Source: Streptococcus hyointestinalis
GTDB taxonomy: Bacteria > Bacillota > Bacilli > Lactobacillales > Streptococcaceae
Assembly (NCBI RefSeq): GCF_900459405.1
Contig: NZ_UHFN01000002.1
Span: forward strand, 1-64,000
Reading direction: 5' to 3'
Length of the DNA: 64,000 nt
Part shown: in pieces, positions 1-64,000 of the stretch
Layout: the number at the start of each line of letters is the position of its first letter
How positions within the stretch are numbered: position 1 is the stretch's first letter
Program-made: the position numbers and the translations under genes
Notes under the pieces: model-generated
What the model was told of the DNA's origin: nothing
Database searches by the model: none
What the model saw: only the letters and a program-made list of their open reading frames with translations

Positions 1-92
1 TAAATAACACAAAAATTGATTGAAAACCCAGCTTTTTGTGAATGTACTTATGATAATTTTTGGTAGTCCTGTTCGTTCACTGGCATCTAATG

Positions 93-287
93 TCATATAT
101 GGTCGCGACTTTCCTTCAGTCTATCAATAGCAGTTAAAACAAGAACATGCATTGCCATTGTGTCATAGCGCTCATATCCAAAAGCCATGAGAACTTTTTC
201 GGCTATATTCGCCACCAATTCGGGCTCTTTTATTTCCTCTTCACTCAAAGAAGCTATAAATTTATTTACAATATCAATATCCAGCAT
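93..287 (-). CDS. hypothetical protein, 64 aa
   Basis: I do not recognise this small acidic, helical protein. The ATG at 287 is preferred over the overlapping GTG at 290 because a GAGG ribosome site lies seven bases upstream. Just upstream on the same strand (290-358) is an open frame ending ...ETLDKAIEV and a stop, with an in-frame stop and no start codon before it. That stretch looks like the 3' remnant of another gene whose stop touches this start. Bases 1-92 hold nothing I can identify. Confidence 0.5.
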   Translation of the reverse strand: MLDIDIVNKFIASLSEEEIKEPELVANIAEKVLMAFGYERYDTMAMHVLVLTAIDRLKESRDHI

Positions 288-414
288 CACTACACCTCGA
301 TTGCTTTATCAAGGGTTTCAGGAAGAAACTCAACAATATCACCCCAGTATTCACTCTTTCATCACTTTTAATATAGCAAAAGTATTTCGCTAATTATCAA
401 TTATCTTCTTCTTT

Positions 415-1392
415 CTACAATTTTGGTTCATCAGGAAAAATATAGTCATGTGTCTTGAAGTAATATTCTCTCACCACATCAACCCACTTATTTATCATAC
501 TAGCTGATAATAAAGCATCACCTGATGGATAAACTCTTAGAAATAATCCAGTTAATTGTGCTAGAGTAATAGCCGAATGTTCTCCAGGAGTAGTTAATCC
601 AAAATCAGTATGGCCAACCGTGATTACTTCTTCATTACTAATTGTACCGATTCTATGAAAAGTACCTTGTGATGAAGGATGTACAACTTCGTTAGCAAGT
701 TGATATTCTTGATGCCACAAATCTGATGGAAAACTAGCTTTATTCTTTATGTCATCGAAACGTATGAACTTCTTTTTGGAACTAAATTCTCCACATGCTC
801 TTGCCCATTCATAACGATCTTCTGTGTTTTGGGATGAAATATAGGATTCTGCAACTTTCTCACCATATTTTGAAATAAATGATGCAATAATATTTAATTC
901 ATAGAGTGAGCGCCATCTAGCATAAGCACCATCAGCAAAGCCATTTTTCATTAAGGTGATAATTTCTAAAAATTGCTGCAGTCCTCTACCATGAATATAC
1001 TTTAAGGCAGTGTATGTCTGTATGGATTTTTCTCTTTCTTTGTTATCCATCTCATTAACAAATTCAGAGTATTCTTTTACTGCTTCAAACACCATCATAT
1101 ACATTGATTCTGATGCGACAAATGCATTAGACCACTTTTGATTTATCCGCGCGAGAATTTCAGATTCTTCGTTTCTGAAAAATAGGGAATTTTCGTGCAT
1201 TATAGTCTTAGCATCTTCAACCATTTGATTTGATATATCTTCTATTATGACTTTATAGGCTTCAGAAAAATCAGCCTGCTCATATTTTTCAAAAAACTCA
1301 TCTACTTCTTCTTGAGTTTTTAATGTTTTTATATGTTCTTCAAGCACTCCGTTTAAAGTGTCAGTTATAAAACTTTCAAATTTATCAGCCAT
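415..1392 (-). CDS. DUF5677-like protein, 325 aa
   Basis: The protein is alpha-helical and soluble. Its centre (residues about 135-175) carries a GR..QF..I..L...G..DGAYARWRSLYEL pattern that I associate with the DUF5677 family, which is common in defence islands and of unknown function. Conserved His and Asn residues follow (EVVHPSSQGTFHR). The start has a strong AGGGGGGAGT ribosome site, and a TATAAT-like box lies about 40 bp upstream. It stands alone on the minus strand, 500 bp downstream of a proteasome-like gene. A defence role is inference from family and neighbourhood only. Confidence 0.6.
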   Translation of the reverse strand: MADKFESFITDTLNGVLEEHIKTLKTQEEVDEFFEKYEQADFSEAYKVIIEDISNQMVEDAKTIMHENSLFFRNEESEILARINQKWSNAFVASESMYMMVFEAVKEYSEFVNEMDNKEREKSIQTYTALKYIHGRGLQQFLEIITLMKNGFADGAYARWRSLYELNIIASFISKYGEKVAESYISSQNTEDRYEWARACGEFSSKKKFIRFDDIKNKASFPSDLWHQEYQLANEVVHPSSQGTFHRIGTISNEEVITVGHTDFGLTTPGEHSAITLAQLTGLFLRVYPSGDALLSASMINKWVDVVREYYFKTHDYIFPDEPKL

Positions 1393-1616
1393 ATTACTCC
1401 CCCCTGGAAATCATTTCCCTTTATTATACACTAACACTGCTATATCTTTATTTTGCTAATGTTACTAACACTATGTACTTTATGAAAGTAAAAACTTAAT
1501 CTTTATGAAAAGGTACAAATCAATATGCTTATTAAATTCAATCACGATTTTAGATAACAATACTGATAATAAATACTGTTGGTGTCTTTAATTGTAAAGA
1601 CATAGAATTATAGGGC

Positions 1617-1692
1617 AAATAAAAAAAGCTCTATAATCTTCATTGTGGAATTTATCCGCGATAAATAATTATAAAGCCTTATTTTTAAAATC
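1617..1692 (-). terminator. intrinsic terminator of the Ntn-hydrolase unit; gap 1393-1725
   Basis: Read on the minus strand, GGCTTTATAAT pairs with ATTATAGAGC across a long loop and is followed by a run of seven T. It ends the 1.7-3.1 kb transcription unit. The rest of the 1393-1725 gap is AT-rich and holds only the promoter region of the 415-1392 gene. Confidence 0.6.
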
Positions 1693-1725
1693 ATACTATA
1701 ATTTTAAAATTCGAAAGAATACATT

Positions 1726-1917
1726 TTAGGAAGAATGTTGTAATAGGTGCTTAAAATTTAAAACATCTAACTTTTCTTTGCTTTTAGACACTTCATTATA
1801 AGTATCTTTTATGGTACTTGTGGGGGTAGGAGGATTTAAAACAGGATGTTTTCTATTGTTTCTTATATTATCTTCTTTAGTAAAAAAGGTGCTAGCGTAA
1901 ATCATTGTCATTGCCAT
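1726..1917 (-). CDS. small ORF overlapping the Ntn-hydrolase stop, 61-63 aa
   Basis: Unrecognised. Its start overlaps the last 26 bases of the upstream gene in another frame, and an AGAGG site lies at a proper distance from its internal ATG at 1911. Translational coupling is therefore plausible. Residues are polar with a PTPTS stretch. It could be a real partner of the Ntn hydrolase or a chance frame. Confidence 0.4.
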   Translation of the reverse strand: MAMTMIYASTFFTKEDNIRNNRKHPVLNPPTPTSTIKDTYNEVSKSKEKLDVLNFKHLLQHSS

Positions 1918-3112
1918 ATCCTCTCTTTCTTAATTGATAATCTATATTTTTTTTGATATCAAAATATTCTTTCCTATTAATCCATATTGGACCATCACCA
2001 CGACTAATTACCAAAACATCAATTGGGCCACCTACAGTTTCAAGAGAATTTGTAATATGTCGTTTAAATGATGTTAAATTTACCAGTGTTTCAGCCATAT
2101 TTGCTAATTCAGAGACAGATAACATACCAGTAATATTTAAAATTGGATTTAAAAAATACTCTTTTTGATAGCTACCTATCCTACTTATTATACTATTTTT
2201 TTCATCTTCAGTCAATGAGGCATTGCTGATTTCTTCACTCACTACTTCCTCCATATCAGGATCCATCCCTTTTAAAATAGTCATGATCATATCTGTTTGA
2301 GCGAAGGGGGTTATTGAAGCTGTACAATCTGTCGTCGATATTGAAACTTCTTCCTTTTGTAGTATTTTTAATTCGTTTCTATAAGAGTAACTAATTTCAA
2401 ATGAACGTAAAGAAGGGAATAATTCATTTTGTCCATACCCGCAGATAATAATTCCAGATATATTTTCAAAACTATTCCTGAATATTGTTAATTCATACAT
2501 TAAAGTCAAAAAGTCATTAATAATATTAGAAATATCAATTCTAAAATGATTCTGTAAAAGATTTATACAAAACATTTGAAAATCTTCAAGAAAATCTTCT
2601 ATTTCTACATTACACCTAAAAGATTTTCGGTCAATATTTTCCATTCTAACTTTTTCAATTACTATTTTTAAAATTTCAACTATTTTATCATTATTGATTG
2701 TATGCTCAGCACTTTCTGACTGAACTTTTGCAATGTGAGAATTCGCAATTTCAGTTAATGTCATAAGTGCCCTATATATCATTGATTGGATGTGCTGTAG
2801 GGCTATTTCTGCTGTATTAAATTTGTCATCTTTAATAAATTCAACAAAACGATTGGTACATTCTTCAACAGTTTGAAAACTATCATTCTTATGATGATTT
2901 CTAAACTCTTTAAAAATGATTTCCCAAGGGATATCCATATATTCTGCATTGCCATAAATCATAAAACCAATATTATGATTCTCTCCAAAGGAAAATAACT
3001 TGTTCGCGGCGTTATATGTTTTAGCATTTCCATCTCCACTAGATATAGTAACTGCACTATCCGCAGCAAGAGCTACTCCGTTCTTATTTAAAATTGCAAT
3101 TTCAGCTGTCAT
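1892..3112 (-). CDS. proteasome/HslV-like Ntn-hydrolase protein, 406 aa
   Basis: The N-terminus fits the proteasome beta-subunit fold. After Met removal the protein would begin with Thr, then reach AADSAVT so that the Asp falls exactly at position 17, as in HslV and proteasome subunits. A Lys follows in the YNAANKLF motif near position 37 (Lys33 in the classical enzymes). GFMIYGNAEYM matches the strand after it. Unlike the 180-240 aa of HslV, this protein has a long extra C-terminal region of about 200 aa, mostly helical. The likely role is a self-processed Thr protease or amidohydrolase; its substrate is unknown and no unfoldase lies next to it. An IS110 element sits just upstream. Confidence 0.6.
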   Translation of the reverse strand: MTAEIAILNKNGVALAADSAVTISSGDGNAKTYNAANKLFSFGENHNIGFMIYGNAEYMDIPWEIIFKEFRNHHKNDSFQTVEECTNRFVEFIKDDKFNTAEIALQHIQSMIYRALMTLTEIANSHIAKVQSESAEHTINNDKIVEILKIVIEKVRMENIDRKSFRCNVEIEDFLEDFQMFCINLLQNHFRIDISNIINDFLTLMYELTIFRNSFENISGIIICGYGQNELFPSLRSFEISYSYRNELKILQKEEVSISTTDCTASITPFAQTDMIMTILKGMDPDMEEVVSEEISNASLTEDEKNSIISRIGSYQKEYFLNPILNITGMLSVSELANMAETLVNLTSFKRHITNSLETVGGPIDVLVISRGDGPIWINRKEYFDIKKNIDYQLRKRGYGNDNDLR

Positions 3113-3249
3113 CTAATCATTCCTCCTCGTAAAATAAGTTTATGGGGATTTTTCAATCCCAAATTTTTAATGAGTGTAATAATGTTAACTTGACTATTGC
3201 AAGGTTTTCCAGAACAATAGAGTCATGGAATGGACTCATGGTTGTTTCT

Positions 3250-3481
3250 TTTCCTCCTTGTTGCTTAGACTTCATTTTTAAGTCTGTTACCCAAGCGTTG
3301 TGCCTACTTCCAACACACTAGCTGTTTCCATTACGCTAACTTCTGTACGTAGTAGCGTACAGGCGGCAGGTGAGCTAGTGACTAGAATTCTCTTATGCGA
3401 GGCTGTTGGTTCAACGTGTTTCTGGGGAACCTTACAGTAGTCAAGAAACTTTCCAAATACAAATGAAAGGAGACCTTCCAA
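3250..3481 (+). ncRNA. candidate IS110 bridge RNA region
   Basis: The 5' non-coding part of IS110 elements encodes the bridge RNA that pairs with target and donor DNA. This stretch has several local inverted repeats (for example ACGTAG.AGCGTAC near 3350 and GGTTC..GGGGAACC near 3408-3431) and no coding frame. Assignment is from family knowledge and position; the loops that bind target and donor were not resolved. Confidence 0.45.
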
Positions 3482-4735
3482 ATGAAATGTTTTGTCGGTT
3501 TAGACGTTAGCTCTACCAAATTAGATGTCTGTATCATGCTTAGTGATACAACAACTCCCTTTACAGCTTCTCTTCCTAATGATCTAGTAGGGGCTCAAGA
3601 AATCAAGAAACAAATTCTTGAACTCAATGATACCTATTCATTTGAACGCATCGTCATTGGTATGGAAGCCACCAGTCTCTACAGCTTTCACCCTGCCATG
3701 TTCTTTCATGAAGATAGCGACTTGAAAGCTCTAATGGTTGAAGTCATGGTGGAACAACCCAATAAGATTAAGAAATATCGGGAAGCCTTTGAAGAAAGTA
3801 AAAATGATACTATTGATGCCTTCTACATCGCCGATTATTTTCGTGCTGAGCGATTTTCACCTGCTTTTCTCAAAGAAGAAAAGTATCTGGCTCTCCAACA
3901 CCTAACCAGAACGAGACTACAACTCATTGAACAGTTGACAAGAACAAAACAACACTTTATTGAAAATATTTATTATAAGTGCAATACCTTATCTACTGAA
4001 ATCAAGAATGAGAGCCTCACAACTTCTCTCTGGTCTAGCACCATTATTTCCTTAATGACTGAAGACTATACCCTCGACGAGTTAGCGACCTTTCCTCTCA
4101 ATGACCTAGCGGACTTTATCCAAAAATTGGGGAGAGGACGATTCAAAGCGCCTGAAAAATTAGCTAAAGCTATTCAATCAGCTGTCAGGGGATCTTATCG
4201 TCTACCCAAGCTCCAACAAGACTCTATCAATGTTATTCTCGGTCTATTAGCTCGAGAAATCAGAAACCTTGAGAAATTAATCAAGGATATTGATAAAGCT
4301 ATTGAAGACATGGTCGAAGTCATCCCTGAATACCAGTGCTTAACTTCTGTTCCTGGTGTGGGGAAAGTGTACGCTGCAGGCATTATCGCTGAAATTGGAC
4401 AGATTGATCGCTTTAAAGACCACCCTCAAGTCGCTAAATATGCAGGCTTGAATTGGAAACAGAATCAATCCGGGAACACTAACTCTCAAAATACTGAACT
4501 TGTCAAACGAGGCAACCGCTATCTCCGTTATTACTTAGTTGAAGCCGCCAACTCGGTCAGACGACACGATAGTGAGTATCAAACCTTTTACAAGAAGAAG
4601 TATCATGAAGTTCCTAAACATCAACACAAACGAGCCATCGTCTTAACCGCTAGAAAACTTGTGCGTCTGGTGGATGCGCTACTACGCAATCGGCAACTCT
4701 ATGCGCCACCAAGGAGGCTTATGGAAGATAGATGA
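3482..4735 (+). CDS. IS110-family DEDD recombinase, 417 aa
   Basis: The N-terminal RuvC-like domain carries Asp8 (GLDVSS), Glu62 (GMEATS) and the ND.IDAFYIADYF segment (residues 108-120) with the last acidic residues of the DEDD set. The C-terminal Tnp_20 domain begins at LTSVPGVGKVYAAGIIAEIG and contains the serine-bearing motif NQSGNTNSQ. Length is normal for the family. A GAAAGGAGACC site precedes the ATG. It should recombine IS and target DNA with its bridge RNA. The gene looks intact. Confidence 0.9.
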   Translation: MKCFVGLDVSSTKLDVCIMLSDTTTPFTASLPNDLVGAQEIKKQILELNDTYSFERIVIGMEATSLYSFHPAMFFHEDSDLKALMVEVMVEQPNKIKKYREAFEESKNDTIDAFYIADYFRAERFSPAFLKEEKYLALQHLTRTRLQLIEQLTRTKQHFIENIYYKCNTLSTEIKNESLTTSLWSSTIISLMTEDYTLDELATFPLNDLADFIQKLGRGRFKAPEKLAKAIQSAVRGSYRLPKLQQDSINVILGLLAREIRNLEKLIKDIDKAIEDMVEVIPEYQCLTSVPGVGKVYAAGIIAEIGQIDRFKDHPQVAKYAGLNWKQNQSGNTNSQNTELVKRGNRYLRYYLVEAANSVRRHDSEYQTFYKKKYHEVPKHQHKRAIVLTARKLVRLVDALLRNRQLYAPPRRLMEDR

Positions 4736-4850
4736 TGATCTGCACAAGTCCTTGGATAAACTGGTGAAAAAAAGCGATTTTCACTAGGTGTTTTTAGTGT
4801 ACCCTGTTTTCTAAAAAAACAACTAGAATTTTCTCAACTTTCTATTGACT

Positions 4851-5154
4851 TTTTACCACTAGACTTAAACCATTTATAATCAGATAAATTAATTATATCA
4901 ATTTTCTAACTCATTAGACAACAAAATAAAGTACTATTGAACTCTATATAACAAAATGTACAATTTGCCCTACTACTTCATCATTGTTTGCTACCTCATT
5001 TTGTACAATTGAATTCCCACCCAAACTGGAATATCGCAACTAAATTATGGACTATATTACACTCTAAAATAATGTACAAAATAAAAATAAAGTACACTTT
5101 TTAAATGATGTACTTTATGCTTTAAATATAGATGTATCAAGGGTTTAGGTGCTG
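4851..5154. repeat. AT-rich stretch with scattered GTAC-centred boxes
   Basis: Between 4925 and 5170 there are at least seven short boxes built on AAAGTAC or ATGTACA and their complements (near 4930, 4956, 5000, 5073, 5090, 5107 and 5163). No coding frame is present. They might be binding sites for a regulator or a replication or partition protein, or simply bias in an AT-rich spacer. The region lies downstream of the leftward membrane-protein operon. Confidence 0.35.
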
Positions 5155-5412
5155 TTAGGTGTAAAGTACATAAATTTTTAGTTTTGCGTAGCGAGCAGTA
5201 AATACAAACATCGCTACAAAAAGAAATAGGAAAATAACGCCATTGATAGCTCTGGACATGGGGATGTATACTCCCTTATATGTTCCGTTGAATATGGCTG
5301 GTATCAATCCTAATATACAGGCAGCAAGTGCATAGAACTGTCCCTTTATGATAACTCTGACTAAAAAGTTTATGCCACATATTCCTGCGACTTTTAGTTC
5401 TTTCTTATTCAT
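5155..5412 (-). CDS. small membrane protein, 85 aa
   Basis: Unrecognised. Hydrophobic segments lie around residues 10-22, 25-42 and 55-75. The start is set by a GAAAGGAAC ribosome site. It is the last gene of a leftward row of membrane proteins that begins at 8264. A role in the conjugative envelope is possible but not shown. Confidence 0.55.
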   Translation of the reverse strand: MNKKELKVAGICGINFLVRVIIKGQFYALAACILGLIPAIFNGTYKGVYIPMSRAINGVIFLFLFVAMFVFTARYAKLKIYVLYT

Positions 5413-5517
5413 CGTTTGTTCCTTTCATATAACCAAGTGCTATCATAAGCATTAGACACTAGCAGAAATAGTGAATTGTTTTTAACAAATGTAGTCTTTT
5501 TGAAGTTAACTTTTTCA

Positions 5518-6342
5518 TCAATCCATTTCTCCGTTTTTCTTCATAGTAACCACTTCTTTTAGATTTTTATCTAGTTTAATGAACAAATCCACGCACTCAT
5601 CTAAAGTTCTTACTCTGTATTCTGGAAAAGAAACTCTGTAGCGATAGTTTCCAATGCGGTCAACAAGTTCCTGCTCCTTTTGACTTAGGATATTCGCAAC
5701 TTCTACATCATGAATAGAAGATCCATCCGTTTCAAGTTCTCTTAGTTCGCTTTCCCAATCAAAAACAACCTTTTCAAAGGTGATGGAGAACGGAAGGTCA
5801 CTGAAAAAATCAATGATTTTATGCATTTCTTCTTTTGAGTTAACGAAGTTTGGAATCATATCGTTGCTAATACCATAGGAAACAGCCTCACCGTCCTTAT
5901 GGTAAATCCATAGTTGGAATGTGGTAAGCCAGTCGTATTCTCCGTTGAAACAAATATCATAAGCAGCAAGTAAATGCTCCTCTTTACGCTGCCCCTCCGA
6001 TATATTGTACATGATGTCGTTAACATACTCAATGCAGTCAAGGTCTAATAATGCTTTTTCAATATCGTCTTTTGGTGTTTTGATATAGTTTGTACCTTGG
6101 GTGCTAACAAGTGTTAGGAGTTTATCACGCGCTTCAGGCGACAGCTCTTCCCATAGCTTACGTTGCTTTTCGTTATATTTGGAAAGCTCTACATCAATTT
6201 CTCGTTCTTTCTTAATAGCAGGTTCTTCTTCTGTGAAGGTATTTACTTCAGCAAATGCTCGGTGCACCTTCACTTTTCCTACTGGAATGATACCAAAAAG
6301 GTATAACTTTCTTTCAACATAAAATTCATTTCCATGTTTCAT
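5518..6342 (-). CDS. hypothetical protein, 274 aa
   Basis: Unrecognised soluble protein, strongly charged, with acidic helices and no membrane segment. The N-terminal 25 residues (VERKLYLFGIIPVGKVKVHRAF) are more basic than the rest. A CAGGAGTG site precedes the ATG. It lies in the operon of small membrane proteins driven from about 8.33 kb, so it may act with them at the membrane. No enzymatic motif is visible. Confidence 0.6.
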   Translation of the reverse strand: MKHGNEFYVERKLYLFGIIPVGKVKVHRAFAEVNTFTEEEPAIKKEREIDVELSKYNEKQRKLWEELSPEARDKLLTLVSTQGTNYIKTPKDDIEKALLDLDCIEYVNDIMYNISEGQRKEEHLLAAYDICFNGEYDWLTTFQLWIYHKDGEAVSYGISNDMIPNFVNSKEEMHKIIDFFSDLPFSITFEKVVFDWESELRELETDGSSIHDVEVANILSQKEQELVDRIGNYRYRVSFPEYRVRTLDECVDLFIKLDKNLKEVVTMKKNGEMD

Positions 6343-6361
6343 ATTCTCACTCCTGTAATCA

Positions 6362-6871
6362 TTATTTTATCTGTGCTTTTCTTAATTCTTCGATTTCTTT
6401 AGTAGCATTGGTTTTGAGTGTGTCACCAACAAGTAGAGCGAAAACAGCAGTCGCTAGATAGACAGGATTCAATACAACAGTCTCTAACGTTTTCATGTAA
6501 ACTGGGTCAGTTGTGTGTAGTTGTGGTTTATACAAACCAAACGTTCCAACTGCCTTAACTGATTCAGATAAATCCAAAAATGAATGCAATTCCAATTGGA
6601 ACAATCTAAAAATTAAGAATCCCAAGCAAAATACCATATAGATACCTACAAAAAGAATCATCAAATAACCCACAACAATATGTTTCTTAAGTCTTTTGTA
6701 TTCTTTATCAGCTTTCTCTTTTATCACTGTAATTGGAGGTGACGCCAATGGGTCGATAGGTGGTATTCGATTTTTTTCTCTTCGATTATCTTTTGAAAAC
6801 TCAAGCCTCTTTCCCATCCTATGAGAAGTGCGGCGCTTCATCTTCTGCGTTAAGGTTTTTCTTTTAATCAT
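6362..6871 (-). CDS. two-TM membrane protein with basic N-tail, 169 aa
   Basis: Unrecognised. The first 60 residues are very basic (KRKTLTQKMKRR, RREKNR) and should stay cytoplasmic. Hydrophobic segments follow at about 67-90 and 132-150. It sits between a soluble protein and another two-TM protein in the 5.1-8.3 kb operon. Confidence 0.6.
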   Translation of the reverse strand: MIKRKTLTQKMKRRTSHRMGKRLEFSKDNRREKNRIPPIDPLASPPITVIKEKADKEYKRLKKHIVVGYLMILFVGIYMVFCLGFLIFRLFQLELHSFLDLSESVKAVGTFGLYKPQLHTTDPVYMKTLETVVLNPVYLATAVFALLVGDTLKTNATKEIEELRKAQIK

Positions 6872-6912
6872 CTTTCACTCCCTTTTAAACTATGTTTCTT
6901 TGAAAACTAATG

Positions 6913-7248
6913 CTAATCTCTTAATTCTTTTGACTTATGTACTTCCACAATAATCCTAGAGAGAAGAGCGAGAATAGCAAATAGTGCCCAGTCTATTACT
7001 AATCGATGATAAAACTCAATTTGAATAGATGTGTTCCTCATTACTAGAAGAAAGAGTCCTAACAATAAGAATAAAACTAAAACAAAAGAGACTATAAAGA
7101 ATACGACCTGAGCATAGATTGCCATCATATACAAAAATTTCCAGAGAAATGATTCTGTCGAACATGAACGAGCAATCATTTCAATAACAAGCATACTTCG
7201 TTCTATTTGTGGGTCTTTATTTAGTTTTTCTGTGAGTTTGCTTTTCAT
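6913..7248 (-). CDS. two-TM membrane protein, 111 aa
   Basis: Unrecognised. Long hydrophobic segments lie at about 43-70 and 83-102. Its AAGGAGAGC ribosome site lies in the end of the upstream gene, whose stop abuts this ATG, so the two are probably translationally coupled. Confidence 0.6.
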   Translation of the reverse strand: MKSKLTEKLNKDPQIERSMLVIEMIARSCSTESFLWKFLYMMAIYAQVVFFIVSFVLVLFLLLGLFLLVMRNTSIQIEFYHRLVIDWALFAILALLSRIIVEVHKSKELRD

Positions 7249-7824
7249 TTAGCTCTCCTTCTCGTACAGGTGGCTAAGACTGTCTGTAAACAATAGTCCA
7301 GCTTCCTCAATGACTTCAGGGTCAAATGTAGGGTCAATTAGCAAAGGGCTGTCAGGTTCTTTAGGAGTATGTGTTGTTAGTAGTAACCAATCATGGCAAG
7401 TCAGCAGCAAATTCTCTTTATCTTCATCAGTAAACTCTACAGGTAAGTCTTTTGTCAGAAGGAAGAAAAGTGTTTCATACAACCAAACAAAAATTTCATC
7501 ACGTACTGCAAAAGCTTCTACCCATGAACACAGTCTGTTAACTTCAAAGACTTCATGGTTATCTCCATTAAGTGGATATCGCTCTGTACTACCATAGACG
7601 CCTAATAATGCTGCATGCCTACCATCGGAAAGAGTGACAGGGTATAAATCTACAAGAGGTGTATCCTTGATATAACGTAGAATGCTCAAAATGTAGTCAT
7701 CTTCGTATACACGAAAACATTCCATCTCAGATGCTTCTCTGAAAGCTTTATAGTCTCTTAGAACTTGTTCTAAGAATGATGGAGTTTCCAATTGTTCTAA
7801 AATGCTTTTATCTGTTTTTACCAT
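7249..7824 (-). CDS. hypothetical acidic protein, 191 aa
   Basis: Unrecognised soluble protein, rich in Glu, Asp and Leu, with no signal or membrane segment. Its stop codon touches the start of the next gene (7248), which argues for expression in one operon with the flanking membrane proteins. Confidence 0.6.
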   Translation of the reverse strand: MVKTDKSILEQLETPSFLEQVLRDYKAFREASEMECFRVYEDDYILSILRYIKDTPLVDLYPVTLSDGRHAALLGVYGSTERYPLNGDNHEVFEVNRLCSWVEAFAVRDEIFVWLYETLFFLLTKDLPVEFTDEDKENLLLTCHDWLLLTTHTPKEPDSPLLIDPTFDPEVIEEAGLLFTDSLSHLYEKES

Positions 7825-7839
7825 AAATTTACCTTCTTT

Positions 7840-8043
7840 CTATAAGTCAATGAAAAGTTTTATTATTTTGATAACATATATTAGAGCCACAATAACGAGC
7901 AAGCAAAACAAAGCAACATATATCCCTATCATTAGTTTGAGATCCTGATAGCTGGTTAAAATCTCAACAACTTTGAATACAATGGGTACTGCTAGTATCA
8001 CTAAAATATATTTGCAAAGTGTCAAAAATTCCTTCTTTTCCAT
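7840..8043 (-). CDS. small two-TM protein, 67 aa
   Basis: Unrecognised; two hydrophobic helices cover most of the length. Size and layout resemble the next gene (8061-8264), so the two may be distant duplicates. It belongs to the leftward operon from the 8.33 kb promoter. Confidence 0.55.
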   Translation of the reverse strand: MEKKEFLTLCKYILVILAVPIVFKVVEILTSYQDLKLMIGIYVALFCLLVIVALIYVIKIIKLFIDL

Positions 8044-8060
8044 ATTGATTTTCCTTTTAG

Positions 8061-8264
8061 TTAGTCTTGCAAGGCTCTATAAAAAGATTTAGCCCATTTT
8101 ATGGTGAGAACCACCAAGCAGGATAAAGCCGCATAGACCGTAACCATCCATTTGAAGTAAAGTGCTACAAAATATAGTCCTCCGAATGATATGGTTATTG
8201 CGAAAAGTATAAGCACATATTTTAGCATGAACAGCTGTTTTTCAGATAACTTTTTGTTATTCAT
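8061..8264 (-). CDS. small two-TM protein, 67 aa
   Basis: First gene of the 8.3-5.1 kb leftward operon. It has two predicted helices (about 12-30 and 34-52) and a basic C-terminus. A GGGAGAGGAAAA ribosome site precedes the ATG. Function unknown. Confidence 0.55.
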   Translation of the reverse strand: MNNKKLSEKQLFMLKYVLILFAITISFGGLYFVALYFKWMVTVYAALSCLVVLTIKWAKSFYRALQD

Positions 8265-8328
8265 ATTATTTTCCTCTCCCTTATTTAATTTTTACAGATT
8301 ATCTGCTTCATCTGTATAGTCTGTTAAT

Positions 8329-8370
8329 ATTATATCACGCACCTCTGTCCATCTCCAAGCTAGCTGGCAG
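8329..8370 (-). promoter_or_regulatory. class I promoter with CTGCCAG box
   Basis: On the minus strand CTGCCAG (8370-8364) is followed by a TTGGAG -35, 18 bp and TATAAT (8334-8329). The same box overlaps the -35 of six other promoters in the window. It should drive the membrane-protein operon starting at 8264. A transcribed ACAGACTATACAGA stretch follows, also seen downstream of the 19.6 kb copy. Confidence 0.7.
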
Positions 8371-8389
8371 TTGAGCACTAAAAAAATGA

Positions 8390-10729
8390 TTAGGCTCTGT
8401 TGCCTGCTTTCGACGTTCTTTTAGAACCTTTCTTTGTTCCTTTCTTCTCTGGACTAGCAAAGGCAACCTCGTTATTGTCATTAAGAATGAGATGTGCGTC
8501 AAAGGTTTCTCCGTTCTTTCTTTTAAACCCTTTGATTAGGCGAGTCTTACGCTTAGTCACAAGGTCAGCTACTTGTGATTTGGTTATCTTTTTCGTTGCG
8601 ACTTCAAGGTAAATGATAAAATCACAGGATGGCTCTTTACCTTTTGCTCTATCGTCTTCTGAAACAAGTCCGTTTTCACATTTAGCTACTTTCTTAAAGA
8701 CCTTTATTGGTGCGCCACATTTAGGACAAACACCAAGGCTGCTGCTTTCCTTGTACTCACTAAAGTCTAAGGTCTTGATGTAACTGTCGAGATTGACAAA
8801 GAGATTGGATTCTGTGCTGTTAACACCCAGATAGCGCAGAATGTTTCCTAAGAACTTCTCTGGAGTGTTTGTACCTTCAGTTATCTTACGTAATGATTGT
8901 TCCCATAGGGCAGTGGTCTTAGCGTCACTAAGGAGTTTTTCCTTTTCTACAGCGTAGCAGATTAAACGACCTAATGCTGTTAGATGGACTTTTCCTTTCT
9001 TGATGACAATCCACTCGTTAGTAACCAGTTTATCTAAGATACTAGCACGTGTCGCTTCTGTACCAAGACCTTGTGTCTCTGCCATAACTTGTCGAAGCTC
9101 TTCATCTTCAAATTGTCTGCCTGCTGTTTCCATAGCGTCAAGCAGTGTTCCTAGAGTATAGAGAGGTGGTTTAGTGGTTGTCTTTTCTACTGTAGATAAG
9201 GTTGGTTTAACATTGTTCCCTTTTTCAACTGGAATCAGTGTTTTATTCTCGGCTTCATCGCTGTCAAGAAGTTCATTCTCTTTCCATAAGACCTTCCATC
9301 CTTCGGCTTTTGGGACGTTCCCAATAGTCTTAAAGAGGGCGTTTCCGACTTTAGTGATGATAGTTGTTTGTTCGTACTCATACTTAGGTAGAAACATAGC
9401 CATGCAGCGTTTAGCTATTTCTATATAGATAGCTCGTTTAGGTTCTGACCAAGAAGCTAGTTGCTCTTTGGTTGGGAACTTTTCTGTCACGGTTAAGGCT
9501 GCGTGAACCGCTGCTTTTTTATTATTGACATAGAAGCCGTCTGCTTTTTCAGGGAAGGTAATCATGTCATGAGAGACACCTAGTTGGTCTGCCATTTGTT
9601 CGGTAGTTGCGACCATTGTTTCGTAGCGCTCTTTTGAGATATGAACAGACGGTGTTCTAGGGTAAGTCGTGACCTTGTCTTTGTCATAGAGTTCTTCTAG
9701 TATCTCTAAGACTTGGTTTGGATCTAAGCCCATCTTCTTATTCATGTAGCGCTGCATGCCGCTAAGATTAAAGAGACGAGGTGAGCGTGAGTATTTCGTT
9801 TCAACGGTATGTTCTGTGATGATACCTGTTGAGGTATCGCCAACAAAACGCTCATCAGCAATCAGCTTCTCCCACTGCTCCTTAGTATCGCAGTCACCTT
9901 TCCACTTCTGCCCCTTTTTATCTCCCTTGGTGTACTCCATATCTTTTGGAATATACTTGCCCTTATACGTGCCGTTAGCATGTTCAAAGGTTGCTTCTAG
10001 CTCATAGTAGGTTCTTGGGACAAAGTTCTCTATCTCTTTTTCTCTTAGATAGACAAAGAATAAAGTAGGTGTCATGATGCGCCCTACTGCTACTTTTCCG
10101 TCAACATGGCCATACTTTCTTAGGTATAGTGCTAGGGCTCGTGAAGCATTCATCCCAAGCAACCAGTCAGCTTTCGCTCTTGTTTGGGCTTCTATCGCTT
10201 GCTTATATCGGTAGTCAATGCTCTTTAGGTTTCTAAAGCCCTTTAACACTGGCTTGGGTGATAAGTCATCTACCCATAGACTTTTATAGGTCTTAGATTT
10301 ATCTCCCCATACACCTGCTAGTAAACAAATACTGTAGGAAATATAAGACCCCTCACGGTCAATATCACCTGCCCAAACAATAGTATTCGCTTTTTCTAAC
10401 CAGTATTTGACGTTTTCAAACTGTTTAGCTGCTGTCTTACTACCGCTGATAGGACGATACTGAAAAGTCTCTGGGATGATTGGGAGTGTTTCAAGAGACC
10501 ACTGTTTCCACTCCTCTTTATACTCCTCTGGTTCTTTTAGTTGTGTTAAGTGCCCTATAGCCCATGTGATAACCGCTGTCACTCCTCCCAGAGCCTCAAC
10601 ATTTTTAACAAGGATATAACCTTTTGGTTTTACTTCTTTTTCGATAATGTCTTCGGACCGCTTATCACCTGTAAAGGCGATATAATAAGCAATCGCTTGA
10701 CTTGTCTTTTCTGCTAGTATTACGTGCAT
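8390..10729 (-). CDS. topB: DNA topoisomerase III (type IA)
   Basis: The protein relaxes and decatenates DNA and is common on large Gram-positive conjugative elements. The Toprim start MHVILAEKTSQAIAYYIAF holds the catalytic Glu. AGDIDREGSYISYSICLLAG is the acidic Toprim motif. DKVTTYPRTPSVHISKERY contains the active-site Tyr. GLGTEATRASILDKL is the later type IA motif. The C-terminus has a zinc-ribbon-like CPKCGAP...C pattern and a basic tail. The start at 10729 is preferred over 10747 because family members begin MxVILAEK; no strong ribosome site is visible. Length (about 779 aa) is normal. Confidence 0.93.
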   Translation of the reverse strand: MHVILAEKTSQAIAYYIAFTGDKRSEDIIEKEVKPKGYILVKNVEALGGVTAVITWAIGHLTQLKEPEEYKEEWKQWSLETLPIIPETFQYRPISGSKTAAKQFENVKYWLEKANTIVWAGDIDREGSYISYSICLLAGVWGDKSKTYKSLWVDDLSPKPVLKGFRNLKSIDYRYKQAIEAQTRAKADWLLGMNASRALALYLRKYGHVDGKVAVGRIMTPTLFFVYLREKEIENFVPRTYYELEATFEHANGTYKGKYIPKDMEYTKGDKKGQKWKGDCDTKEQWEKLIADERFVGDTSTGIITEHTVETKYSRSPRLFNLSGMQRYMNKKMGLDPNQVLEILEELYDKDKVTTYPRTPSVHISKERYETMVATTEQMADQLGVSHDMITFPEKADGFYVNNKKAAVHAALTVTEKFPTKEQLASWSEPKRAIYIEIAKRCMAMFLPKYEYEQTTIITKVGNALFKTIGNVPKAEGWKVLWKENELLDSDEAENKTLIPVEKGNNVKPTLSTVEKTTTKPPLYTLGTLLDAMETAGRQFEDEELRQVMAETQGLGTEATRASILDKLVTNEWIVIKKGKVHLTALGRLICYAVEKEKLLSDAKTTALWEQSLRKITEGTNTPEKFLGNILRYLGVNSTESNLFVNLDSYIKTLDFSEYKESSSLGVCPKCGAPIKVFKKVAKCENGLVSEDDRAKGKEPSCDFIIYLEVATKKITKSQVADLVTKRKTRLIKGFKRKNGETFDAHLILNDNNEVAFASPEKKGTKKGSKRTSKAGNRA

Positions 10730-10747
10730 AACTCTATTGTATCTCAA

Positions 10748-10792
10748 ATCAAAAAAATGACTAGAGGAGGATACCCCTAGTCATTGCTGGAT
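10748..10792 (-). terminator. intrinsic terminator after the 10.8-11.7 kb gene
   Basis: On the minus strand AATGACTAG pairs with CTAGTCATT and is followed by seven T. It lies between the membrane-protein gene and topB, so topB has its own promoter or is expressed by readthrough. Confidence 0.75.
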
Positions 10793-10824
10793 ACATGTTT
10801 AAACTACTCTAGAAATACTTGGAT

Positions 10825-11655
10825 TTAGTGCTTGTTCTGGTCGTATTCATCAACGGTAATACCATACTTTTCTTTGAAAATGGTCTCATAACGCTCCAAG
10901 TCATCATGTGTTACCTCTGGATTGAGTCCACTTGTAACAAGGTTGCGAGTGGCTAGAATATAATTATAAAGACTGTCTTTTGCTTGTCCTTCTTTAGTCA
11001 GTTGCTCTTCGTTTTTCTTATCTGCAGAAATGTCTGAATCTAATACTGGTTCTGCGACCTCGTTGTTTTCAATGTAGTCCTCTAAATTTTCTGGATACTT
11101 TTCTAAAATGACGTATTCTTCTTGTGGAAAAAGAAAGGCTTCTACGTCTGGGTCGATGTAGTCATCATCTGGAGTCGGTTCTTGTTCTTGCACTGCTTCT
11201 TCTACATTGGCACTACCAAAATCGTTTGGACGTGGTTCATAGGTGAATTTTGTCAAAAAGAGTGCTGTTAAAAAGGCAGCCATTGCAGCTATTAGAACAC
11301 CGCCAAAGAAAGTTTGAATGTAATCCGTTTGTCCGCTGTTATAAGCGATGAATGCTATGAACAATGCAGCAGCGATACTTGTATAGAACAGTCGCATTAC
11401 AAAGGTAACTTGTTTTTGTCCAAACTGTCTTTCAGCAAAGATGTTAGGGACATGTCCATAATAAGTATTATCATCGATCACGTAGCAACGAGGTTCTCCA
11501 TTTTTTTCTAGGGTTTCATCGATGTAAAGTTCTGCTTCGTAAATAACAGTATCATCTACATCCCCTACATGCAGCTCACCATTAGTTAACTTAACTGCAT
11601 AAGGTTCTAAGAAATAGGGTGAATAGTGTCGCTTAAAATATTCTTTTGTTGCCAT
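10825..11655 (-). CDS. membrane protein with acidic cytoplasmic tail, 276 aa
   Basis: The ATG at 11655 has an AGAGGAAAAATA ribosome site and is preferred over a longer upstream start without one. An N-terminal soluble domain of about 90 residues is followed by two membrane segments (about 96-115 and 121-142) and a long acidic tail rich in Glu and Asp. Expression comes from the class I promoter at 11.71-11.75 kb. Function is unknown; the element context suggests a role in transfer or maintenance. Confidence 0.6.
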   Translation of the reverse strand: MATKEYFKRHYSPYFLEPYAVKLTNGELHVGDVDDTVIYEAELYIDETLEKNGEPRCYVIDDNTYYGHVPNIFAERQFGQKQVTFVMRLFYTSIAAALFIAFIAYNSGQTDYIQTFFGGVLIAAMAAFLTALFLTKFTYEPRPNDFGSANVEEAVQEQEPTPDDDYIDPDVEAFLFPQEEYVILEKYPENLEDYIENNEVAEPVLDSDISADKKNEEQLTKEGQAKDSLYNYILATRNLVTSGLNPEVTHDDLERYETIFKEKYGITVDEYDQNKH

Positions 11656-11706
11656 TATTTTTCCTCTAAAAACTTTCTCTCTTATTCTTGCTTTAACTTT
11701 GATACC

Positions 11707-11748
11707 ATTATACCACGCACCACTTGCAATCTCCAAGCCAACTGGCAG
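11707..11748 (-). promoter_or_regulatory. class I promoter with CTGCCAG box
   Basis: Minus strand: CTGCCAG, TTGGAG, 18 bp, TATAAT. It lies about 30 bp beyond the terminator of CRISPR locus A and drives the 10.8-11.65 kb gene. Confidence 0.7.
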
Positions 11749-11788
11749 TCAGCAAAAACTTTTTTAATAACATAATGTGAAAAAAGAA

Positions 11789-11817
11789 CAAGAAAAAACA
11801 ACCGATGAAAGGTTGCT
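11789..11817 (-). terminator. trailer terminator of CRISPR locus A
   Basis: Minus strand: AGCAACC, loop, GGTTG and six T, the same AGCAAC...GTTG type found at the ends of loci C, D, E and F. Confidence 0.7.
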
Positions 11818-11835
11818 GAAGAAGTGGTCGCTGAT

Positions 11836-11937
11836 GTTTCAGTACCATGCTATATTTGAAGGTTATCAAACCGACTACACCTCAAGAAGCTATTGAAATG
11901 AGTTTCAGTACCGTGCTAATCTTTATGGTTCTCAAAC
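11836..11937 (-). CRISPR. CRISPR locus A, two degenerate repeats, one spacer
   Basis: Two diverged 36-bp repeats (11836-11871 and 11902-11937) flank one 30-bp spacer. The array is read leftward from the leader at 11938. The spacer reads in one frame as TTPQEAIEM, which fits an origin in a coding region. Repeat decay suggests that the locus no longer acquires spacers. No cas gene is adjacent. Confidence 0.8.
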
Positions 11938-12045
11938 CTCATCAGCCGACACCATAAGCATGGTCAAGCACCCTTACCTTCTCTCCGTGGATTTCAGCAG
12001 AGCCACTTGAAGTTCTCGCCAAGCGACGGTCTCTGAATTGACCTT
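11938..12045 (-). ncRNA. structured CRISPR leader RNA, locus A
   Basis: The promoter is TTGCTA, 17 bp, TATACT (rightmost about 12080, -10 at 12052-12057). The transcript begins GGTC..GACC (hairpin 1), then TCGC..GCGA (hairpin 2), then a long hairpin closed by TCAAGT and GCTTGA, then an ACCATGC...ATGG anti-repeat-like piece before the first repeat. Copies B to F share this layout with paired base changes. Confidence 0.7.
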
Positions 12046-12131
12046 ACTTATAGTATAGCAAACTCTGTCCTGTTTAGCAATCGACATGGTTTATGAGTTG
12101 CCTTTTGGCTAAAAAATGGTATAATGAAAAT

Positions 12132-12250
12132 AGAAAAAGGGTCGGTTTGCAGACCAACCCATTGTAGAACCGTTTAGACGGTGGCTTGTTAATAAAACCT
12201 ATTTAAATAGCCGTACCAACTCGCCAAAGTATTGACGGCTATTTATTTTT
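12132..12250 (+). ncRNA. type I antitoxin RNA (locus A)
   Basis: The promoter is TTGCCT, 16 bp, TATAAT (12120-12125), divergent from the CRISPR leader promoter. The RNA starts with a GGGTCGGTTTGC..ACCAACCC hairpin, has a GAACCGTTTAGACGGT element and ends at the AGCCGT..ACGGCT hairpin with a T run. Its 3' end overlaps the 3' end of the toxin mRNA on the other strand, as in par/Fst and TxpA/RatA systems. Confidence 0.65.
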
Positions 12251-12346
12251 GTCATCGTTTTTGAAGATTTTATAACACAAACCAATCAAACTAATGGCAA
12301 ATTGTCCAAAAGCAAGAAGGATTTGCACCACTTCAAACGCTGTCAA
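12239..12346 (-). CDS. holin-like type I toxin, 35 aa
   Basis: The peptide starts MTAFEVVQILLAFGQFAISL and ends in a charged tail (FKNDDKNK). It is one membrane helix with the M(S/T)xFEVL..L..G.F..SL pattern of putative holin-like toxins (Hol_Tox, TxpA-like). The start codon is TTG with a GGAAGGAGGAG ribosome site. Promoter ATGGTATAAT lies at about 12446-12451 on the minus strand. The convergent antitoxin RNA overlaps its end. It should depolarise or damage the membrane if the antitoxin RNA is lost. Confidence 0.75.
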   Translation of the reverse strand: MTAFEVVQILLAFGQFAISLIGLCYKIFKNDDKNK

Positions 12347-12392
12347 AACTGCTCCTCCTTCCTGTTAAGTTTGATGAAATGCTCATAAGCAT
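12333..12392 (-). CDS. leader ORF overlapping toxin start, 19 aa
   Basis: The peptide MLMSISSNLTGRRSSFDSV has an AGTGAGGTG ribosome site and ends 14 bases inside the toxin gene. The toxin copy at 31.5 kb has a matching leader ORF beginning MPMCISS. Conservation of the start and position points to translational control of the toxin. Confidence 0.5.
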   Translation of the reverse strand: MLMSISSNLTGRRSSFDSV

Positions 12393-12470
12393 CACCTCAC
12401 TTTCAGAAAACAAGAGCCACCGTCTTTCACTTTTCTACGATAATTATTATACCATATTTAATATCCTGAA

Positions 12471-12503
12471 ACACTCTCTGTATGCTAATAGAGAGTGTTT
12501 TTT
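12471..12503 (-). terminator. hairpin upstream of the toxin promoter; gap 12504-12649
   Basis: ACACTCTCT...AGAGAGTGTTTTTT forms an intrinsic terminator readable rightwards; its A-rich side also allows leftward use. I see no gene in 12504-12649. Confidence 0.5.
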
Positions 12504-12649
12504 GGATAAAAGAAAAACGTTTGATTGCTACTGATCCATGATTACTTTTTTGTTCACTAGTTACTACTAACTATCGGCCAACAAAAACGAAAAAATCGCT
12601 TGATAATAAGCGACCTTTTCAATTTAGGATTACTCACAATTGATACCTA

Positions 12650-13005
12650 CTACTTATCCTTCTTAGTTGATGATGAATTTGTTTGTCTTGTTCCTGTATC
12701 TTTGGATTTTGAGTTCATTTTCTTGGTATAATCTACTTCAAATGTAAGTTGAACATCAGATTTATTTGTGACTGAATCTAGAAAGTCATTTTTCTATTCC
12801 CAAACTATTTGTGTTCAAGCCGCATTTTCATGTTGATTGAAGAACTTAGAAATATCAGTCCCTTTTTTTGCACTGTCCCATCTTTAGGCGTGATTTCTTT
12901 ATCTAGAAGAACACTAGACTTATCTTTTTTATAGAAAGCGAACAGAGCCAGCCCTACATAGACGAAAAATCCTGCTGCTGAAAGAAAAGCATATAACTTA
13001 TTCAA
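12650..13005 (-). pseudogene. broken small membrane protein gene
   Basis: The intact 5' part (12805-13005) encodes one N-terminal membrane helix (LYAFLSAAGFFVYVGLALFAFY) and then ends in an odd tail. A second frame continues to 12650 with a sensible end (SVTNKSDVQLTFEVDYTKK...). The two parts appear to be one membrane-anchored protein separated by a frameshift and a stop. It could instead be two real short genes. Confidence 0.45.
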
Positions 13006-13151
13006 GCTATTCAGAAAACCACAAAAGCTAATTCCGTCCGCTACAGGTAAAATTATCCATATGCTCCCTAATATTAACCTTGCTTTTTATCAAGAAATAG
13101 GTTTCTAAAGGAAGATAGTAATGCTGTGCGAATAATAAATCAAAAACCTTC

Positions 13152-13520
13152 TCATTCCTGCCACTTAAATATTTCCTCTCGCTTAATACGAGTGAGTCCA
13201 TAGAATTCCTTGGCGAGAAAGCGTACAGCTCCTATATGGTCTCCCATCTGCACGACGCATAGGCCATCACGCTCTATATCATACACCCAATGGCTTTTGG
13301 GATTGCGTAGAGAGCTTTTTGCAAATTCGCTATCTCTTTCGAGCCAATCATATCCTGGTCTGTAGAAAGCCTTTGTTTGAAAAACATCAGCGTTAAACCC
13401 ATAGAAACAGTGACTGCATAGAGTCTTTTCTCTGTCTATCCAGCTACACTTGCCTTTCTCCTCGTCATAGCAAGGTGCAAAACTGTTGCAGCCACAACGT
13501 CTACAAATACCTATTTCCAT
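13152..13520 (-). CDS. Cys-rich zinc-binding-like protein, 122 aa
   Basis: The N-terminus has ICRRCGCNSFAPC...KGKCSW...LCSHC, a four-to-six cysteine pattern that resembles small zinc-binding proteins of phages and plasmids. The rest is unrecognised. The ATG is preceded by AGAGGTGAA. Confidence 0.55.
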   Translation of the reverse strand: MEIGICRRCGCNSFAPCYDEEKGKCSWIDREKTLCSHCFYGFNADVFQTKAFYRPGYDWLERDSEFAKSSLRNPKSHWVYDIERDGLCVVQMGDHIGAVRFLAKEFYGLTRIKREEIFKWQE

Positions 13521-13591
13521 TCACTTCACCTCTACTATATAAGTCATAGGGTTCTACCGATATTAGTACCTAAAGTATTATGTAGTACTTC

Positions 13592-14344
13592 CTAGTGTAA
13601 AAACAACTTTCGGTAAATGTAGTCGTTCCAATCATGGCTAAGATAGAAATAATCTACCAACTCGTACAGTATTTTTATATTCTTCTTTGAAATTCCCTTA
13701 CTTAACCAATATTTCGTATTCTCCTTACTTCTTAAAAAGTGGCTATTTGCATCATGTTTATACAATCTTGCCGACAACGCAGTTCTCGCTTTTTTAAGGA
13801 GCGAACTATGAGCATGTCTGCTTTTTTGTTTGAGGTTTACCAATTGACTTCTCTCTTCTCTGATGGTATGTAGCAGACTCTCTTGATTAAGAAGAGTAAC
13901 AGCTACCTCTTCGACAACTTGTGGTGAAACATGAAGAAGTCTTTTAAAACCCAATGGGAAAGTGATAACAGGTCTTGCGACTAACTTACGTCGCTTCATA
14001 TCAGCATGCTGATAGATAATAACATCACGGATATTAACTCTAATAGTTGCTTCAAAACCAGTCAAAAAATCTGGAAGCTCCTTTGGAGATAAGTGATAGA
14101 TGTAGCTACTTGTAATACCTAACTTTACTCTAGCATATTCTATGTCTCTTTGTATGCGCTCATTCATAGTAGCGTCTTGGAAAATTATCGGTTTAGGTTC
14201 TAGCTTATTTGTCTCATCATTTGTGTTTTCTGACACTATAGATTTAGGGTCAATCACATCTTGGTGCAGCTTCCAATCTGAAAAAGGTGAGAAGGAGACA
14301 CCACGAGTTTCTTTTGTTTTAAAACACTTCTTTTGTACTTCCAT
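13592..14344 (-). CDS. hypothetical protein, about 250 aa
   Basis: Unrecognised. The N-terminal third is polar; the middle (LGITSSYIYHLSPKELPDFLTGFEATIRV) looks like a small folded domain; the last 130 residues are basic and helical, which might bind nucleic acid. The ATG at 14344 follows AAGGTGAGAG and is preferred over the ATG 12 bases upstream. Confidence 0.5.
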   Translation of the reverse strand: MEVQKKCFKTKETRGVSFSPFSDWKLHQDVIDPKSIVSENTNDETNKLEPKPIIFQDATMNERIQRDIEYARVKLGITSSYIYHLSPKELPDFLTGFEATIRVNIRDVIIYQHADMKRRKLVARPVITFPLGFKRLLHVSPQVVEEVAVTLLNQESLLHTIREERSQLVNLKQKSRHAHSSLLKKARTALSARLYKHDANSHFLRSKENTKYWLSKGISKKNIKILYELVDYFYLSHDWNDYIYRKLFLH

Positions 14345-14377
14345 TAAATCTCTCACCTTCTTCTTTTCTGTTTAGTT

Positions 14378-14548
14378 TTAATTCACATCGTACTCGATGA
14401 GACAAGAGTGGGATGTTGACATTCCCAAAACTACTGTTTGATACCCAACTACTTTTGGATTAGAAGAATAGTTTGTTTCCAAAAAACTATTAACTACTTC
14501 CTCTAACTTACTAGGGTATTCGCTCTCAAATATTTGAATACGTTTCAT
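14378..14548 (-). CDS. small hypothetical protein, 56 aa
   Basis: The frame starts MKRIQIFESEYPSKLEEVVN and ends SCLIEYDVN. Its ATG overlaps the stop of the upstream gene (ATGA), a strong sign of coupling. Function unknown. Confidence 0.55.
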   Translation of the reverse strand: MKRIQIFESEYPSKLEEVVNSFLETNYSSNPKVVGYQTVVLGMSTSHSCLIEYDVN

Positions 14549-14775
14549 CACTCAATATCCTCTTCAAATTCTGGTAGACCACAAGCGAAAATTTGCACCG
14601 TTTCTGTCTTTCCATCTGGCGTCTTACGTTCAAACTCAAACTGCGTTTTTCCTTCTTTTCGCCCTTTATAAAATAGAAATTTTCTAAGGCACTTTTTTCG
14701 TGGTTTCTGGCACGTTTTTAGTCTCCATTTGAGACTTAATGTCCGCTCAGCAATCGAAGCTGATGTACTGTCCAT
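14548..14775 (-). CDS. hypothetical protein, possibly frameshifted, 75 aa
   Basis: The C-terminal half (FYKGRKEGKTQFEFERKTPDG...FACGLPEFEEDIE) looks genuine. The first 30 residues have odd composition, and no ribosome site precedes the first ATG. In another frame METKNVPETTKKVP runs to a TAG exactly where the good frame begins, so the natural protein may start there and need a +1 shift or be mutated. Confidence 0.4.
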   Translation of the reverse strand: MDSTSASIAERTLSLKWRLKTCQKPRKKCLRKFLFYKGRKEGKTQFEFERKTPDGKTETVQIFACGLPEFEEDIE

Positions 14776-14792
14776 TACAGGCGGACATTCAA

Positions 14793-14945
14793 CTAATGTA
14801 GGTGAAGACCCCTATAAGCAATACGATCCAGACTATCCCCTATCATTGCGAAAGCTTTAGCTTGTGTTTGCTTTGCGTCTGCTTCCAAAAGTCTGATAGC
14901 AAGTTCTGGGTTTCCTGTTAGTTCTAATGCTTCCTTGTATTCCAT
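14793..14945 (-). CDS. small hypothetical protein, 50 aa
   Basis: The frame begins MEYKEALELTGNPELAIRLL and ends RGLHLH. It is helical, with a GAAAGGAATTGGA ribosome site. It belongs to the leftward row of small genes between 13 and 16 kb. Confidence 0.5.
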   Translation of the reverse strand: MEYKEALELTGNPELAIRLLEADAKQTQAKAFAMIGDSLDRIAYRGLHLH

Positions 14946-14973
14946 ATTCCAATTCCTTTCTTGTGAGTGGACT

Positions 14974-15132
14974 CTATTTTCTTAGTAACAAGATGATTAC
15001 TAAAACAACTAGCAAAAACAGTGTTAATACTGGGACACAGATGAGAAGCGCTGAACGTGAGCGTTCTTCACTACTAATAGAATGTGTACTCTGCTTTGCT
15101 TCAAGGTTTGTTACTGTTTCCTTTTCTACCAT
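14974..15132 (-). CDS. single-TM small protein, 52 aa
   Basis: A polar N-terminal half (MVEKETVTNLEAKQS) leads into one hydrophobic helix (LLICVPVLTLFLLVVLVIILL) ending in RK. A GAAAGGACAC ribosome site precedes the ATG. This suggests a tail-anchored membrane peptide. Function unknown. Confidence 0.5.
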   Translation of the reverse strand: MVEKETVTNLEAKQSTHSISSEERSRSALLICVPVLTLFLLVVLVIILLLRK

Positions 15133-15153
15133 GTGTCCTTTCCTCACTGTATT

Positions 15154-15534
15154 CTAGTTCACTAATTGCTTATTGACAATCTTTCTCAAGTCAGAACAAG
15201 TGCAGTGCCAAAAGTTTCCCTTTTTAAGAAGGGACTCGATAGCTGATAGCTGCTTGTCTAACTTTTCCCAACTGTCAATTCCTCGATAGATTTGAGCGAC
15301 ATGCTCTAAATCCTCTTTGTTTTCCAGTTCCGCCCAGTCAGTATAGGCTTTGTTAGCAGCAAACCTATTTTCCCTTAATGTGCGGCGAAGTCCTTTGTAG
15401 ACTAACCATAGTCGATTAGTAGCTACCTCTAAGTCGGTATAGGTTGCTGTTTGGACTTTATGAGTTGCTTCGGCAACTTCAGCTGGTGTTTCGTCGATGT
15501 TTTCGAGTACGTCAAATAAGCTGATTTCTTCCAT
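15154..15534 (-). CDS. hypothetical helical protein, 126 aa
   Basis: Unrecognised, mostly alpha-helical and charged, with two Cys near the C-terminus (WHCTCSDL). A GGAGGGAAA site precedes the ATG. It lies in the class I-driven leftward region upstream of the small genes. Confidence 0.55.
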   Translation of the reverse strand: MEEISLFDVLENIDETPAEVAEATHKVQTATYTDLEVATNRLWLVYKGLRRTLRENRFAANKAYTDWAELENKEDLEHVAQIYRGIDSWEKLDKQLSAIESLLKKGNFWHCTCSDLRKIVNKQLVN

Positions 15535-15604
15535 TTTCCCTCCAACTAATCGTCTAACAACTCTTTGTTTTCAAAAACATTTCCTACGATTGTGCAGTTG
15601 TTTG

Positions 15605-15697
15605 CTAAAGTTCAATTTCATCAAATGTAGCACCCTCAAAAGTATCTACAAATGAGACTGTTTCTTCACTGTAATCATTTTTCTTTACGTCAAACAT
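15605..15697 (-). CDS. very small acidic ORF, 30 aa
   Basis: MFDVKKNDYSEETVSFVDTF is followed by GATFDEIEL. The start lies inside the end of the 17-aa ORF just upstream, so it may be coupled to it. It has little else to support it. Confidence 0.35.
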   Translation of the reverse strand: MFDVKKNDYSEETVSFVDTFEGATFDEIEL

Positions 15698-15738
15698 TTT
15701 TTCTTTTCTTTATGCCAAACTTTGTATTGTACTAACAT
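15685..15738 (-). CDS. 17-aa leader-like ORF
   Basis: MLVQYKVWHKEKKKCLT has a strong GGAGGGGTAAA ribosome site and its stop overlaps the start of the 30-aa ORF. It may be a leader peptide for that gene. Confidence 0.35.
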   Translation of the reverse strand: MLVQYKVWHKEKKKCLT

Positions 15739-15757
15739 TTTACCCCTCCAAAAATTT

Positions 15758-15970
15758 TTAGTTCCCTTGAGTTACTTTCATCCGTCTAATCACTTTTACA
15801 ACCCTATCAAACTCTTCGATAGACAGATTGATTATGTGTCTTCCGTCAGGAAGCGGTGTTTTAACTACAATATAACAGAAATCATAGGACAACCTTGCTA
15901 TGTCATCTATGTTTAGGAACAATAGACTTCCATCTTGGTTATCACAAATAATATCAACGAAATTCCCCAT
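15758..15970 (-). CDS. hypothetical protein, 70 aa
   Basis: Sequence MGNFVDIICDNQDG...NIDDIARLSY...VVKTPLPDGRHIINLSIEEFDRV. It is a close relative of the gene split by the tnpB element next door (MSKFVDIF...VDDIARL...VKTPFPDG). Function unknown, but having two tandem copies suggests that it matters to the element. Confidence 0.6.
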   Translation of the reverse strand: MGNFVDIICDNQDGSLLFLNIDDIARLSYDFCYIVVKTPLPDGRHIINLSIEEFDRVVKVIRRMKVTQGN

Positions 15971-16300
15971 TTTGTTCTCCCTTTATTCAAAAACTTAACT
16001 CTGCTATAATTCCCTAAGCCATGCAGCTAATTGCTCAAAGTCGCTTTCGTCCATGATAGCCCTTTTTGTACCATCTGGAAAAGGTGTTTTAACTAACAGC
16101 ACGTAATTCCCCTACCTCTTAGGTGGTGGGATGTAAGGGCTTGGATATGGCATAGGACTCAATGTGTAATCATCGCCCCCAAAAATAGAGGTTAAAGTAT
16201 AAGCAGTCAAATTCGTAGGATAGTATCGTCCAACCGACTTGGAGTATTGAGGCTACTAGAGGTATAATAGTAGTATAAAAAACTTGGGAAGGAGTTCTGT

Positions 16301-17410
16301 GTGACTGTTAAGCAAAAATCCTATAAATTTCGCTTATATCCCAACCTTGACCAGCGTATCATGTTTGCGAAAACATTCGGTTCATCTCGTGCTATCTGGA
16401 ATATGATGCTTGCAGATAAAATCAAGTATTACGAGGAGACTGGTAAAACGCTCAAAAACACACCAGCTCAGTATAAGAAAGAGTTCCCTTGGCTGAAAGA
16501 GGTTGACAGTTTGGCACTTGCCAATGTTCAGCTCAACTTGCAAAAAGCCTATAAATCATTCTTCAACTCTGGATTTGGCTTTCCTAAATTCAAGTCAAAA
16601 CGCCACCGTCAGTCTTATCGAACAAATAACCAAAATGGTACAATAGCCGTTTCTGACGGTAAAGTCAAGCTCCCTAAGATTGGTTGGGTTAGATTGGAAC
16701 AACATCGTCAAATGATTGGTACAATCAAAAGTGCAACTATCTCCATGACAGAAACTGGAAAGTATTACATTTCTATTCTCTGTGAAAGCGATGTCCAGCC
16801 CCTTCCAAAGACAGGTACTTCTGTTGGTATCGACCTAGGTATTGAAAACTTCGCCATTCTATCCACTGGTGAGAAAATCGGTAATGAGCGGTTTCTGAAG
16901 AACCTGTCTAAGAAGTTGGCTAAGGAACAAAAAATACTATCTCGACGTGCCTTGGGTGCTAAAAAGGCAGGAAAGAAACTATCCGAGAGTGCTAATTACC
17001 AAAAGCAACGTATCAAGGTTGCTAAAATCCATGAAAAGATTGCCAATAAGCGTAAGGACTTTCTCAATAAGCTCAGTATGGAGATTATCAAGAACCACGA
17101 TATTATCTGTATTGAGGACTTATCGAGTAAAAACCTGATGACTAATCACAAGTTAGCGAAATCTATTGGCGATGTCTCATGGTCTGAATTTGTGAGAATG
17201 TTGGAATATAAGGCTGAATGGTACGAGAAACAAGTATCAAAAATCAGTCGTTGGTATCCATCATCTCAACTATGTTCAGATTGCGGTCACAACTCTGGAA
17301 AGAAACCACTCAATATCCGAAATTGGACTTGCGAGAATTGTGGTTCTCATCATGATAGAGACATCAACGCTAGTATCAATATCCTAAATGAAGGATTGAG
17401 ATTAGCCTAG
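16301..17410 (+). CDS. tnpB: TnpB RNA-guided nuclease, 369 aa
   Basis: GTG start with a GGGAAGGAG ribosome site. The N-terminal helix-turn-helix-like part starts [16 protein letters not shown]. RuvC-I Asp is in [14 protein letters not shown], RuvC-II Glu in [13 protein letters not shown]. The zinc ribbon is [12 protein letters not shown]...CENCG, and RuvC-III Asp is in [12 protein letters not shown]. All catalytic residues are present, so the nuclease should be active with the guide RNA made from the 3' end of the gene and right end. Confidence 0.92.
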
Positions 17411-17554
17411 TCCAAAACAAATGAACCGTAGGAACTACGGGGATAGCTTGGTAAAATAGTGTAACCTCTGTTGGTTAGTCAGCTAATCAATAAGTCTGCA
17501 CTCTACCCAAGAAGCCCCTACCTCTTAGCGTATGCGTAGGTAGGGGTGGTTCAC
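17411..17554 (+). ncRNA. candidate TnpB guide (reRNA) region
   Basis: The non-coding right end of this element contains GAACCGTAGGAACTACGGGG and further pairs up to the terminal hairpin. TnpB guide RNAs arise from this position, with the guide taken from flanking DNA after 17554. Assigned from family knowledge. Confidence 0.5.
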
Positions 17555-17691
17555 ACTCAATACTTCCATCATTATGATGAAGACGTGCTATATCATCTAC
17601 ATTTACTAGGAGATCGTATTCTCGATTTTCAGCACCAATACAAAATATATCCACAAATTTTGACATTTTCTTCCCCTTCCCTTATCAACTA

Positions 17692-18963
17692 TTAAGCTTC
17701 GTCAATTTCATGCAATTCCCTATCTAGATAACCTAATTTAGTACGGAAAACACTGACTAACTCAGACGGAGCATTAAAGAGAATTTCCTTACCTTTATTG
17801 GCTGTACTTTCTTTTTGCTCTTTCTTTTCATTATAGTATTTGCGTCTTTCTTGAAGTTTTTTAAAGTCCTTTTTATTGATATAGAACTCATCCCCAAGGT
17901 CTAATACCTCGTTAGCAATCTGACCGAAACGATTTTTGCGATAAGCCCCAATCTTATGCCACATAGACCGACGTCTATTAGCGACCTTTTTGTAATGATT
18001 GGAGTAGTTCCATTTATGTCGCCCTTCTTTGATTGTACCATCTTCATTATAGTTGTCAGGGTTATTGATACGTCTTAGATGTTCTAGTTGCCTATCGTAT
18101 TCTGAAAGACGTTTAGACATTCCGTGATCGTTGTTGAGGTCATATTCTTTTACTAAGTCACCGTCTTTGTAAACCTTTAAATATGGTACATCAATACGAA
18201 TGTCAACTCGACCTGTTTCATGTAGACGTTTGTGTTGATACGGCGCTTCATCAAAGGTTAATACACACCAGTAATTCCAGCGTCCCCAACGGTCACGGAC
18301 ACGTTTAATCTTGTAGAACGCTAAACGGTGGCGTTCAAGTGCATAGGTAAAACGGATTTCGTCATCTGCCACAAATTCAAATGGGAAGAAAACCTTGTTA
18401 GGACGTTTACCAACTAACACCCCTTTTTCGCTGATGTTGTTATTCACCTTACGATATAGCATAGTTGAGAAGTTGTCATAAGCGGTAAAAGGTACAAAGT
18501 TTTTGGATTTTCCTTGCTTACGGCGTTTGAGATAGGCTTGTTTCACGGTGACAGCAATATCTTCAAACGTCGACCACTCAATCAAACCTTGCTTAGTATA
18601 GTTTTCGTACATGTAACTGGCTTGCCCAAGTTCTTTGTATTTAACAAACTTGGAGTTAGCAAGATTAAAACTGTTATTTAGCTCAATCCATTCCGTTTTA
18701 AGCTCTTTTTCCATCTCGCTAATTAGAGATTTGAGGGCTTTCTTTTCAGCTTTATCTTTTGTTTCATTATACTTTTCTTTCAGTTTAGCATAATGGCCTT
18801 GCTTTTCTCCTAGAGCTTTATACTCATCAGAGGACTGTCTCCTGTGTTCTTGGCGATTGTAATATTGCACAACTTTGTTCTTTAGGCGAAGTGCGATTTT
18901 AAAACGCTTCTCCAGATATTCCTCGTAACCCTTGGCGTCAAGCCTTAATTTTATAGCGTACAT
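17692..18963 (-). CDS. TnpB-like protein without full RuvC site and zinc ribbon, 423 aa
   Basis: The central part matches the TnpB subfamily marked by RRxxNPDNYNEDGTIKEGRHKW (about residues 297-318). RuvC-I is represented by RIDVPYLKVY with Asp258. At RuvC-II the family has (K)TEKLSYRAFQ; here it is YINKKDFKKLQE, so the catalytic Glu is replaced. The protein stops at LGYLDRELHEIDEA, just where other members continue into the zinc ribbon and RuvC-III Asp. It should bind RNA and DNA but not cut. This resembles TnpB-like nuclease-dead repressors. It lies in an operon with 19179-19505 and a 51-aa ORF under a class I promoter, not in an IS. A TTAGGAGACTC site sets the start. Confidence 0.75.
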   Translation of the reverse strand: MYAIKLRLDAKGYEEYLEKRFKIALRLKNKVVQYYNRQEHRRQSSDEYKALGEKQGHYAKLKEKYNETKDKAEKKALKSLISEMEKELKTEWIELNNSFNLANSKFVKYKELGQASYMYENYTKQGLIEWSTFEDIAVTVKQAYLKRRKQGKSKNFVPFTAYDNFSTMLYRKVNNNISEKGVLVGKRPNKVFFPFEFVADDEIRFTYALERHRLAFYKIKRVRDRWGRWNYWCVLTFDEAPYQHKRLHETGRVDIRIDVPYLKVYKDGDLVKEYDLNNDHGMSKRLSEYDRQLEHLRRINNPDNYNEDGTIKEGRHKWNYSNHYKKVANRRRSMWHKIGAYRKNRFGQIANEVLDLGDEFYINKKDFKKLQERRKYYNEKKEQKESTANKGKEILFNAPSELVSVFRTKLGYLDRELHEIDEA

Positions 18964-18974
18964 TTTTGAGTCTC

Positions 18975-19130
18975 CTAATTTCTATCGTTTTTTCCTACCT
19001 CTTCAAGCGGAATGATATCTAAAGCAACTTTAACTTTTAGAGTCGCTTTACTGAACTTCATATCCCACTCCATTTCCTCAATTCCTTGTTCCGAAAGCCA
19101 CATAGGTAGGTTTGCTAGTGACATTTCCAT
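18975..19130 (-). CDS. 51-aa protein upstream of the TnpB-like gene
   Basis: MEMSLANLPMWLSEQGIEEM then charged residues to EEVGKNDRN. The gene ends 12 bases before the TnpB-like start, and that gene's ribosome site overlaps its stop. It may be a small partner of the TnpB-like protein. No family recognised, and its own ribosome site is weak. Confidence 0.5.
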   Translation of the reverse strand: MEMSLANLPMWLSEQGIEEMEWDMKFSKATLKVKVALDIIPLEEVGKNDRN

Positions 19131-19178
19131 TATTTCTTTTTGTTCAACATTTACTCACCGTACTTTCGTTTTTGTACA

Positions 19179-19505
19179 TTATTCATCGAGTCCAACTAGC
19201 TTGACTGGGTGAAATACATCCGCTGCTGAATTATCGAACAGCTCATCAAGTACAGATTGCATTTTTGCAATCTGTTCATCCCCAATGTTTTCCTGTAGAA
19301 TGATATCCATATCATCGTAGCCTTGTTCTACCATATCATCGATGATGTCATTGATGACCTTTAACGCTTCTACCTTTACTCGCCTGCGTTCGGCTATATA
19401 CCAGCCTGCTTTCTCATTGGCAGGAAGTGTATCCCACTCTTCGTTATCGATAACAGTGTTTCCTTTAATCAAATAACTTCCACTTGGTACTTCTTCAAAC
19501 TTCAT
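19179..19505 (-). CDS. hypothetical acidic protein, 108 aa
   Basis: Unrecognised. MKFEEVPSGSYLIKGNTVID is followed by helices rich in Glu and Asp. It is the first gene behind the class I promoter at 19.59-19.63 kb, upstream of the TnpB-like gene. Confidence 0.6.
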   Translation of the reverse strand: MKFEEVPSGSYLIKGNTVIDNEEWDTLPANEKAGWYIAERRRVKVEALKVINDIIDDMVEQGYDDMDIILQENIGDEQIAKMQSVLDELFDNSAADVFHPVKLVGLDE

Positions 19506-19587
19506 GATAGTCCTCCATTTCTGAGATTATCTAGCTTCGCTTTCTGTATAGTCTGTACTATCTGCGTGGTCTGTATTATTTGGTAAT

Positions 19588-19628
19588 ATTGTATCATGGT
19601 TCTTGTGTACCTCCAAACCATCTGGCAG
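19588..19628 (-). promoter_or_regulatory. class I promoter with CTGCCAG box
   Basis: Minus strand: CTGCCAG (19628-19622), TTGGAG, 17 bp, TACAAT. It follows the remnant CRISPR leader B in the same direction and should drive the operon with the TnpB-like gene. Downstream lie repeated ACAGAC.ATACAG motifs, shared with the 8.33 kb copy. Confidence 0.7.
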
Positions 19629-19709
19629 ATGTTAGCTAAATTTTTTTTCATTATTCAATCATTTCAATTTCTTTTCATTCATTTGATGGTGTGCTTTTTT
19701 CTGCGTTAA

Positions 19710-19850
19710 AAAAAGCTGTACAGTTTCAGTTCCAGTACACTATACTGTACATGGTCAAACACCCTCGCTGTCTTTCCGCAGATTTCAGCAGAGCCGCTTG
19801 ATGTTCTCGCTAAACGACTGGCTCTGAATTGCCCTAAAAATAGTATAACA
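19710..19850 (-). CRISPR. CRISPR locus B remnant (leader plus repeat end)
   Basis: The leader is recognisable (GGGC..GCC hairpin, TCGT..GCGA hairpin, long hairpin closed by TCAAGC and GTTTGA) and is followed directly by a repeat end, ACTGAAAC, at about 19712-19719. No spacer remains. The paired changes T-to-C and A-to-G in the long stem relative to locus D keep base pairing. The promoter is weakened (-35 lost). Confidence 0.65.
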
Positions 19851-19960
19851 CCCTCTAATTCATAAGGGAATACTTCTATTACCTATGGTAGGTACAGGTC
19901 TTTTTCAAGTCATAGAAAAACATCAAAAAAGCAAGGCTAATACCTTGCTTAATACTCTCT

Positions 19961-20557
19961 TTAACCAAAAGTTGCACCTACTTTACCGCCGTAATAACGG
20001 ACAAAACCTAGCTGCAATGCTTGGATATTAAAGTTGCCTGTCCAGTAGCTATTATTTTCTCCTTCTTTAGTAAGGACACATATAAATTGAAGAACATCGC
20101 TGTTCTTTGATTTGAAGATTTCTACTTGATTTGTATCAACCGTGTAACCACTCATTTTAATGAACATTCCAAAAGTTTGTGCTACTGCAGATGGTGTGAA
20201 CATCATCTTATTATCAAAGTTACCAGTCACTTCAGAAACATTTTCAGTGTTTTTCATCGCTTCTTGTGCAGTATTGATAGCACTAATAATGTCGGTCTTA
20301 TAGTCATCCGTCTTTTCGTTGCTCTTTTCAAGTGACGCTAAAGCTTGACGATAGTTTTTTTCGTTAGTAGTAAGGTCTGAACTTTCCTTTGTAGAACTAC
20401 TATCAGTTGTTGAGCTGCTTGAAGAGCTACTCTTAGTAGTGATGGAGGGTTGTTGTTCTCTAGGTTTCAATATCTGATAGGCTACTACTCCTCCAATAAT
20501 CAAAACTAATGTTATAAGTGTTCCAACTAACAAGCGTTTCCTCTTTCTATTCATCAT
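19961..20557 (-). CDS. membrane-anchored extracellular protein, about 198 aa
   Basis: The ATG at 20557 has a GAGGGAAAAG ribosome site. A basic N-tail (NRKRKRLL) leads into one membrane helix (LVGTLITLVLIIGGVVAYQI), then a Ser/Thr-rich linker, then a secreted domain of about 120 residues. The start overlaps the end of the upstream gene. The secreted domain is unrecognised. Confidence 0.6.
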   Translation of the reverse strand: MMNRKRKRLLVGTLITLVLIIGGVVAYQILKPREQQPSITTKSSSSSSSTTDSSSTKESSDLTTNEKNYRQALASLEKSNEKTDDYKTDIISAINTAQEAMKNTENVSEVTGNFDNKMMFTPSAVAQTFGMFIKMSGYTVDTNQVEIFKSKNSDVLQFICVLTKEGENNSYWTGNFNIQALQLGFVRYYGGKVGATFG

Positions 20558-20927
20558 CTTTTCCCTCACTATTCAATGCAAATGCCTTTTGAGTAACTAC
20601 AAGACCAGTAGCCATAGTAGTCGATGCAAGTTCTCGCAGAAGTTCCTCGTTTTGTAGAATGTAGTTATCTTCTTTGTTCAATTCATCTTCCAACATTTTC
20701 CCTAAGGTTTGTGCAGCTAAAACGTTTAATAATGCTCTTAACTTGGCTGACCCCTCTCCACCTTCTGGTGAGAAGACCTTTGGAATAGTGTCATTCTCTC
20801 CAATCGGAATAATCATTAAGGCTTCAATTTTTCCATTTGCTGCTTGAATAGCAAGATTTTTTAGCTCCTCAACTATTTTTGCGTTAAACGATTTCTTACC
20901 ATGAATTTTGCTTCCTTCTATCATCAT
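20547..20927 (-). CDS. hypothetical protein, 126 aa
   Basis: The ATG at 20927 is preferred (AGAGGAGACAACTA upstream). Mostly helical, with the middle PIGENDTIPKVFSPEGGEG likely exposed. It overlaps the next gene by 11 bases and so is coupled to it. Unrecognised. Confidence 0.55.
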   Translation of the reverse strand: MMIEGSKIHGKKSFNAKIVEELKNLAIQAANGKIEALMIIPIGENDTIPKVFSPEGGEGSAKLRALLNVLAAQTLGKMLEDELNKEDNYILQNEELLRELASTTMATGLVVTQKAFALNSEGKDDE

Positions 20928-21039
20928 GTTAGTTGTCTCCTCTTTCCATTTCAATTTTGGCTACTGTTGATTGCAATAACCTTAGATTGCTTAGTTTCAT
21001 CCCCTCAAGAGAATTTATATCTTGTCTTATCTTGTTGAC

Positions 21040-22495
21040 GGTTTGGCGTCAACTACCACACCCTTCGTTAACACTTAGAGGACGTGGCTTGCTGTGTTCT
21101 AAAATCTAGTACCAACGTTTTTCAACTCCTAGATTCCAAACTCTATAAAGTTTGTGCGAACCAACTTTCTAAACAATAGCTAAGTCTATTGTTCCCGCAG
21201 GTTGACAACTACGGTTAGTAACTATGTTTACACAGTTACCATTTTTCATTTTCTATGATTTCAAACTGTGGTTTCTCAACACCACTCACGAACCATTTTC
21301 CTAGCTCATAGATATTCATTGCTGCGACCCGGTCATCATTGGATGTATAGCCACAGTTGTGGCAATGGTAACTATGATTGTTTCTATCACGGTTCTCCTT
21401 ACGGATAATACCACATTTTGAACAACGTTGACTGGTATATTGTGCAGATACAGTAATGACTTGAGATTCATTCTGTATCGCCTTATAAGCCAATTTTTGT
21501 TCCAAATCGTAAAAAGACCAGGAATGATGCTCGTAACGGTTTTCTTTCTTTCGTTTAGAAACCGTATCAAAGGTCACGTCGGCCAAATCTTCCAATACGA
21601 AAAGTGTATGTTTACCATACTGCTGAACGAGTGTCTTAGACAAACAATGATTAACATCATTCATCCAACGGGATTCTCGTTCTGCCAATTTTCGTAATCG
21701 TCGTTTTGCGGATTGGGTGCCTTTGGCTTGCAAACTAGCTCGTAATTGTTTGTAATGATTTCGTTTTTGTTTGATAAACGCACCGTTTACAAACTGGGTA
21801 CGACCTTTGTTATCATAAGTAGTTACGATTTGTCGTAAACCACGGTCAATACCAACAACGTTACGCACTGTTTCTAATTGGAATTCAGGAATTTCGGTTG
21901 TAACACTGATATGCATATAGTAGTGCTTACCAGATTTGACAATCTTTGCTGTACCGAATTGCCATTCGGATTGCAAATAGTGTTCCAAACCGTTGAAAAT
22001 CAACCGTCCTGCAACACGTCCATAAATCGTGTTAAGCGTAACGGAATGGTCGTCTTTAATGGTATAATCACGATTACGTACTAAATCCAGTTGTGGTCGA
22101 TTGAAAATGATTGGTTTCCAAAGAAACGTTAAGTCCTTTCGGATGTAGTTCCGAACTGATTTTCCGTGGTTGTCTTTTTTGTAGCCGTCCCAAACCGATT
22201 GTTTACGTAACTGGGTTTGCACGGTTTTATAACGAGCTACGGTAGTACGAATCGTTGATATAGACATTTGTGATTTCAATTGATGTCTTGAACGGATATC
22301 TTGATAGATTTCCTTTTGTATTGTCAGTTGATTCAATGGAAAATCGTTGTTGAAAATATACTCCGAAACTGTGTTACAACCGTTACGAAACGCCACCATT
22401 GTATCCATGAGTTTGGAATAATCATTATGATTATCCAAAACAATACGAGCTTTTAATGTTCGTGTTACTTCCATACGAAAACTCCTTTCTATCAA
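21040..22495 (-). mobile_element. tnpB unit with IS605-type right end only
   Basis: The right end (21040-21235, minus strand sense) carries GGTAGTTGACGCC, like the right end of the element at 33-34.6 kb (GGTAGTTGAC). No matching left end is found upstream of the gene; instead a class I promoter lies 75 bp before the start. The unit may therefore be immobile or domesticated. Confidence 0.55.
21236..22474 (-). CDS. tnpB: TnpB RNA-guided nuclease, 412 aa
   Basis: The ATG at 22474 follows GAAAGGAG and gives the same N-terminus as the copy at 33.2 kb (MEVTRTLKARIVLDNHN). RuvC-I Asp is in NVVGIDRGLRQIV, RuvC-II Glu in LFVLEDLADVTF, zinc ribbon CSKCG...CHNCG, and RuvC-III Asp in TSNDDRVAAMNIY. It looks catalytically complete. 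It is close to the 33.2 kb protein over its whole length. Confidence 0.9.
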   Translation of the reverse strand: MEVTRTLKARIVLDNHNDYSKLMDTMVAFRNGCNTVSEYIFNNDFPLNQLTIQKEIYQDIRSRHQLKSQMSISTIRTTVARYKTVQTQLRKQSVWDGYKKDNHGKSVRNYIRKDLTFLWKPIIFNRPQLDLVRNRDYTIKDDHSVTLNTIYGRVAGRLIFNGLEHYLQSEWQFGTAKIVKSGKHYYMHISVTTEIPEFQLETVRNVVGIDRGLRQIVTTYDNKGRTQFVNGAFIKQKRNHYKQLRASLQAKGTQSAKRRLRKLAERESRWMNDVNHCLSKTLVQQYGKHTLFVLEDLADVTFDTVSKRKKENRYEHHSWSFYDLEQKLAYKAIQNESQVITVSAQYTSQRCSKCGIIRKENRDRNNHSYHCHNCGYTSNDDRVAAMNIYELGKWFVSGVEKPQFEIIENEKW

Positions 22496-22549
22496 TATTT
22501 CACAAGTTCACCATACCATAAACTTCCTCACTTCTTTTTTCTTAACTCC

Positions 22550-22590
22550 ATTATATCATTGCCCTTTGTTATCTCCAAGCCGACTGGCAG
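22550..22590 (-). promoter_or_regulatory. class I promoter with CTGCCAG box, before tnpB
   Basis: Minus strand: CTGCCAG, TTGGAG, 17 bp, TATAAT (22555-22550). It places tnpB at 21236-22474 in the same regulon as element genes. Confidence 0.7.
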
Positions 22591-22627
22591 TACCATAGGT
22601 ATTGAATTGAAAATATTAAGAAAAACA

Positions 22628-22700
22628 AAAAGCCACAGTTTGAATCAACTGTGACTCTTCGGTTAAAGCATATAATGCTCCAATTAAGCATTGATACCTT
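22628..22700 (-). ncRNA. candidate small RNA unit between locus C and tnpB
   Basis: Minus strand: a TATAAT box near 22698-22703 is followed by about 70 nt ending in AGTCACAGTT...AACTGTGGCTTTTTG, a good terminator. There is no coding frame. It may be a small RNA, or a remnant of a duplicated promoter-terminator unit. Confidence 0.35.
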
Positions 22701-22817
22701 TATTATAGCTCATTTTCTATTGCTCGTATAGTCAATGGTCGGAGTAAAAAAGCAACATAGAGTTGCCACATTTTTTTAACTTCTCTTGCCCTCTTAAATT
22801 GATAGGCTCATGAAGGG

Positions 22818-22985
22818 GTTTCAGTACCATGTATTAAGGCTGGTGCTCAAAAGGATGACTTATTCATTTTGATAGCTAATTAAGCACCACCGCACACGGT
22901 CAAGCACCCTAGCTTTCTTTCCGCAGATTCGAGTAGAGCAACTTGAGGTTTTCGCTAGGCGATGGTCTCTGAATTGACCTTGTTT
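22818..22985 (-). CRISPR. CRISPR locus C remnant (leader, one decayed repeat)
   Basis: The leader (about 22865-22985) keeps promoter TTGCTA, 17 bp, TATACT and hairpins 1-3. One decayed repeat remains at 22818-22853 (ends CATGGTACTGAAAC). A GGCAAC..GTTGCTTTTTT terminator follows at about 22755-22778. The anti-repeat part of the leader is damaged. Confidence 0.65.
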
Positions 22986-23067
22986 ATAGTATAGCAGAAC
23001 TAACACCATTTAGCAATTCACAATGTTAATGAGTTGCCTTTTGGCTCAAAAATGGTATAATGAAAAT

Positions 23068-23178
23068 AGAAAAGGAGTTGAGTTCCAGCTCAACTCCGTG
23101 TAGAACCGTTCACGACGGTAGCTAAGTATAAGTTATGCTAATAACCGCTGTTCGGCTAAAGTAGGCGGTTATTTTTGT
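23068..23178 (+). ncRNA. orphan type I antitoxin RNA (locus C)
   Basis: Promoter TTGCCT, 16 bp, TATAAT (23056-23061), divergent from the locus C leader. The RNA has the same 5' hairpin sequence as the 31.7 kb copy (GAGTTGAGTTCCAGC and its complement), the GAACCGTTCACGACGGT element and an AACCGC..GCGGTT terminator. No toxin frame follows on the opposite strand. Confidence 0.6.
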
Positions 23179-23299
23179 TTAGTAAAAAGAGAAAACGCTG
23201 TTATAAATAAGTATTAACAGTAAGTATTGATCGTCTTTGTTGAATGTTTTTAGACTTTCTGTGATAATGTAGTTAAATATACTACAAGAGGTGTTTATT

Positions 23300-23524
23300 A
23301 TGACTACTCCAATTTCTGTCAGATTTGATAATGAGTTAAATAACATGCTTTCTGTAGCAGTACGTGAAAATCACACAACAAAGACCGATTTTATTCGTCA
23401 AGCTGTCGTTGAAAAACTTGAGGATATGTATGATATTGAGATGGCAGATCTTGCGTATCAAAAATGGGTTGATGGTGGAAAGAAAACCTTTAGCCACGAA
23501 GAGGCAATGAGACGCTATGGCTAA
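23300..23524 (+). CDS. RelB/DinJ-type antitoxin, 74 aa
   Basis: Start ATG at 23300 after AGAGGTG. The N-terminal ribbon-helix-helix (TPISVRFDNELNNMLSVAVRENHTTKTDFIRQAVVEKLED) binds DNA; the C-terminal helix (YQKWVDGGKKTFSHEEAMRRYG) binds toxin. The partner toxin gene overlaps its stop but is truncated. Confidence 0.75.
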   Translation: MTTPISVRFDNELNNMLSVAVRENHTTKTDFIRQAVVEKLEDMYDIEMADLAYQKWVDGGKKTFSHEEAMRRYG

Positions 23525-23606
23525 ATATGGTGTAAAATATGCGGAAACTTTCTTTGATGATTTAGAAAAATTGGATAAAGGTACAAGGAAGCTAATAATG
23601 AAATGA
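23517..23606 (+). pseudogene. truncated RelE-type toxin, 29 aa left
   Basis: MAKYGVKYAETFFDDLEKLD then KGTRKLIMK and stop. This is the N-terminus of a RelE/ParE toxin starting inside the antitoxin stop codon, cut off where an IS200 remnant begins. The antitoxin is therefore an orphan. Confidence 0.7.
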
Positions 23607-23641
23607 ATACACCTTACGGAAACAAAGGTAACTCTCGATAA

Positions 23642-23672
23642 AAAAACCAAGGCGACTGCCTTGGTTTTTATT
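23642..23672. terminator. bidirectional intrinsic terminator
   Basis: AAAACCAAGGC..GCCTTGGTTTTT. It lies at the edge of the IS200 remnant. Confidence 0.7.
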
Positions 23673-23674
23673 AT

Positions 23675-23783
23675 TTATTTGACCATACAAGAGCTTGTAC
23701 CTATATTTTACACACCAGACAATATGATACTGAATGGAATAGACATAGCCTCTACCACGATGAACTTCTGACATAGATAACAC
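23675..23783 (-). pseudogene. IS200 TnpA fragment
   Basis: The frame contains RGRGYVYSIQYHIVWCVKYRYKLL, the N-terminus of the Y1 HUH transposase, and then loses homology. Only about 35 of 150 residues remain. Bases 23790-23938 hold palindromes (CTAACAAAAGTTAGG; AGCCGA...CGGCT) that look like IS200 end structure and no gene. Confidence 0.7.
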
Positions 23784-23938
23784 CTCGTCATCATTGTAAC
23801 ATATGTACTAACATTATTCCAATGATAACAAGGTATATCTAATTTATTTTTTCTTTATCTGTCAGTTGTTTACCTAACAAAAGTTAGGCAACAACTGAAG
23901 CCGATTCATCTCATGACTGAAGTCAAGAGTGTTCTCGG

Positions 23939-24988
23939 CTAGTTTATAAAATTCTCATATTCCAAAATATAATGATCTAATCTTGGTAAAATAATTGAAA
24001 GGACGCCATACTCAGAAGTATCAATTAACCCTTTACGTTTTAATCGATCCCTATAAATTGACATTAGACTTGAGCTAAAACCTAGTTCCTCCCTTAGATC
24101 TTTATTTTTTATCTTACGTTTTCTAGATATAGCTAACATCACTATTTTATCTTTTTCCGATAACTCAGACCAAATTTTTTGGTAAACATATGACTGAAGA
24201 TATTCATCATATGCTATAAGTAGCTGTTCTTGGTTCGTCAAATAATTAGGCTGTTTCCAGCAAAGGTATCCTAGGACTTGAAAAGCAAATGAGTACCCAG
24301 AAGTCATTTCGGCCAATTCATTTGCTTTGTCACTTGAAATCTGAAATATTTCTTGATACCGTTGCTTAATCGAAACCTTATTTAACGGTGCAAGGTCAAT
24401 ACGTGGCGAGCGATACAAAAAGGTTAGGGTATCATCGTTTTGTAACTCATAGATATTCTCATATAGACCAGTCATTAACAAGAAAATGGGATATTCTTGC
24501 CTAATCAATAATTGAAAGCTACTTGTAAACGTCCTTATCGTGTCATTCTTGGTAACTTCATCTATTGTTACAAGTACCTTCTTTCCTATAGCATGTACTT
24601 GGGCGAGCATCTTTTCTAAGGCTACTTCAATATCATTAACAGGTGGTACATTCTCAAAGCTACCTCCTATTCCAAATAAAGACAAGTTGAATTTAGCTTT
24701 AATAAATAAACTATTTAGTTCAGGAATGTCATATAGCTTTGCTACTAAGCTTTCTAATAAAGGTCGATTTGGATTTAAATTTATGACAATCCATTTGTCT
24801 TCTTCTAATGTACTGGCAACAGCAGTCATGGTGACCGTCTTTCCCGCTCCTCGTACACCTGTGATCAAATAGGATTGTGTAGCAGGAGATTCTGAATCAA
24901 AATCTTCAATTATTTGTTGAATATCTGTAGCACGTGAAATGAAAGTGTGGGGTTTTTTCCCAAAGCCTAGTGTAAATGGATTTTTCAT
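23939..24988 (-). CDS. AAA ATPase with winged-helix C-terminus, 349 aa
   Basis: The start at 24988 (MKNPFTLGFGKKPHTFISR) is preferred, matching the remnant homologue at 46.7 kb. Walker A is GVRGAGKT, Walker B KKVLVTIDEVTKN. The C-terminal 80 residues (SEKDKIVMLAISRKRKIKNKDLREELGFSSSLMSIYRDRLKRKG) form a winged-helix DNA-binding domain. The family is widespread on lactobacillales chromosomes and elements; its function is unclear. It is a single gene with its own promoter region upstream. Confidence 0.75.
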   Translation of the reverse strand: MKNPFTLGFGKKPHTFISRATDIQQIIEDFDSESPATQSYLITGVRGAGKTVTMTAVASTLEEDKWIVINLNPNRPLLESLVAKLYDIPELNSLFIKAKFNLSLFGIGGSFENVPPVNDIEVALEKMLAQVHAIGKKVLVTIDEVTKNDTIRTFTSSFQLLIRQEYPIFLLMTGLYENIYELQNDDTLTFLYRSPRIDLAPLNKVSIKQRYQEIFQISSDKANELAEMTSGYSFAFQVLGYLCWKQPNYLTNQEQLLIAYDEYLQSYVYQKIWSELSEKDKIVMLAISRKRKIKNKDLREELGFSSSLMSIYRDRLKRKGLIDTSEYGVLSIILPRLDHYILEYENFIN

Positions 24989-25202
24989 ATATAGCACCTC
25001 GTCTTATGTAACCTTATATAACTATGATATTATTATATAACTTTATATAATTCTTTTCAAGAGTATAAGTCACTTACATGTATTACCCAAGAATTTTCTC
25101 CCTCTTAACGATATCAGCAGTCTGTTCTATTGCTTCTTTTCCATTGCTTCACTAATTCAAAAGAAGGCAACTTTAGAACGAAAAATCTCATCGCTTTGAA
25201 CA

Positions 25203-25236
25203 CAAAAAGAGAGAGAACAAAAATCGTTCTCTCTCG
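25203..25236 (-). terminator. terminator of the 25.3-31.1 kb transfer operon; gap 25000-25341
   Basis: Minus strand: GAGAGAAC...GTTCTCTC and a T run. The rest of 25000-25341 holds no gene that I can support. Confidence 0.7.
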
Positions 25237-25341
25237 CACTTAGCTTTTCATCAACCCACTACAGTTGACAAACAGAATAAACTTTTTACAATGTGACTCC
25301 TTACAGGGCTTGACATATGGTAGAAAAAGAGCTGCTTTATG

Positions 25342-27219
25342 TTATTTAATAGTTGGTTCTTTGTCGTTAGGGTAAGCATAGACAAAACCTTGTTCTTTTT
25401 GCGTATCTGGACTGACAACACGGAAGTTCCATGTGTTAGGTTTGTGGAAGTAATAAATTCCTGATAAAGGAGTGTTCTGTTCAACAACAAGAATAGAACC
25501 ATCCTCAAAGACATGAGAAACAATGCCTGTGTGATTATTAGCTTGGTTAGTAGAGAAGATTGCACCACGTTTTGGAGTATTCTTAACGTTATTGTGGAAA
25601 CGCTCAACTGCCCATGCTGCTGCTTGTTGGAAACCAGCCCCCTGAACAATTCCAGAGAAGCCCCAGATTTGATTTCCAAGTGACTCAGTTAAGTCAACAC
25701 ATTGACCAGAATGCTCAACCCATCCTTGATTACCAGCGTAGGTTAAACCATTTGCTGCTGGATCAATGATGTATTGCTTCAAACTATTTGGCAAATCTTC
25801 TGGTTTGTAACCCCAAGCTGTTGCATCACCAGGAACTGAACCAGTACCATCTGCTGCGTTACCACTACCAGAGTCATCGTCGTCATCATCACAGGCGTTC
25901 TCACTATCAGAGTAGTTGCTACCAGTCGCACGATAGATATAAACTGTACCGTGGTCACCAACGGCATGCTTGTAACTGTCGTAAATGTTAGTGGCAATCC
26001 CATCGTTTCCGTAGGAACTGTGAATGATTTCTTTTGAGGACATGAACATTCCGGTATGCCCATTAGCCCCACTTGAGGCCCCTCGTTCTCCCCATATGAA
26101 GATGTCTCCACGTTGGAGATCTTTCATCTCACCGTCAGAACTCCAACTACCTTCATAGACCTTCTGATAACCATTTGCTAATAACCAGTCGTGTTCTGTT
26201 TCGGTTGAGACTGCATAGTCGCCTGCTGCTTTATCTGCACCATTGCTTGTTAAAGCGTAATAGATAGAAGATGAACAGTCATAAGAGTCTGGGCCTGTGC
26301 GTGCCTGCATGGAATAATGGACTTTTCCTTTACGTTCCTCAAACCATGAAATAGCCCCATCAATGTTTACTTTGCTGGTTTCTGCGCTATCGTCATCATC
26401 GCTATCGGAGTTACTTCCTTTGGAACTTGATTTATTTGATTTATCTACTGGAGAAGTCCCATACTTCTCAATCGCCTTTTCATCAAGCCATTTATAATTC
26501 TGACCTAGAGAATTGTAGAGAGACGTTAACTTTGATAAATAGCTGGGGTCAGTTGCCCAACCACCATTTGCAATAGCTGTTAATGTTGAAATACCATCGG
26601 TGTTGTTAATCGCCCCTGTGTAAAGAGATTGGTTAGCCATGAACTCTGCTTTACCGACGATACCAGCATCAAAACTGCTAAACCATGTATAACCACCACC
26701 TGTGTTGTCACCTACTGTTGTTCCTGCACCATTACCGCTAACAGAACCATCACCATAAAGACCGATGGTTTTTTGATAGTCGGCTGTTGATGTCCACTTG
26801 ACACCACCCATATTGTGTGCACTTGCAAAAGACGGTACACTCATAGAAAAGGAGGTTTCTGCCATCGTTTGCGTAATTGACGCTGAAGGCAAGAAACCTC
26901 CAGCACCCCATGCTTCTATATAAGCGTCTTGATGTTCTTTGACAAAAGCTTCAACAGATGAGAATGCAGAGTTTGTTCCACCTGCTGATGTACTAACTGT
27001 AGAACCATCTTCGTTAACACTTTCATTATTAGGGTCACAGCTTGCTACTGCTCCACCACCGCTGGCTGTTGCTCCAGTGATGATTACAATAACAGTAACG
27101 ACAAGAACGAGAAGAACACCAAGAGCTGCCAAGAGCGCTCCAAGTTTACCAAAAATTAGTGTTTTTGTAACTTTTTGGGCTACTTTATTTTTAACTCTGT
27201 CACCAATTCTATTACTCAA
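25342..27219 (-). CDS. T4SS peptidoglycan hydrolase with three catalytic domains, 625 aa
   Basis: An N-terminal membrane helix (about residues 22-48) anchors the protein. A glucosaminidase-like domain follows (about 85-255; QTMAETSFS...HNMGGVKW). A phage amidase/NlpC-like domain comes next (about 285-435), with catalytic Cys in SYDCSSSIYYAL and His in GHTGMF. A CHAP domain ends the protein (about 475-620), with GQCVDLT and NNHTGIVSHV. It should open the wall for the conjugation channel, as VirB1-like proteins do. It is the last gene of the leftward operon. Three enzymatic domains are more than the usual one or two. Confidence 0.88.
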   Translation of the reverse strand: MSNRIGDRVKNKVAQKVTKTLIFGKLGALLAALGVLLVLVVTVIVIITGATASGGGAVASCDPNNESVNEDGSTVSTSAGGTNSAFSSVEAFVKEHQDAYIEAWGAGGFLPSASITQTMAETSFSMSVPSFASAHNMGGVKWTSTADYQKTIGLYGDGSVSGNGAGTTVGDNTGGGYTWFSSFDAGIVGKAEFMANQSLYTGAINNTDGISTLTAIANGGWATDPSYLSKLTSLYNSLGQNYKWLDEKAIEKYGTSPVDKSNKSSSKGSNSDSDDDDSAETSKVNIDGAISWFEERKGKVHYSMQARTGPDSYDCSSSIYYALTSNGADKAAGDYAVSTETEHDWLLANGYQKVYEGSWSSDGEMKDLQRGDIFIWGERGASSGANGHTGMFMSSKEIIHSSYGNDGIATNIYDSYKHAVGDHGTVYIYRATGSNYSDSENACDDDDDDSGSGNAADGTGSVPGDATAWGYKPEDLPNSLKQYIIDPAANGLTYAGNQGWVEHSGQCVDLTESLGNQIWGFSGIVQGAGFQQAAAWAVERFHNNVKNTPKRGAIFSTNQANNHTGIVSHVFEDGSILVVEQNTPLSGIYYFHKPNTWNFRVVSPDTQKEQGFVYAYPNDKEPTIK

Positions 27220-27231
27220 ATAGCCACCTCC

Positions 27232-27693
27232 TTAGAGCCTTGTTAGAAGGAAGATGATGAAAGATATAATAGCCAAGACAGTAAAAGATATGATTAGCTT
27301 TTGCATGAATTCACTATCACGCTTCGCTTGTTGTTTTTGTATCCAGCGAGCATTACTGTCCTCATAGTAGGATTTCTGGTACTCTACTTGGTCGTTGTAA
27401 TAATCTTTTATGTCATTAACCTTATTTTGATAAGCATTCCTTGCTCTAGCTATCATACCGGGACGCTGCGGATATTCGTTTTGATTTTCTTGAATACGAT
27501 TGTCTCTAGGATCATCATAGTATGCACTGTACTCATCAGGATCATCAGAATAGCTATATGCACTTTCGGTATAGTCAGTTTCCGATATTGTATCGACAAC
27601 ATCTTGGTAATAGTCATCATCCACTAGATAAGGGTTGCGTTTATTAGCTGGCTCTTCCTCTTTAGAGGTTCTTTTAAAGCGGTATTTAACCAT
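27232..27693 (-). CDS. tail-anchored T4SS-associated protein, 153 aa
   Basis: A long polar region rich in Asp, Tyr and Asn is followed by a C-terminal membrane helix (LIISFTVLAIISFIIFLLTRL). It sits 12 bp from the hydrolase gene and 4 bp from the upstream gene. It probably belongs to the transfer apparatus; no family recognised. Confidence 0.6.
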   Translation of the reverse strand: MVKYRFKRTSKEEEPANKRNPYLVDDDYYQDVVDTISETDYTESAYSYSDDPDEYSAYYDDPRDNRIQENQNEYPQRPGMIARARNAYQNKVNDIKDYYNDQVEYQKSYYEDSNARWIQKQQAKRDSEFMQKLIISFTVLAIISFIIFLLTRL

Positions 27694-27696
27694 ATC

Positions 27697-28380
27697 CTAA
27701 ATAACTTTCCTTCCTAATCGTGATAGACGCAGTGGTTTTGTCAGCAAGTAATCGGTAACAGTAGTCTTACCGATAACTCCCTTAATAGCAAATTGCCGAA
27801 CAATACGTTTGTCTCTAAAGCCATTTTTAAAGTCTCTGTGACCGATAATCTTCTCATCTAATAGTGTAAAATCCTTTGGGTCAATAAACTGTAAAAGACG
27901 ATAAGCCTTTTGAAACTCTTTATAGGATGTCCTATTTTCATAGCGCTCTTTGTATAGTGGTGAGTAACTTTCAGAAAAAAGAGAGACCATTTTCACAACT
28001 TCTTCTCTGTGACTACGTTCCAAATAGTTCACAAAGTATGCCATCCCTAGAAATAGACTTCCTCCCACACCTTCTTGAGTTAAAAAGGTTGAGGGGATAA
28101 ATACCATCGCCAAAATCAAAGGGATACGGTCTTTGTGTCCTTTGACTGCTTGAAAGACACAAGCTAGTACCCCAAAGATGAGATAAGGAATAAAAGCTAA
28201 AATCATATAAACCTTACCATACATGGCGTTAAGATAGACATAGTTTAAACCAATAGAGAGAATACCTACTAGACTAAGAAAGAGAGTCAGAAAAAGACTT
28301 ATCAATCTAAAGTATTTCAGATTTTTAACGCTGTAGAAAAAGGTTGTCAGCGTGTAGGACAAATTTAGTAATAAAGTCAT
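27697..28380 (-). CDS. polytopic T4SS-associated membrane protein, 227 aa
   Basis: Four hydrophobic helices lie in the first 125 residues, then a basic soluble C-terminal domain. It lies directly after the VirB4-like gene in the transfer operon. Unrecognised, but operon position suggests an inner-channel role. Confidence 0.6.
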   Translation of the reverse strand: MTLLLNLSYTLTTFFYSVKNLKYFRLISLFLTLFLSLVGILSIGLNYVYLNAMYGKVYMILAFIPYLIFGVLACVFQAVKGHKDRIPLILAMVFIPSTFLTQEGVGGSLFLGMAYFVNYLERSHREEVVKMVSLFSESYSPLYKERYENRTSYKEFQKAYRLLQFIDPKDFTLLDEKIIGHRDFKNGFRDKRIVRQFAIKGVIGKTTVTDYLLTKPLRLSRLGRKVI

Positions 28381-28395
28381 GCTGCCGCTCCTCTT

Positions 28396-30372
28396 CTAAC
28401 GTAACATTTGATAACGTTCTTCCTCTGAATAACGCATACCCCAACCATCGACGTCGTTGTAATCAGACAACTGTTGATTAAAGAGTAAGTTTTTAACTCC
28501 TGCAATATTCAAGAAGAATTGCCCTTGTCGAAGATACTTCAATCCATTTAACTCAGATGGTGTAAATTCACCATCAAAAGAGTTAGCCAATAAGCCAACG
28601 GTATTATCTTGTACACGTGCAAACAAGCGATAACGTAGACTACCAAAGACTTGACGTGTAGCGATAGTATAGTCGTCAGCTGACTGCATGCTGTTGGTAA
28701 GCAAGATACCGTCAAGGTTAGAAACCTCTAAGATAATGGCTGCATAGTTCTTTGTGATGTTTTGAATAGTATTGGCTAGGAACTCCAGTGATTTAGGGTT
28801 GTGAGGGTTAAAGATTTTTTCAGCCCCTGTAATAGTAATGACGGTGTGCTTCATCTGATCCTTAGAGAGATTTGTTCCCTCTTTAAAAATACGAGTGTTG
28901 CGCTTACCGTTATTAACTGCATAAGAGAAAATGAGACTTAGCACTTGATATAATTGAATATTAAGGAGTACTTCATCTTGAATTCCAGATAGGTCAAAAG
29001 TTGTAATCGTCTCACGTGAAAAGTCCTCAAAATTGGAGTGCGTATCTAAGAACCGATAATCGTCAAGGATAGACTGAAAGGCGTCTTTTAAACGTCCGTA
29101 GCTGTCTGCCTTATCTCTCTTATTAGCAACATCGTTTTCATCTTGAAGTGAGATGAGTTTTTCAACGAGTTGACCTAAAACAGGATAATCCTCCGGAACT
29201 ACATCAGTAACGTGTAGCTCCTCCTGAGGAAGGTTTTCAGCATTAACATGCCAAAGTCCTAAATCTTCATATAATTCAGATACTGCACTGTTTAGATTAT
29301 TTAGGTCAGAATTGCTAAGTGATGGGTCTTTAATTTGAGCAAAGGCTTGTAACTTCTTACGCTGCGCTCGGAAAGACTCGATTTGATCGTCATCTTCTCC
29401 ATTATCCAACGTTTGAGTTGCAATGACCTGCATGATATTGAGCTGATTTTGTCCATTGTTTTCACTACCGTACATTGGAACACGAATACCACCTTGAGTT
29501 GCTGTAAGATCAGCTAAAACTCCGCTTAGGTCAATATTATAAAGTTGATGTCCTTTGGCAAAAAGAGCGTCTAACTGTTTGCCTAAAAACTTCTCTTTAT
29601 CCGTACGGTCTTGACCTGCAATTAAGAGACTAGGTGTTCCTCGCATATCATCTTCTTGCAAGAGGTCAAAGATTACAGCTCCTCCTGTTCGAGTTTGACC
29701 AACATAAACACCGTGGTCATCCATAAGCGTTGTATGGTTAAATGGATAACCAGCACCGAGGTCAATAACCGAAACAGCTTGCCCTCGTCGTCTTGTAGGT
29801 AGCGCCATTTTACGACTGGCTGGAACAAAGGCAGAGTTAAACTCAACGTCCTGCATACCGTCATTTGATGACAGGTGAAATTGTGATAAACGTGATTTGA
29901 GGTTCCGTGCGTTTTCTCTTAGTTCTTTTTCAGAGTCACCGCTAATAAAGAATGTGACTGAAATCAACTTAGATGGGATGTTGTTACCCATTTGAGCACG
30001 AAACTTGATAAGCGATTGGATACGCCCTTGGTCATCAATATCTTCTGTTGCTTTACGGTTTTCAGTCGTCAGCATGTTTGAAATGGCATTAGCTGTACGC
30101 TCACTTAATTCCTCGTTTGAAGCATGCTCGATAGCAATAAAGGTATTAACACCGTTAACAAGGGCTAATTCTTGTAGCCAGTTGTCTGGTAGACCAGATT
30201 CTGGAAACTTATCATGAGGGATATGCAGCACTTGATGATAGCCATCCCCCTGCTTCCAATAAGCATCGTTTTCTTTAAAATTGACGTTTCCTTGCGGTTG
30301 GATACGACTAATAAAGTTTAAGTCATAACCATGCCGTAAATAGGTATTGACTTTTCGCTTTGATAAAAACAT
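28396..30372 (-). CDS. VirB4-like protein with degenerate ATPase motifs, 658 aa
   Basis: Overall layout follows VirB4/TrsE: an N-terminal soluble part, then GVYVGQTRTGGAVIFDL, then the P-loop position SLLIAGQDRTDKE (about 248-260), then YNIDLSG. A canonical Walker A would read GxxGSGKS here; this one lacks the Lys-Ser/Thr pair. The Walker B position (VITITGAEKIF) lacks the Asp-Glu pair. The protein may be a structural VirB4 without ATPase activity. It is followed by two membrane proteins and the wall hydrolase. Confidence 0.7.
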   Translation of the reverse strand: MFLSKRKVNTYLRHGYDLNFISRIQPQGNVNFKENDAYWKQGDGYHQVLHIPHDKFPESGLPDNWLQELALVNGVNTFIAIEHASNEELSERTANAISNMLTTENRKATEDIDDQGRIQSLIKFRAQMGNNIPSKLISVTFFISGDSEKELRENARNLKSRLSQFHLSSNDGMQDVEFNSAFVPASRKMALPTRRRGQAVSVIDLGAGYPFNHTTLMDDHGVYVGQTRTGGAVIFDLLQEDDMRGTPSLLIAGQDRTDKEKFLGKQLDALFAKGHQLYNIDLSGVLADLTATQGGIRVPMYGSENNGQNQLNIMQVIATQTLDNGEDDDQIESFRAQRKKLQAFAQIKDPSLSNSDLNNLNSAVSELYEDLGLWHVNAENLPQEELHVTDVVPEDYPVLGQLVEKLISLQDENDVANKRDKADSYGRLKDAFQSILDDYRFLDTHSNFEDFSRETITTFDLSGIQDEVLLNIQLYQVLSLIFSYAVNNGKRNTRIFKEGTNLSKDQMKHTVITITGAEKIFNPHNPKSLEFLANTIQNITKNYAAIILEVSNLDGILLTNSMQSADDYTIATRQVFGSLRYRLFARVQDNTVGLLANSFDGEFTPSELNGLKYLRQGQFFLNIAGVKNLLFNQQLSDYNDVDGWGMRYSEEERYQMLR

Positions 30373-30394
30373 AATTTCCTTTTCTCCTTATACC

Positions 30395-31141
30395 TTACAC
30401 ACTTTCGTTGTAGTTGTAATACTGCTTCAAGATTTGGTCTTTCTTACTTACACTTACAACATGTGGTCTAAAGCCGTATGACACGGAACTAGCAAGTCGT
30501 GTATAGCTTTCTAACTCTTCTAATGTGTCACCGAAAATCCAAATAAAGAACTCTGTGTTGTACTGTACGGCTGCAACTACTTCTAACTGGAGAATATGTG
30601 TTGCTAGAATATCTGCTCGTTGATTAAGCTGCCAGCGTTCTTTGTCTGTTAAGTCTGGATCTAATAAGTCATAGCGTACCTGCTCTTGGATACGGACTAA
30701 CTCTTCAATCTGTATCCGTGTGTTTGTTGGCAAGGTCGTAGACTGAATTTGAGTATCAAAAGGTGTTCCAGATAGCCATTGTGTAAAGGATAAAATAGCG
30801 CCATCTCGTTCATTATCAGATAACGCTGCTATATCTTTTCCGTACACTTCCATTATTTGAAGATAGCCAGAATAGCCATTTGCTAGAGCAATAGGATTGT
30901 TTTGAACACCATATAGAATAGCTTTGGGAGCCACTATCTTGACAATATCCAAAAACTCTTTGTTTTCCCAATCAGCGTCATATTTATATTTGAAATCTGC
31001 TGTATTTTGGATAAGTGTTAGATTTGCTTGCTTAGGGGCTTCTTGTGTTTGTGTTCTCTTCGCTTGCTTCTCCTTTTTCGCTGCTTTTTTATTAGCTTTC
31101 AGTGGGGCTACACTGTTTGTTTTCTTTTTTCTTAAAGCCAA
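30395..31141 (-). CDS. T4SS protein upstream of VirB4-like gene, 248 aa
   Basis: A basic Lys-rich N-tail (about 45 residues) is followed by a domain with NGYSGYLQIMEVYGKDIAALSDNERD...FTQWL. This resembles the N-terminal region that VirB4 proteins use at the membrane. It may be a VirB4 N-lobe carried as a separate protein, or a different conjugation protein. It is the first gene behind the class II promoter at 31.2 kb. Confidence 0.55.
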   Translation of the reverse strand: MALRKKKTNSVAPLKANKKAAKKEKQAKRTQTQEAPKQANLTLIQNTADFKYKYDADWENKEFLDIVKIVAPKAILYGVQNNPIALANGYSGYLQIMEVYGKDIAALSDNERDGAILSFTQWLSGTPFDTQIQSTTLPTNTRIQIEELVRIQEQVRYDLLDPDLTDKERWQLNQRADILATHILQLEVVAAVQYNTEFFIWIFGDTLEELESYTRLASSVSYGFRPHVVSVSKKDQILKQYYNYNESV

Positions 31142-31176
31142 TGTAATCTCCTCGTTTCCTTAGATTAGTTATTTCC

Positions 31177-31222
31177 ATTATATCTGAAATACGTGGTTTG
31201 ACTAGATGACCATAGGGTATCC
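31177..31222 (-). promoter_or_regulatory. class II promoter (CCTATGG box), T4SS operon 2
   Basis: Minus strand: ACCCTATGGTCATCTAGTCA, then 16 bp, then TATAAT (31182-31177). The 38.5 kb promoter has almost the same sequence, and 41.1 and 56.5 kb have looser matches. Confidence 0.65.
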
Positions 31223-31459
31223 AGAAGCCATTAGTTTAAAAGTGTTTGGTAGCTCTGGTTAGTAATGATGTTTTCTCTCAAGTAATCAGTTCACTGGCGT
31301 TTTTCTATCTTCCCCACCTTTTTCTATTTACCTTAGTTAGGGTTAAATGTAGAAAAACACCTCACTGGAAATAGTAAGGTGTTTTCTAATTGGGAGTATG
31401 ATATAATAGACTCTGTAGAAAAGTTAAGACGGTGGCTCTTGTTTTCTGAAAGTGAGGTG

Positions 31460-31507
31460 ATGCCTATGTGCATTTCATCAAAATCTGACGGAAAGGAGGA
31501 GACATAA
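31460..31507 (+). CDS. leader ORF abutting the type I toxin, 15 aa
   Basis: MPMCISSKSDGKEET, with an AGTGAGGTG ribosome site; its TAA touches the toxin TTG. It corresponds to the leader ORF at 12.39 kb. The toxin's GAAAGGAGGAG ribosome site lies inside it. Confidence 0.5.
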   Translation: MPMCISSKSDGKEET

Positions 31508-31609
31508 TTGTCAACGTTTGAGGTATTGACGCTTTTGTTTGTGGCAGGCAATTTTGTGCTTTCACTCGTTAAGCTCTTACTTGAACTTATCAAATTGACA
31601 AAAAAATAA
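31508..31609 (+). CDS. holin-like type I toxin, 33 aa
   Basis: The peptide starts MSTFEVLTLLFVAGNFVLSL and ends in KLTKK. One membrane helix; same family as 12239-12346. Promoter TATAAT at 31402-31407 gives a leader of about 95 nt. The 3' end overlaps the antitoxin RNA on the minus strand. An intrinsic hairpin at 31352-31386 insulates the unit. Confidence 0.8.
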   Translation: MSTFEVLTLLFVAGNFVLSLVKLLLELIKLTKK

Positions 31610-31720
31610 CCGTCTTACTTTGACACGAGGACGATTATTTTTGATTAAAAATATGAAAACTCTGAGTCACCGTCTTAAACGGTTCTACATGGAGTTGAGT
31701 TCCAGCTCAACTCTTTTTCT
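31600..31720 (-). ncRNA. type I antitoxin RNA (locus D)
   Basis: Promoter on the minus strand with TATAAT at 31732-31727, divergent from the CRISPR D leader promoter. The RNA starts with AGAGTTGAGCTGGAACTCAA, carries GAACCGTTTAAGACGGTGA and ends at the shared bidirectional terminator overlapping the toxin 3' end. Confidence 0.65.
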
Positions 31721-31798
31721 ATCTTCATTATACCATTTTTAAACCAAAAGGCAACTCATTACCCACGTGAATTGCTAAATGGAGTTTGTTCTGCTATA

Positions 31799-31916
31799 CT
31801 ATAAACAAGGTCAATTCAGAGACCATCGCTTAGCGAGAACTTCAAGTGGCTCTGCCAGAATCTGCGGAAAGACGGCAAGGGTACTTGACCATGCACAGAT
31901 GGTATCAGCTAATGAG
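31799..31916 (+). ncRNA. structured CRISPR leader RNA, locus D
   Basis: Promoter TTGCTA, 17 bp, TATACT (31792-31797). Hairpin 1 GGTC/GACC, hairpin 2 TCGC/GCGA, hairpin 3 closed by TCAAGT/ACTTGA with an inner CTCTGCC/GGCAAGGG stem holding one bulged A. The 3' end ACCATGCACAGATGGT is complementary to parts of the repeat (GCATGGT and ACCAT). The leader runs straight into repeat 1 after TAATGAG. Confidence 0.75.
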
Positions 31917-32326
31917 GTTTGAGAACCATTCAAACTAGCATGGTACTGAAACAAAGTTGGGTGTAGATTTTCTCTACTTTTTGTTTGAGAACCATTCAAA
32001 CTAGCATGGTACTGAAACAATGGCGCATATCAAGGTTATCAGAGGTGAGTTTGAGAACCATTCAACTTAGCATGGTACTGAAACGATTATGCTGATGATA
32101 ACACCATTTCAAAAGTTTGAGAACCATTCAACTTAGCATGGTACTGAAACTATCGTAACTCTTGAAAAAAAGTATTTAGTGTTTGAGAACCATTCAACTT
32201 AGCATGGTACTGAAACGAAATAGGAAAGTAAACGAGACGATTATTGTGTTTGAGAACCATTCAACTTAGCATGGTACTGAAACATCAAATCGCTGAAAAA
32301 TTGACAACTTGGCGTTTGAGAACCAT
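31917..32326 (+). CRISPR. CRISPR array D, six repeats plus truncated terminal repeat
   Basis: 36-bp repeats start at 31917, 31983, 32049, 32115, 32181 and 32248; spacers are 30-31 bp. Each repeat begins GTTTGAGAACCAT and ends GCATGGTACTGAAAC, and the ends are near-inverted. Repeats 1-2 have AAACTAGC in the centre, repeats 3-6 AACTTAGC. A terminal repeat keeps only its first 13 bases (32314-32326). Most spacers read as open frames. No cas gene is present in the window. Confidence 0.92.
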
Positions 32327-32340
32327 ATAAGTATTAAAGC

Positions 32341-32366
32341 AACAACCATGAGGGTTGTTTTTTTTA
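32341..32366 (+). terminator. trailer terminator of CRISPR array D
   Basis: AACAACC..GGGTTGTT and nine T, immediately after the truncated terminal repeat. Confidence 0.8.
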
Positions 32367-32410
32367 TACCTATACTCACACACATTTTGTTAGCAAAAAA
32401 TTGCTGTAGA

Positions 32411-32451
32411 CTGCCAGTTGGTTTGGTGGTCTAGGGTTTCAATGATATAAT
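32411..32451 (+). promoter_or_regulatory. class I promoter with CTGCCAG box
   Basis: CTGCCAGTTGGTTTGGTG, then 17 bp, then TATAAT (32446-32451). It drives the membrane protein at 32499 and lies 45 bp beyond the array D terminator. Confidence 0.7.
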
Positions 32452-32498
32452 AGGTATAAGAAATTACTTAGCATAGATTATAGAAAGAGGATTAGGTT

Positions 32499-32969
32499 AT
32501 GAACTTTTTGACAAATATCGCTCAATACTACTTTGAGCACCCTTTTCAATTACTAGGTATTTTACTTTGTATTCAGATTTTCGCCCTATTTTTCGTAAAT
32601 ACTATCCAGAAATGGGATAATAAAGGGACGGATCTTATCATTGGTGCACTAACAATCTTCGGTTTTGCAGGATATGGTAATTCTATCACTCCAAAAGGTG
32701 ACTATAAGCGTATCAATTCTCCTCACTATCTAACGCCATACTTTAGTATTGTAAAAAAACTTGGATTACTTCTTACTACATCGATACTGCTATTTTCCCT
32801 TTATGGCATTACTAATAAAGTATTTATTGTTGTTGATAGAGTAGGAAGTTCTATCGGCTCGGCTTTTGACTCTATTTTCCAAGCTGGTCTTGCCATTGGA
32901 CTTCTTATGCTACTAAGTCCTCTATTCATCCCACTATTGCTATTTAGTTTTTTTGACCGTAAGCATTAA
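32499..32969 (+). CDS. membrane protein, 156 aa
   Basis: Three hydrophobic helices (about 17-38, 83-102 and 128-152). It starts MNFLTNIAQYYFEHPFQLLGI after AAGAGGATTAGGTT. A second copy starts right after it (33005) but is truncated. It is expressed from a class I promoter. Function unknown. Confidence 0.6.
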   Translation: MNFLTNIAQYYFEHPFQLLGILLCIQIFALFFVNTIQKWDNKGTDLIIGALTIFGFAGYGNSITPKGDYKRINSPHYLTPYFSIVKKLGLLLTTSILLFSLYGITNKVFIVVDRVGSSIGSAFDSIFQAGLAIGLLMLLSPLFIPLLLFSFFDRKH

Positions 32970-33004
32970 AAAATAGTATTCTACAGAGTTTTTAATTTTT
33001 CTAT

Positions 33005-33064
33005 ATGAGCATTTTAACGAATATTAGCAATTATTATTTCGACCACCCATTTCATATGATTTAA
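33005..33064 (+). pseudogene. truncated paralogue of the 32499 gene
   Basis: MSILTNISNYYFDHPFHMI and stop. It matches the start of the preceding protein (TNIaqYYFeHPF). Homology ends where the left end of the tnpB element begins at about 33063, and the rest is not found after 34590. Confidence 0.65.
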
Positions 33065-34590
33065 CCGTCGAGACCCCTTACTTTAGTGAGGGGAGGAAAC
33101 GGTTGTCCTCCTTTTTTTGATATTGTAACAACTTTTCTATTAAATTCATGACTATAATATGGTATAATTAAGTCATGAAAATAATTCAATAGAAAGGAGT
33201 TGGATATGGATTTGAATCGAGTGATTAAAGCACGTATTGTGTTTGATAATCAGAACGATATTATGAAAATGGTCGAATCGCAAGAAGCGTATCGACAAGG
33301 TTGTAACTTTGTTTCAGACTACATTTTCAATCACGGTTTTCAGTTAAATGCTACAGCATTAAACAAATTTGTTTACAGTGATTTACGTGAACAATTTGGA
33401 CTTAAATCACAAATGGCTCAATCCTGTATACGAACCGTTGTGGCACGGTACAAAACTGTACAAACTCAATTGCGTAAACAACGTGTCTGGGACGGTTACA
33501 AGAAAGATAATCATGGGAATGAAGTTAGAAACTACATTAACAAAGATTTAGACTTTCTTTGGAAACCAATTGCTTTCAGTCGTCCGCAACTAGATTTAGT
33601 ACGCAATCGTGATTATTCCTATACCAAAAACGGTAAGGTATCTTTGAACACCATTCATGGACGTGTGATTGTTAAACCGATTTACAACGGTTTTGAACAA
33701 TATTTTGACGGTTCATGGACACTAGGTACTGCCAAGATTCTTAAATCAGGTAAACACTGGTTTATGCATATCGCAGTAACCAAGGAATTAAACGACCAAG
33801 AACCTGAAATCAGAAACGTTGTTGGTATTGACCGTGGTTTAAGACAATTGGTGACCACTTATGACAATAAGGGTAAAACTACGTTTTACTCTGGTAAGCA
33901 AATTGGTCACAAACGCCGTAATTATGCACGGTTACGTAAAGAGTTGCAATCTAAAGGTACAAAGTCCGCTAAACGAAGACTTAACGCTATTAATCAACGA
34001 GAATCCCGTTGGATGAACGATGTTAATCATCGTATTTCTAAGACACTCGTTGACACCTATGGTTCAGGAACTTTGTTTATGCTAGAGGATTTAACTAATG
34101 TCACCTTTGATACTGTTTCCAAGCGTAAGAAAGAAAACCGTTATGAACATCATTCCTGGGCTTTTTACGACTTGGAACAAAAATTGGCTTATAAAGCTAT
34201 AGCGAACGGTTCCATTGTTGTTAAATCGGATGCACATTACACAAGTCAACGTTGTCCAAAATGTGGTCACATTGATAAAGACAATCGTAATAGAACAAAT
34301 CATGAATTTTGTTGTAAACGGTGTTCTTTTAGAACCAATGATGACCGTGTGGCAAGTATGAACATTCAGTTCTTAGGAACTTTGTATAATAGTGGCGTTG
34401 AGAAACCACGTTTTGAAAAACATGAAATAAATCAGTGAGCCTCACATGGTTTACTGTTGGGTAGCTGAAACAATAGTTTCTTGTCAACCTGCCCCGATGT
34501 GGTAACGTTGTGTCTAGGAGTTGGTAAAACGTTTGTACTAGATTAGTTACTACAAGCCCGTCACTTTAGTGACGGGTAGTTGACTCCAAT
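33063..34590 (+). mobile_element. IS605-type tnpB element
   Basis: The left end forms AACCGTCGAGACCCCTTACT with a CCCC..GGGG hairpin closing on AAACGGTT. The right end has CCCGTCACTTTAGTGACGGG then TAGTTGAC. Only tnpB is present. It interrupts or truncates a paralogue of the 32499 gene. Candidate guide RNA region 34439-34590. Confidence 0.7.
33206..34438 (+). CDS. tnpB: TnpB RNA-guided nuclease, 410 aa
   Basis: The ATG at 33206 follows GAAAGGAG. RuvC-I Asp in NVVGIDRGLRQLV, RuvC-II Glu in LFMLEDLTNVTF, zinc ribbon CPKCG...CKRCS, RuvC-III Asp in TNDDRVASMN. Catalytically complete. It lies 840 bp downstream of array D. Confidence 0.9.
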   Translation: MDLNRVIKARIVFDNQNDIMKMVESQEAYRQGCNFVSDYIFNHGFQLNATALNKFVYSDLREQFGLKSQMAQSCIRTVVARYKTVQTQLRKQRVWDGYKKDNHGNEVRNYINKDLDFLWKPIAFSRPQLDLVRNRDYSYTKNGKVSLNTIHGRVIVKPIYNGFEQYFDGSWTLGTAKILKSGKHWFMHIAVTKELNDQEPEIRNVVGIDRGLRQLVTTYDNKGKTTFYSGKQIGHKRRNYARLRKELQSKGTKSAKRRLNAINQRESRWMNDVNHRISKTLVDTYGSGTLFMLEDLTNVTFDTVSKRKKENRYEHHSWAFYDLEQKLAYKAIANGSIVVKSDAHYTSQRCPKCGHIDKDNRNRTNHEFCCKRCSFRTNDDRVASMNIQFLGTLYNSGVEKPRFEKHEINQ

Positions 34591-34620
34591 GCTACTTCTT
34601 AGACTTTTGCATATATTCTA

Positions 34621-34656
34621 AAAAAGACCTAGTTTTTTTTAAACTAAGTCTTTTTT
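34621..34656. terminator. bidirectional intrinsic terminator
   Basis: AAAAAGACCTAG..CTAAGTCTTTTTT. It ends the 41.5-34.7 kb transfer operon on the minus strand. Confidence 0.75.
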
Positions 34657-34672
34657 CTTATCATAATGGTAA

Positions 34673-36988
34673 TTACAGTTCAGTTTCGTTTTGTTTAGAA
34701 CCAATTCTATTCAACTTATCCTCTTTCACTTGCGGTTGTTGTGTCTGAGGTGTTGATTTTGGAGTTTGACTTGCTGTAGACGCCTGTTTTGGTTGTGGTT
34801 GCTGTCTTGCTGCACTAGGTGCTTGACTTTGTTGTCTTACACTATTTGGTGTTTTCTGTTGGCTCTGTTGTTGTGAAACTTGTTGTACCGGTCTTATTTG
34901 TTGCTTACTTCCTCCGCTCGCTCCAACGTCAGATGAAGGTTTATTGCTAACTCCAGTATTACCGTTGTTTGAGGCTGGCGATGTTTGGGCTCCTCCAGTC
35001 ATAAAATCTGGTCTTGGATCGTACCCATTATCATAGTGTTGACCTTGATAATCAATTCCACCTGTTAAATTGTTTTCTGTTGATGACTTAAATCCTGCTT
35101 GACTACCTTGTTGGAAGTTTTGTGTTGCAGCATTATCTACATTTTTTACAGCCGTTTTTGCTTTATCATATCCTGTCTTGACAGCATCACCAGCTTTATT
35201 AAGGGGTTGAACTATACCCTTATTAGCTGCATTTCCTAGGTTGTTTTTAATTGCATTACCGTAGCCATTTTGTTTAGCTGCATCTTTAAATCCGCTGACA
35301 GCTCCAGCCGATTTCGTAACACCGTTAAACGCTCCTTTAGCTCCACGTGCAGTAGCACTAGCTGCTTTACCACCAAAGTTTTTAGCTCCACGTGCCATGT
35401 TATTGATACCACGGACTAGACCTCCGGTTCGCTGACCTCCTGGCATTTTACGTCCAGCAACAGCGTTAACAGTTCCTGTGGCGAGTCTACCAGCCATCTG
35501 AGGTCCTTTATAAGCTGCAACACCTGCCCCTGCTGCCATCATCAAACCACTCTTAGCACCAGTAGAAACCCCTAACCAGTTTTCAATAGCTCGACTACCC
35601 ATAGTGGCTGCTACATAGGTTGCTACATATAGTGCAATGTGGGCAATGGCTGTCTCAAAGCTTGATAGACCACTTGTGAATGAACCTACAGCGTCTGTCG
35701 TTGCAGTTGGTGCGGATGAGAGAAACCACATGGCATACTTAACTATGATAACCTCAAAGAAGATACCAGCAATCCCAGAAAAGATTTGCCTTAATAAATC
35801 CAAAAACTTGGAACTATCTTCAACCGAAGTGTAGCCTACAATTGGAGCTACCATTGCGGATAAAAGTACATTAAAAATCGACCTTATCGTACTAAAAAGC
35901 AAACCAATAAGCAATAATAACAACATAATCTGTTCTACCCACAACGTTATCCATTCTACACGATATCTTGGATAGACAGGAATAAGAACATTACCTGCTT
36001 TCAAGATAGAATGGTATTTATACCCTGTAACCTCAACGAGACTAGGCTCACCGTCAGAGTCATATTCGTAACTCTTTAATACCGTATGGAAGATGGTTGG
36101 TAAACCAGTATAGAAATTGTTGTCTTTTGCTTGTTTGTCAAAATAATCAATCAACTCTTTGTTATTTGCTCCGTAGTTATCTGAAAAGTCGATACTATGT
36201 ACGTTATCGTCAGATATTTTGTTCAGTTTAACACCTTCTCCGAGTTGACTTCGGTTTATATAACCGTTATCACCATCAAACCTTCCAAGCTTATTAACAT
36301 CGAACTTGTTCTTGGCAAGCTGCCATAAGTCTGTTATATTATCTTGCAGTGGCTGGACGGAAAGCGAGTCGTTCTTCTTTGTTTCAGTTGGTGTGGACTC
36401 GGTAGCAACTGCACCAGAAGCCCTTATGTGCGATAGCTGTTCTTCTTGCTGAGCCTTCTTCTCCTGTCCTATTAAACTCAAGGAACTATTTGCAATCACA
36501 CTTCCAAAAGATGTCATAGCTGTAGGTAAGAAAGCTACTGCTGCTGTTACTAGGATAATGTGATTGAAGGCTTCCTTATATTTAAAGGGAGTTGAGAACA
36601 AGCTCATCAAAACTCGTGCGATAAGAAAAGCAACGAATACAGCCGAACCTACTAGCTGCAGTCCATGATAAACCTGTCCAACAACCGTGGATTGATTGCC
36701 CAGATTATCAAATAAACCAAATAGAGCAAATACCTTAGAAAAAAGTAACTCAACTGAAGTTGACAGACCGTAAATCTGCTTTGTTACCCACCCAGGAATA
36801 TTAAGCATCCAAACAACAAAACTTGGGATAGCGTGTAGATAGACACTCCATTGCCTTAAGAATGAAGCGACTATTTCCGCTTCTTTACTGTTTGTATCAA
36901 AGGTAGCTTTAGGGCCAAGATGACTGTCGCCAAGCTCATCAGTCATCTGCTGAAGCGAGTCCCAAAACCTATTCTGGTATTCAGACAT
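34673..36988 (-). CDS. VirB6/TrbL-like T4SS channel protein, 771 aa
   Basis: Polytopic membrane protein with about seven hydrophobic helices between residues 40 and 475. The last 280 residues are polar and low in complexity, rich in Gln, Asn, Ser and Gly. The layout matches large VirB6-like proteins of Gram-positive conjugation systems. It follows the VirB8-like gene by 14 bp. Confidence 0.75.
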   Translation of the reverse strand: MSEYQNRFWDSLQQMTDELGDSHLGPKATFDTNSKEAEIVASFLRQWSVYLHAIPSFVVWMLNIPGWVTKQIYGLSTSVELLFSKVFALFGLFDNLGNQSTVVGQVYHGLQLVGSAVFVAFLIARVLMSLFSTPFKYKEAFNHIILVTAAVAFLPTAMTSFGSVIANSSLSLIGQEKKAQQEEQLSHIRASGAVATESTPTETKKNDSLSVQPLQDNITDLWQLAKNKFDVNKLGRFDGDNGYINRSQLGEGVKLNKISDDNVHSIDFSDNYGANNKELIDYFDKQAKDNNFYTGLPTIFHTVLKSYEYDSDGEPSLVEVTGYKYHSILKAGNVLIPVYPRYRVEWITLWVEQIMLLLLLIGLLFSTIRSIFNVLLSAMVAPIVGYTSVEDSSKFLDLLRQIFSGIAGIFFEVIIVKYAMWFLSSAPTATTDAVGSFTSGLSSFETAIAHIALYVATYVAATMGSRAIENWLGVSTGAKSGLMMAAGAGVAAYKGPQMAGRLATGTVNAVAGRKMPGGQRTGGLVRGINNMARGAKNFGGKAASATARGAKGAFNGVTKSAGAVSGFKDAAKQNGYGNAIKNNLGNAANKGIVQPLNKAGDAVKTGYDKAKTAVKNVDNAATQNFQQGSQAGFKSSTENNLTGGIDYQGQHYDNGYDPRPDFMTGGAQTSPASNNGNTGVSNKPSSDVGASGGSKQQIRPVQQVSQQQSQQKTPNSVRQQSQAPSAARQQPQPKQASTASQTPKSTPQTQQPQVKEDKLNRIGSKQNETEL

Positions 36989-37002
36989 GCGTCATCCCTC
37001 CT

Positions 37003-38163
37003 TTACTCGCCCTTTGATTGGGATGTACCAAAGGCGCTTGATAAAGGTTCTGATACAACTACCCAGCCCCATTCAGAGGTCTTACTCTTCTTACAATTGA
37101 AAGAGATTTTTTGAGTTGTCGTTGAGCCGTCTGCTTCTTTGAATCCAACAATATAAGAGATAGTATAAACATTACCATCTACAGAAACATCATAGACAAG
37201 TAGTGAAGTAATGTTCTTCGCTTCTGGTTGTGTGTATTTGACATCCCCAGAAGATAAGAAAGGTTTGATATTATCTTTATTGCCAGAGTAATACTGTGCT
37301 AAGAAATATCGTCCAAAACTGTCTATCTTATGTTCGTTTTCCTGTAGCTTATTAGTTGACTTCAATTCATTGTAAAGATATTCTAGCTTAGTTTCTTGCT
37401 GCTTTATCTTATTATTTGCTATAAATCCATAGCATAAGCTGGAAAACGCCAATACACCTATGACACCAATCAAAACTGTGTGTAGCTTATCGTGTTTAAC
37501 CGGTTCTTCATAGTCATCATAGTAACTGGTTTTATCCACGTTTTTACTTTCTCCTCTTGTTATGGCAGTCTGTTTCTTCTTAGAAGGTACTTCTTCTGGT
37601 CTATCGAGAGCACCTTCTATTTCGCCTTTGCGTGGAAAAAGTGGATACTCAGTCCTTGATAAACCAAGGCTTGCGCCATAACTATCCATGAGATTATACT
37701 CGCCACTACAAAAGTATTTAGCCAGATATTCATATGAATATGCTTGAAAACGTTCATCTTTAAAAGTTGCTTCAATAATTGGGAGTACAATATTATCGTA
37801 TTCTTGAGTGATTCCAAACGGCACAATCATCGGACTATCGTCTAACGAGACTTTACCTGTTAGTTTACCTCTGCTATTGACTTGTCGACATAGTGCGACA
37901 CCCTCTAAGCCAAAGTAATCAAAATTCTGTTTAATTGCCTTAAAGAGCATTTCGGTTTGTCTAAATGTCAGAAATGGCAAAGAATTTCTGATGTTTATTT
38001 TAGGGTTGTTAGCAAAGTATTCAGTATCTAAATCAGTAATAATCTCATCTAGACGTGGATTTGTTTTAGGATTGGCACGTTCTTCCCACTGTACATAAAT
38101 AAACAAGGGGTCTGAAATCGAAACCCCTCTGCTCCCTTTGAAACCAAAGGTATTATCTGCCAT
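37003..38163 (-). CDS. VirB8/TcpC-like T4SS protein, 386 aa
   Basis: An N-terminal cytoplasmic region of about 225 residues, unusual in length, leads into one membrane helix (VLIGVIGVLAFSSLCYGFI) and a C-terminal extracellular domain of about 130 residues with FGRYFLAQYYSG...VYTISYIVGFKEADG. The last part resembles the NTF2-like fold of VirB8/TcpC. Confidence 0.65.
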   Translation of the reverse strand: MADNTFGFKGSRGVSISDPLFIYVQWEERANPKTNPRLDEIITDLDTEYFANNPKINIRNSLPFLTFRQTEMLFKAIKQNFDYFGLEGVALCRQVNSRGKLTGKVSLDDSPMIVPFGITQEYDNIVLPIIEATFKDERFQAYSYEYLAKYFCSGEYNLMDSYGASLGLSRTEYPLFPRKGEIEGALDRPEEVPSKKKQTAITRGESKNVDKTSYYDDYEEPVKHDKLHTVLIGVIGVLAFSSLCYGFIANNKIKQQETKLEYLYNELKSTNKLQENEHKIDSFGRYFLAQYYSGNKDNIKPFLSSGDVKYTQPEAKNITSLLVYDVSVDGNVYTISYIVGFKEADGSTTTQKISFNCKKSKTSEWGWVVVSEPLSSAFGTSQSKGE

Positions 38164-38172
38164 AGTCCACCT

Positions 38173-38511
38173 CTAATTAAATAATCCTTGAACGAAGGTT
38201 ACAAACGAGGCAGCCCCAGATACAACTGCAATACCGATAATAACCATCGGTAACCAGCCCATCGCTTTGCGTTTACCTAGATCACCAAAGACGAACATAA
38301 GACCAATGATTACCATACAAAGAACAAAAACATAAGGTGCGAAATTTGTTAACTTTTCTGTAACCGACTGTGCAGCGCTTTGACCTGACTGGAATGGGTC
38401 TCCATCAGCAAAAACAGGTGATGTTGCTAATGCTGTAGAAGCAAGCGCTGCTGCTGAAGCTAGCTTAGCTTTTGTGCCAGCTTTAAGTGAAGAAAAAGAT
38501 TTCTTTGTCAT
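38173..38511 (-). CDS. VirB2-like small pilin or channel subunit, 112 aa
   Basis: A signal peptide ends at about Ala35 (TSPVFADG). Two hydrophobic helices follow (YVFVLCMVIIGLMFVFG and MVIIGIAVVSGAASFVTFV) separated by a short basic loop (GKRKAMG). This is the VirB2/TrsC-like layout. First gene behind the class II promoter at 38.55 kb. Confidence 0.7.
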   Translation of the reverse strand: MTKKSFSSLKAGTKAKLASAAALASTALATSPVFADGDPFQSGQSAAQSVTEKLTNFAPYVFVLCMVIIGLMFVFGDLGKRKAMGWLPMVIIGIAVVSGAASFVTFVQGLFN

Positions 38512-38541
38512 TAGAAAACTCCTTATATCTAAGATACCTTC

Positions 38542-38590
38542 ATTATATCTGAAATCTAGATTTTGACTAGAGTACCATAGGGTATCCCCA
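38542..38590 (-). promoter_or_regulatory. class II promoter (CCTATGG box), T4SS operon 1b
   Basis: Minus strand: ACCCTATGGTACTCTAGTCA, then TTTCAGATATAAT with the -10 at 38547-38542. It matches the 31.2 kb promoter in both the box and the -10 surroundings. Confidence 0.65.
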
Positions 38591-38638
38591 TATAGGTGAA
38601 CGTAACGTCAAAACAAAAAACGCCCTCAAGCGCTTTTG

Positions 38639-40714
38639 TTATGCTCTTTCATGTTGATTTACTGTATCTTTAACCACACTAATATCCAAGTACCTTCTAT
38701 CAACTACAGTTACTTCATTATTGCTGTTTCTATGTGCTAGTGGCGGTTTACCTCTTAGCACTACAGTGGCTGTGTAATGGTCTGTATGTGTTCCTGGCAG
38801 AAAGTACATTTGACGTGAGATAACATTAGTTAGGTTGTCATCAATAGCTCTTTCTAATGGACGTGCACCATTTTTTTCATTTGTACCGATGTTTTTGAGG
38901 TATTCATAAAAGACTTTCCGATTATCATTGCCATTTTCATCAAGGTATTGTACGGAAAGATTAAGTTCCTTTTCCCATCTCTTCTCAAGGCTTTCCATTT
39001 TATTTTCGATAATCTCTTTGATAATATTTTCCGTTAACATATTCATAACTGATAGAAAACCCCAGCGATTGATGAATTCTGGTCGAAAGATGGTCTTTAG
39101 ATCACGTTCAATATTCGCCATAAAAGTCTTGAGAGACTGCTGATCCAATTTAGAAAAGTCGCCAGAGATGTGATACTTATTTTGGATTGTTTTATGCCCT
39201 GCGTTAGATGTAGCAATAACAACTGTGTTTGAAAAGTCGATAGTACGTCCGTCCACATTAGTTAAATGACCGTCATCCAGCACTTGTAAAAGAAGGTTGT
39301 GAACATCTGGGTGTGCCTTTTCAATTTCATCGAAAAGAAGAAGAGAGTAAGGGTTAAGTTTAACTTTTTCGGTCAAATAACCCTTTTCACCAGTTGTTGG
39401 ATTACCAATTAACTGATAGACGCTTTCTTTATTTTGATATTCTGTACAATCTATACGGATCATACTATCTGCTGTACCAAATAGTTGGATAGCTAGTTGT
39501 TTAGCTAATTCGGTCTTACCTACACCAGTCGTACCCAGCAGCATACCACTTCCGATTGGGCGGTTTCTATTCTGCATTCCAACAAGCCCCTTGTAGACTA
39601 CTGCACATATGGAGTGAATAGCGTGCGGTTGTCCTTTTACCACCTTGCCAATTTCATCCTCGATTGATTTTCTATCACCTTCGGAAATGCGAACAATAGA
39701 CTCCAAAGGAATATGTTTTTTTCGACTGACAATTTTTGCAATATCTACTAAACCAATGGTATCATCACCTGAAACATAAGCACGTGATGTAGCTTCATCG
39801 ATTAGGTCGATTGCCTTATCTGGTAGCTGTTTATCTGCCATGTAACGGATAGATAGATCAACAGTTGCTGCCAGAGCTTCGTCTGTGATGATGACTCCGT
39901 GCACATTCTCGTACCTTGGTTTTAACTTTTTCATAATGTAAAGAGCTTCATCACGATTTGGTTCTTCCACTCTGATTGGCTGTAAGCGACGTTCCATAGC
40001 TTCATCTTTTTCAATAAAGGTAAACTCTTTTGGTGTCGTTGCTGAAATAAGGAAAATCTCACCACGTGCCAGTGCCTGTTTTAATGCATTTGCCACGTCT
40101 AGTGTAGCACCATCACCTGCTCCAGTTCCCATAATAGTGTGCACCTCGTCAATAAAAAGGATATATTCTGATTTGTATTTTATAAGTTCAGCTACAATTT
40201 TATTGATTTTAGCGATGATGTCCTCTTTTTCGCCTTTTTCATTTAAAGTAACAGCTTTTATCGCACTAAGCTCTAATGAGCGTACAGTGATATTTCTAAA
40301 CTCTTTAGGCACTTGCCCTCTAATACACCTTGCACAAAACCCCTCGACAATAGCCGTTTTCCCTACACCTGCTTCACCGACCAATGCTGGAGAGTTTTTG
40401 TTTTGACGTAAGAGTGATACGATTATTTCGTCAATTTCTTCATCACGTCCATACGCTTCAAACTTATCAATCTTTGAGCGTACTTTTTCTGTAAGGTTCG
40501 TTGTAAATCGTTCAAGATATGGCGTCTTACTAGTACTCGAGTTTCCCTTTTGAACTTGCTTGTTTGCTTTTCCCTGTTTTGGACGCTTAATATTAGCAAA
40601 GGGCTTTTCTTGACGTAATTCATTCTGCTCCTGCCCTTGGCCAAAACTATGATTAGTTTTCTTCGTTTTAGGTCTAGGTGTTTGTGGTTGTAATTGTTTC
40701 TTATCTTCTGTCAT
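38639..40714 (-). CDS. Hsp100/ClpA-C-type double AAA+ ATPase, 691 aa
   Basis: A polar basic N-tail (about 70 residues) replaces the usual Clp N-domain. AAA1 has GEAGVGKT and ILFIDEVHTIMGTG. AAA2 has GTTGVGKT and LLLFDEIEKAHP, with sensor arginine region RPEFINRWG. The Clp family normally unfolds proteins; here the gene sits inside a T4SS operon. Because the VirB4-like protein lacks ATPase motifs, this could be the ATP-using engine for assembly or transfer. That role is inferred from position. Confidence 0.85.
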   Translation of the reverse strand: MTEDKKQLQPQTPRPKTKKTNHSFGQGQEQNELRQEKPFANIKRPKQGKANKQVQKGNSSTSKTPYLERFTTNLTEKVRSKIDKFEAYGRDEEIDEIIVSLLRQNKNSPALVGEAGVGKTAIVEGFCARCIRGQVPKEFRNITVRSLELSAIKAVTLNEKGEKEDIIAKINKIVAELIKYKSEYILFIDEVHTIMGTGAGDGATLDVANALKQALARGEIFLISATTPKEFTFIEKDEAMERRLQPIRVEEPNRDEALYIMKKLKPRYENVHGVIITDEALAATVDLSIRYMADKQLPDKAIDLIDEATSRAYVSGDDTIGLVDIAKIVSRKKHIPLESIVRISEGDRKSIEDEIGKVVKGQPHAIHSICAVVYKGLVGMQNRNRPIGSGMLLGTTGVGKTELAKQLAIQLFGTADSMIRIDCTEYQNKESVYQLIGNPTTGEKGYLTEKVKLNPYSLLLFDEIEKAHPDVHNLLLQVLDDGHLTNVDGRTIDFSNTVVIATSNAGHKTIQNKYHISGDFSKLDQQSLKTFMANIERDLKTIFRPEFINRWGFLSVMNMLTENIIKEIIENKMESLEKRWEKELNLSVQYLDENGNDNRKVFYEYLKNIGTNEKNGARPLERAIDDNLTNVISRQMYFLPGTHTDHYTATVVLRGKPPLAHRNSNNEVTVVDRRYLDISVVKDTVNQHERA

Positions 40715-40716
40715 TA

Positions 40717-41082
40717 TTATCTCCTAAAGCGGCGTTTGCGTTTTACTGTCACATTTGCGTCTGGATAAGCGTTCCTGTCAATAGAATAATAGCGCTTCTT
40801 TCGTTTCATGTGGAAGTATAGAATAGCATTGAAATTTGTTCCACCTGCGGTAGTAGGAAGAATAAGATAAAAAGCAAGAGCGGTAATTAAGATCAAAAAG
40901 ATAAGAAATTGAAGTTGTTGCTCAGGAGGAAAGATACGTCCGTTCATTTGTAATCCAAATATAAATGCCCCTGCTACAACCCCTGCTCTCAATACAGGAA
41001 AGCCATAATACTTAATTTCCTCGTAGAGTCCTCGTGGCATTCCCCAAGAGTTCTGCACTCCATCTTGTTGTTCTTCGTTCAT
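40717..41082 (-). CDS. PrgI/TcpE-like T4SS membrane protein, 121 aa
   Basis: The ATG at 41082 (MNEEQQDGVQNSWGMPRG) follows GAAAGGATTAC and is preferred over the longer frame. Two adjacent membrane helices lie at about 30-48 and 55-75. LPTTAGGTNFNAILYFHMKRKKRYY then a basic tail resemble small VirB3/PrgI-type partners of VirB4. Confidence 0.65.
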   Translation of the reverse strand: MNEEQQDGVQNSWGMPRGLYEEIKYYGFPVLRAGVVAGAFIFGLQMNGRIFPPEQQLQFLIFLILITALAFYLILPTTAGGTNFNAILYFHMKRKKRYYSIDRNAYPDANVTVKRKRRFRR

Positions 41083-41112
41083 AAATGTAATCCTTTCTAA
41101 GTCACTAATACA

Positions 41113-41165
41113 CATCCATATTTTAACCTCAAAATTTGATTTTGGATAGACCACCATAGGTTAGC
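41113..41165 (-). promoter_or_regulatory. class II-like promoter
   Basis: Minus strand: ACCTATGGTGGTCTATCCAA, then TTTTGAGGTTAAAATATGG. It is close to the 56.53-56.57 kb site. It should serve the 41082 gene and the ATPase after it. Confidence 0.5.
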
Positions 41166-41168
41166 GAG

Positions 41169-41480
41169 TTATGAGAATGTATTGAATGAATTAGCAACTT
41201 GGTACATAAATTCCCAAGAAAAACGGACATTTTTCTGAAGCCCTAACATCTCATCAACGGGAACTACCCAATTTTTCCCTTTCTTCCAGCGACGCATCCG
41301 AAAAGTATATTCCCCAAACGTAAAAGCTACTGTTCGCTCTATCGCATGAATACATTGATAACCTTGCGCTTTCATAACTGGTATCATACTCTCGTCATAG
41401 TTCTGAATATATTCTTCAAAACTCTTCGCATTATGTCTTGCTAATAACTCCCTTAGCTTACTTTCCTCAAAAAAGCTCAC
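41169..41480 (-). CDS. hypothetical protein, 103 aa; gap 41481-41832
   Basis: Unrecognised, helical at the N-terminus, with a basic Trp-rich strand region (FRMRRWKKGKNWVVPVDE). It begins the row of transfer genes. Between 41481 and 41832 I see only AT-rich spacer with a short GACTTC...GAAGTC hairpin. Confidence 0.5.
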   Translation of the reverse strand: MSFFEESKLRELLARHNAKSFEEYIQNYDESMIPVMKAQGYQCIHAIERTVAFTFGEYTFRMRRWKKGKNWVVPVDEMLGLQKNVRFSWEFMYQVANSFNTFS

Positions 41481-41832
41481 TCTTTTTTACCTCCTCAGAT
41501 TTGTCGGTAAAGATAATTGTATAGAGTGATAGAAAAGTTTTCAAATTTTTCTTTTTCTGGAATAAGAATTTCTTCTTTTTTCTAGTATCTATAGCTTAGA
41601 CAGATTACAGATACCTTTGATAAAAAACAAAAAAATAGTTTATAGTAACTAGTAAAGATAATCTAGGCTAATTAACACAATTGTCTTTAAATAACTCTTA
41701 ATTCAGTAATAATGTGCGACTAAATTTTTTAGGAACACAAAGGACGACTTCACTTGGAAGTCGCCTTTATCGTATTGTTGAAGATACTAAATATTGTAAT
41801 TAGCATAAACTAATATATAGTTCCAAAAAATA

Positions 41833-42612
41833 TTACTTGTAACCAATAATTTCTTCAGAGACCTCTGCAATAACCTCAGTAGGCACATCACTAATAGCTA
41901 ATAAATAAACCTTATTAAGTCTCGGATTAAAAATTCCTAAATTACGAACAGTCTTGAATTCAGGATTATTAGACTTTTTTCCCATTATGTAATAAATCAA
42001 CAACTGAAGTGTATGATCTTTGTTGGGGTCATGTTTAGATACTTTAAAGTCCCATACAGTATTTTCGGTTAAAAAGTCTCCATCACCGATAGTAATAATA
42101 TCAGTATAAGCACCATCCAAAGTAAAACCATCTTTGGTAATTGGTCCATAATTCTCAATAAACGTTAAAGACCGTTTTACCATTGTACGTATATTTTCAA
42201 TCGTTTCATCTGTAAGAATAGGACTATCTTTTTTCTGCATCGTTCTATAAACCGAACTATAAAACGAAGACATTCCCACACGATAATAAACATCATACTC
42301 TACAAGTTTGTGAGCACAACGTATTGTTCCATCATCTAGACCTTTAATTCTCTTTAGAAAGGCCTTTGCTAAGCCATACTCACCAATATTAATAGCTCCT
42401 TGAATAGATATCTTAAAAGCTTCTTCTGGAGAAGATCCATTCATAAAACGAGTAAGATAATCAACCAGCAATCCTATAAGACATGGAGCCACATTCTCTT
42501 TTTCGTATAAAGTAATATGATCATTGAACTGTTGTACGGTGAATGTTTTGGGACGAATATATCCTCCCCAAGGTTGCTTTACACTTTTAATACGTTGCGT
42601 TACTGAAGACAC
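41833..42612 (-). CDS. PD-(D/E)XK nuclease-like protein, 259 aa
   Basis: The C-terminal half has GDGDFLTENTVWDFKVSK, which fits the D...DxK catalytic motif, followed by HTLQLLIYYIMG, similar to the QxxxY helix of RecB-type nucleases. The N-terminal half is helical and unrecognised. It may be a restriction or recombination nuclease. It stands alone between the transfer genes and the RelBE pair. Confidence 0.6.
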   Translation of the reverse strand: MSSVTQRIKSVKQPWGGYIRPKTFTVQQFNDHITLYEKENVAPCLIGLLVDYLTRFMNGSSPEEAFKISIQGAINIGEYGLAKAFLKRIKGLDDGTIRCAHKLVEYDVYYRVGMSSFYSSVYRTMQKKDSPILTDETIENIRTMVKRSLTFIENYGPITKDGFTLDGAYTDIITIGDGDFLTENTVWDFKVSKHDPNKDHTLQLLIYYIMGKKSNNPEFKTVRNLGIFNPRLNKVYLLAISDVPTEVIAEVSEEIIGYK

Positions 42613-42673
42613 TTAGATTCCCTCCTTGTGAACAAGTATTTTATAAATTGAAATAACTATAATTAATGTAGTA

Positions 42674-42721
42674 GTGAACCACCCCTACCTCTTAGCGTAT
42701 GCGTAGGTAGGGGTGGTTCAC
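42674..42721. repeat. solo 48-bp palindrome (PATE-like), copy 1
   Basis: GTGAACCACCCCTACCT and its exact complement flank a 14-bp centre CTTAGCGTATGCGT. The sequence equals the right-end hairpin of the IS605 element at 17.55 kb extended to a perfect palindrome. It is likely mobilised in trans. Confidence 0.8.
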
Positions 42722-42860
42722 TATAATGATGTTTTTGTATGTCATCATAAAATACCCCTTATTGAAATTGATTCAGTATATCATACAATGACACATATGT
42801 AAATACTTTCTTAGAAAAATATAACTATCCTAGAGTCCGTGATTTATCAGGCGTTCAAAT

Positions 42861-43208
42861 TCATTTCCTTTCTCTTTTTAACGCATTCATGTAATCCTCT
42901 TTAGTTGAAAATAGATATACAATATTAACGAGGAATTTTTTCTCATCTATAGAGTATAGGGCAATATACTTGCCAAGTATGACTACCCCTTTTATCTTAT
43001 GTTTATTGTCTATTCTGAAACCAACTCTTTCATCAGCATCAAAACCAACCTGCGGAAACATCTGCAACGTCTCAAAAGAGTCAAAAATATCTGCTATACG
43101 TTTTTTAGCAAAAGTCTCGGAAAAGTTATCAGCGATATAATCACCTATTTCTGATATTTTTTCTAAAACTTTAGGAGCAATAACAATTTCGTAGAGCTTA
43201 GAGTCCAA
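42861..43208 (-). CDS. RelE/ParE-type toxin, 115 aa
   Basis: YEIVIAPKVLEKISEIGDYIADNFSETFAKKRIADIFDSFETLQMFPQVG is typical of the ParE/RelE fold, followed by KGVVILGKYIALYSIDEKKFLVNIVYLFSTKEDY. It overlaps the antitoxin stop by 11 bases. The target (ribosome or gyrase) cannot be told. Confidence 0.8.
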   Translation of the reverse strand: MDSKLYEIVIAPKVLEKISEIGDYIADNFSETFAKKRIADIFDSFETLQMFPQVGFDADERVGFRIDNKHKIKGVVILGKYIALYSIDEKKFLVNIVYLFSTKEDYMNALKRERK

Positions 43209-43488
43209 AGCGTTCCCTCGCTTCTTTAAGTGTTACTCCTTCTCCTTGCTCGATACTTTCAATACCAGATTGAACCTCTTTCTGAAGTTCTCTGGCCCAT
43301 TTTTGCTGTTCGAGTTCTTTCTCATCTAAAAGATTGACTTCACCTGTAATTGCTATTTGTTTAACAAAAAGATCCAAAGCTCTCGATAAACTCATACCAT
43401 TATTTTTAGAAGCTCTTTTTGCTATTTCAACCATTTCTTTATTCGTTGCAAACCTAAAATCATAATCTCTATCCATAAGTACAACCAT
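43198..43488 (-). CDS. RelB/DinJ-type antitoxin, 96 aa
   Basis: N-terminal ribbon-helix-helix (DYDFRFATNKEMVEIAKRASKNNGMSLSRALDLFV), then a toxin-binding helix ending LKEARERFGL. A GGGGGTG ribosome site precedes the ATG. Promoter TTGCGA, 17 bp, TATAAT lies just upstream, after CRISPR array E's terminator. It is not a class I promoter. Confidence 0.8.
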   Translation of the reverse strand: MVVLMDRDYDFRFATNKEMVEIAKRASKNNGMSLSRALDLFVKQIAITGEVNLLDEKELEQQKWARELQKEVQSGIESIEQGEGVTLKEARERFGL

Positions 43489-43560
43489 ATATTTACACCC
43501 CCTTTATTTATGGTTTAATTATAGCGCTTTTTTATATTTTTCGCAATTTGAGGCAACAAA

Positions 43561-43588
43561 AAAGCAACTTAGTGTTGTTGCTACTGCA
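43561..43588 (-). terminator. trailer terminator of CRISPR array E
   Basis: Minus strand: AGCAACAACAC..GTTGCTTTTTT, following a truncated terminal repeat. Confidence 0.7.
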
Positions 43589-43596
43589 ATATTCAG

Positions 43597-44006
43597 TTGG
43601 TTCTCTAACTAATTTTAGTTAGAAGAAAGATTATTGACAGGTTTCAGTACCATGCTAGTTTGAATGGTTCTCAAACAAGAAAAAGGTGTTAGCCCCGTGT
43701 GGTTTAGTTTCAGTACCATGCTAGTTTGAATGGTTCTCAAACGTGGTGCGCTTCATCAATCAAAATGATTTCGTTTCAGTACCATGCTAGTTTGAAAGGT
43801 TCTCAAACAGCGTTTGATTATTGTTGAGAAATTAGATGGTTTCAGTACCATGCTAGTTTGAATGGTTCTCAAACAAAGCAAGTTAAAATACCGTTTTCGC
43901 CAATGTTTCAGTACCATGCTAGTTTGAATGGTTCTCAAACCCCTAGCCAGATTAGACTATATCTTACTTTGTTTCAGTACCATGCTAGTTTGAATGGTTC
44001 TCAAAC
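43597..44006 (-). CRISPR. CRISPR array E, six repeats plus truncated terminal repeat
   Basis: Repeats at 43641, 43707, 43773, 43839, 43905 and 43971 (36 bp each), all five internal spacers exactly 30 bp. Transcribed leftward from the leader. The repeat at 43773 has one change (GAAAGG). A terminal GTTAGAGAACCA remains at about 43598-43609. The spacer at 43743-43772, read leftward, encodes EIILIDEAHH, a DEAH-box Walker B motif. Confidence 0.93.
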
Positions 44007-44115
44007 CTCATTAGCTGATACCATCCGTGCATGGTCAAGTACCCTTGCCGTCTTTCCGCAGATTCTTGCAGAGCCACTTGATGTTCTCGCTAAGCGATGG
44101 TCTCTGAATTGACCT
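44007..44115 (-). ncRNA. structured CRISPR leader RNA, locus E
   Basis: Promoter TTGCTA, 17 bp, TATACT on the minus strand (-10 at about 44122-44127). Hairpins as in locus D; the inner stem reads CTCTGCA. The 3' end has ACCATGCACGGATGGT. No type I TA lies on the far side. Confidence 0.75.
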
Positions 44116-44159
44116 TAGATATAGTATAGCAAACTTAGCCCTTTTTAGCAAACACCATG

Positions 44160-44463
44160 GCAGTCATGGTAAAGAACGACCAGGCCTTATAGTGCTAAAA
44201 TTATCACCTCAAAACTGCAAAAAAACCTTTGTTATCGTATTTAGAGACCAGTCCACATCACGCACTTTTTTTGTAATTATTCTCCTCTCCAACATAATAG
44301 GAATGCTGCTACTTTAGAATGCTTGATACCTTACCATACTCTAGCCAAGAATACCTTTTAAGGATAAAATAAGTTTGTGTTTCAGAAAGTTTCCACATGT
44401 ATTTTCATATTAGGATCAGGATGGAGCATAACAATATTTTTTAGAAACAAGGAGTTTTAGTTA
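44160..44463. other. gap upstream of the GH32 gene
   Basis: No gene is seen. It holds an AT-rich stretch, possible decayed DNA, and the GH32 ribosome site AAGGAG at 44450-44455. Confidence 0.4.
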
Positions 44464-46239
44464 ATGGATTTTAGTAAATCGAAAAAAGCTATCTTAGGTA
44501 CAGTTTTGATGAGCAGCGCAGCACTTGGCATGGCCCTCTCAACACCTGCAGGACAATCAGTCTTTGGAACATCTACTGTGTACGCAGCACAAGTAGACAA
44601 CGGATTGAAGTCTAACTCGCACTTGTCAGTTTCAAGCGGATGGTCTAACGACTTGCAGTCAATCTCTTGGAACAGTTCACGTGGCGGTTACGATATTTAC
44701 TACTTGCGTTCTGCTGATGGTGCTTCAAACGTCTTTGGTGAGCAAGGCCAAAACTGGGAACACAGTTTCACTAAAGACTTCAAGACCTATGAAAAACAAG
44801 TATCAGCTATCGCAGCTAAAGGTGGCGATAATACGGACGGCTGGAAGTCGGCATGGACTGGTGCAGTAATTGAGTCAACTGGTAACATCAAAGGCACATC
44901 AAAAGGACAAAAAGTTGCTTATTTTTCTGGTCTTAAAAAGAGCGACGGTAAACAAAATATCTGGGCAGTTGCTTCTACTGACGGTGGAAAGACTTTTACT
45001 CAGCCGCTAAATAACGGAAAAGCTATCATGACGACAAACAACTCTTTAAACGGTGTTGACTTCCGTGATCCATACGTGTTCACATGGAACGGTAAACTCA
45101 TGATGTATGTTGCTGAAGGCGATAATATCGGTGTCTACACTTCTACTGATGGTGTATCATGGTCAAAGGCTGATAAGAGTGGAGCTTCTAAGATTGGCAA
45201 TGGTACATTCTTTAAGGGACGCTCATGGGCTAATAATGCACCTGTAGAATGTCCTGTTATTAAAACAATGACTATGCCTAATGGTAAAACCAAGCAAGTT
45301 TTGTTCTTTGGTGCTAAAGACGCAAGTAAAGGAGAAACAACCGGCACGTATTACATTGTTGGTCACCTAGACAGCAATGGCTTATTCGCTGAAGAAACAG
45401 ACGTGAAGCGCTTAGACCAAGGATCTGACTACTACGGCGCTAATTTCTCTGGAACTACAGATATTAGTCAATCAAACAAATCAATCACATCTCTTGGTTG
45501 GGTTGGTAACTGGAACTATACCGCTAAAGGTGTTCATTCAGACGAAGCAGCTACATCTGGTTATCTTTCAACCCTAGGTTCTTACTCATCAGCACGCACA
45601 TTGACGCTCGATAATAACATGACGATTAAGCAATCAGTTATCGAGCCTTCTGCTGCAACTACTCGTAAGTATGCAGATGTGACTAAGACACATACAGTGC
45701 GTGGAGCTAATGCAGCATGGTCTAGTCAATGGGTTGACCGTGAAGACGCAAACTGGGGTTCTGTCTATGGTTTATACGATGTAGCAAACACCAACGTCTC
45801 ACAAACATACACCCTTAACTTTACGTCTACAAAAGGCAACTACACTGGTCGTATCTACATCGACATTTGGCAAGGTGGCGACTACGTTCGCTTTAACTAT
45901 GACCCAAGTAACGGTCTCTATAACGTTAAATCTCGCTCTGGTGAACTTGATAAAGGTTTAGAAGGTCAAGTGTCATCATCATATTACTATGATGGTATCC
46001 TTGGTAACGGTAATGGTTACTCTGCTGACTCTGGACTTAAAAACTGGAAAGTAGCTCAACTTAAAGTTATAACTGATAAAACATCTGTAGAGTTTATCTT
46101 CCCTAACGGACAAACCTATACCATTGCTCGTTACTCTAACTCTGAAAAACAAGACTTCAAAATTTTCACTCAAGACCCTAATTCAGCAAACAAAGTTACT
46201 GTAACAGTGTCTGACAATGTTCAAAACGTTGTGAAATAG
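44464..46239 (+). CDS. secreted GH32-family fructan hydrolase-like enzyme, 591 aa
   Basis: A signal peptide ends near Ala42 (TVYAAQ). The five-bladed propeller carries WSNDLQ (nucleophile Asp, in place of WMNDPNG), FRDPYVF (the RDP motif) and ECPVI (EC motif with the acid/base Glu). A beta-sandwich domain follows from about residue 400. No LPxTG anchor is present, so it should be released. It likely splits sucrose, levan or inulin. It looks like metabolic cargo and has higher GC than its surroundings. Confidence 0.8.
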   Translation: MDFSKSKKAILGTVLMSSAALGMALSTPAGQSVFGTSTVYAAQVDNGLKSNSHLSVSSGWSNDLQSISWNSSRGGYDIYYLRSADGASNVFGEQGQNWEHSFTKDFKTYEKQVSAIAAKGGDNTDGWKSAWTGAVIESTGNIKGTSKGQKVAYFSGLKKSDGKQNIWAVASTDGGKTFTQPLNNGKAIMTTNNSLNGVDFRDPYVFTWNGKLMMYVAEGDNIGVYTSTDGVSWSKADKSGASKIGNGTFFKGRSWANNAPVECPVIKTMTMPNGKTKQVLFFGAKDASKGETTGTYYIVGHLDSNGLFAEETDVKRLDQGSDYYGANFSGTTDISQSNKSITSLGWVGNWNYTAKGVHSDEAATSGYLSTLGSYSSARTLTLDNNMTIKQSVIEPSAATTRKYADVTKTHTVRGANAAWSSQWVDREDANWGSVYGLYDVANTNVSQTYTLNFTSTKGNYTGRIYIDIWQGGDYVRFNYDPSNGLYNVKSRSGELDKGLEGQVSSSYYYDGILGNGNGYSADSGLKNWKVAQLKVITDKTSVEFIFPNGQTYTIARYSNSEKQDFKIFTQDPNSANKVTVTVSDNVQNVVK

Positions 46240-46279
46240 GTATTTTGGTATTTAGTTATTTCTATAAATAGATATTTAA

Positions 46280-46480
46280 CTATTTCTTTCCATATTTGCT
46301 GATTTCACTAATAACATCTACCAAACACTCTTCTGCTACTGTTTCATTTGAACTCACTGGCTCACCTTCGAGTACATAATCAAAGATTTTCCCATTTCGC
46401 CTAACAATCATTGCAGTTCCTTGATAATCAAGGTGACCCATCGCAATAGCTTCAATGAAATTATATAGTGTGTGATTCAT
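46280..46480 (-). CDS. hypothetical protein, 66 aa
   Basis: The ATG at 46480 follows AAAAGAGGTATT and is preferred over a longer frame. MNHTLYNFIEAIAMGHLDYQ then a strand-rich centre and acidic helix. Unrecognised. Confidence 0.55.
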   Translation of the reverse strand: MNHTLYNFIEAIAMGHLDYQGTAMIVRRNGKIFDYVLEGEPVSSNETVAEECLVDVISEISKYGKK

Positions 46481-46535
46481 GGTAATACCTCTTTTCTTAA
46501 TGTTCTCCTTTAGTTTATCAGAGACACAAAATAAA

Positions 46536-46568
46536 CAACATGACATTTATGTCATGTTGTTTTTGTTT
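46536..46568. terminator. intrinsic terminator hairpin
   Basis: AACAACATGACAT..ATGTCATGTTGTTTTTG, a 12-bp stem with a T run to the right. Confidence 0.65.
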
Positions 46569-46584
46569 TCAATCTGGAACAGTT

Positions 46585-46632
46585 GTGAACCACCCCTACC
46601 TCTTAGCGTATGCGTAGGTAGGGGTGGTTCAC
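46585..46632. repeat. solo 48-bp palindrome (PATE-like), copy 2
   Basis: Identical to the 42674-42721 copy. It lies at the broken end of an AAA ATPase gene remnant. Confidence 0.8.
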
Positions 46633-46720
46633 CAGTCTCTTTGACAAGGTCTTCCCTGTCAATAAAAATCTCAGGAACACGTGCAAACGATGGGCTGAAA
46701 GGATTTTTGATTTCTGTCAT
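46633..46720 (-). pseudogene. 5' remnant of an AAA ATPase gene
   Basis: MTEIKNPFSPSFARVPEIFI then DREDLVKETGE, ending at the palindrome. It matches the start of the intact AAA ATPase at 23.9-25.0 kb (MKNPFTLGFGKKPHTFISR). Start has a GAGGAGAGTAAT ribosome site. The rest of the gene is gone. Confidence 0.7.
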
Positions 46721-46802
46721 ATTACTCTCCTCTTTATATCTTTTTATGAATCCCCTCTACCTTACGATGGTATTTGCAAAAATGGGCTTGTTCTGCTATA
46801 CT

Positions 46803-46919
46803 AACATTAAGGTCAATTCAGAGACCATCGTTTAAGCGAAAACTTCAAGTGGCTCTGCTGAAATCTAAGGAAAGAAAGTAAGGGTGCTTGACCATGCTCA
46901 GATGGTATCAGCTAATGAG
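46803..46919 (+). ncRNA. structured CRISPR leader RNA, locus F
   Basis: Promoter TTGCAA, 17 bp, TATACT (about 46795-46800). Inner stem CTCTGCT/AGTAAGGG shows C-to-T and G-to-A changes that keep pairing relative to locus D. The outer stem TCAAGT/GCTTGA keeps a G-T pair. The 3' end has ACCATGCTCAGATGGT. Confidence 0.75.
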
Positions 46920-47064
46920 GTTTGAGAACCATTCAAACTAGCATGGTACTGAAACACTATGCTATCAATATAATATTTTGAAAAAGTTTGAGAACCATTC
47001 AAACTAGCATGGTACTGAAACAAGTGTAAGTCCTTTTTCGTAGTAAGCAAAGTTTGAGAACCAT
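46920..47064 (+). CRISPR. CRISPR array F, two repeats plus truncated terminal repeat
   Basis: Repeats at 46920-46955 and 46986-47021, two 30-bp spacers, terminal GTTTGAGAACCAT at 47052-47064. Confidence 0.9.
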
Positions 47065-47075
47065 CAGAATACTGC

Positions 47076-47102
47076 AGAGCAACCGTCTCGGTTGTTTTTT
47101 CT
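47076..47102 (+). terminator. trailer terminator of CRISPR array F
   Basis: GAGCAACC..GGTTGTTTTTT. Confidence 0.8.
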
Positions 47103-47151
47103 TGCTCATTTTTCACGCTCAATAAGCTCTTCAAAAAAAGTTGAAGCTCAT

Positions 47152-47192
47152 CTGCCAGTTGGCTTGCCTATTTCTACAAACTGCGTTATACT
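47152..47192 (+). promoter_or_regulatory. class I promoter with CTGCCAG box (small RNA 1)
   Basis: CTGCCAGTTGGCTTGCCT, 17 bp, TATACT. About 50 bp beyond the array F terminator. Confidence 0.7.
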
Positions 47193-47198
47193 ATAGTT

Positions 47199-47361
47199 GT
47201 TCCTAGCTAAGGAACGTTTGCATATATTGTTGTTTTCTATCACATAATTTAAACTTTCTTATTAAATGTGGTATAGAGTTTTGATACTCTTTCTCTAAAA
47301 AAGAGTATGATTGTTGCATGGGACGCTCTCGATACTTTCCTCATCGAAAGCGTCTTTTTTG
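47199..47361 (+). ncRNA. tandem small RNA unit 1, about 163 nt
   Basis: Starts with hairpin GTTCCTAGCTAAGGAAC and ends at GACGCT...AGCGTC with six T. An 18-codon frame runs through the terminator without a ribosome site and is probably not used. Paralogue of unit 2. Confidence 0.55.
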
Positions 47362-47395
47362 TTCACAAATGAGTATCAAAAAAAATGATATCCAT

Positions 47396-47436
47396 CTGCC
47401 AGCTAGCTTGCTTATTTCAAAAATCTGCGATATACT
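47396..47436 (+). promoter_or_regulatory. class I promoter with CTGCCAG box (small RNA 2)
   Basis: CTGCCAGCTAGCTTGCTT, 17 bp, TATACT. Confidence 0.7.
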
Positions 47437-47443
47437 ATAGTTG

Positions 47444-47661
47444 TTCCTGGTTAGGGAACAGATTACTATTATTGTTTTACTCTAAAATTTAACTTATTGT
47501 TCTGTATTTCATAATGGAAGTCCCTCCTCCACCTAAATAATGGGGCTGTTGTGAGATAAAAGAGTCATGTTGGTGTTTTCCTTCATAAACAAAAAACATC
47601 ACAATTATTACGTTGGTTGATAAAAACACCTTTGGTATTCCTTCGCCGAAGGTGTTTTTTT
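47444..47661 (+). ncRNA. tandem small RNA unit 2, about 218 nt
   Basis: Starts with hairpin GTTCCTGGTTAGGGAAC, the same stem as unit 1 with a varied loop, and ends at AACACCTT..AAGGTGTT with seven T. No convincing coding frame. Bases 47662-47851 hold nothing else that I can support. Confidence 0.55.
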
Positions 47662-47851
47662 ATGTTCTCGCTAAAAAGGACGAGATGTTTCTCTTAATTG
47701 CTTAGATTTTGACTTCTATTGTGCGTGCTGCTACTCTCCCCCACCAAGTGAGGATTTAGAAACATAACGACAGCAAACAAAAAAGACCCACCTCCATTAA
47801 GGAGATAGGTCAATTTCTTGTATGCAATCCATAAGAGGATATTATCATGTC

Positions 47852-48226
47852 TTAAAAATAGCCAAGAAGAGCGTGTGCTTGCTCATAAAGCTCTTCACGC
47901 TTTTTTAGCTTTTTGTCACGACTCATAAAGATACCGACGGCATCACTATAAGTAAACTCTTCTGACTCATTTGTGATATATTTTCCTCGAACCGCATCAT
48001 CATAAATGATAAGATGACATAGTGAGTTTGGATAAACGTGGCTTCTAATGTCAACTTCAAGGTTGCTTAGCATTTTAACATCCTTGTTAGTATCGACGTC
48101 TAACTCACGCATATCTGCTTCTATTCCGTTTTCCTTAAACATTCTTAACCAGCGCCACGCTGCTCGACGTGCTCCGGTTGCTGGTGCGGTATCTGATAAA
48201 TTGTTATATAAAATGTGAACTGCCAT
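47852..48226 (-). CDS. hypothetical protein, 124 aa
   Basis: MAVHILYNNLSDTAPATGARRAAWRWLRMFKENGIEADMREL suggests a small alpha/beta fold, perhaps thioredoxin- or arsenate-reductase-like in outline, but no active-site motif is seen. Starts with the shared GGAGGAAAACAATA block. Confidence 0.6.
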   Translation of the reverse strand: MAVHILYNNLSDTAPATGARRAAWRWLRMFKENGIEADMRELDVDTNKDVKMLSNLEVDIRSHVYPNSLCHLIIYDDAVRGKYITNESEEFTYSDAVGIFMSRDKKLKKREELYEQAHALLGYF

Positions 48227-48319
48227 TATTGTTTTCCTCCATAAACAACAAAGAGACTAGCATTTGCTAATCTCTTTTTTCTTTCTATTTTGTTTTTCGT
48301 CTAAATTGACATATGCTAC

Positions 48320-48505
48320 CTAGAGTAATTTACTGATTTCTCTGTATTCTTCTTCAGTGATATTACGTCCAAGTTTACGAATTATCGCCAAAAGAACGCC
48401 ATTCTCACTAGCTTTTTCACGTTGAGCGATTGCTAATGGCTTTTTCTCTTGTCCTGCAAATTCTCGCTTAACTTTTTGAGAAAATGATTCTGACATTTTA
48501 CTCAC
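48320..48505 (-). CDS. hypothetical protein, 61 aa
   Basis: Basic, helical. It overlaps the end of the GNAT gene by 8 bases, so the two are coupled. Unrecognised. Confidence 0.55.
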   Translation of the reverse strand: MSKMSESFSQKVKREFAGQEKKPLAIAQREKASENGVLLAIIRKLGRNITEEEYREISKLL

Positions 48506-48941
48506 CTCCTAAGTAGCGTTCAATGAGACGTTGAGCTGCTTCTGTATCGAAGTAAAGTAGTCGTGTTTTTCCGATTGGCGTAGCTCCATATTTAGTAATA
48601 TAGAGTTCGTGCAAAGCTGTTTTGGCTTCATTTAAGACAAAACCATCAAAACCTTGTTCAATCGAGTCTTTAGCTACATAGGCTAATAGTTTACCAGCAA
48701 TACCTGTTCCCCTATAATTTGTTGCAACCTCTATCAACCACAGATGATTTAGTTGATCTTCTGGTTGTCTCTCAAACTCAACAAGTCCTGCCACTTCTCC
48801 ATTAAGAAGTGCTGCTACTGTTGAACTCTTGTATGAGGATTGTCTTGTCCAGTCAAACACATAACCGTATTCAGCTAGGTCAAATAGACTTCTTCTTTCA
48901 TCATCATTCAGCTCTACAAATGTCGTACCCATTATATCCAT
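48498..48941 (-). CDS. GNAT-family N-acetyltransferase, 147 aa
   Basis: The ATG at 48941 follows AAAGGAGTAGC. LWLIEVATNYRGTGIAGKLLAYVAKDSIEQG holds the acetyl-CoA-binding (R/Q)xxGx(G/A) motif. FDGFVLNEAKTALHELYITKYGATPIG is the C-terminal part. The substrate is unknown. Confidence 0.8.
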   Translation of the reverse strand: MDIMGTTFVELNDDERRSLFDLAEYGYVFDWTRQSSYKSSTVAALLNGEVAGLVEFERQPEDQLNHLWLIEVATNYRGTGIAGKLLAYVAKDSIEQGFDGFVLNEAKTALHELYITKYGATPIGKTRLLYFDTEAAQRLIERYLGGE

Positions 48942-49039
48942 TGCTACTCCTTTGTTAATCTCTCCTCTATTATACCAAGAACTACTCAAGATTGGGAGCA
49001 GCTCTTAGTTTTATAATAGAGTATCACAAGTTAATCGAA

Positions 49040-49753
49040 CTATGCGACTACTTGCCACTTCTTATGCTTAGCGATGATAGCTTGACGCTTCTCATCATCA
49101 CGTTCTAAGCAATCAAGTGCCATGCAATAAGCTAAGTCTTGTTCATCTTGTGTATATTCCTTTAGGTCTTTATCTAAGACGTCAAGATAGCCATAATCAA
49201 TAAGATAGGCTTCCATAAAGTCTGTTAGATCTAATAGAAATCGAAAATCAACAACAGTGCCAGCTTCATAACATGATACTGTAGCAGCTGTAGGGACATA
49301 AGTATCAAAAGTATAGCCAAAGTTAATTTCAGCAGCGAGAATTAGCTTCTGCAGAAGTGTTACCATGCTGTCATCCAGCACGTCAGAGCGATTACCAGAA
49401 AAGACAATGTTCTCACTGTCAAAGCTAAAGTCGCTGGTATAACAATAACCTTGCGTATGCCACTCGTTTAGCGTTACAACAAATTGAGCCATTGAGTCTT
49501 CATCATCGACCTCAACAAGAGAGATGTTATCTCCATAATGTCTATAAAAGAAATAATCTTTTTGAATATTATCTTTTAGCCATTCTTGGAAAGCTTCTAT
49601 TACGCCATCTACTTCTAAGTCGAAGCACCAATGCTCATACCAAGTGTCAAAAGATGTTGACTCTTCAACAAAACCATCATCCAAGTCACCTTGATATATT
49701 GATTTAGCGAATTGATACTCGTCAAATAGATACGTTTTGCTTGTTGTTTTCAT
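49040..49753 (-). CDS. hypothetical acidic protein, 237 aa
   Basis: ATG at 49753 behind GGAGGAAAACAAT. Very acidic with many aromatic residues; unrecognised. Strong negative charge might point to DNA mimicry, for example an anti-restriction protein, but this is only a guess. Confidence 0.55.
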   Translation of the reverse strand: MKTTSKTYLFDEYQFAKSIYQGDLDDGFVEESTSFDTWYEHWCFDLEVDGVIEAFQEWLKDNIQKDYFFYRHYGDNISLVEVDDEDSMAQFVVTLNEWHTQGYCYTSDFSFDSENIVFSGNRSDVLDDSMVTLLQKLILAAEINFGYTFDTYVPTAATVSCYEAGTVVDFRFLLDLTDFMEAYLIDYGYLDVLDKDLKEYTQDEQDLAYCMALDCLERDDEKRQAIIAKHKKWQVVA

Positions 49754-49806
49754 ATTGTTTTCCTCCATACACCTTAAAGCTGTGCTTACTTTTATTAGTT
49801 AGGTTA

Positions 49807-50061
49807 TTAACGATTGATTTCTGCACTTTCAACGATTGTATCTGCTAAAATACTATTTGAATTGGTATCGTTAAACCAATCATTAAAGATATTAGCAAGA
49901 GCTTCTTCGTCTGAAATACCTAAATCAACTTTGACCAGAGCTTTCACAAAGATTTCAAAGTCAGTAGATAACATATCCGTTAACTGCTCACTCCATTTGT
50001 CTAATTGTGCTTCTTGCTCCTTAGTCATTGCTTTTGTGCTTGTTTTAACTAATAATGCCAT
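49807..50061 (-). CDS. hypothetical acidic protein, 84 aa
   Basis: ATG at 50061 behind GGAGGAAAACAAC. Helical, acidic; unrecognised. Part of the early-gene-like leftward cluster. Confidence 0.55.
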   Translation of the reverse strand: MALLVKTSTKAMTKEQEAQLDKWSEQLTDMLSTDFEIFVKALVKVDLGISDEEALANIFNDWFNDTNSNSILADTIVESAEINR

Positions 50062-50089
50062 GTTGTTTTCCTCCAAAATCAAATAAATG

Positions 50090-50335
50090 TTAATAAGCTA
50101 CTGTAATGAGATCAGCGTGTGTTTCTACTTTTTCAACTACAGGTGGAAGCTCTTGTAAGCGAAGAAGGATAAAACCAACCTCGCTGTCAAAAGTAACCAT
50201 GCGAAAGACGATAGCGTCATTTGCGTTAGTTGCTTCAAGTAACCAAGTTCCGTCAAACTGATTGTTAAACGAATAGCTTACAGCTTCTTTAGCAGCAAAA
50301 AGTTGAAACAGCATATCTAATTGTGGTGTCATCAT
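50090..50335 (-). CDS. hypothetical protein, 81 aa
   Basis: ATG at 50335 behind AGAGGAGAAAATACT, a variant of the usual block. MMTPQLDMLFQLFAAKEAVS then strand-rich. Unrecognised. The longer upstream frame overlaps the next gene and is not used. Confidence 0.5.
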   Translation of the reverse strand: MMTPQLDMLFQLFAAKEAVSYSFNNQFDGTWLLEATNANDAIVFRMVTFDSEVGFILLRLQELPPVVEKVETHADLITVAY

Positions 50336-50363
50336 AGTATTTTCTCCTCTAAGTAGTAATGAA

Positions 50364-50690
50364 TTAAGCAACAGTAACGGCAACTTCTTCGTGTAGCCAG
50401 AGGTCACGAATAGCTTGTGCGCGTGCGTTTGTTTCAGAGCGACTAATAGCATTGTCGGTGTCATAGTCGCTTCGATACACGTCAAAATAAGCCTTCTTGA
50501 GCCTTTGTAGGGTTGCGTTTGCTGCGTCATTGTGTTCTTTCTTGATGTTATCGGTTCTTTGTGCGAGAAAACGAGAATATTCCTTCTTGTAAATCGCATT
50601 CAGACGTCTAATATCAGATAGATACCACTGTAGAGAGTAACCACCATAATGTTTTTGTAACCACAGTGCTTTTTCTTTATTTGTTGTCAT
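50364..50690 (-). CDS. hypothetical helical protein, 108 aa
   Basis: ATG at 50690 behind GGAGGAAAACAAC. Basic to neutral helices; unrecognised. Confidence 0.55.
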   Translation of the reverse strand: MTTNKEKALWLQKHYGGYSLQWYLSDIRRLNAIYKKEYSRFLAQRTDNIKKEHNDAANATLQRLKKAYFDVYRSDYDTDNAISRSETNARAQAIRDLWLHEEVAVTVA

Positions 50691-50759
50691 GTTGTTTTCC
50701 TCCATAACAAAAGAGACCAGCTGTATGCTAATCTCTTGTTTTACTATACAATTTTTAAA

Positions 50760-51173
50760 TCAGTAGTTGGCTGCTTTCTTTTCCTCTGGTGACACTTTGG
50801 TCTCACTTAAATAGGTTTCAATCAACTCAGGATGTTTGATGATTGCCTTTAAGATGACATTCTCCTCTTGTTTAGGAAAGTGACCACCTTCAAGAAGCTC
50901 CAAGTGAAAGTCGCTTGTTGAGAGAATATCTGCCAATTGTTTACGAGAAAGTCCGGTTTGTTTCCTAAAGGCAATAATTTCCTCTGGCAAAATAAGATGA
51001 TGACGCCTGCAATATTCCGCTCTAATTTTTTTATTTAGAACCTCATATAAGTCACTGTCATAAACTTCTTCACCGGTTTCCTTGTTAAAACGTAGTGGGC
51101 TAATTACCTCTACCGGTTCATCGTCTTCACCTACTAAGAGCGAGTAAGGTACTTCTTTAATAATTGTTTCCAT
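50760..51173 (-). CDS. MqsA-like HTH antitoxin (cassette 1), 137 aa
   Basis: ATG at 51173 behind GGAGGAAAACAAA. The C-terminal helix-turn-helix (EEIIAFRKQTGLSRKQLADILSTSDFHLELLEGGHFPKQEEN) matches the DNA-binding half of MqsA-type antitoxins. The N-terminal part lacks the zinc cysteines of E. coli MqsA. It follows its toxin gene, as in mqsRA. A paralogue lies at 51854-52231. Confidence 0.7.
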   Translation of the reverse strand: METIIKEVPYSLLVGEDDEPVEVISPLRFNKETGEEVYDSDLYEVLNKKIRAEYCRRHHLILPEEIIAFRKQTGLSRKQLADILSTSDFHLELLEGGHFPKQEENVILKAIIKHPELIETYLSETKVSPEEKKAANY

Positions 51174-51215
51174 TTTGTTTTCCTCCATTGCAAGAACTTG
51201 TAGACTAATCAATCT

Positions 51216-51515
51216 TCACGGATGAAAAGAAATAAATTTGACAAGCTCTACTTCATTCTCATTGATAAATTTAAACTTGATATAAAAATTTTCTGCTTCA
51301 TTCTTTATAATAAAAACATAAACGAAGTCTCCGGAACCATCTCTGTCGAGTTCCCTTTTTTTAAATTCACTTATTGTAAGTTTGGCAACAAGAGATTTTA
51401 GCATTGATTTACTCACAGGTATTTTTCGTCCCATCCTATATACAAGAGTATATCTATCAAGTTTTACCAACCGTTTTAACTTGCGCAGTAGCTCACGAAC
51501 CTCGTATTTTTCCAC
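51216..51515 (-). CDS. MqsR-family toxin-like protein (cassette 1), 99 aa
   Basis: GTG start after AAGGAGAATAGG. YEVRELLRKLKRLVKLDRYTLVYR...ISEFKKRELDRDGSGDFVYVFI...YIKFKFI...VKFISFH fits the small RelE-like MqsR family (mRNA interferase). It lies upstream of its antitoxin. Confidence 0.65.
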   Translation of the reverse strand: MEKYEVRELLRKLKRLVKLDRYTLVYRMGRKIPVSKSMLKSLVAKLTISEFKKRELDRDGSGDFVYVFIIKNEAENFYIKFKFINENEVELVKFISFHP

Positions 51516-51569
51516 TTCCTATTCTCCTTATTTTATCAAAAATCAGTATCTTTTTCTATTCAAACTGAC

Positions 51570-51764
51570 TTAGCGTCTAAATAGAGAAAACACCTCGATA
51601 ACCATGACTGGTAAAGTAAATAAGGCGACAAGAAGCGTTCGGTAAATCCGTCGGTTATTTAATAGAATGCTTGCGACAAAGAATAGCAAAATGATAAGAA
51701 AGACCTTACCAAAAGCGTTTGCCAAAAAAGCATTCCAAGCTGCTTGTTGTTCTGCATATGTCAT
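51570..51764 (-). CDS. two-TM small protein (cassette 1), 64 aa
   Basis: ATG at 51764 behind GGAGGAAAACAAC. Two membrane helices; differs from the 52620-52814 protein only in the last residue (Arg versus Leu). It is the first gene of a three-gene cassette with the toxin and antitoxin. Confidence 0.65.
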   Translation of the reverse strand: MTYAEQQAAWNAFLANAFGKVFLIILLFFVASILLNNRRIYRTLLVALFTLPVMVIEVFSLFRR

Positions 51765-51853
51765 GTTGTTTTCCTCCATAAACAAAGAGACTAGCAGAAA
51801 GCTAATCTCTTGTTTTTACTATTCAATTGTTAAATCAGTAGTTTGATTTCCCC

Positions 51854-52231
51854 CTAGGCGCTACGAACAGACCAATACTCTTTAAAGGGTTCAGGATTCT
51901 CTATCACCGATTTTAATATTAAGTTCTGTTTATCGCTAGGAAAAGCTCCGGTTTCAATTAAATCTAAATCAAAAGAATCTATACTGAGAAGATCAGCTAA
52001 TTCTTCCAAAGCAATCCCAAATTTTTGCCTAAATTCAGTAATCGCTTCTGGTTCAATTAGATGATGCTTTTTTCGATAAATAGCATCACTCTTCTTAATA
52101 GTTTCTTGATCAAGATTATCATCAGGAACTTCCTCACCTGTCTCTTTATCGAAACGAGCAAGACTTGTCACCGTAATTGGTTCTTCACCATAGTAGAGGG
52201 TGCGTGTTACCTCTTTAACTATTGTTTCCAT
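51854..52231 (-). CDS. MqsA-like HTH antitoxin (cassette 2), 125 aa
   Basis: Behind GGAGGAAAACAAA. PEAITEFRQKFGIALEELADLLSIDSFDLDLIETGAFPSDKQNLIL is the helix-turn-helix. Clearly paralogous to 50760-51173 (METIxKEV start, RFxKETGEEV, YRKKHHLIEPEAI) but diverged. Confidence 0.7.
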   Translation of the reverse strand: METIVKEVTRTLYYGEEPITVTSLARFDKETGEEVPDDNLDQETIKKSDAIYRKKHHLIEPEAITEFRQKFGIALEELADLLSIDSFDLDLIETGAFPSDKQNLILKSVIENPEPFKEYWSVRSA

Positions 52232-52250
52232 TTTGTTTTCCTCCGTGAAC

Positions 52251-52565
52251 TCAAGCGTTTCTCAACTCCGCATAATGAAAAGAAATAAATTTTACCTTTT
52301 CTTTCCCTTTATTAAAAACAAACTTAAACTTAATGTAAAACTTCATACCTTCTTGAGTTATAAAAACAAAGATATATTCACCGGAACCATTGTAATCCAG
52401 CTCCTTTTTGTTGAAATCACTCACCTTAAGACTAGGCACAACTTTTTTAATAAGTTCATTTTTGATAGCTACTTTTCGTCCTCCTCTCAGGACTGTGTAA
52501 AAAGCATCTCTTGCAACAAGTTCTTTCAAATGAGAAAGCAGTTCTTCTATTTCTTCGTTCGTCAC
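52251..52565 (-). CDS. MqsR-family toxin-like protein (cassette 2), 104 aa
   Basis: GTG start after AAGGAGGAAAG. EEIEELLSHLKELVARDAFYTVLR...VSDFNKKELDYNGSGEYIFVFI...YIKFKFV...VKFISFHYAEL. Paralogous to 51216-51515. Confidence 0.65.
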   Translation of the reverse strand: MTNEEIEELLSHLKELVARDAFYTVLRGGRKVAIKNELIKKVVPSLKVSDFNKKELDYNGSGEYIFVFITQEGMKFYIKFKFVFNKGKEKVKFISFHYAELRNA

Positions 52566-52619
52566 TATCTTTCCTCCTTATTTTATCAAAATTCAGTGTC
52601 TTTTTCTATTCAAACAAGT

Positions 52620-52814
52620 TTAGAGTCTAAATAGTGAAAACACCTCAATAACCATGACTGGTAGTGTAAATAAGGCGACAAGAAGCGTTCGATAAATACG
52701 TCGATTATTTAATAAAATGCTTGCGACAAAGAATAGCAAAATGATAAGAAAGACCTTACCAAAGGCGTTCGCCAAAAAAGCATTCCATGCTGCTTGTTGT
52801 TCTGCATATGTCAT
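52620..52814 (-). CDS. two-TM small protein (cassette 2), 64 aa
   Basis: ATG at 52814 behind GGAGGAAAACAAT. Almost identical to the cassette 1 protein. Whether it acts with the toxin-antitoxin or is merely linked is unknown. Confidence 0.65.
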   Translation of the reverse strand: MTYAEQQAAWNAFLANAFGKVFLIILLFFVASILLNNRRIYRTLLVALFTLPVMVIEVFSLFRL

Positions 52815-52892
52815 ATTGTTTTCCTCCATAAAACGAAAAAGTAAGCGATGACACTTACTTTTTCTTCTCTTACATATTACACAGTTAGTGAC

Positions 52893-54524
52893 TTACAGTT
52901 GTCCTGTCGTCATTTTTTCTTCTTGAGCAGCATTACAAAAATCAATAATTTCTTTAATAGCTGCCTTTTTGTCAGACATATTTTCCCAAGCGTGAATTTG
53001 TTCTTCACTAGCATTTAGTGTTTTAGCTGCTTTCAATCCTTTTACAAAAATCTCATCAACTGAGCGTTGAGTAGCTGCCTTTGGTTTTTCATCCAATACT
53101 GGGTGTGTCTCATGCAACTGACCTTCTTGCGAAGTCTTTTCCTCAGCAACTTTAGCTTCTTGAGAGTTATCTTGTGCGTGATTGTCTGCTTTAGCTTCAA
53201 CACTTGTTCCCATAGTATTTGTAGTTGCTTGAGAAGTAGGCTTGTTTTCCTTGACGTCACCTTTTCCTTGTGTTTCCTTAGCAGAAACATTTGGTTTGTT
53301 GATGTCTGGATTAACTGCCTTGGTATCTTCTTTTGCTGCTACATCGTTAGGGGCTTTAGAAATTGTCTCTGGCGCTTTTTTTAAATTAGCGTCAAGTTTT
53401 TCTGCTGCTTTTGCTAGGGCTTCATCACGTTTAGCTTTTGCTGACTCTTGCTCGGCTGCTTTAGCTAATTGAGTCTTTTTCTCTGCTTCTTTTTTAGCTT
53501 TCAACTCATTAGCTTTTGCGACTGCTTCACGTGCTGCTTCTGAAACTTCATCTGACTTTTGATTAGCGATACCTACTTGATTAGATTTTGCCTGTTGGGT
53601 AGACTTATTTACGCTACCTTGGCGAGACTGCTGTGCGTGGTTATTACTTCTCTTGGTCTCTTGTGGAGCTTGAGTGTTTTCGTTAAACGAACGATTACTA
53701 TAAGTTCCATTTTGGCCTTGGTTCGTACGGTTAGCTTGATTAGCATTGTTACCTTGGTTGTTACTAACATTTCTGCTATTTCCTTGATAAGAATGATTGT
53801 CTTGATAACCACCTTGGCAAGAATAACCCCTACCTTGAGTGTTAGAGTTATAACCAGTACCACGTCCACTTGGTTTATGTGGAATATTTTGGTTTTGTTG
53901 AGGGGCTTTTGGATAGCTATTGTGTACGTGGAAGTCATTTCCTTGTGCAATATTAGCGTCATCGCCCCCATCTTCTGGTTCAATACCTAAAATGTTACTT
54001 GCTCCATAACGTCGAAGATAAGACACGATTGAGCGTGCATCCTGTGCGTTAAATGGATTGTACTTCAAGGGCAGTGTCTCTTTTTTAAGCGTCAAACCAT
54101 TCTTATAAGAAAGAGTGGTTTCGATAGACACAAAAACATCACCATTAGCAACGCTTTTCGTCAACTCATTTTGAGAAAAGAAAATGCCGTTTTCGTTAAG
54201 ATACTGTTCGGTAGCACCTAAAATATCGCTCAAGGTCGCATAATCATAGGTGTACTCATACCCTTTTTGGGTTTTAACAGTAGCCGTTTTACTTTTCTTA
54301 GGTGTGACAAATGCTGCTTGAGCTTTAGCAAGCGCTTCGTAAAACTCACCCCATTTTTCTTGGTTTGAGTCTTTATACTTCTGCTCTAATTCAACAAGCT
54401 CCAACTGATGTTCTGTTTCTTTCTTAGCTAAAGCAAGCTCAACCTCTGCTTTAATCAAGCGTTCAAGAAAGTCACTAGATAGTGTTGCGTTTTCTGCTGC
54501 GTTAAAGTTACCTGTGTTTTCCAT
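52893..54524 (-). CDS. ERF-family single-strand annealing protein with long tail, 543 aa
   Basis: Residues about 55-200 match ERF (GYEYTYDYATLSDILGATEQYLNENGIFFSQ...QDARSIVSYLRRYGASNILGIEPEDGGDDANIAQ). Typical ERF proteins are about 200 aa. Here an Asn/Gln-rich disordered segment (200-320) and a Lys/Ala/Glu-rich coiled segment (320-480) follow, then a short folded end (VDEIFVKGLKAAKTLNASEEQIHAWENM). It should anneal single strands with the exonuclease and SSB encoded upstream. Confidence 0.85.
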   Translation of the reverse strand: MENTGNFNAAENATLSSDFLERLIKAEVELALAKKETEHQLELVELEQKYKDSNQEKWGEFYEALAKAQAAFVTPKKSKTATVKTQKGYEYTYDYATLSDILGATEQYLNENGIFFSQNELTKSVANGDVFVSIETTLSYKNGLTLKKETLPLKYNPFNAQDARSIVSYLRRYGASNILGIEPEDGGDDANIAQGNDFHVHNSYPKAPQQNQNIPHKPSGRGTGYNSNTQGRGYSCQGGYQDNHSYQGNSRNVSNNQGNNANQANRTNQGQNGTYSNRSFNENTQAPQETKRSNNHAQQSRQGSVNKSTQQAKSNQVGIANQKSDEVSEAAREAVAKANELKAKKEAEKKTQLAKAAEQESAKAKRDEALAKAAEKLDANLKKAPETISKAPNDVAAKEDTKAVNPDINKPNVSAKETQGKGDVKENKPTSQATTNTMGTSVEAKADNHAQDNSQEAKVAEEKTSQEGQLHETHPVLDEKPKAATQRSVDEIFVKGLKAAKTLNASEEQIHAWENMSDKKAAIKEIIDFCNAAQEEKMTTGQL

Positions 54525-54593
54525 TATTGTTTTCCTCCATGTACTAGTCTAGCTAGTAGTTACTTTCTGTTTAAATTTAGTATAGTGTCATCA

Positions 54594-55445
54594 CTAAAAG
54601 AGCTCGTCTAATGTGACGTAGCCCTCTAGTGTTTTATGAGCGAGACAAAAGTCACAGTGTCCACAACCTTCAGCTTCCATTTCACACTCCCAAATAGAGC
54701 GGATCATTTCAGCGTTGGCTTCTAGGATTTGCCGACCGTGGTCTAAGATACTGTCTGTTACCATAATCAACTCCTTATCAGGAATAGACTCCTTCGAGAC
54801 AGCCATAATGTAGGGTGTCATTTCATAACCCACTTCCTGTGCTATCAATTGTTGGTAGATGTACATTTGCAGGTCATATTGATACTCCAGAACATTATAG
54901 AGTACCCCTTTAGTGTATCTACGGATTGTCGGAGAAAACTTCTCACCTGCTAGGGTGTCCATTGTTTTCAAGTCCACAAAATACCCACCAGTAAAGTTGA
55001 TACTATCGACCTTGCACTTAAATGGGATACCGTACAGCTCCCCGGTAAAGATACGTTCCTTTTCGACCTCATCACCGCTTGAGCCGTGATAAACTCGATT
55101 AAAGAGTTCTTCTACTTCTAGGGTACGGATCATCTTATCGGCCACCTTAAAGGCAGCTTTTAGCTGCCCTTTTGTTTTACCTTTGGTAGCGTACAAGTCA
55201 CTTCTATGTCCTTCTAGAAACCTGCGATGTGCTTCTGGACTTTCAAAGTATGAATGTACATAATTACCAACGATAAAGGCGTCATTAGACTTTTTATCTT
55301 CCCACATGCCAAGTTCAATAGCAAGCTGCCTTCTCGGACACTTAATAAACTCCTTAAAGCGAGATGTACTCATATAAGTAAAGTCATCATAGTAATTGTC
55401 CGCAGTCAACACTCTTGGTTGCTCTATGTCAATAGCCATCATCAA
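54594..55445 (-). CDS. PD-(D/E)XK exonuclease, DUF3799/RecE-like, 283 aa
   Basis: CKVDSINFTGGYFVDLKTM gives the D...DxK motif and YQYDLQMYIYQQL the QxxxY helix. A Cys near the N-terminus (IKCPRR) and three near the end (CEMEAEGCGHCDFC) suggest an iron-sulfur cluster of the Cas4/AddB kind. Paired with ERF and SSB it forms a Red-like recombination module. Confidence 0.8.
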   Translation of the reverse strand: MMMAIDIEQPRVLTADNYYDDFTYMSTSRFKEFIKCPRRQLAIELGMWEDKKSNDAFIVGNYVHSYFESPEAHRRFLEGHRSDLYATKGKTKGQLKAAFKVADKMIRTLEVEELFNRVYHGSSGDEVEKERIFTGELYGIPFKCKVDSINFTGGYFVDLKTMDTLAGEKFSPTIRRYTKGVLYNVLEYQYDLQMYIYQQLIAQEVGYEMTPYIMAVSKESIPDKELIMVTDSILDHGRQILEANAEMIRSIWECEMEAEGCGHCDFCLAHKTLEGYVTLDELF

Positions 55446-55450
55446 CCTCC

Positions 55451-55624
55451 TTAAAAAGGTAGCTCATCATACATCTTAAATTTGAAATACACAGGTACTG
55501 TCACGTTATTACGTGTGTACCCTGTTTTAAGACGTTTGCACTTTGCTTTTTCTGCTAAACCACCATGTAATTCAGTGATGGTGACATGACCTAAGACACG
55601 TTTTTTAAATTTAGACATTTTCAT
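55451..55624 (-). CDS. small basic protein, 57 aa
   Basis: ATG at 55624 behind GGAGGAAAACAAA. MKMSKFKKRVLGHVTITELH then basic residues; unrecognised. Its stop lies 6 bp before the exonuclease start. Confidence 0.55.
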   Translation of the reverse strand: MKMSKFKKRVLGHVTITELHGGLAEKAKCKRLKTGYTRNNVTVPVYFKFKMYDELPF

Positions 55625-55679
55625 TTTGTTTTCCTCCATACAAAAAAGGAAACCTGTTAGGTCTCCTTATTATTTCCTC

Positions 55680-55985
55680 TTAGTATTGCTCTAATTTCTT
55701 AACATTTCCCAGCGCCTTTTTAAAATCAGTGATGACTCTGTAGCCAAAAAGAAAGGCTACAAGTAAAACGGATACACCAGTACTCTGCTCTACAGCCAAT
55801 TGCCATGCGTTCTTTTCTGGATAAGAACTTGGATTGATTAGTAGATGTAAGCTCAAACCAATGATAATGAACGTCAGAGTAGCAAAGAATAGAAAGTGAG
55901 CAATAATGTTATTCTTCTCATCTTTGATTGCTTCTTCTACAGTTACAATATCGTAGGTTGTTTTTTCAATACTATTTTGGTTCAT
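55680..55985 (-). CDS. two-TM membrane protein, 101 aa
   Basis: ATG at 55985 behind GGAGGAAAACAA, set against a longer frame that overlaps ssb. Hydrophobic helices at about 31-50 and 71-84; ends in a basic helix. Confidence 0.6.
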   Translation of the reverse strand: MNQNSIEKTTYDIVTVEEAIKDEKNNIIAHFLFFATLTFIIIGLSLHLLINPSSYPEKNAWQLAVEQSTGVSVLLVAFLFGYRVITDFKKALGNVKKLEQY

Positions 55986-56019
55986 TTGTTTTCCTCCATA
56001 CACTCTTAGGTGTCTCATT

Positions 56020-56487
56020 TTAGAACGGTAAGTCATCGTCAGAAATATCCATTGGGCCATTATTCGTAGCTGAGCTAGAATCGTAACCGTAGTTATTGTT
56101 ATCAAACGGTGGCATGCTATTATCATAACCACCTTGACCTTGCTGGTGATTATTTCCGTTAGATGTGCGTGGTTCTAGTGACCAGAAATAACTTACCCAA
56201 ACTTCCGTTACAAAAACACGTTGACCTTGTTGGTTCTCATAGGTACGAGAACGAAGTTCTCCAGTAACGCCAACCAGATTTCCTTTCTTTATCCATTCAG
56301 AAAAGTTTTCTGCTTGTTTGCCCCAAAGAACTAATTGAAAGAAATCTGCTTCTCGTTCTCCAGTTTGTTTATTCTTGAAATTACGATTAACTGCCAAATT
56401 AACTCTAGCGACTGCTTTGTTATTTGGTGTATAGCGTAATTCTGCATCACGTGTTGTGCGTCCGATAAGTTGTACGTTGTTCATCAT
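56020..56487 (-). CDS. ssb: single-stranded DNA-binding protein
   Basis: Behind GGAGGAAAACACT. OB fold from MNNVQLIGRTTRDAELRYTP through KQTGEREADFFQLVLWGKQAENFSEWIKKGNLVGVTGEL. A Gly/Asn-rich linker and acidic tip (MDISDDDLPF) for partner binding complete the normal length of about 155 aa. Confidence 0.93.
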   Translation of the reverse strand: MMNNVQLIGRTTRDAELRYTPNNKAVARVNLAVNRNFKNKQTGEREADFFQLVLWGKQAENFSEWIKKGNLVGVTGELRSRTYENQQGQRVFVTEVWVSYFWSLEPRTSNGNNHQQGQGGYDNSMPPFDNNNYGYDSSSATNNGPMDISDDDLPF

Positions 56488-56529
56488 AGTGTTTTCCTCC
56501 ATTCACCTTTGGGTGTTTACAAATATTTT

Positions 56530-56580
56530 AACAAAACAAAAAATAGTCGTATAGACTACCATACCTTTACCTAATACTCG
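56530..56580 (-). promoter_or_regulatory. class II-like promoter before ssb
   Basis: Minus strand: GTATGGTAGTCTATACGACT, then TTTTGTTAAAATATTTG. Close to the 41.1 kb site. It may drive ssb and the genes after it. Confidence 0.45.
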
Positions 56581-56586
56581 CTCCTA

Positions 56587-56916
56587 TTAGCGTAAGCCTA
56601 GAAGCGATTTAGTTAAGCGACGTGCCTTGTTGGCCAAAATTCTTTTACGTGCTTCACGACGAATATCTTCATCGGATAAGCGTACAAAAGAAGAGATATG
56701 CTGAAACATACGCCCTTTAGCAATGTAATAGGCATATTCAAAAGCGTCAGCTAAATCTCGTCCAAAATCATGTTCAACAAAAGTTTCATGCTGAATGTAG
56801 ACTCTAAACGCTTCTTCAAAAGTCGTGTAAGACCCCACATGATTGATGACGAGATGTCCTTCTTCGTTTACATAAGAAGAATTGACAACATAGACATTGT
56901 TTGTTGAATTAAACAT
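56587..56916 (-). CDS. hypothetical protein, 109 aa
   Basis: Behind GGAGGAAAACT. Strand-rich N-terminal half, basic helical C-terminus (REARKRILANKARRLTKSLLGLR). Unrecognised. First gene after the long leader. Confidence 0.6.
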   Translation of the reverse strand: MFNSTNNVYVVNSSYVNEEGHLVINHVGSYTTFEEAFRVYIQHETFVEHDFGRDLADAFEYAYYIAKGRMFQHISSFVRLSDEDIRREARKRILANKARRLTKSLLGLR

Positions 56917-57009
56917 AGTTTTCCTCCATACGTCATTTGACGTTTACTCTATTGTTTTATCTCACGAGCAGCAGTTCCGACCACCTAGCCGTTTGTACTG
57001 TCCGTATGC

Positions 57010-57425
57010 TAACAAAAAAACACCCTTCAGTCCTTCACTAAAGAGTGTTTCTTCCATAACGATACCAAAAGTAATAAAAAAGAACGCACGAAAAACAGTC
57101 TCACTTTCCCTCGTTTTAAAAAAGGAAAAATGGACTTCGCTTAATCGCCCTTTTGTCGTTCTTACAAAAGAGATAGCCAATCAAGCCAATCGAACGTTCC
57201 TCAATTTCTTACTTTTGGTCTAAACGAAGTTTCTTGTACATTATTTCAACCGCTAAGCTCCGAAAAACGTGTCTATCTAAAGACCGCTGAAATAACTCCC
57301 CTGTAAAGCTATGCTTAGTTCGTCTAAACACATCCTATACGCTTTACGAAAATCCTTCTTGAAGAGCACCTGCTCTTCTTGTGCCTGCTAGGAAACCGCA
57401 CAAACTAAATAAAACTATTTAATAC
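57010..57425 (-). ncRNA. long untranslated leader with internal terminator
   Basis: Promoter TTGTCA, 16 bp, TATAAT lies at about 57430-57462 on the minus strand. About 400 nt without a good coding frame follow, ending at AACACTCTT..AAGGGTGTTTTTTT (57012-57046). The first gene starts 100 nt further. It could be a stand-alone RNA or an antitermination leader controlling the 47.8-56.9 kb genes. Confidence 0.5.
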
Positions 57426-57506
57426 CTTTATTATACCACTTATCAACTGTTTGACAAGACCAACACATCCTATGGTAGTTGCTACACACGCCGTACGCAT
57501 GAAGAA

Positions 57507-57547
57507 AATGCATGTACCCATTTTCTAGATACATGCATTTTTTCAAA
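57507..57547 (+). terminator. intrinsic terminator at the element-to-RM boundary
   Basis: ATGCATGTA..TACATGCATTTTTTC. Bases 57548-57750 hold no gene. Confidence 0.65.
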
Positions 57548-57750
57548 ATATTTTCACAATATTTACACACATACATCGGTTCAGCCTTTTTTCGTCTACA
57601 TTATAACAAAATTTCATGGTTAAAAATATATCTTTTTATGAAAAATCGTTATCTGAAAGCGACATTTTCTTCATGCGTTTGTCGTGGGAAAAAGCTCTTA
57701 GATAAAACAACCATTTGATATTTTATAATTCCAATCATTTACTTACCCTT

Positions 57751-58346
57751 GGGAACAGCGTAAGTTGGGAGAAACTGCGGACTTATATCAGCCTACAACA
57801 ATTAGTAGTAGTGAGTTAAGGAAATCGGGTTATCCAGTATTTGGTGCAAATGGTTATATTGGTTATTATGACAAGTGCAATCACAATGAGGATCAGGTAA
57901 CTATATCTGCACGTGGAGAAGGTACAGGAACTCCTAATTTTGTAGTTGGTCCAGTATGGATAACAGGAAATTCTATGGTTGTTAATGTTGATAAAGAAGG
58001 CAGAAATATCAATAAATACTTTTTATTCAATAATTTTTTATCATCTAATTTTAAAAGATATATTACTGGTGGTGCGCAACCACAGTTGACAAGAGAGGTG
58101 TTGACAACAGTTAAGTTTCATCTCCCTGCTCTGACAGAACAAACAGTCATTGGAAATTTCTTCCAAACCCTCGACCGCCTCATCACCCTTCATCAACGTA
58201 AGTGTTTTGGTTTCAAAAATGTGGGCATTTTTATGAAAGATCTGGTTTCTGATAAAAAATTAGGTTCTAAAACATATTTTAATACTCTTTATGATACATT
58301 ATTGAGAGGAGGTTTATCATTTTATGATAGAAACAATGAATTCTGA
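57751..58346 (+). pseudogene. hsdS: silent hsdS target-recognition cassette
   Basis: The frame reads PWEQRKLGETADLY...GANGYIGYYDKCNHNEDQVTISARGEGTGTPNFV...FFQTLDRLITLHQRKC, the layout of one HsdS target-recognition domain plus part of the central repeat. It has no start codon or promoter. It is bounded by a 22-bp repeat at 57751 and a 32-bp repeat at 58172, both found inverted in the hsdS at the right edge. It should be switched into the expressed gene by inversion. Confidence 0.8.
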
Positions 58347-59256
58347 AACAATGTTATTTTGTGATTATTATAAGCAATGGATTATGGTCTACAAAGAGGG
58401 AGCTATCCGCCCTGTGACCATGAAAAAGTACCATATGGCTCATCGCTGGCTTGAAAAGTTGGTGCCAACATTACAGATACAGCAGTTGGATCGCTTTTCT
58501 TATCAAAAATTATTAAATCAATATGCAAGCGTTCATGAAAAACAAACTACAATGGATTTTCATCACCACTTAAAATGTGCCATTATGGATGCTGTTGATG
58601 AGGGACTTATTCAGCGAGACCCAACACGTAAAGCCATCATTAAAGGCAAACAACCACGTGCTAAGAAACCTAAGTTTCTCAATCAGTACGAACTCCACAA
58701 ACTCCTTGATGACCTTGATTTAGCCCCGCAAATTAATATGGATTGGTTGATTTTATTGATTGCCAAAACTGGCTTACGTTTTTCAGAAGCGCTCGCTCTA
58801 ACCCCAAAAGATTTTGATTTAACGCGACAAACACTTTCCGTCTCAAAAACATGGGATTATAAAGGCGACGGTGGATTTCTACCGACTAAAAATCAATCCT
58901 CAATCAGAAAAATTCCTATCGATTGGCAAACAGTTATTCAGTTTGCAGAGTTACTCAAAAACCTACCCGAGGATAAGCCTATTTTCGTAACAGGTAAAAT
59001 TTATAATTCTACCGTAAATGACCGACTAGCTAGACATTGTAAAAATGCTGGCATTCCTATCATTTCTATTCATGGTTTACGCCATACCCATGCCTCACTG
59101 CTCCTCTTTGCAGGCGTTTCTATCGCAAGTGTAGCAAGACGACTTGGGCACTCTAATATGACGACCACTCAAAAAACATATCTCCATATTATTAACGAGC
59201 TAGAGAGTAAAGACATTGACATCATTATGCGCTCACTATCCAGTTTAAATTCCTAA
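58324..59256 (+). CDS. tyrosine site-specific recombinase of the hsdS locus, 310 aa
   Basis: SAM-like N-terminal domain; catalytic Arg in TGLRFSEALAL, HGLRHTHA, LGHSNMTTTQKTYLHI with the Tyr nucleophile. GGAGG ribosome site before the ATG. Position between inverted hsdS repeats matches the invertase (PsrA/CreX type) of pneumococcal phase-variable type I systems. Confidence 0.88.
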   Translation: MIETMNSETMLFCDYYKQWIMVYKEGAIRPVTMKKYHMAHRWLEKLVPTLQIQQLDRFSYQKLLNQYASVHEKQTTMDFHHHLKCAIMDAVDEGLIQRDPTRKAIIKGKQPRAKKPKFLNQYELHKLLDDLDLAPQINMDWLILLIAKTGLRFSEALALTPKDFDLTRQTLSVSKTWDYKGDGGFLPTKNQSSIRKIPIDWQTVIQFAELLKNLPEDKPIFVTGKIYNSTVNDRLARHCKNAGIPIISIHGLRHTHASLLLFAGVSIASVARRLGHSNMTTTQKTYLHIINELESKDIDIIMRSLSSLNS

Positions 59257-59293
59257 AAAATAGACCTTGAATCAACTTCAAGGTCTATTTGAT
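59257..59293. terminator. bidirectional terminator between recombinase and hsdR
   Basis: AAATAGACCTTGAA..TTCAAGGTCTATTTG between convergent genes. Confidence 0.8.
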
Positions 59294-62235
59294 TAGTTAA
59301 ATAATGGAGCAATTTCTGGCATCAAAACATCTTTAAAGTCTTTGATCATTGCACTAAAGAACTTGAATTTTTTAACGGGTTCCTCTGTTGCCTCTTTATA
59401 AGCTGCATAGTTAGCTTTTTCCTTTAATTTGTTTTCATTGGCTAGCTTGCCATCTTTAAAATGATAAGCCTCGTACTTAACATCCTCGAAATCAACAAAC
59501 CATTTCTCGGAAAATTGTCTGATTTCCTTTTCAATAGCTGATTGGCGCAGTTGATTGACAATGATAGAGACATCCTGATTTTCATACTTTTCCTTATGAT
59601 TGATAATATCTTCAAGAACACCTTCTAGAAGAGCACCCAGTTTTGGATTATCTTCTGAATAGGCCGCTATAGTATCTTTGATTTCAGCCAGTTTCTTTTC
59701 ATACTCTGCTTCGCTTTCGACATCACCAAGAGAATCGACAAAACCACTAATCAAATCAATAATATAATCGTAATCAACAGTGATTTTATCAACAGCTACA
59801 AGCTCATAGTCATCAGTAATTGTATCGTTTGCATTCCCCTCGCCTGGCTCGTCTGTTTTCAACTCTGCTAAAACATTTTTATAAACCGCCGCATAATCCT
59901 CGTATTCTTCTTGTGAAAAATGATTCTCTGTCAAAATGTGCGGGTCATAATCTGTGAAGGCTTTTAGATGATTAAATGAATGGTCTAAGCCTCTAAAGTC
60001 AGCGATAAATTGTATCTTTTGCTCTTTAGACAAAGAAATAACTTCTTGAGGTGTCTCTGCTAAAAGACGAACAATTTTCAAGGAAGTAATAAACTCTTCT
60101 TTAACAGTCTCAAAGTCTTCTGCTAAAGGCTCACCTTCTCCACCACGTGAATATAAGGCTAATGCCGAATTGATAGCTTCTTTGAATGCTTGTGGTGATT
60201 GGAAAGTGACGATTTGACCGTATTGTTTTTTCGTATCAAACAGGCGATTGGTACGTGAGAAAGCTTGAATTAAGTTTTGTGGAGACATCGGTTGACGATC
60301 AATGAAAAGTGTTGACAAACAAGGAACATCAAATCCCGTCAAAAGTCTATCGACAACAATAACGATATCAAGTTGCTGACTACGATTTAAGTATTTTTTC
60401 TCTTTACGTGCTAAGCGATCGTTCAAATTAGCATTGTAAGCATTGATACCCGCCAGATTATAATTTGTACCAAACATATCATTATAATCGTCCAAAGCTT
60501 CTTTCATCTTATCTTGATTCAGTTTAGAAGCTTCATCGTTTTCAGTAACTGAATAAGTAATGGCAACTTTTGGAAAATCTGGGAGAGCTCGACGAATGTC
60601 CTCACTAATTTTTAGCTCGTCCTGACCAGCTTTTATCCGTTTGATAAGCTCATAATATTTTTGAGCCTGTTCGATGGAACTAACGGTAAACATAGCTTCA
60701 TAGGTCTCACCTCTACCTTTTTCCATACCAAATTTGGCAAAAGATTTGTTCAAAATAACATCTAAAACTTGACGCATATGAGCTTCTTTTCCATAGGTAC
60801 GCTCCTCTTCTTCTGGAGTAAGCCCGTTTTTACCAAGTGTTTCAACCATGAAACCAAGGACAGCTCCATCATGAATCGCTTCTTTGATAGTATAGCTGTG
60901 TAAACAGTCTCCGTATAACTGTTTTGTCGTCTGAGCTAAGTCACCTTTTTGTTCGTATTTATTATCTTCAAAAATCGGCGTTCCCGTAAATCCAAACCAT
61001 AAGGAATTGGCAAAGAAAGCTTCTAACTCTCTCTTTGTCTGTGGTGTGACAGCTCTATGGCATTCGTCAACAACAAAGGCAACCTTTAAAGCTCGAATTT
61101 TGTTGTAATCTGTTGTCCCTTCTTTCAAACGTTTATTGATCATTGTTTGCATTTTTTGACGTGTGGTCACAATCATTTGACGTCTTCCGTCTGTCAATTT
61201 TTTAATCAATGCATTAACGTTTTCCGTATCATCAACATCAATCGTATCGTTATCAGCATAGGACTGAAAGGCGAGTTTCGTTTGCACATCAAGGTCTTTC
61301 CGGTCAATTAAGAAAATAGTCTTTTCAATAGACGGAATGTCCATTAAGAGATTACGTGTGGCTTTATAGGAGGTCATAGTCTTTCCAGAGCCTGTTGTAT
61401 GCCAGATAAAGCCTGATTTACCTTTTTTGGAAGCGTCACGCATGGCTTCGATAGCATGGATTTGGTAAGGTCTCAATATCAGCAATTTCTTTTTATCGTT
61501 ATCCAAAACGATATATTTGGTCACCATTTCATGCGCTTCTGGAATCTTGAGTACCGCTTTTGCAAAGTCAATAAAATCTGGCACTGGTTGATTGTCATGG
61601 TCAATCCAGCCGGTTAAGAATTTTTTGTTGAGCTCATTATCTCTAGCGGCTGAAAAATACTTGGTATCAACGCCGTTACTTATGACAAACATTTGAACAT
61701 TTGAGAAGAGACCACGGAACTTGCCTTCAGCAATGTATTTCTTGATTTGATGGAATCCGTCCATATAGGAATGATCTTTGTTTTTTAATTCAATATGAAT
61801 CATCGGAATTCCGTTGATGAGTAAAGTCACGTCAAAACGACGATCACGCGCATCATCTTCGCCAAAGGCTTGATATTGATTGATGACCTCATAGACACTT
61901 GTCCCACCTGCAATATGCTCATTATTTAAGACCAGTAAATGAAGGGGCTCATTGCCACGTTGCACATGGACATACACTTGACCGTTTTCGCCGACTAGCC
62001 ATTTTCCTGCATCGTAAAAAGAAGCGTGTGATAAATCATTTTTAATTTTAGCAAACTCACTATCAGTTAGACGACCATCATTTAATTTAGCTTTGTTGTT
62101 TTGTTCAAGAATATATCTGAAATTATCCCAAAGCTCCTCTTCTGTTCTAATATCTGGACGATAAGTCCATTGAGACTCGCCTTGACACAGTTGATCAATC
62201 AGTTTTTGTTCTAAAACTGATTCTAATTCTGCCAT
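59293..62235 (-). CDS. hsdR: type I restriction endonuclease subunit R, 980 aa
   Basis: N-terminal nuclease domain with DVTLLINGIPMIHIELKNKD (D...ExK). Helicase motor: Walker A TTGSGKT, DECHRA, GFTGTPIF, and QAFSRTNRLF (motif VI). C-terminal helical domain binds HsdM/HsdS. Full normal length. It starts 7 bp after the original hsdS stop, so it was in an operon with hsdS. hsdM is not in the window and should lie to the right. Confidence 0.93.
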   Translation of the reverse strand: MAELESVLEQKLIDQLCQGESQWTYRPDIRTEEELWDNFRYILEQNNKAKLNDGRLTDSEFAKIKNDLSHASFYDAGKWLVGENGQVYVHVQRGNEPLHLLVLNNEHIAGGTSVYEVINQYQAFGEDDARDRRFDVTLLINGIPMIHIELKNKDHSYMDGFHQIKKYIAEGKFRGLFSNVQMFVISNGVDTKYFSAARDNELNKKFLTGWIDHDNQPVPDFIDFAKAVLKIPEAHEMVTKYIVLDNDKKKLLILRPYQIHAIEAMRDASKKGKSGFIWHTTGSGKTMTSYKATRNLLMDIPSIEKTIFLIDRKDLDVQTKLAFQSYADNDTIDVDDTENVNALIKKLTDGRRQMIVTTRQKMQTMINKRLKEGTTDYNKIRALKVAFVVDECHRAVTPQTKRELEAFFANSLWFGFTGTPIFEDNKYEQKGDLAQTTKQLYGDCLHSYTIKEAIHDGAVLGFMVETLGKNGLTPEEEERTYGKEAHMRQVLDVILNKSFAKFGMEKGRGETYEAMFTVSSIEQAQKYYELIKRIKAGQDELKISEDIRRALPDFPKVAITYSVTENDEASKLNQDKMKEALDDYNDMFGTNYNLAGINAYNANLNDRLARKEKKYLNRSQQLDIVIVVDRLLTGFDVPCLSTLFIDRQPMSPQNLIQAFSRTNRLFDTKKQYGQIVTFQSPQAFKEAINSALALYSRGGEGEPLAEDFETVKEEFITSLKIVRLLAETPQEVISLSKEQKIQFIADFRGLDHSFNHLKAFTDYDPHILTENHFSQEEYEDYAAVYKNVLAELKTDEPGEGNANDTITDDYELVAVDKITVDYDYIIDLISGFVDSLGDVESEAEYEKKLAEIKDTIAAYSEDNPKLGALLEGVLEDIINHKEKYENQDVSIIVNQLRQSAIEKEIRQFSEKWFVDFEDVKYEAYHFKDGKLANENKLKEKANYAAYKEATEEPVKKFKFFSAMIKDFKDVLMPEIAPLFN

Positions 62236-62312
62236 AATCTCTTATCCTTTCTTTGGAAACATGTTTTGTAACATGAATTTTTTCAATTCTTTTAACTGTT
62301 CACACTTACGTT

Positions 62313-63477
62313 CCCGCGTTGTAAAATGAAGTGCAACAAAAAAAGACATGCTCGTCTGATATACTAGAATTCCCCAACTCAGTATAGAAAGCAGATGAAC
62401 ATGTCCACTAATCATTCTACCAAAAAATCGTTATACTCACACCTTTCAGCCTCTGAACGCGGAGAAATCAGCGCCTATCTCAAGATGGGCAAGACCCCCT
62501 CTGAGATTGCTCGTCTGCTTGGGCGTCATCGCTCAACCATCAGTCGGGAAATCAAACGAGGAAGTGTTTCTCAGGTTCAAGATAAGAACGGGAAACGAAT
62601 CTACTCAACGGTTTACTTTCCAGATAGTGGTCAACGTGTTTATGAAACCAATCGTCGAAAAAGTGCCTATCATAAACTATCGTACTGCTCCCAGACCTTC
62701 TTCAAGGAACTTGAGAAAGCCCTGAAAACGAAACCTCGTTGTCACAGTGTTGATAGCTTTGTTCAAACTTACCGAGAAAAACATCCACTGGAAGTTATCC
62801 CTTCCACCAAGACAGTGTATCGGTACATCAAAGACGGACTGTTGAGGGTTAAACCGATTGATTTACCTAAGATGGTGAGCATCCGAAAACGGTCTAAAGT
62901 AAGGCCTAAGGCCACGACGAAAATCTTAGGAAAATCCATTGAAGAACGTCCAGAAACTATTACTAATCGCTCTGAATTTGGACATTGGGAGATTGATTTG
63001 GTTCTTGGCAAGAAGACCAAAGGGGAAGCTGTTGTCATGACTCTAGTAGAGCGTCAAACACGATTTGCCATCGCTGTAAAACTGGCTAATAAACAAGCAG
63101 AAACTATCAATAGGGCTGTTAAGAGCCTACTATCACAGTACCCTATTCGCTCTATCACATCGGACAATGGCTCAGAGTTCAGTAGCTTGTCAGACTTAAA
63201 AGGTGTGGAAGTCTATTTTGCCCATCCTTATGCTTCTCATGAAAGAGGAACAAATGAAAATTTCAATGGTCTCTTGAGAGAGTTTCTCCCAAAAGGTGTC
63301 TCTCTTAACTCACTAACGACAGAAGAACTCAATCACTACGTCTCTGCTATCAATGACAGACCTAGACGACTTCACAAGTATAAAACCGCAAATATTTTGT
63401 TTGGGCTAGCCCAAACAGCTTAACCTCTGGAGCTCTAGTTATCAATGAACTTGTTGCACTTGACTTGACAAGTGGGG
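62313..63477 (+). mobile_element. IS30-family insertion sequence
   Basis: Imperfect ends CCCGCGTTGTAAAATGAAGT (left) and CCCCACTTGTCAAGTCAAGT (right, complement), both continuing GCAACAA. TCACACTTACGTT occurs on both sides (62300-62312 and 63478-63490) and looks like a 13-bp duplication. Confidence 0.8.
62395..63423 (+). CDS. IS30-family DDE transposase, 342 aa
   Basis: N-terminal helix-turn-helix (LSASERGEISAYLKMGKTPSEIARLLGRHRSTISREIKRG). DDE residues in WEIDLVLGKK, TSDNGSEFS and ERGTNENFNGLLREFLPKG. Intact length. Confidence 0.92.
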   Translation: MNMSTNHSTKKSLYSHLSASERGEISAYLKMGKTPSEIARLLGRHRSTISREIKRGSVSQVQDKNGKRIYSTVYFPDSGQRVYETNRRKSAYHKLSYCSQTFFKELEKALKTKPRCHSVDSFVQTYREKHPLEVIPSTKTVYRYIKDGLLRVKPIDLPKMVSIRKRSKVRPKATTKILGKSIEERPETITNRSEFGHWEIDLVLGKKTKGEAVVMTLVERQTRFAIAVKLANKQAETINRAVKSLLSQYPIRSITSDNGSEFSSLSDLKGVEVYFAHPYASHERGTNENFNGLLREFLPKGVSLNSLTTEELNHYVSAINDRPRRLHKYKTANILFGLAQTA

Positions 63478-64000
63478 TCACACTTACGTTGATGAAGGGT
63501 GATGAGGCGGTCTAAGTTTGAGAAATGATTTGATATTTTTTCTTGTTCTGATTTATTAGGAACAGTTAAATTTATCCCCATAAACTCATTAAAATTAATA
63601 TTTAGAAGTCCGTCCATTCTTGCTCCTGATGATACAAGTTTCGCAAGTTCTCTATCAGGAATTTTCGTTGCAAAATAATATTCAATAAATTTAGGATTTC
63701 CGTCAATTACTTTAAAACTGTGATAAACCCTAGGAACAAGAGCTTCTTTATAAGTTTCAAGAGAAAAAACCGCCCCGTATTTTGCAAGTTTTGAATTCCC
63801 GTGATTATATGATAATTCTCCTTTATGAAGAAGAGTGTAGTTTTTCTGCTCTCTACCAGCTATGTTACCAGAAAATCTTTCCTTTTGATTCATCCAACCA
63901 TTTGCTGCAGAGATAGTAAGAGTTGGTAAATCCATTCTTCCATCGTTCCCATGGACTCTTGCAGCGATCTCTCCCAACTTACGCTGTTCCCAATCATCAG

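Follow-up and report, generated by a model that had tools for sequence, protein, structure and literature searches.

The 2025 classification infers about 50 TnpB-to-CRISPR events, states that tracrRNAs evolved many times and describes RuvC inactivation as having arisen repeatedly, in V-C and V-M and, by prediction, in V-O and V-P (PMC12669027). Plasmid-borne V-M systems, and type IV-A systems that use host adaptation, are described in a review (PMC11656645), and a further source adds Cas12 systems with an inactivated nuclease that are associated with transposases or with other modules (PMC10910872). Within the literature searched, the Streptococcus clade presented here appears undescribed, a listing in the data of Altae-Tran (PNAS 2023) or Tordoff (2025) being possible, and the pairing of a binding-only type V-like effector with type II-A adaptation was not found.

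Here we analysed the first 64 kb (the window) of the 213-kb contig C2 from a 2.55-Mb Streptococcus genome (G000); conjugation-type genes and insertion sequences were recognized on C2 by reading its ORFs by eye. Our analysis indicates that the CRISPR leader repeated on this contig is probably a scaffold RNA, serving a type V-like, binding-only CRISPR system on a plasmid that would use a nuclease-dead TnpB as effector and the type II-A machinery of its host for adaptation.

Putative scaffold-array units on the contig

The leader at 31808-31916 is present in 11 copies on C2, six of them (a to f) inside the window. The parts of copy d are the following:

31772..31800, + strand, promoter-like site with an extended -10 (TTGCTA-17-TATACT) for a putative scaffold-array transcript
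31808..31916, + strand, leader, the candidate scaffold (tracr-like) RNA
31809..31824, + strand, hairpin 1 (GGTC/GACC)
31815-31819, + strand, hairpin 1 loop UUCAG, able to pair with the repeat end CUGAA at 31946-31950 (pseudoknot)
31826..31836, + strand, hairpin 2 (UCGC/GCGA)
31842..31888, + strand, hairpin 3, with two-sided changes in two pairs
31889..31894, + strand, anti-repeat 1 (CCATGC), partner GCATGG at 31938-31943
31899..31903, + strand, anti-repeat 2 (ATGGT), partner ACCAT at 31925-31929
31914..31916, + strand, GAG at the leader end, forming a GAG/GTTT junction as in type II-A loci
31917..32326, + strand, CRISPR array d, with 6 repeats (36 nt) and 6 spacers (30-31 nt), then a truncated repeat
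32341..32359, + strand, intrinsic terminator-like site after array d

With 31800 as the last position of the promoter-like site, transcription would begin near 31807. Scanning for promoters was not in itself significant (4 sites found against 2.5 expected); the extended -10 TGCTAYACT lies just upstream of 10 of the 11 copies, copy b being the exception, and in most copies TTGC precedes it by about 17 nt. The terminator scan was somewhat above chance, with 1 site found against 0.3 expected. The units in the window are:

11836..12044, - strand, copy a (leader start 12044), scaffold and two diverged repeats
19723..19835, - strand, copy b (leader start 19835), decayed scaffold with the full repeat missing and a T run after it, upstream of the candidate effector gene
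22788..22980, - strand, copy c (leader start 22980), scaffold joined to one guide, a natural single-guide form
31808, + strand, leader start of copy d
43641..44115, - strand, copy e (leader start 44115), scaffold and 6 repeats
46810..47064, + strand, copy f (leader start 46810), scaffold, 2 repeats and one truncated repeat

Copies a, d, e, f, h, i and j open arrays of 36-nt repeats and ~30-nt spacers, and most arrays after leaders close with a truncated repeat followed by a terminator-like stretch. In copies c and k the guide is fused to the scaffold and the intact first repeat is missing, giving natural single-guide RNAs in form. Copy b is decayed, copy g is degenerate, and one leaderless array lies at C2:140458.

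Several side observations concern the surroundings of these units. The T run at the end of copy b (19700-19835) lies about 0.75 kb before the candidate effector gene, and this copy could be an autoregulatory leader of that gene. A CTGCCAG-TYGG-TTGG motif followed by a TATAAT-like element occurs downstream of copies a, b, c, d and f (window positions 11660-11780, 19580-19650, 22540-22630, 32405-32470 and 47140-47200), and also of copy i; it looks like a common plasmid promoter or operator. RNAs resembling the rli28/RatA type I toxin-antitoxin RNAs are found near scaffold copies at 12122-12461, 23058-23142 and 31392-31730, and C2:69061-81882 holds a repeat-rich, surface-protein-like ORF of 4273 aa.

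Fold and covariation of the leader

The first-pass annotation had read the leader as a covarying structured RNA that ends in an anti-repeat and might be a built-in tracrRNA. We scored a structure of 36 pairs, comprising three hairpins, two anti-repeat helices and the pseudoknot, over the 11 sequences. Standard pairs occupied 97.3% of 369 cells, against 33-40% when partners were slid. Two-sided changes were present in 4 of the 36 pairs, a count reached by 21 of 500 shuffles, and the covariation score of 0.122 was reached by 3 of 500. The covariation among the C2 copies is thus real but modest, since many pairs never vary, and the window copies by themselves provide moderate evidence for a conserved fold.

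At the level of individual stems, the three hairpins said to persist across copies do so, the fold being kept in the C2 copies. The paired change in the inner stem of hairpin 3 between copies d and f is present, and so are the differences quoted for the closing stem among d, f and b. The paired change reported for the GGTC/GACC stem in copy b stood in part, with one two-sided change found but another pair of the same stem broken. The proposed 3' anti-repeat pairs as expected (CCATGC with GCATGG, ATGGT with ACCAT) and is kept in 10 of the 11 copies. In sequence, the structured region comes first, on the 5' side, the anti-repeat comes next, and both are positioned for transcription with the array, as the built-in tracrRNA idea would have it; this is the order of TnpB/Cas12 guide RNAs.

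The evidence from leaders outside the window is stronger than that from the C2 copies. Three other leader families carry the parts in the same order as the C2 leader, and across the four families 3 of the 5 pseudoknot pairs change on both sides, the partners being UUUGG/CCAAA in G273, UUUAG/CUAAA in S. salivarius and UUUGU/ACAAA in G019. When the first 35 nt were shuffled, a hairpin loop with 5 complementary bases arose in 21 (G000), 31 (G273), 106 (S. salivarius) and 43 (G019) of 4000 trials. The 11 copies and these three families together confirm covariation in the leader, and its identification as a structured, tracrRNA-like scaffold is well supported by comparative sequence analysis.

Primary sequence similarity to the window leader is not detected: it had no blastn match in the G083, G273 and G019 stretches that hold their leaders, although these leaders fold like it. 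A covariance model of the 11 copies recovered the G083 leader at E 0.0032 and the G273 leader at E 0.11, the latter no better than chance hits there. Over 284 genomes of the genus, the RNA model found this genome only, having missed the G083, G273 and G019 leaders because of strict filters. No match of the leader DNA was found among plasmids and phages, and the leader plus repeat, searched against 147 relatives, returned this genome and one weak, seemingly fortuitous match within a gene (E 8e-4). In Rfam the leader had no match at the gathering threshold, with one weak CRISPR-repeat match on the repeat below it. Within the C2 plasmid, duplex energies between leaders and repeats were not specific to a copy's own repeat, and the C2 leader ends pair as well with the host II-A repeat as with their own repeats.

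The candidate effector and the plasmids that carry it

Three TnpB-related genes in the window bear on the identity of the effector, for which the first-pass annotation had proposed no gene:

17692..18963, - strand, candidate effector, a nuclease-dead TnpB/Cas12-like protein of 423 aa
21236..22495, - strand, intact TnpB, same family as the next, judged not to be the effector
33200..34438, + strand, intact TnpB, flanked by transposon-like ends of its own, likewise judged not to be the effector

Among 5.8 billion proteins, the 423-aa protein has 59 close homologues (at least 38% identity, self excluded), followed by distant TnpB-like proteins. Sequence comparison shows the loss of catalytic residues in this family: every RuvC catalytic residue is missing in 53 of 53 near-full-length members examined, so that the intact triad of V-F is present in none and the inactivated RuvC of V-M in all. 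The predicted structure is that of a single effector with a RuvC/TnpB-type fold, as in type V; TnpB is the closest among the matches listed, which also include TnpB omega RNA/LaTranC structures and, at a lower Z than TnpB, Cas12m. Profile searches placed it outside the Cas12f models, the best PADLOC Cas12f model reaching only E 0.039, and found no Pfam family and no Cas12f-type match in NCBIfam. The protein had no match in viral contigs, and in phage records only distant partial relatives.

The gene at 33200-34438 was initially read as Cas12f on the basis of PADLOC and PDB matches, a candidate abandoned once transposon-like ends were recognized on either side of it. It shares 64% identity with 21236-22495, and the 3' flanks of these intact TnpBs contain a conserved stretch ending GTAGTTGA, found also at C2:181003, at C4:9811 and at five places in Faecalicatena absiana. 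Transposon ends were examined for the intact TnpBs of the 412-aa type, and matching end hairpins were plain at 3 of the 4 copies in this genome. With this conserved 3' stretch and these end hairpins, the intact TnpBs seem to carry their own guide RNA, and both look like insertion-sequence TnpBs that lie nearby by happenstance. A separate 369-aa TnpB family has six copies on C2 with at least 83% identity. The effector is likely the dead TnpB derivative at 17692-18963, on the - strand, rather than the intact TnpBs beside the arrays.

The dead gene lies about 13 kb from array d, with other C2 arrays up to about 120 kb away. Of 284 genomes from the genus, four carry it, this one among them, and it is found in five Streptococcus plasmid records over at least 98% of its length; as two of these records are G273:C2 and G083:C2, there are seven replicons in all. 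All seven carry arrays of 36-nt repeats and 30-nt spacers (three were searched over 48-49 kb only), and in four of the seven the array, linked to the gene as in type V systems, is directly adjacent to it. Reading by eye, we found the order gene, promoter-like site, structured RNA, array and terminator-like stretch in G083, G019, NZ_CP018188 and NZ_MN480762. Three S. salivarius plasmids have one spacer in common, adjoining the effector gene and carrying 1-3 point differences (G083:C2:10457; NZ_CP018188 about 106861; NZ_MN480762:20741), as if it were kept as a fixed guide.

Searches of arrays against mobile elements returned little. When array d was compared with phages, a satellite phage yielded an array-like stretch (E 8e-4) and three phages a repeat-like one (E 0.009), the other matches being weak; array e against plasmids and array j against phages gave weak matches only, and the G273 array had no match in phages. 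As a side observation, mini-arrays or single repeats related to GTTTTAGAGCCATTCAAAATAGCATGGTAGTAAAT occur in the satellite phage Javan415 (L087:1220-1480), where they adjoin the integrase gene, and in G148 (L116:1490-1540), in both the repeat is preceded by GTTTGAG, and a scaffold is not evident. Another satellite phage, Javan624 (L088:4700-5080), has array-like repeats with several hairpin-like spacers.

Guides, proposed adaptation and comparison with known systems

For arrays d and e (6 spacers each) the search covered the 284 genomes, in each of which only two candidates were scored; for arrays h-j (8 spacers) it covered 8 genomes, and a1, a2, b, f1, f2, g1, g2, k2, m1 and m2 were compared with retrieved sequences only. 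Five guides have targets. Guide d2 matches (30/30) a gene of G192 read by eye as the helicase loader of a prophage beside csn2, and d4 a gene read by eye as belonging to a conjugative element of the same genome (30/30), with 26/30 in two more genomes. Guide j3 matches a phage-like region of G192 (29/30) to which a chromosomal II-A spacer also matches at 30/30, and e4 has a weak match (24/30) in phage helicases. The guide of the fused single-guide copy, k1 (C2:123904-123933, L036:3904-3933), matches cas1 of G192 at 29/30 and the host cas1 at C7:702843-702872 at 28/30; over the 284 genomes, at no more than 3 mismatches, it found itself and these two cas1 places only, and its reversed control none.

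The remaining matches were of other kinds. Arrays d and e otherwise hit repeats, one chromosomal array and genes across the 284 genomes, and a 22/31 match of d5 was not counted as a target; arrays h-j had three further matches outside spacers in the 8 genomes. Three spacer patterns gave 0 matches in IMG/VR, guide c at no more than 3 mismatches found only itself in its own genome, and no spacer reached 23/30 on its own plasmid outside the array except a2, which matched another array end at 24/30.

The 5' flanks of the protospacers are CCA (d2), CCA (d4), GCC (j3), CCT (k1, in G192) and CCA (e4). CC thus stands at -3,-2 in 4 of 5, which hints at a 5' PAM of the type V kind, in a small sample in which e4 is weak, j3 is shifted by one base and k1 is scored by G192 cas1; scoring it by the host cas1, with its 2 mismatches and 5' flank CGC, would give 3 of 5. 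A Cas9-type 3' NGG is found in 0 of 5, and in 2 of the 3 chromosomal spacers matched to retrieved DNA. Since type II-A selects 3' NGG, a 5' CCN is what insertion in the reverse orientation would leave on the plasmid protospacers.

The host has a chromosomal II-A locus with cas9, cas1 and csn2 (identified by reading) and 80 spacers. All four dead-gene genomes carry a cas1 outside the plasmid contig, none was found on the plasmid DNA examined, and arrays with II-A-like repeats near cas1 show two leader types. In the two main groups of II-A leaders, GAG closes the leader and GTTT follows (PMC5382924). This junction is present in 15 of 16 plasmid leaders (G083 lacks the GAG), together with the 36-nt repeat and ~30-nt spacer of a II-A substrate. 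With a II-A integration motif at its end, the leader probably doubles as RNA scaffold and DNA integration site. The S. ruminicola and S. equinus arrays have leader-distal spacers in common and differ mainly near the leader, and one internal spacer also occurs in just one of the two; polar acquisition combined with some loss would give this pattern.

Could the arrays instead be orphans that supply guides to the chromosomal Cas9? The shared 36+30 layout, the GAG/GTTT junction, a host II-A locus with its 80 spacers and the equal pairing of plasmid leader ends with the host II-A repeat would all fit. In Cas9 tracrRNAs, however, the anti-repeat precedes the structured part, the reverse of the plasmid leaders; their repeats are clearly unlike the chromosomal ones, and no protospacer has a 3' NGG. 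We rejected Cas9 as the array user on PAM side and RNA order, and regard this explanation as highly improbable. An ordinary active V-F-like system, with the intact TnpBs at 33200-34438 and 21236-22495 or those of the 369-aa family as effectors, is very unlikely too. Arrays d and c have intact TnpBs nearby, and these match Cas12f models (E about 1e-39) as well as solved structures of Cas12f, but in the 412-aa type the GTAGTTGA-ending 3' flank, seen also in Faecalicatena, suggests a guide RNA of its own, and the six other replicons combine arrays with the dead gene yet have no match to these TnpBs.

A leader acting purely as DNA for spacer integration, with hairpins as by-products of repeats, agrees with the known integration motif at the GAG/GTTT junction. 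That account is nevertheless extremely improbable: four divergent families conserve the fold and show covariation in the pseudoknot, and copies c and k retain the scaffold while lacking an intact first repeat. An RNA-guided transcription factor of the TldR kind, aimed at plasmid or host genes and with incidental arrays, is unlikely. It would explain the dead TnpB, single-guide copies c and k, the cas1 match of k1 and the drifted spacer common to the three S. salivarius plasmids; against it stand the many distinct 30-nt spacers, the targeting of a prophage, a phage-like gene and a conjugative element, the leader-proximal differences between related plasmids, and guide c, which matches nothing else in its own genome at up to 3 mismatches.

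We therefore favor the leader as scaffold RNA of a binding-only system built on the dead TnpB. Each scaffold-array unit would be transcribed as one RNA, whose scaffold would form the three hairpins and the pseudoknot while its anti-repeat pairs with the repeat, a pairing proposed to supply the effector with its guides. Acting in cis, the scaffold and the first repeat would form a unit resembling an omega RNA or a single guide; the remaining spacers would be served by the scaffold in trans. The loaded effector may then bind target DNA flanked by a 5' CC motif, blocking transcription without cutting. Spacers would most likely be inserted by the host II-A Cas1-Cas2-Csn2-Cas9, in an orientation that turns its 3' NGG into 5' CCN. 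Only tentatively do we suggest the further step that a non-cutting plasmid CRISPR parasitises II-A adaptation, its leader being both scaffold and integration site, its spacers reversed NGG spacers and its copy-k guide hard-wired against cas1. If so, the plasmid could throttle the adaptation genes of its hosts or of competing hosts.

If true, our main proposal would describe natural CRISPR-interference immunity in oral and rumen streptococci, and a tracr-like RNA still joined to its array would represent a state between a transposon omega RNA and a split tracrRNA and crRNA. It would open to testing the origin of tracrRNAs from omega RNAs and the acquisition of spacers by mobile elements without cas1, and a natural 423-aa putative DNA binder with a defined guide scaffold is a candidate for a compact tool.

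Among known systems, V-F (Cas12f1, as AsCas12f and OsCas12f) likewise has a small TnpB-related effector and an RNA layout in which a tracrRNA-like scaffold carries an anti-repeat, as here; the present effector differs in being, by prediction, catalytically dead, with Cas12f models at E 0.039 only. TnpB omega RNAs and LaTranC also place the scaffold 5' of the guide, whereas here it precedes a multi-spacer array and the cleavage residues are missing. TldR guides are single. TldR resembles the candidate effector as a nuclease-dead TnpB exapted as an RNA-guided binder, and single-guide copies c and k fit that trait, yet arrays with acquired-looking spacers dominate here, and the term 'CRISPR array' is absent from the text of the TldR paper (PMC13418256). 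V-M (Cas12m) offers a RuvC-inactivated type V effector, carried on plasmids and silencing by binding (PMC11656645, PMC12669027, PMC11013384); here, unlike V-M, the protein has 423 aa against 500-600 residues in the listed Cas12m chains, its C-terminal part is lost, the tracr-like scaffold lies in the leader and TnpB is closest among the listed structures. Type IV-A systems on plasmids parallel the proposed system as binding-only CRISPR able to use host adaptation (PMC11656645), but they combine a class 1 effector with host I-E, where the streptococcal plasmids would combine a single protein with host II-A.
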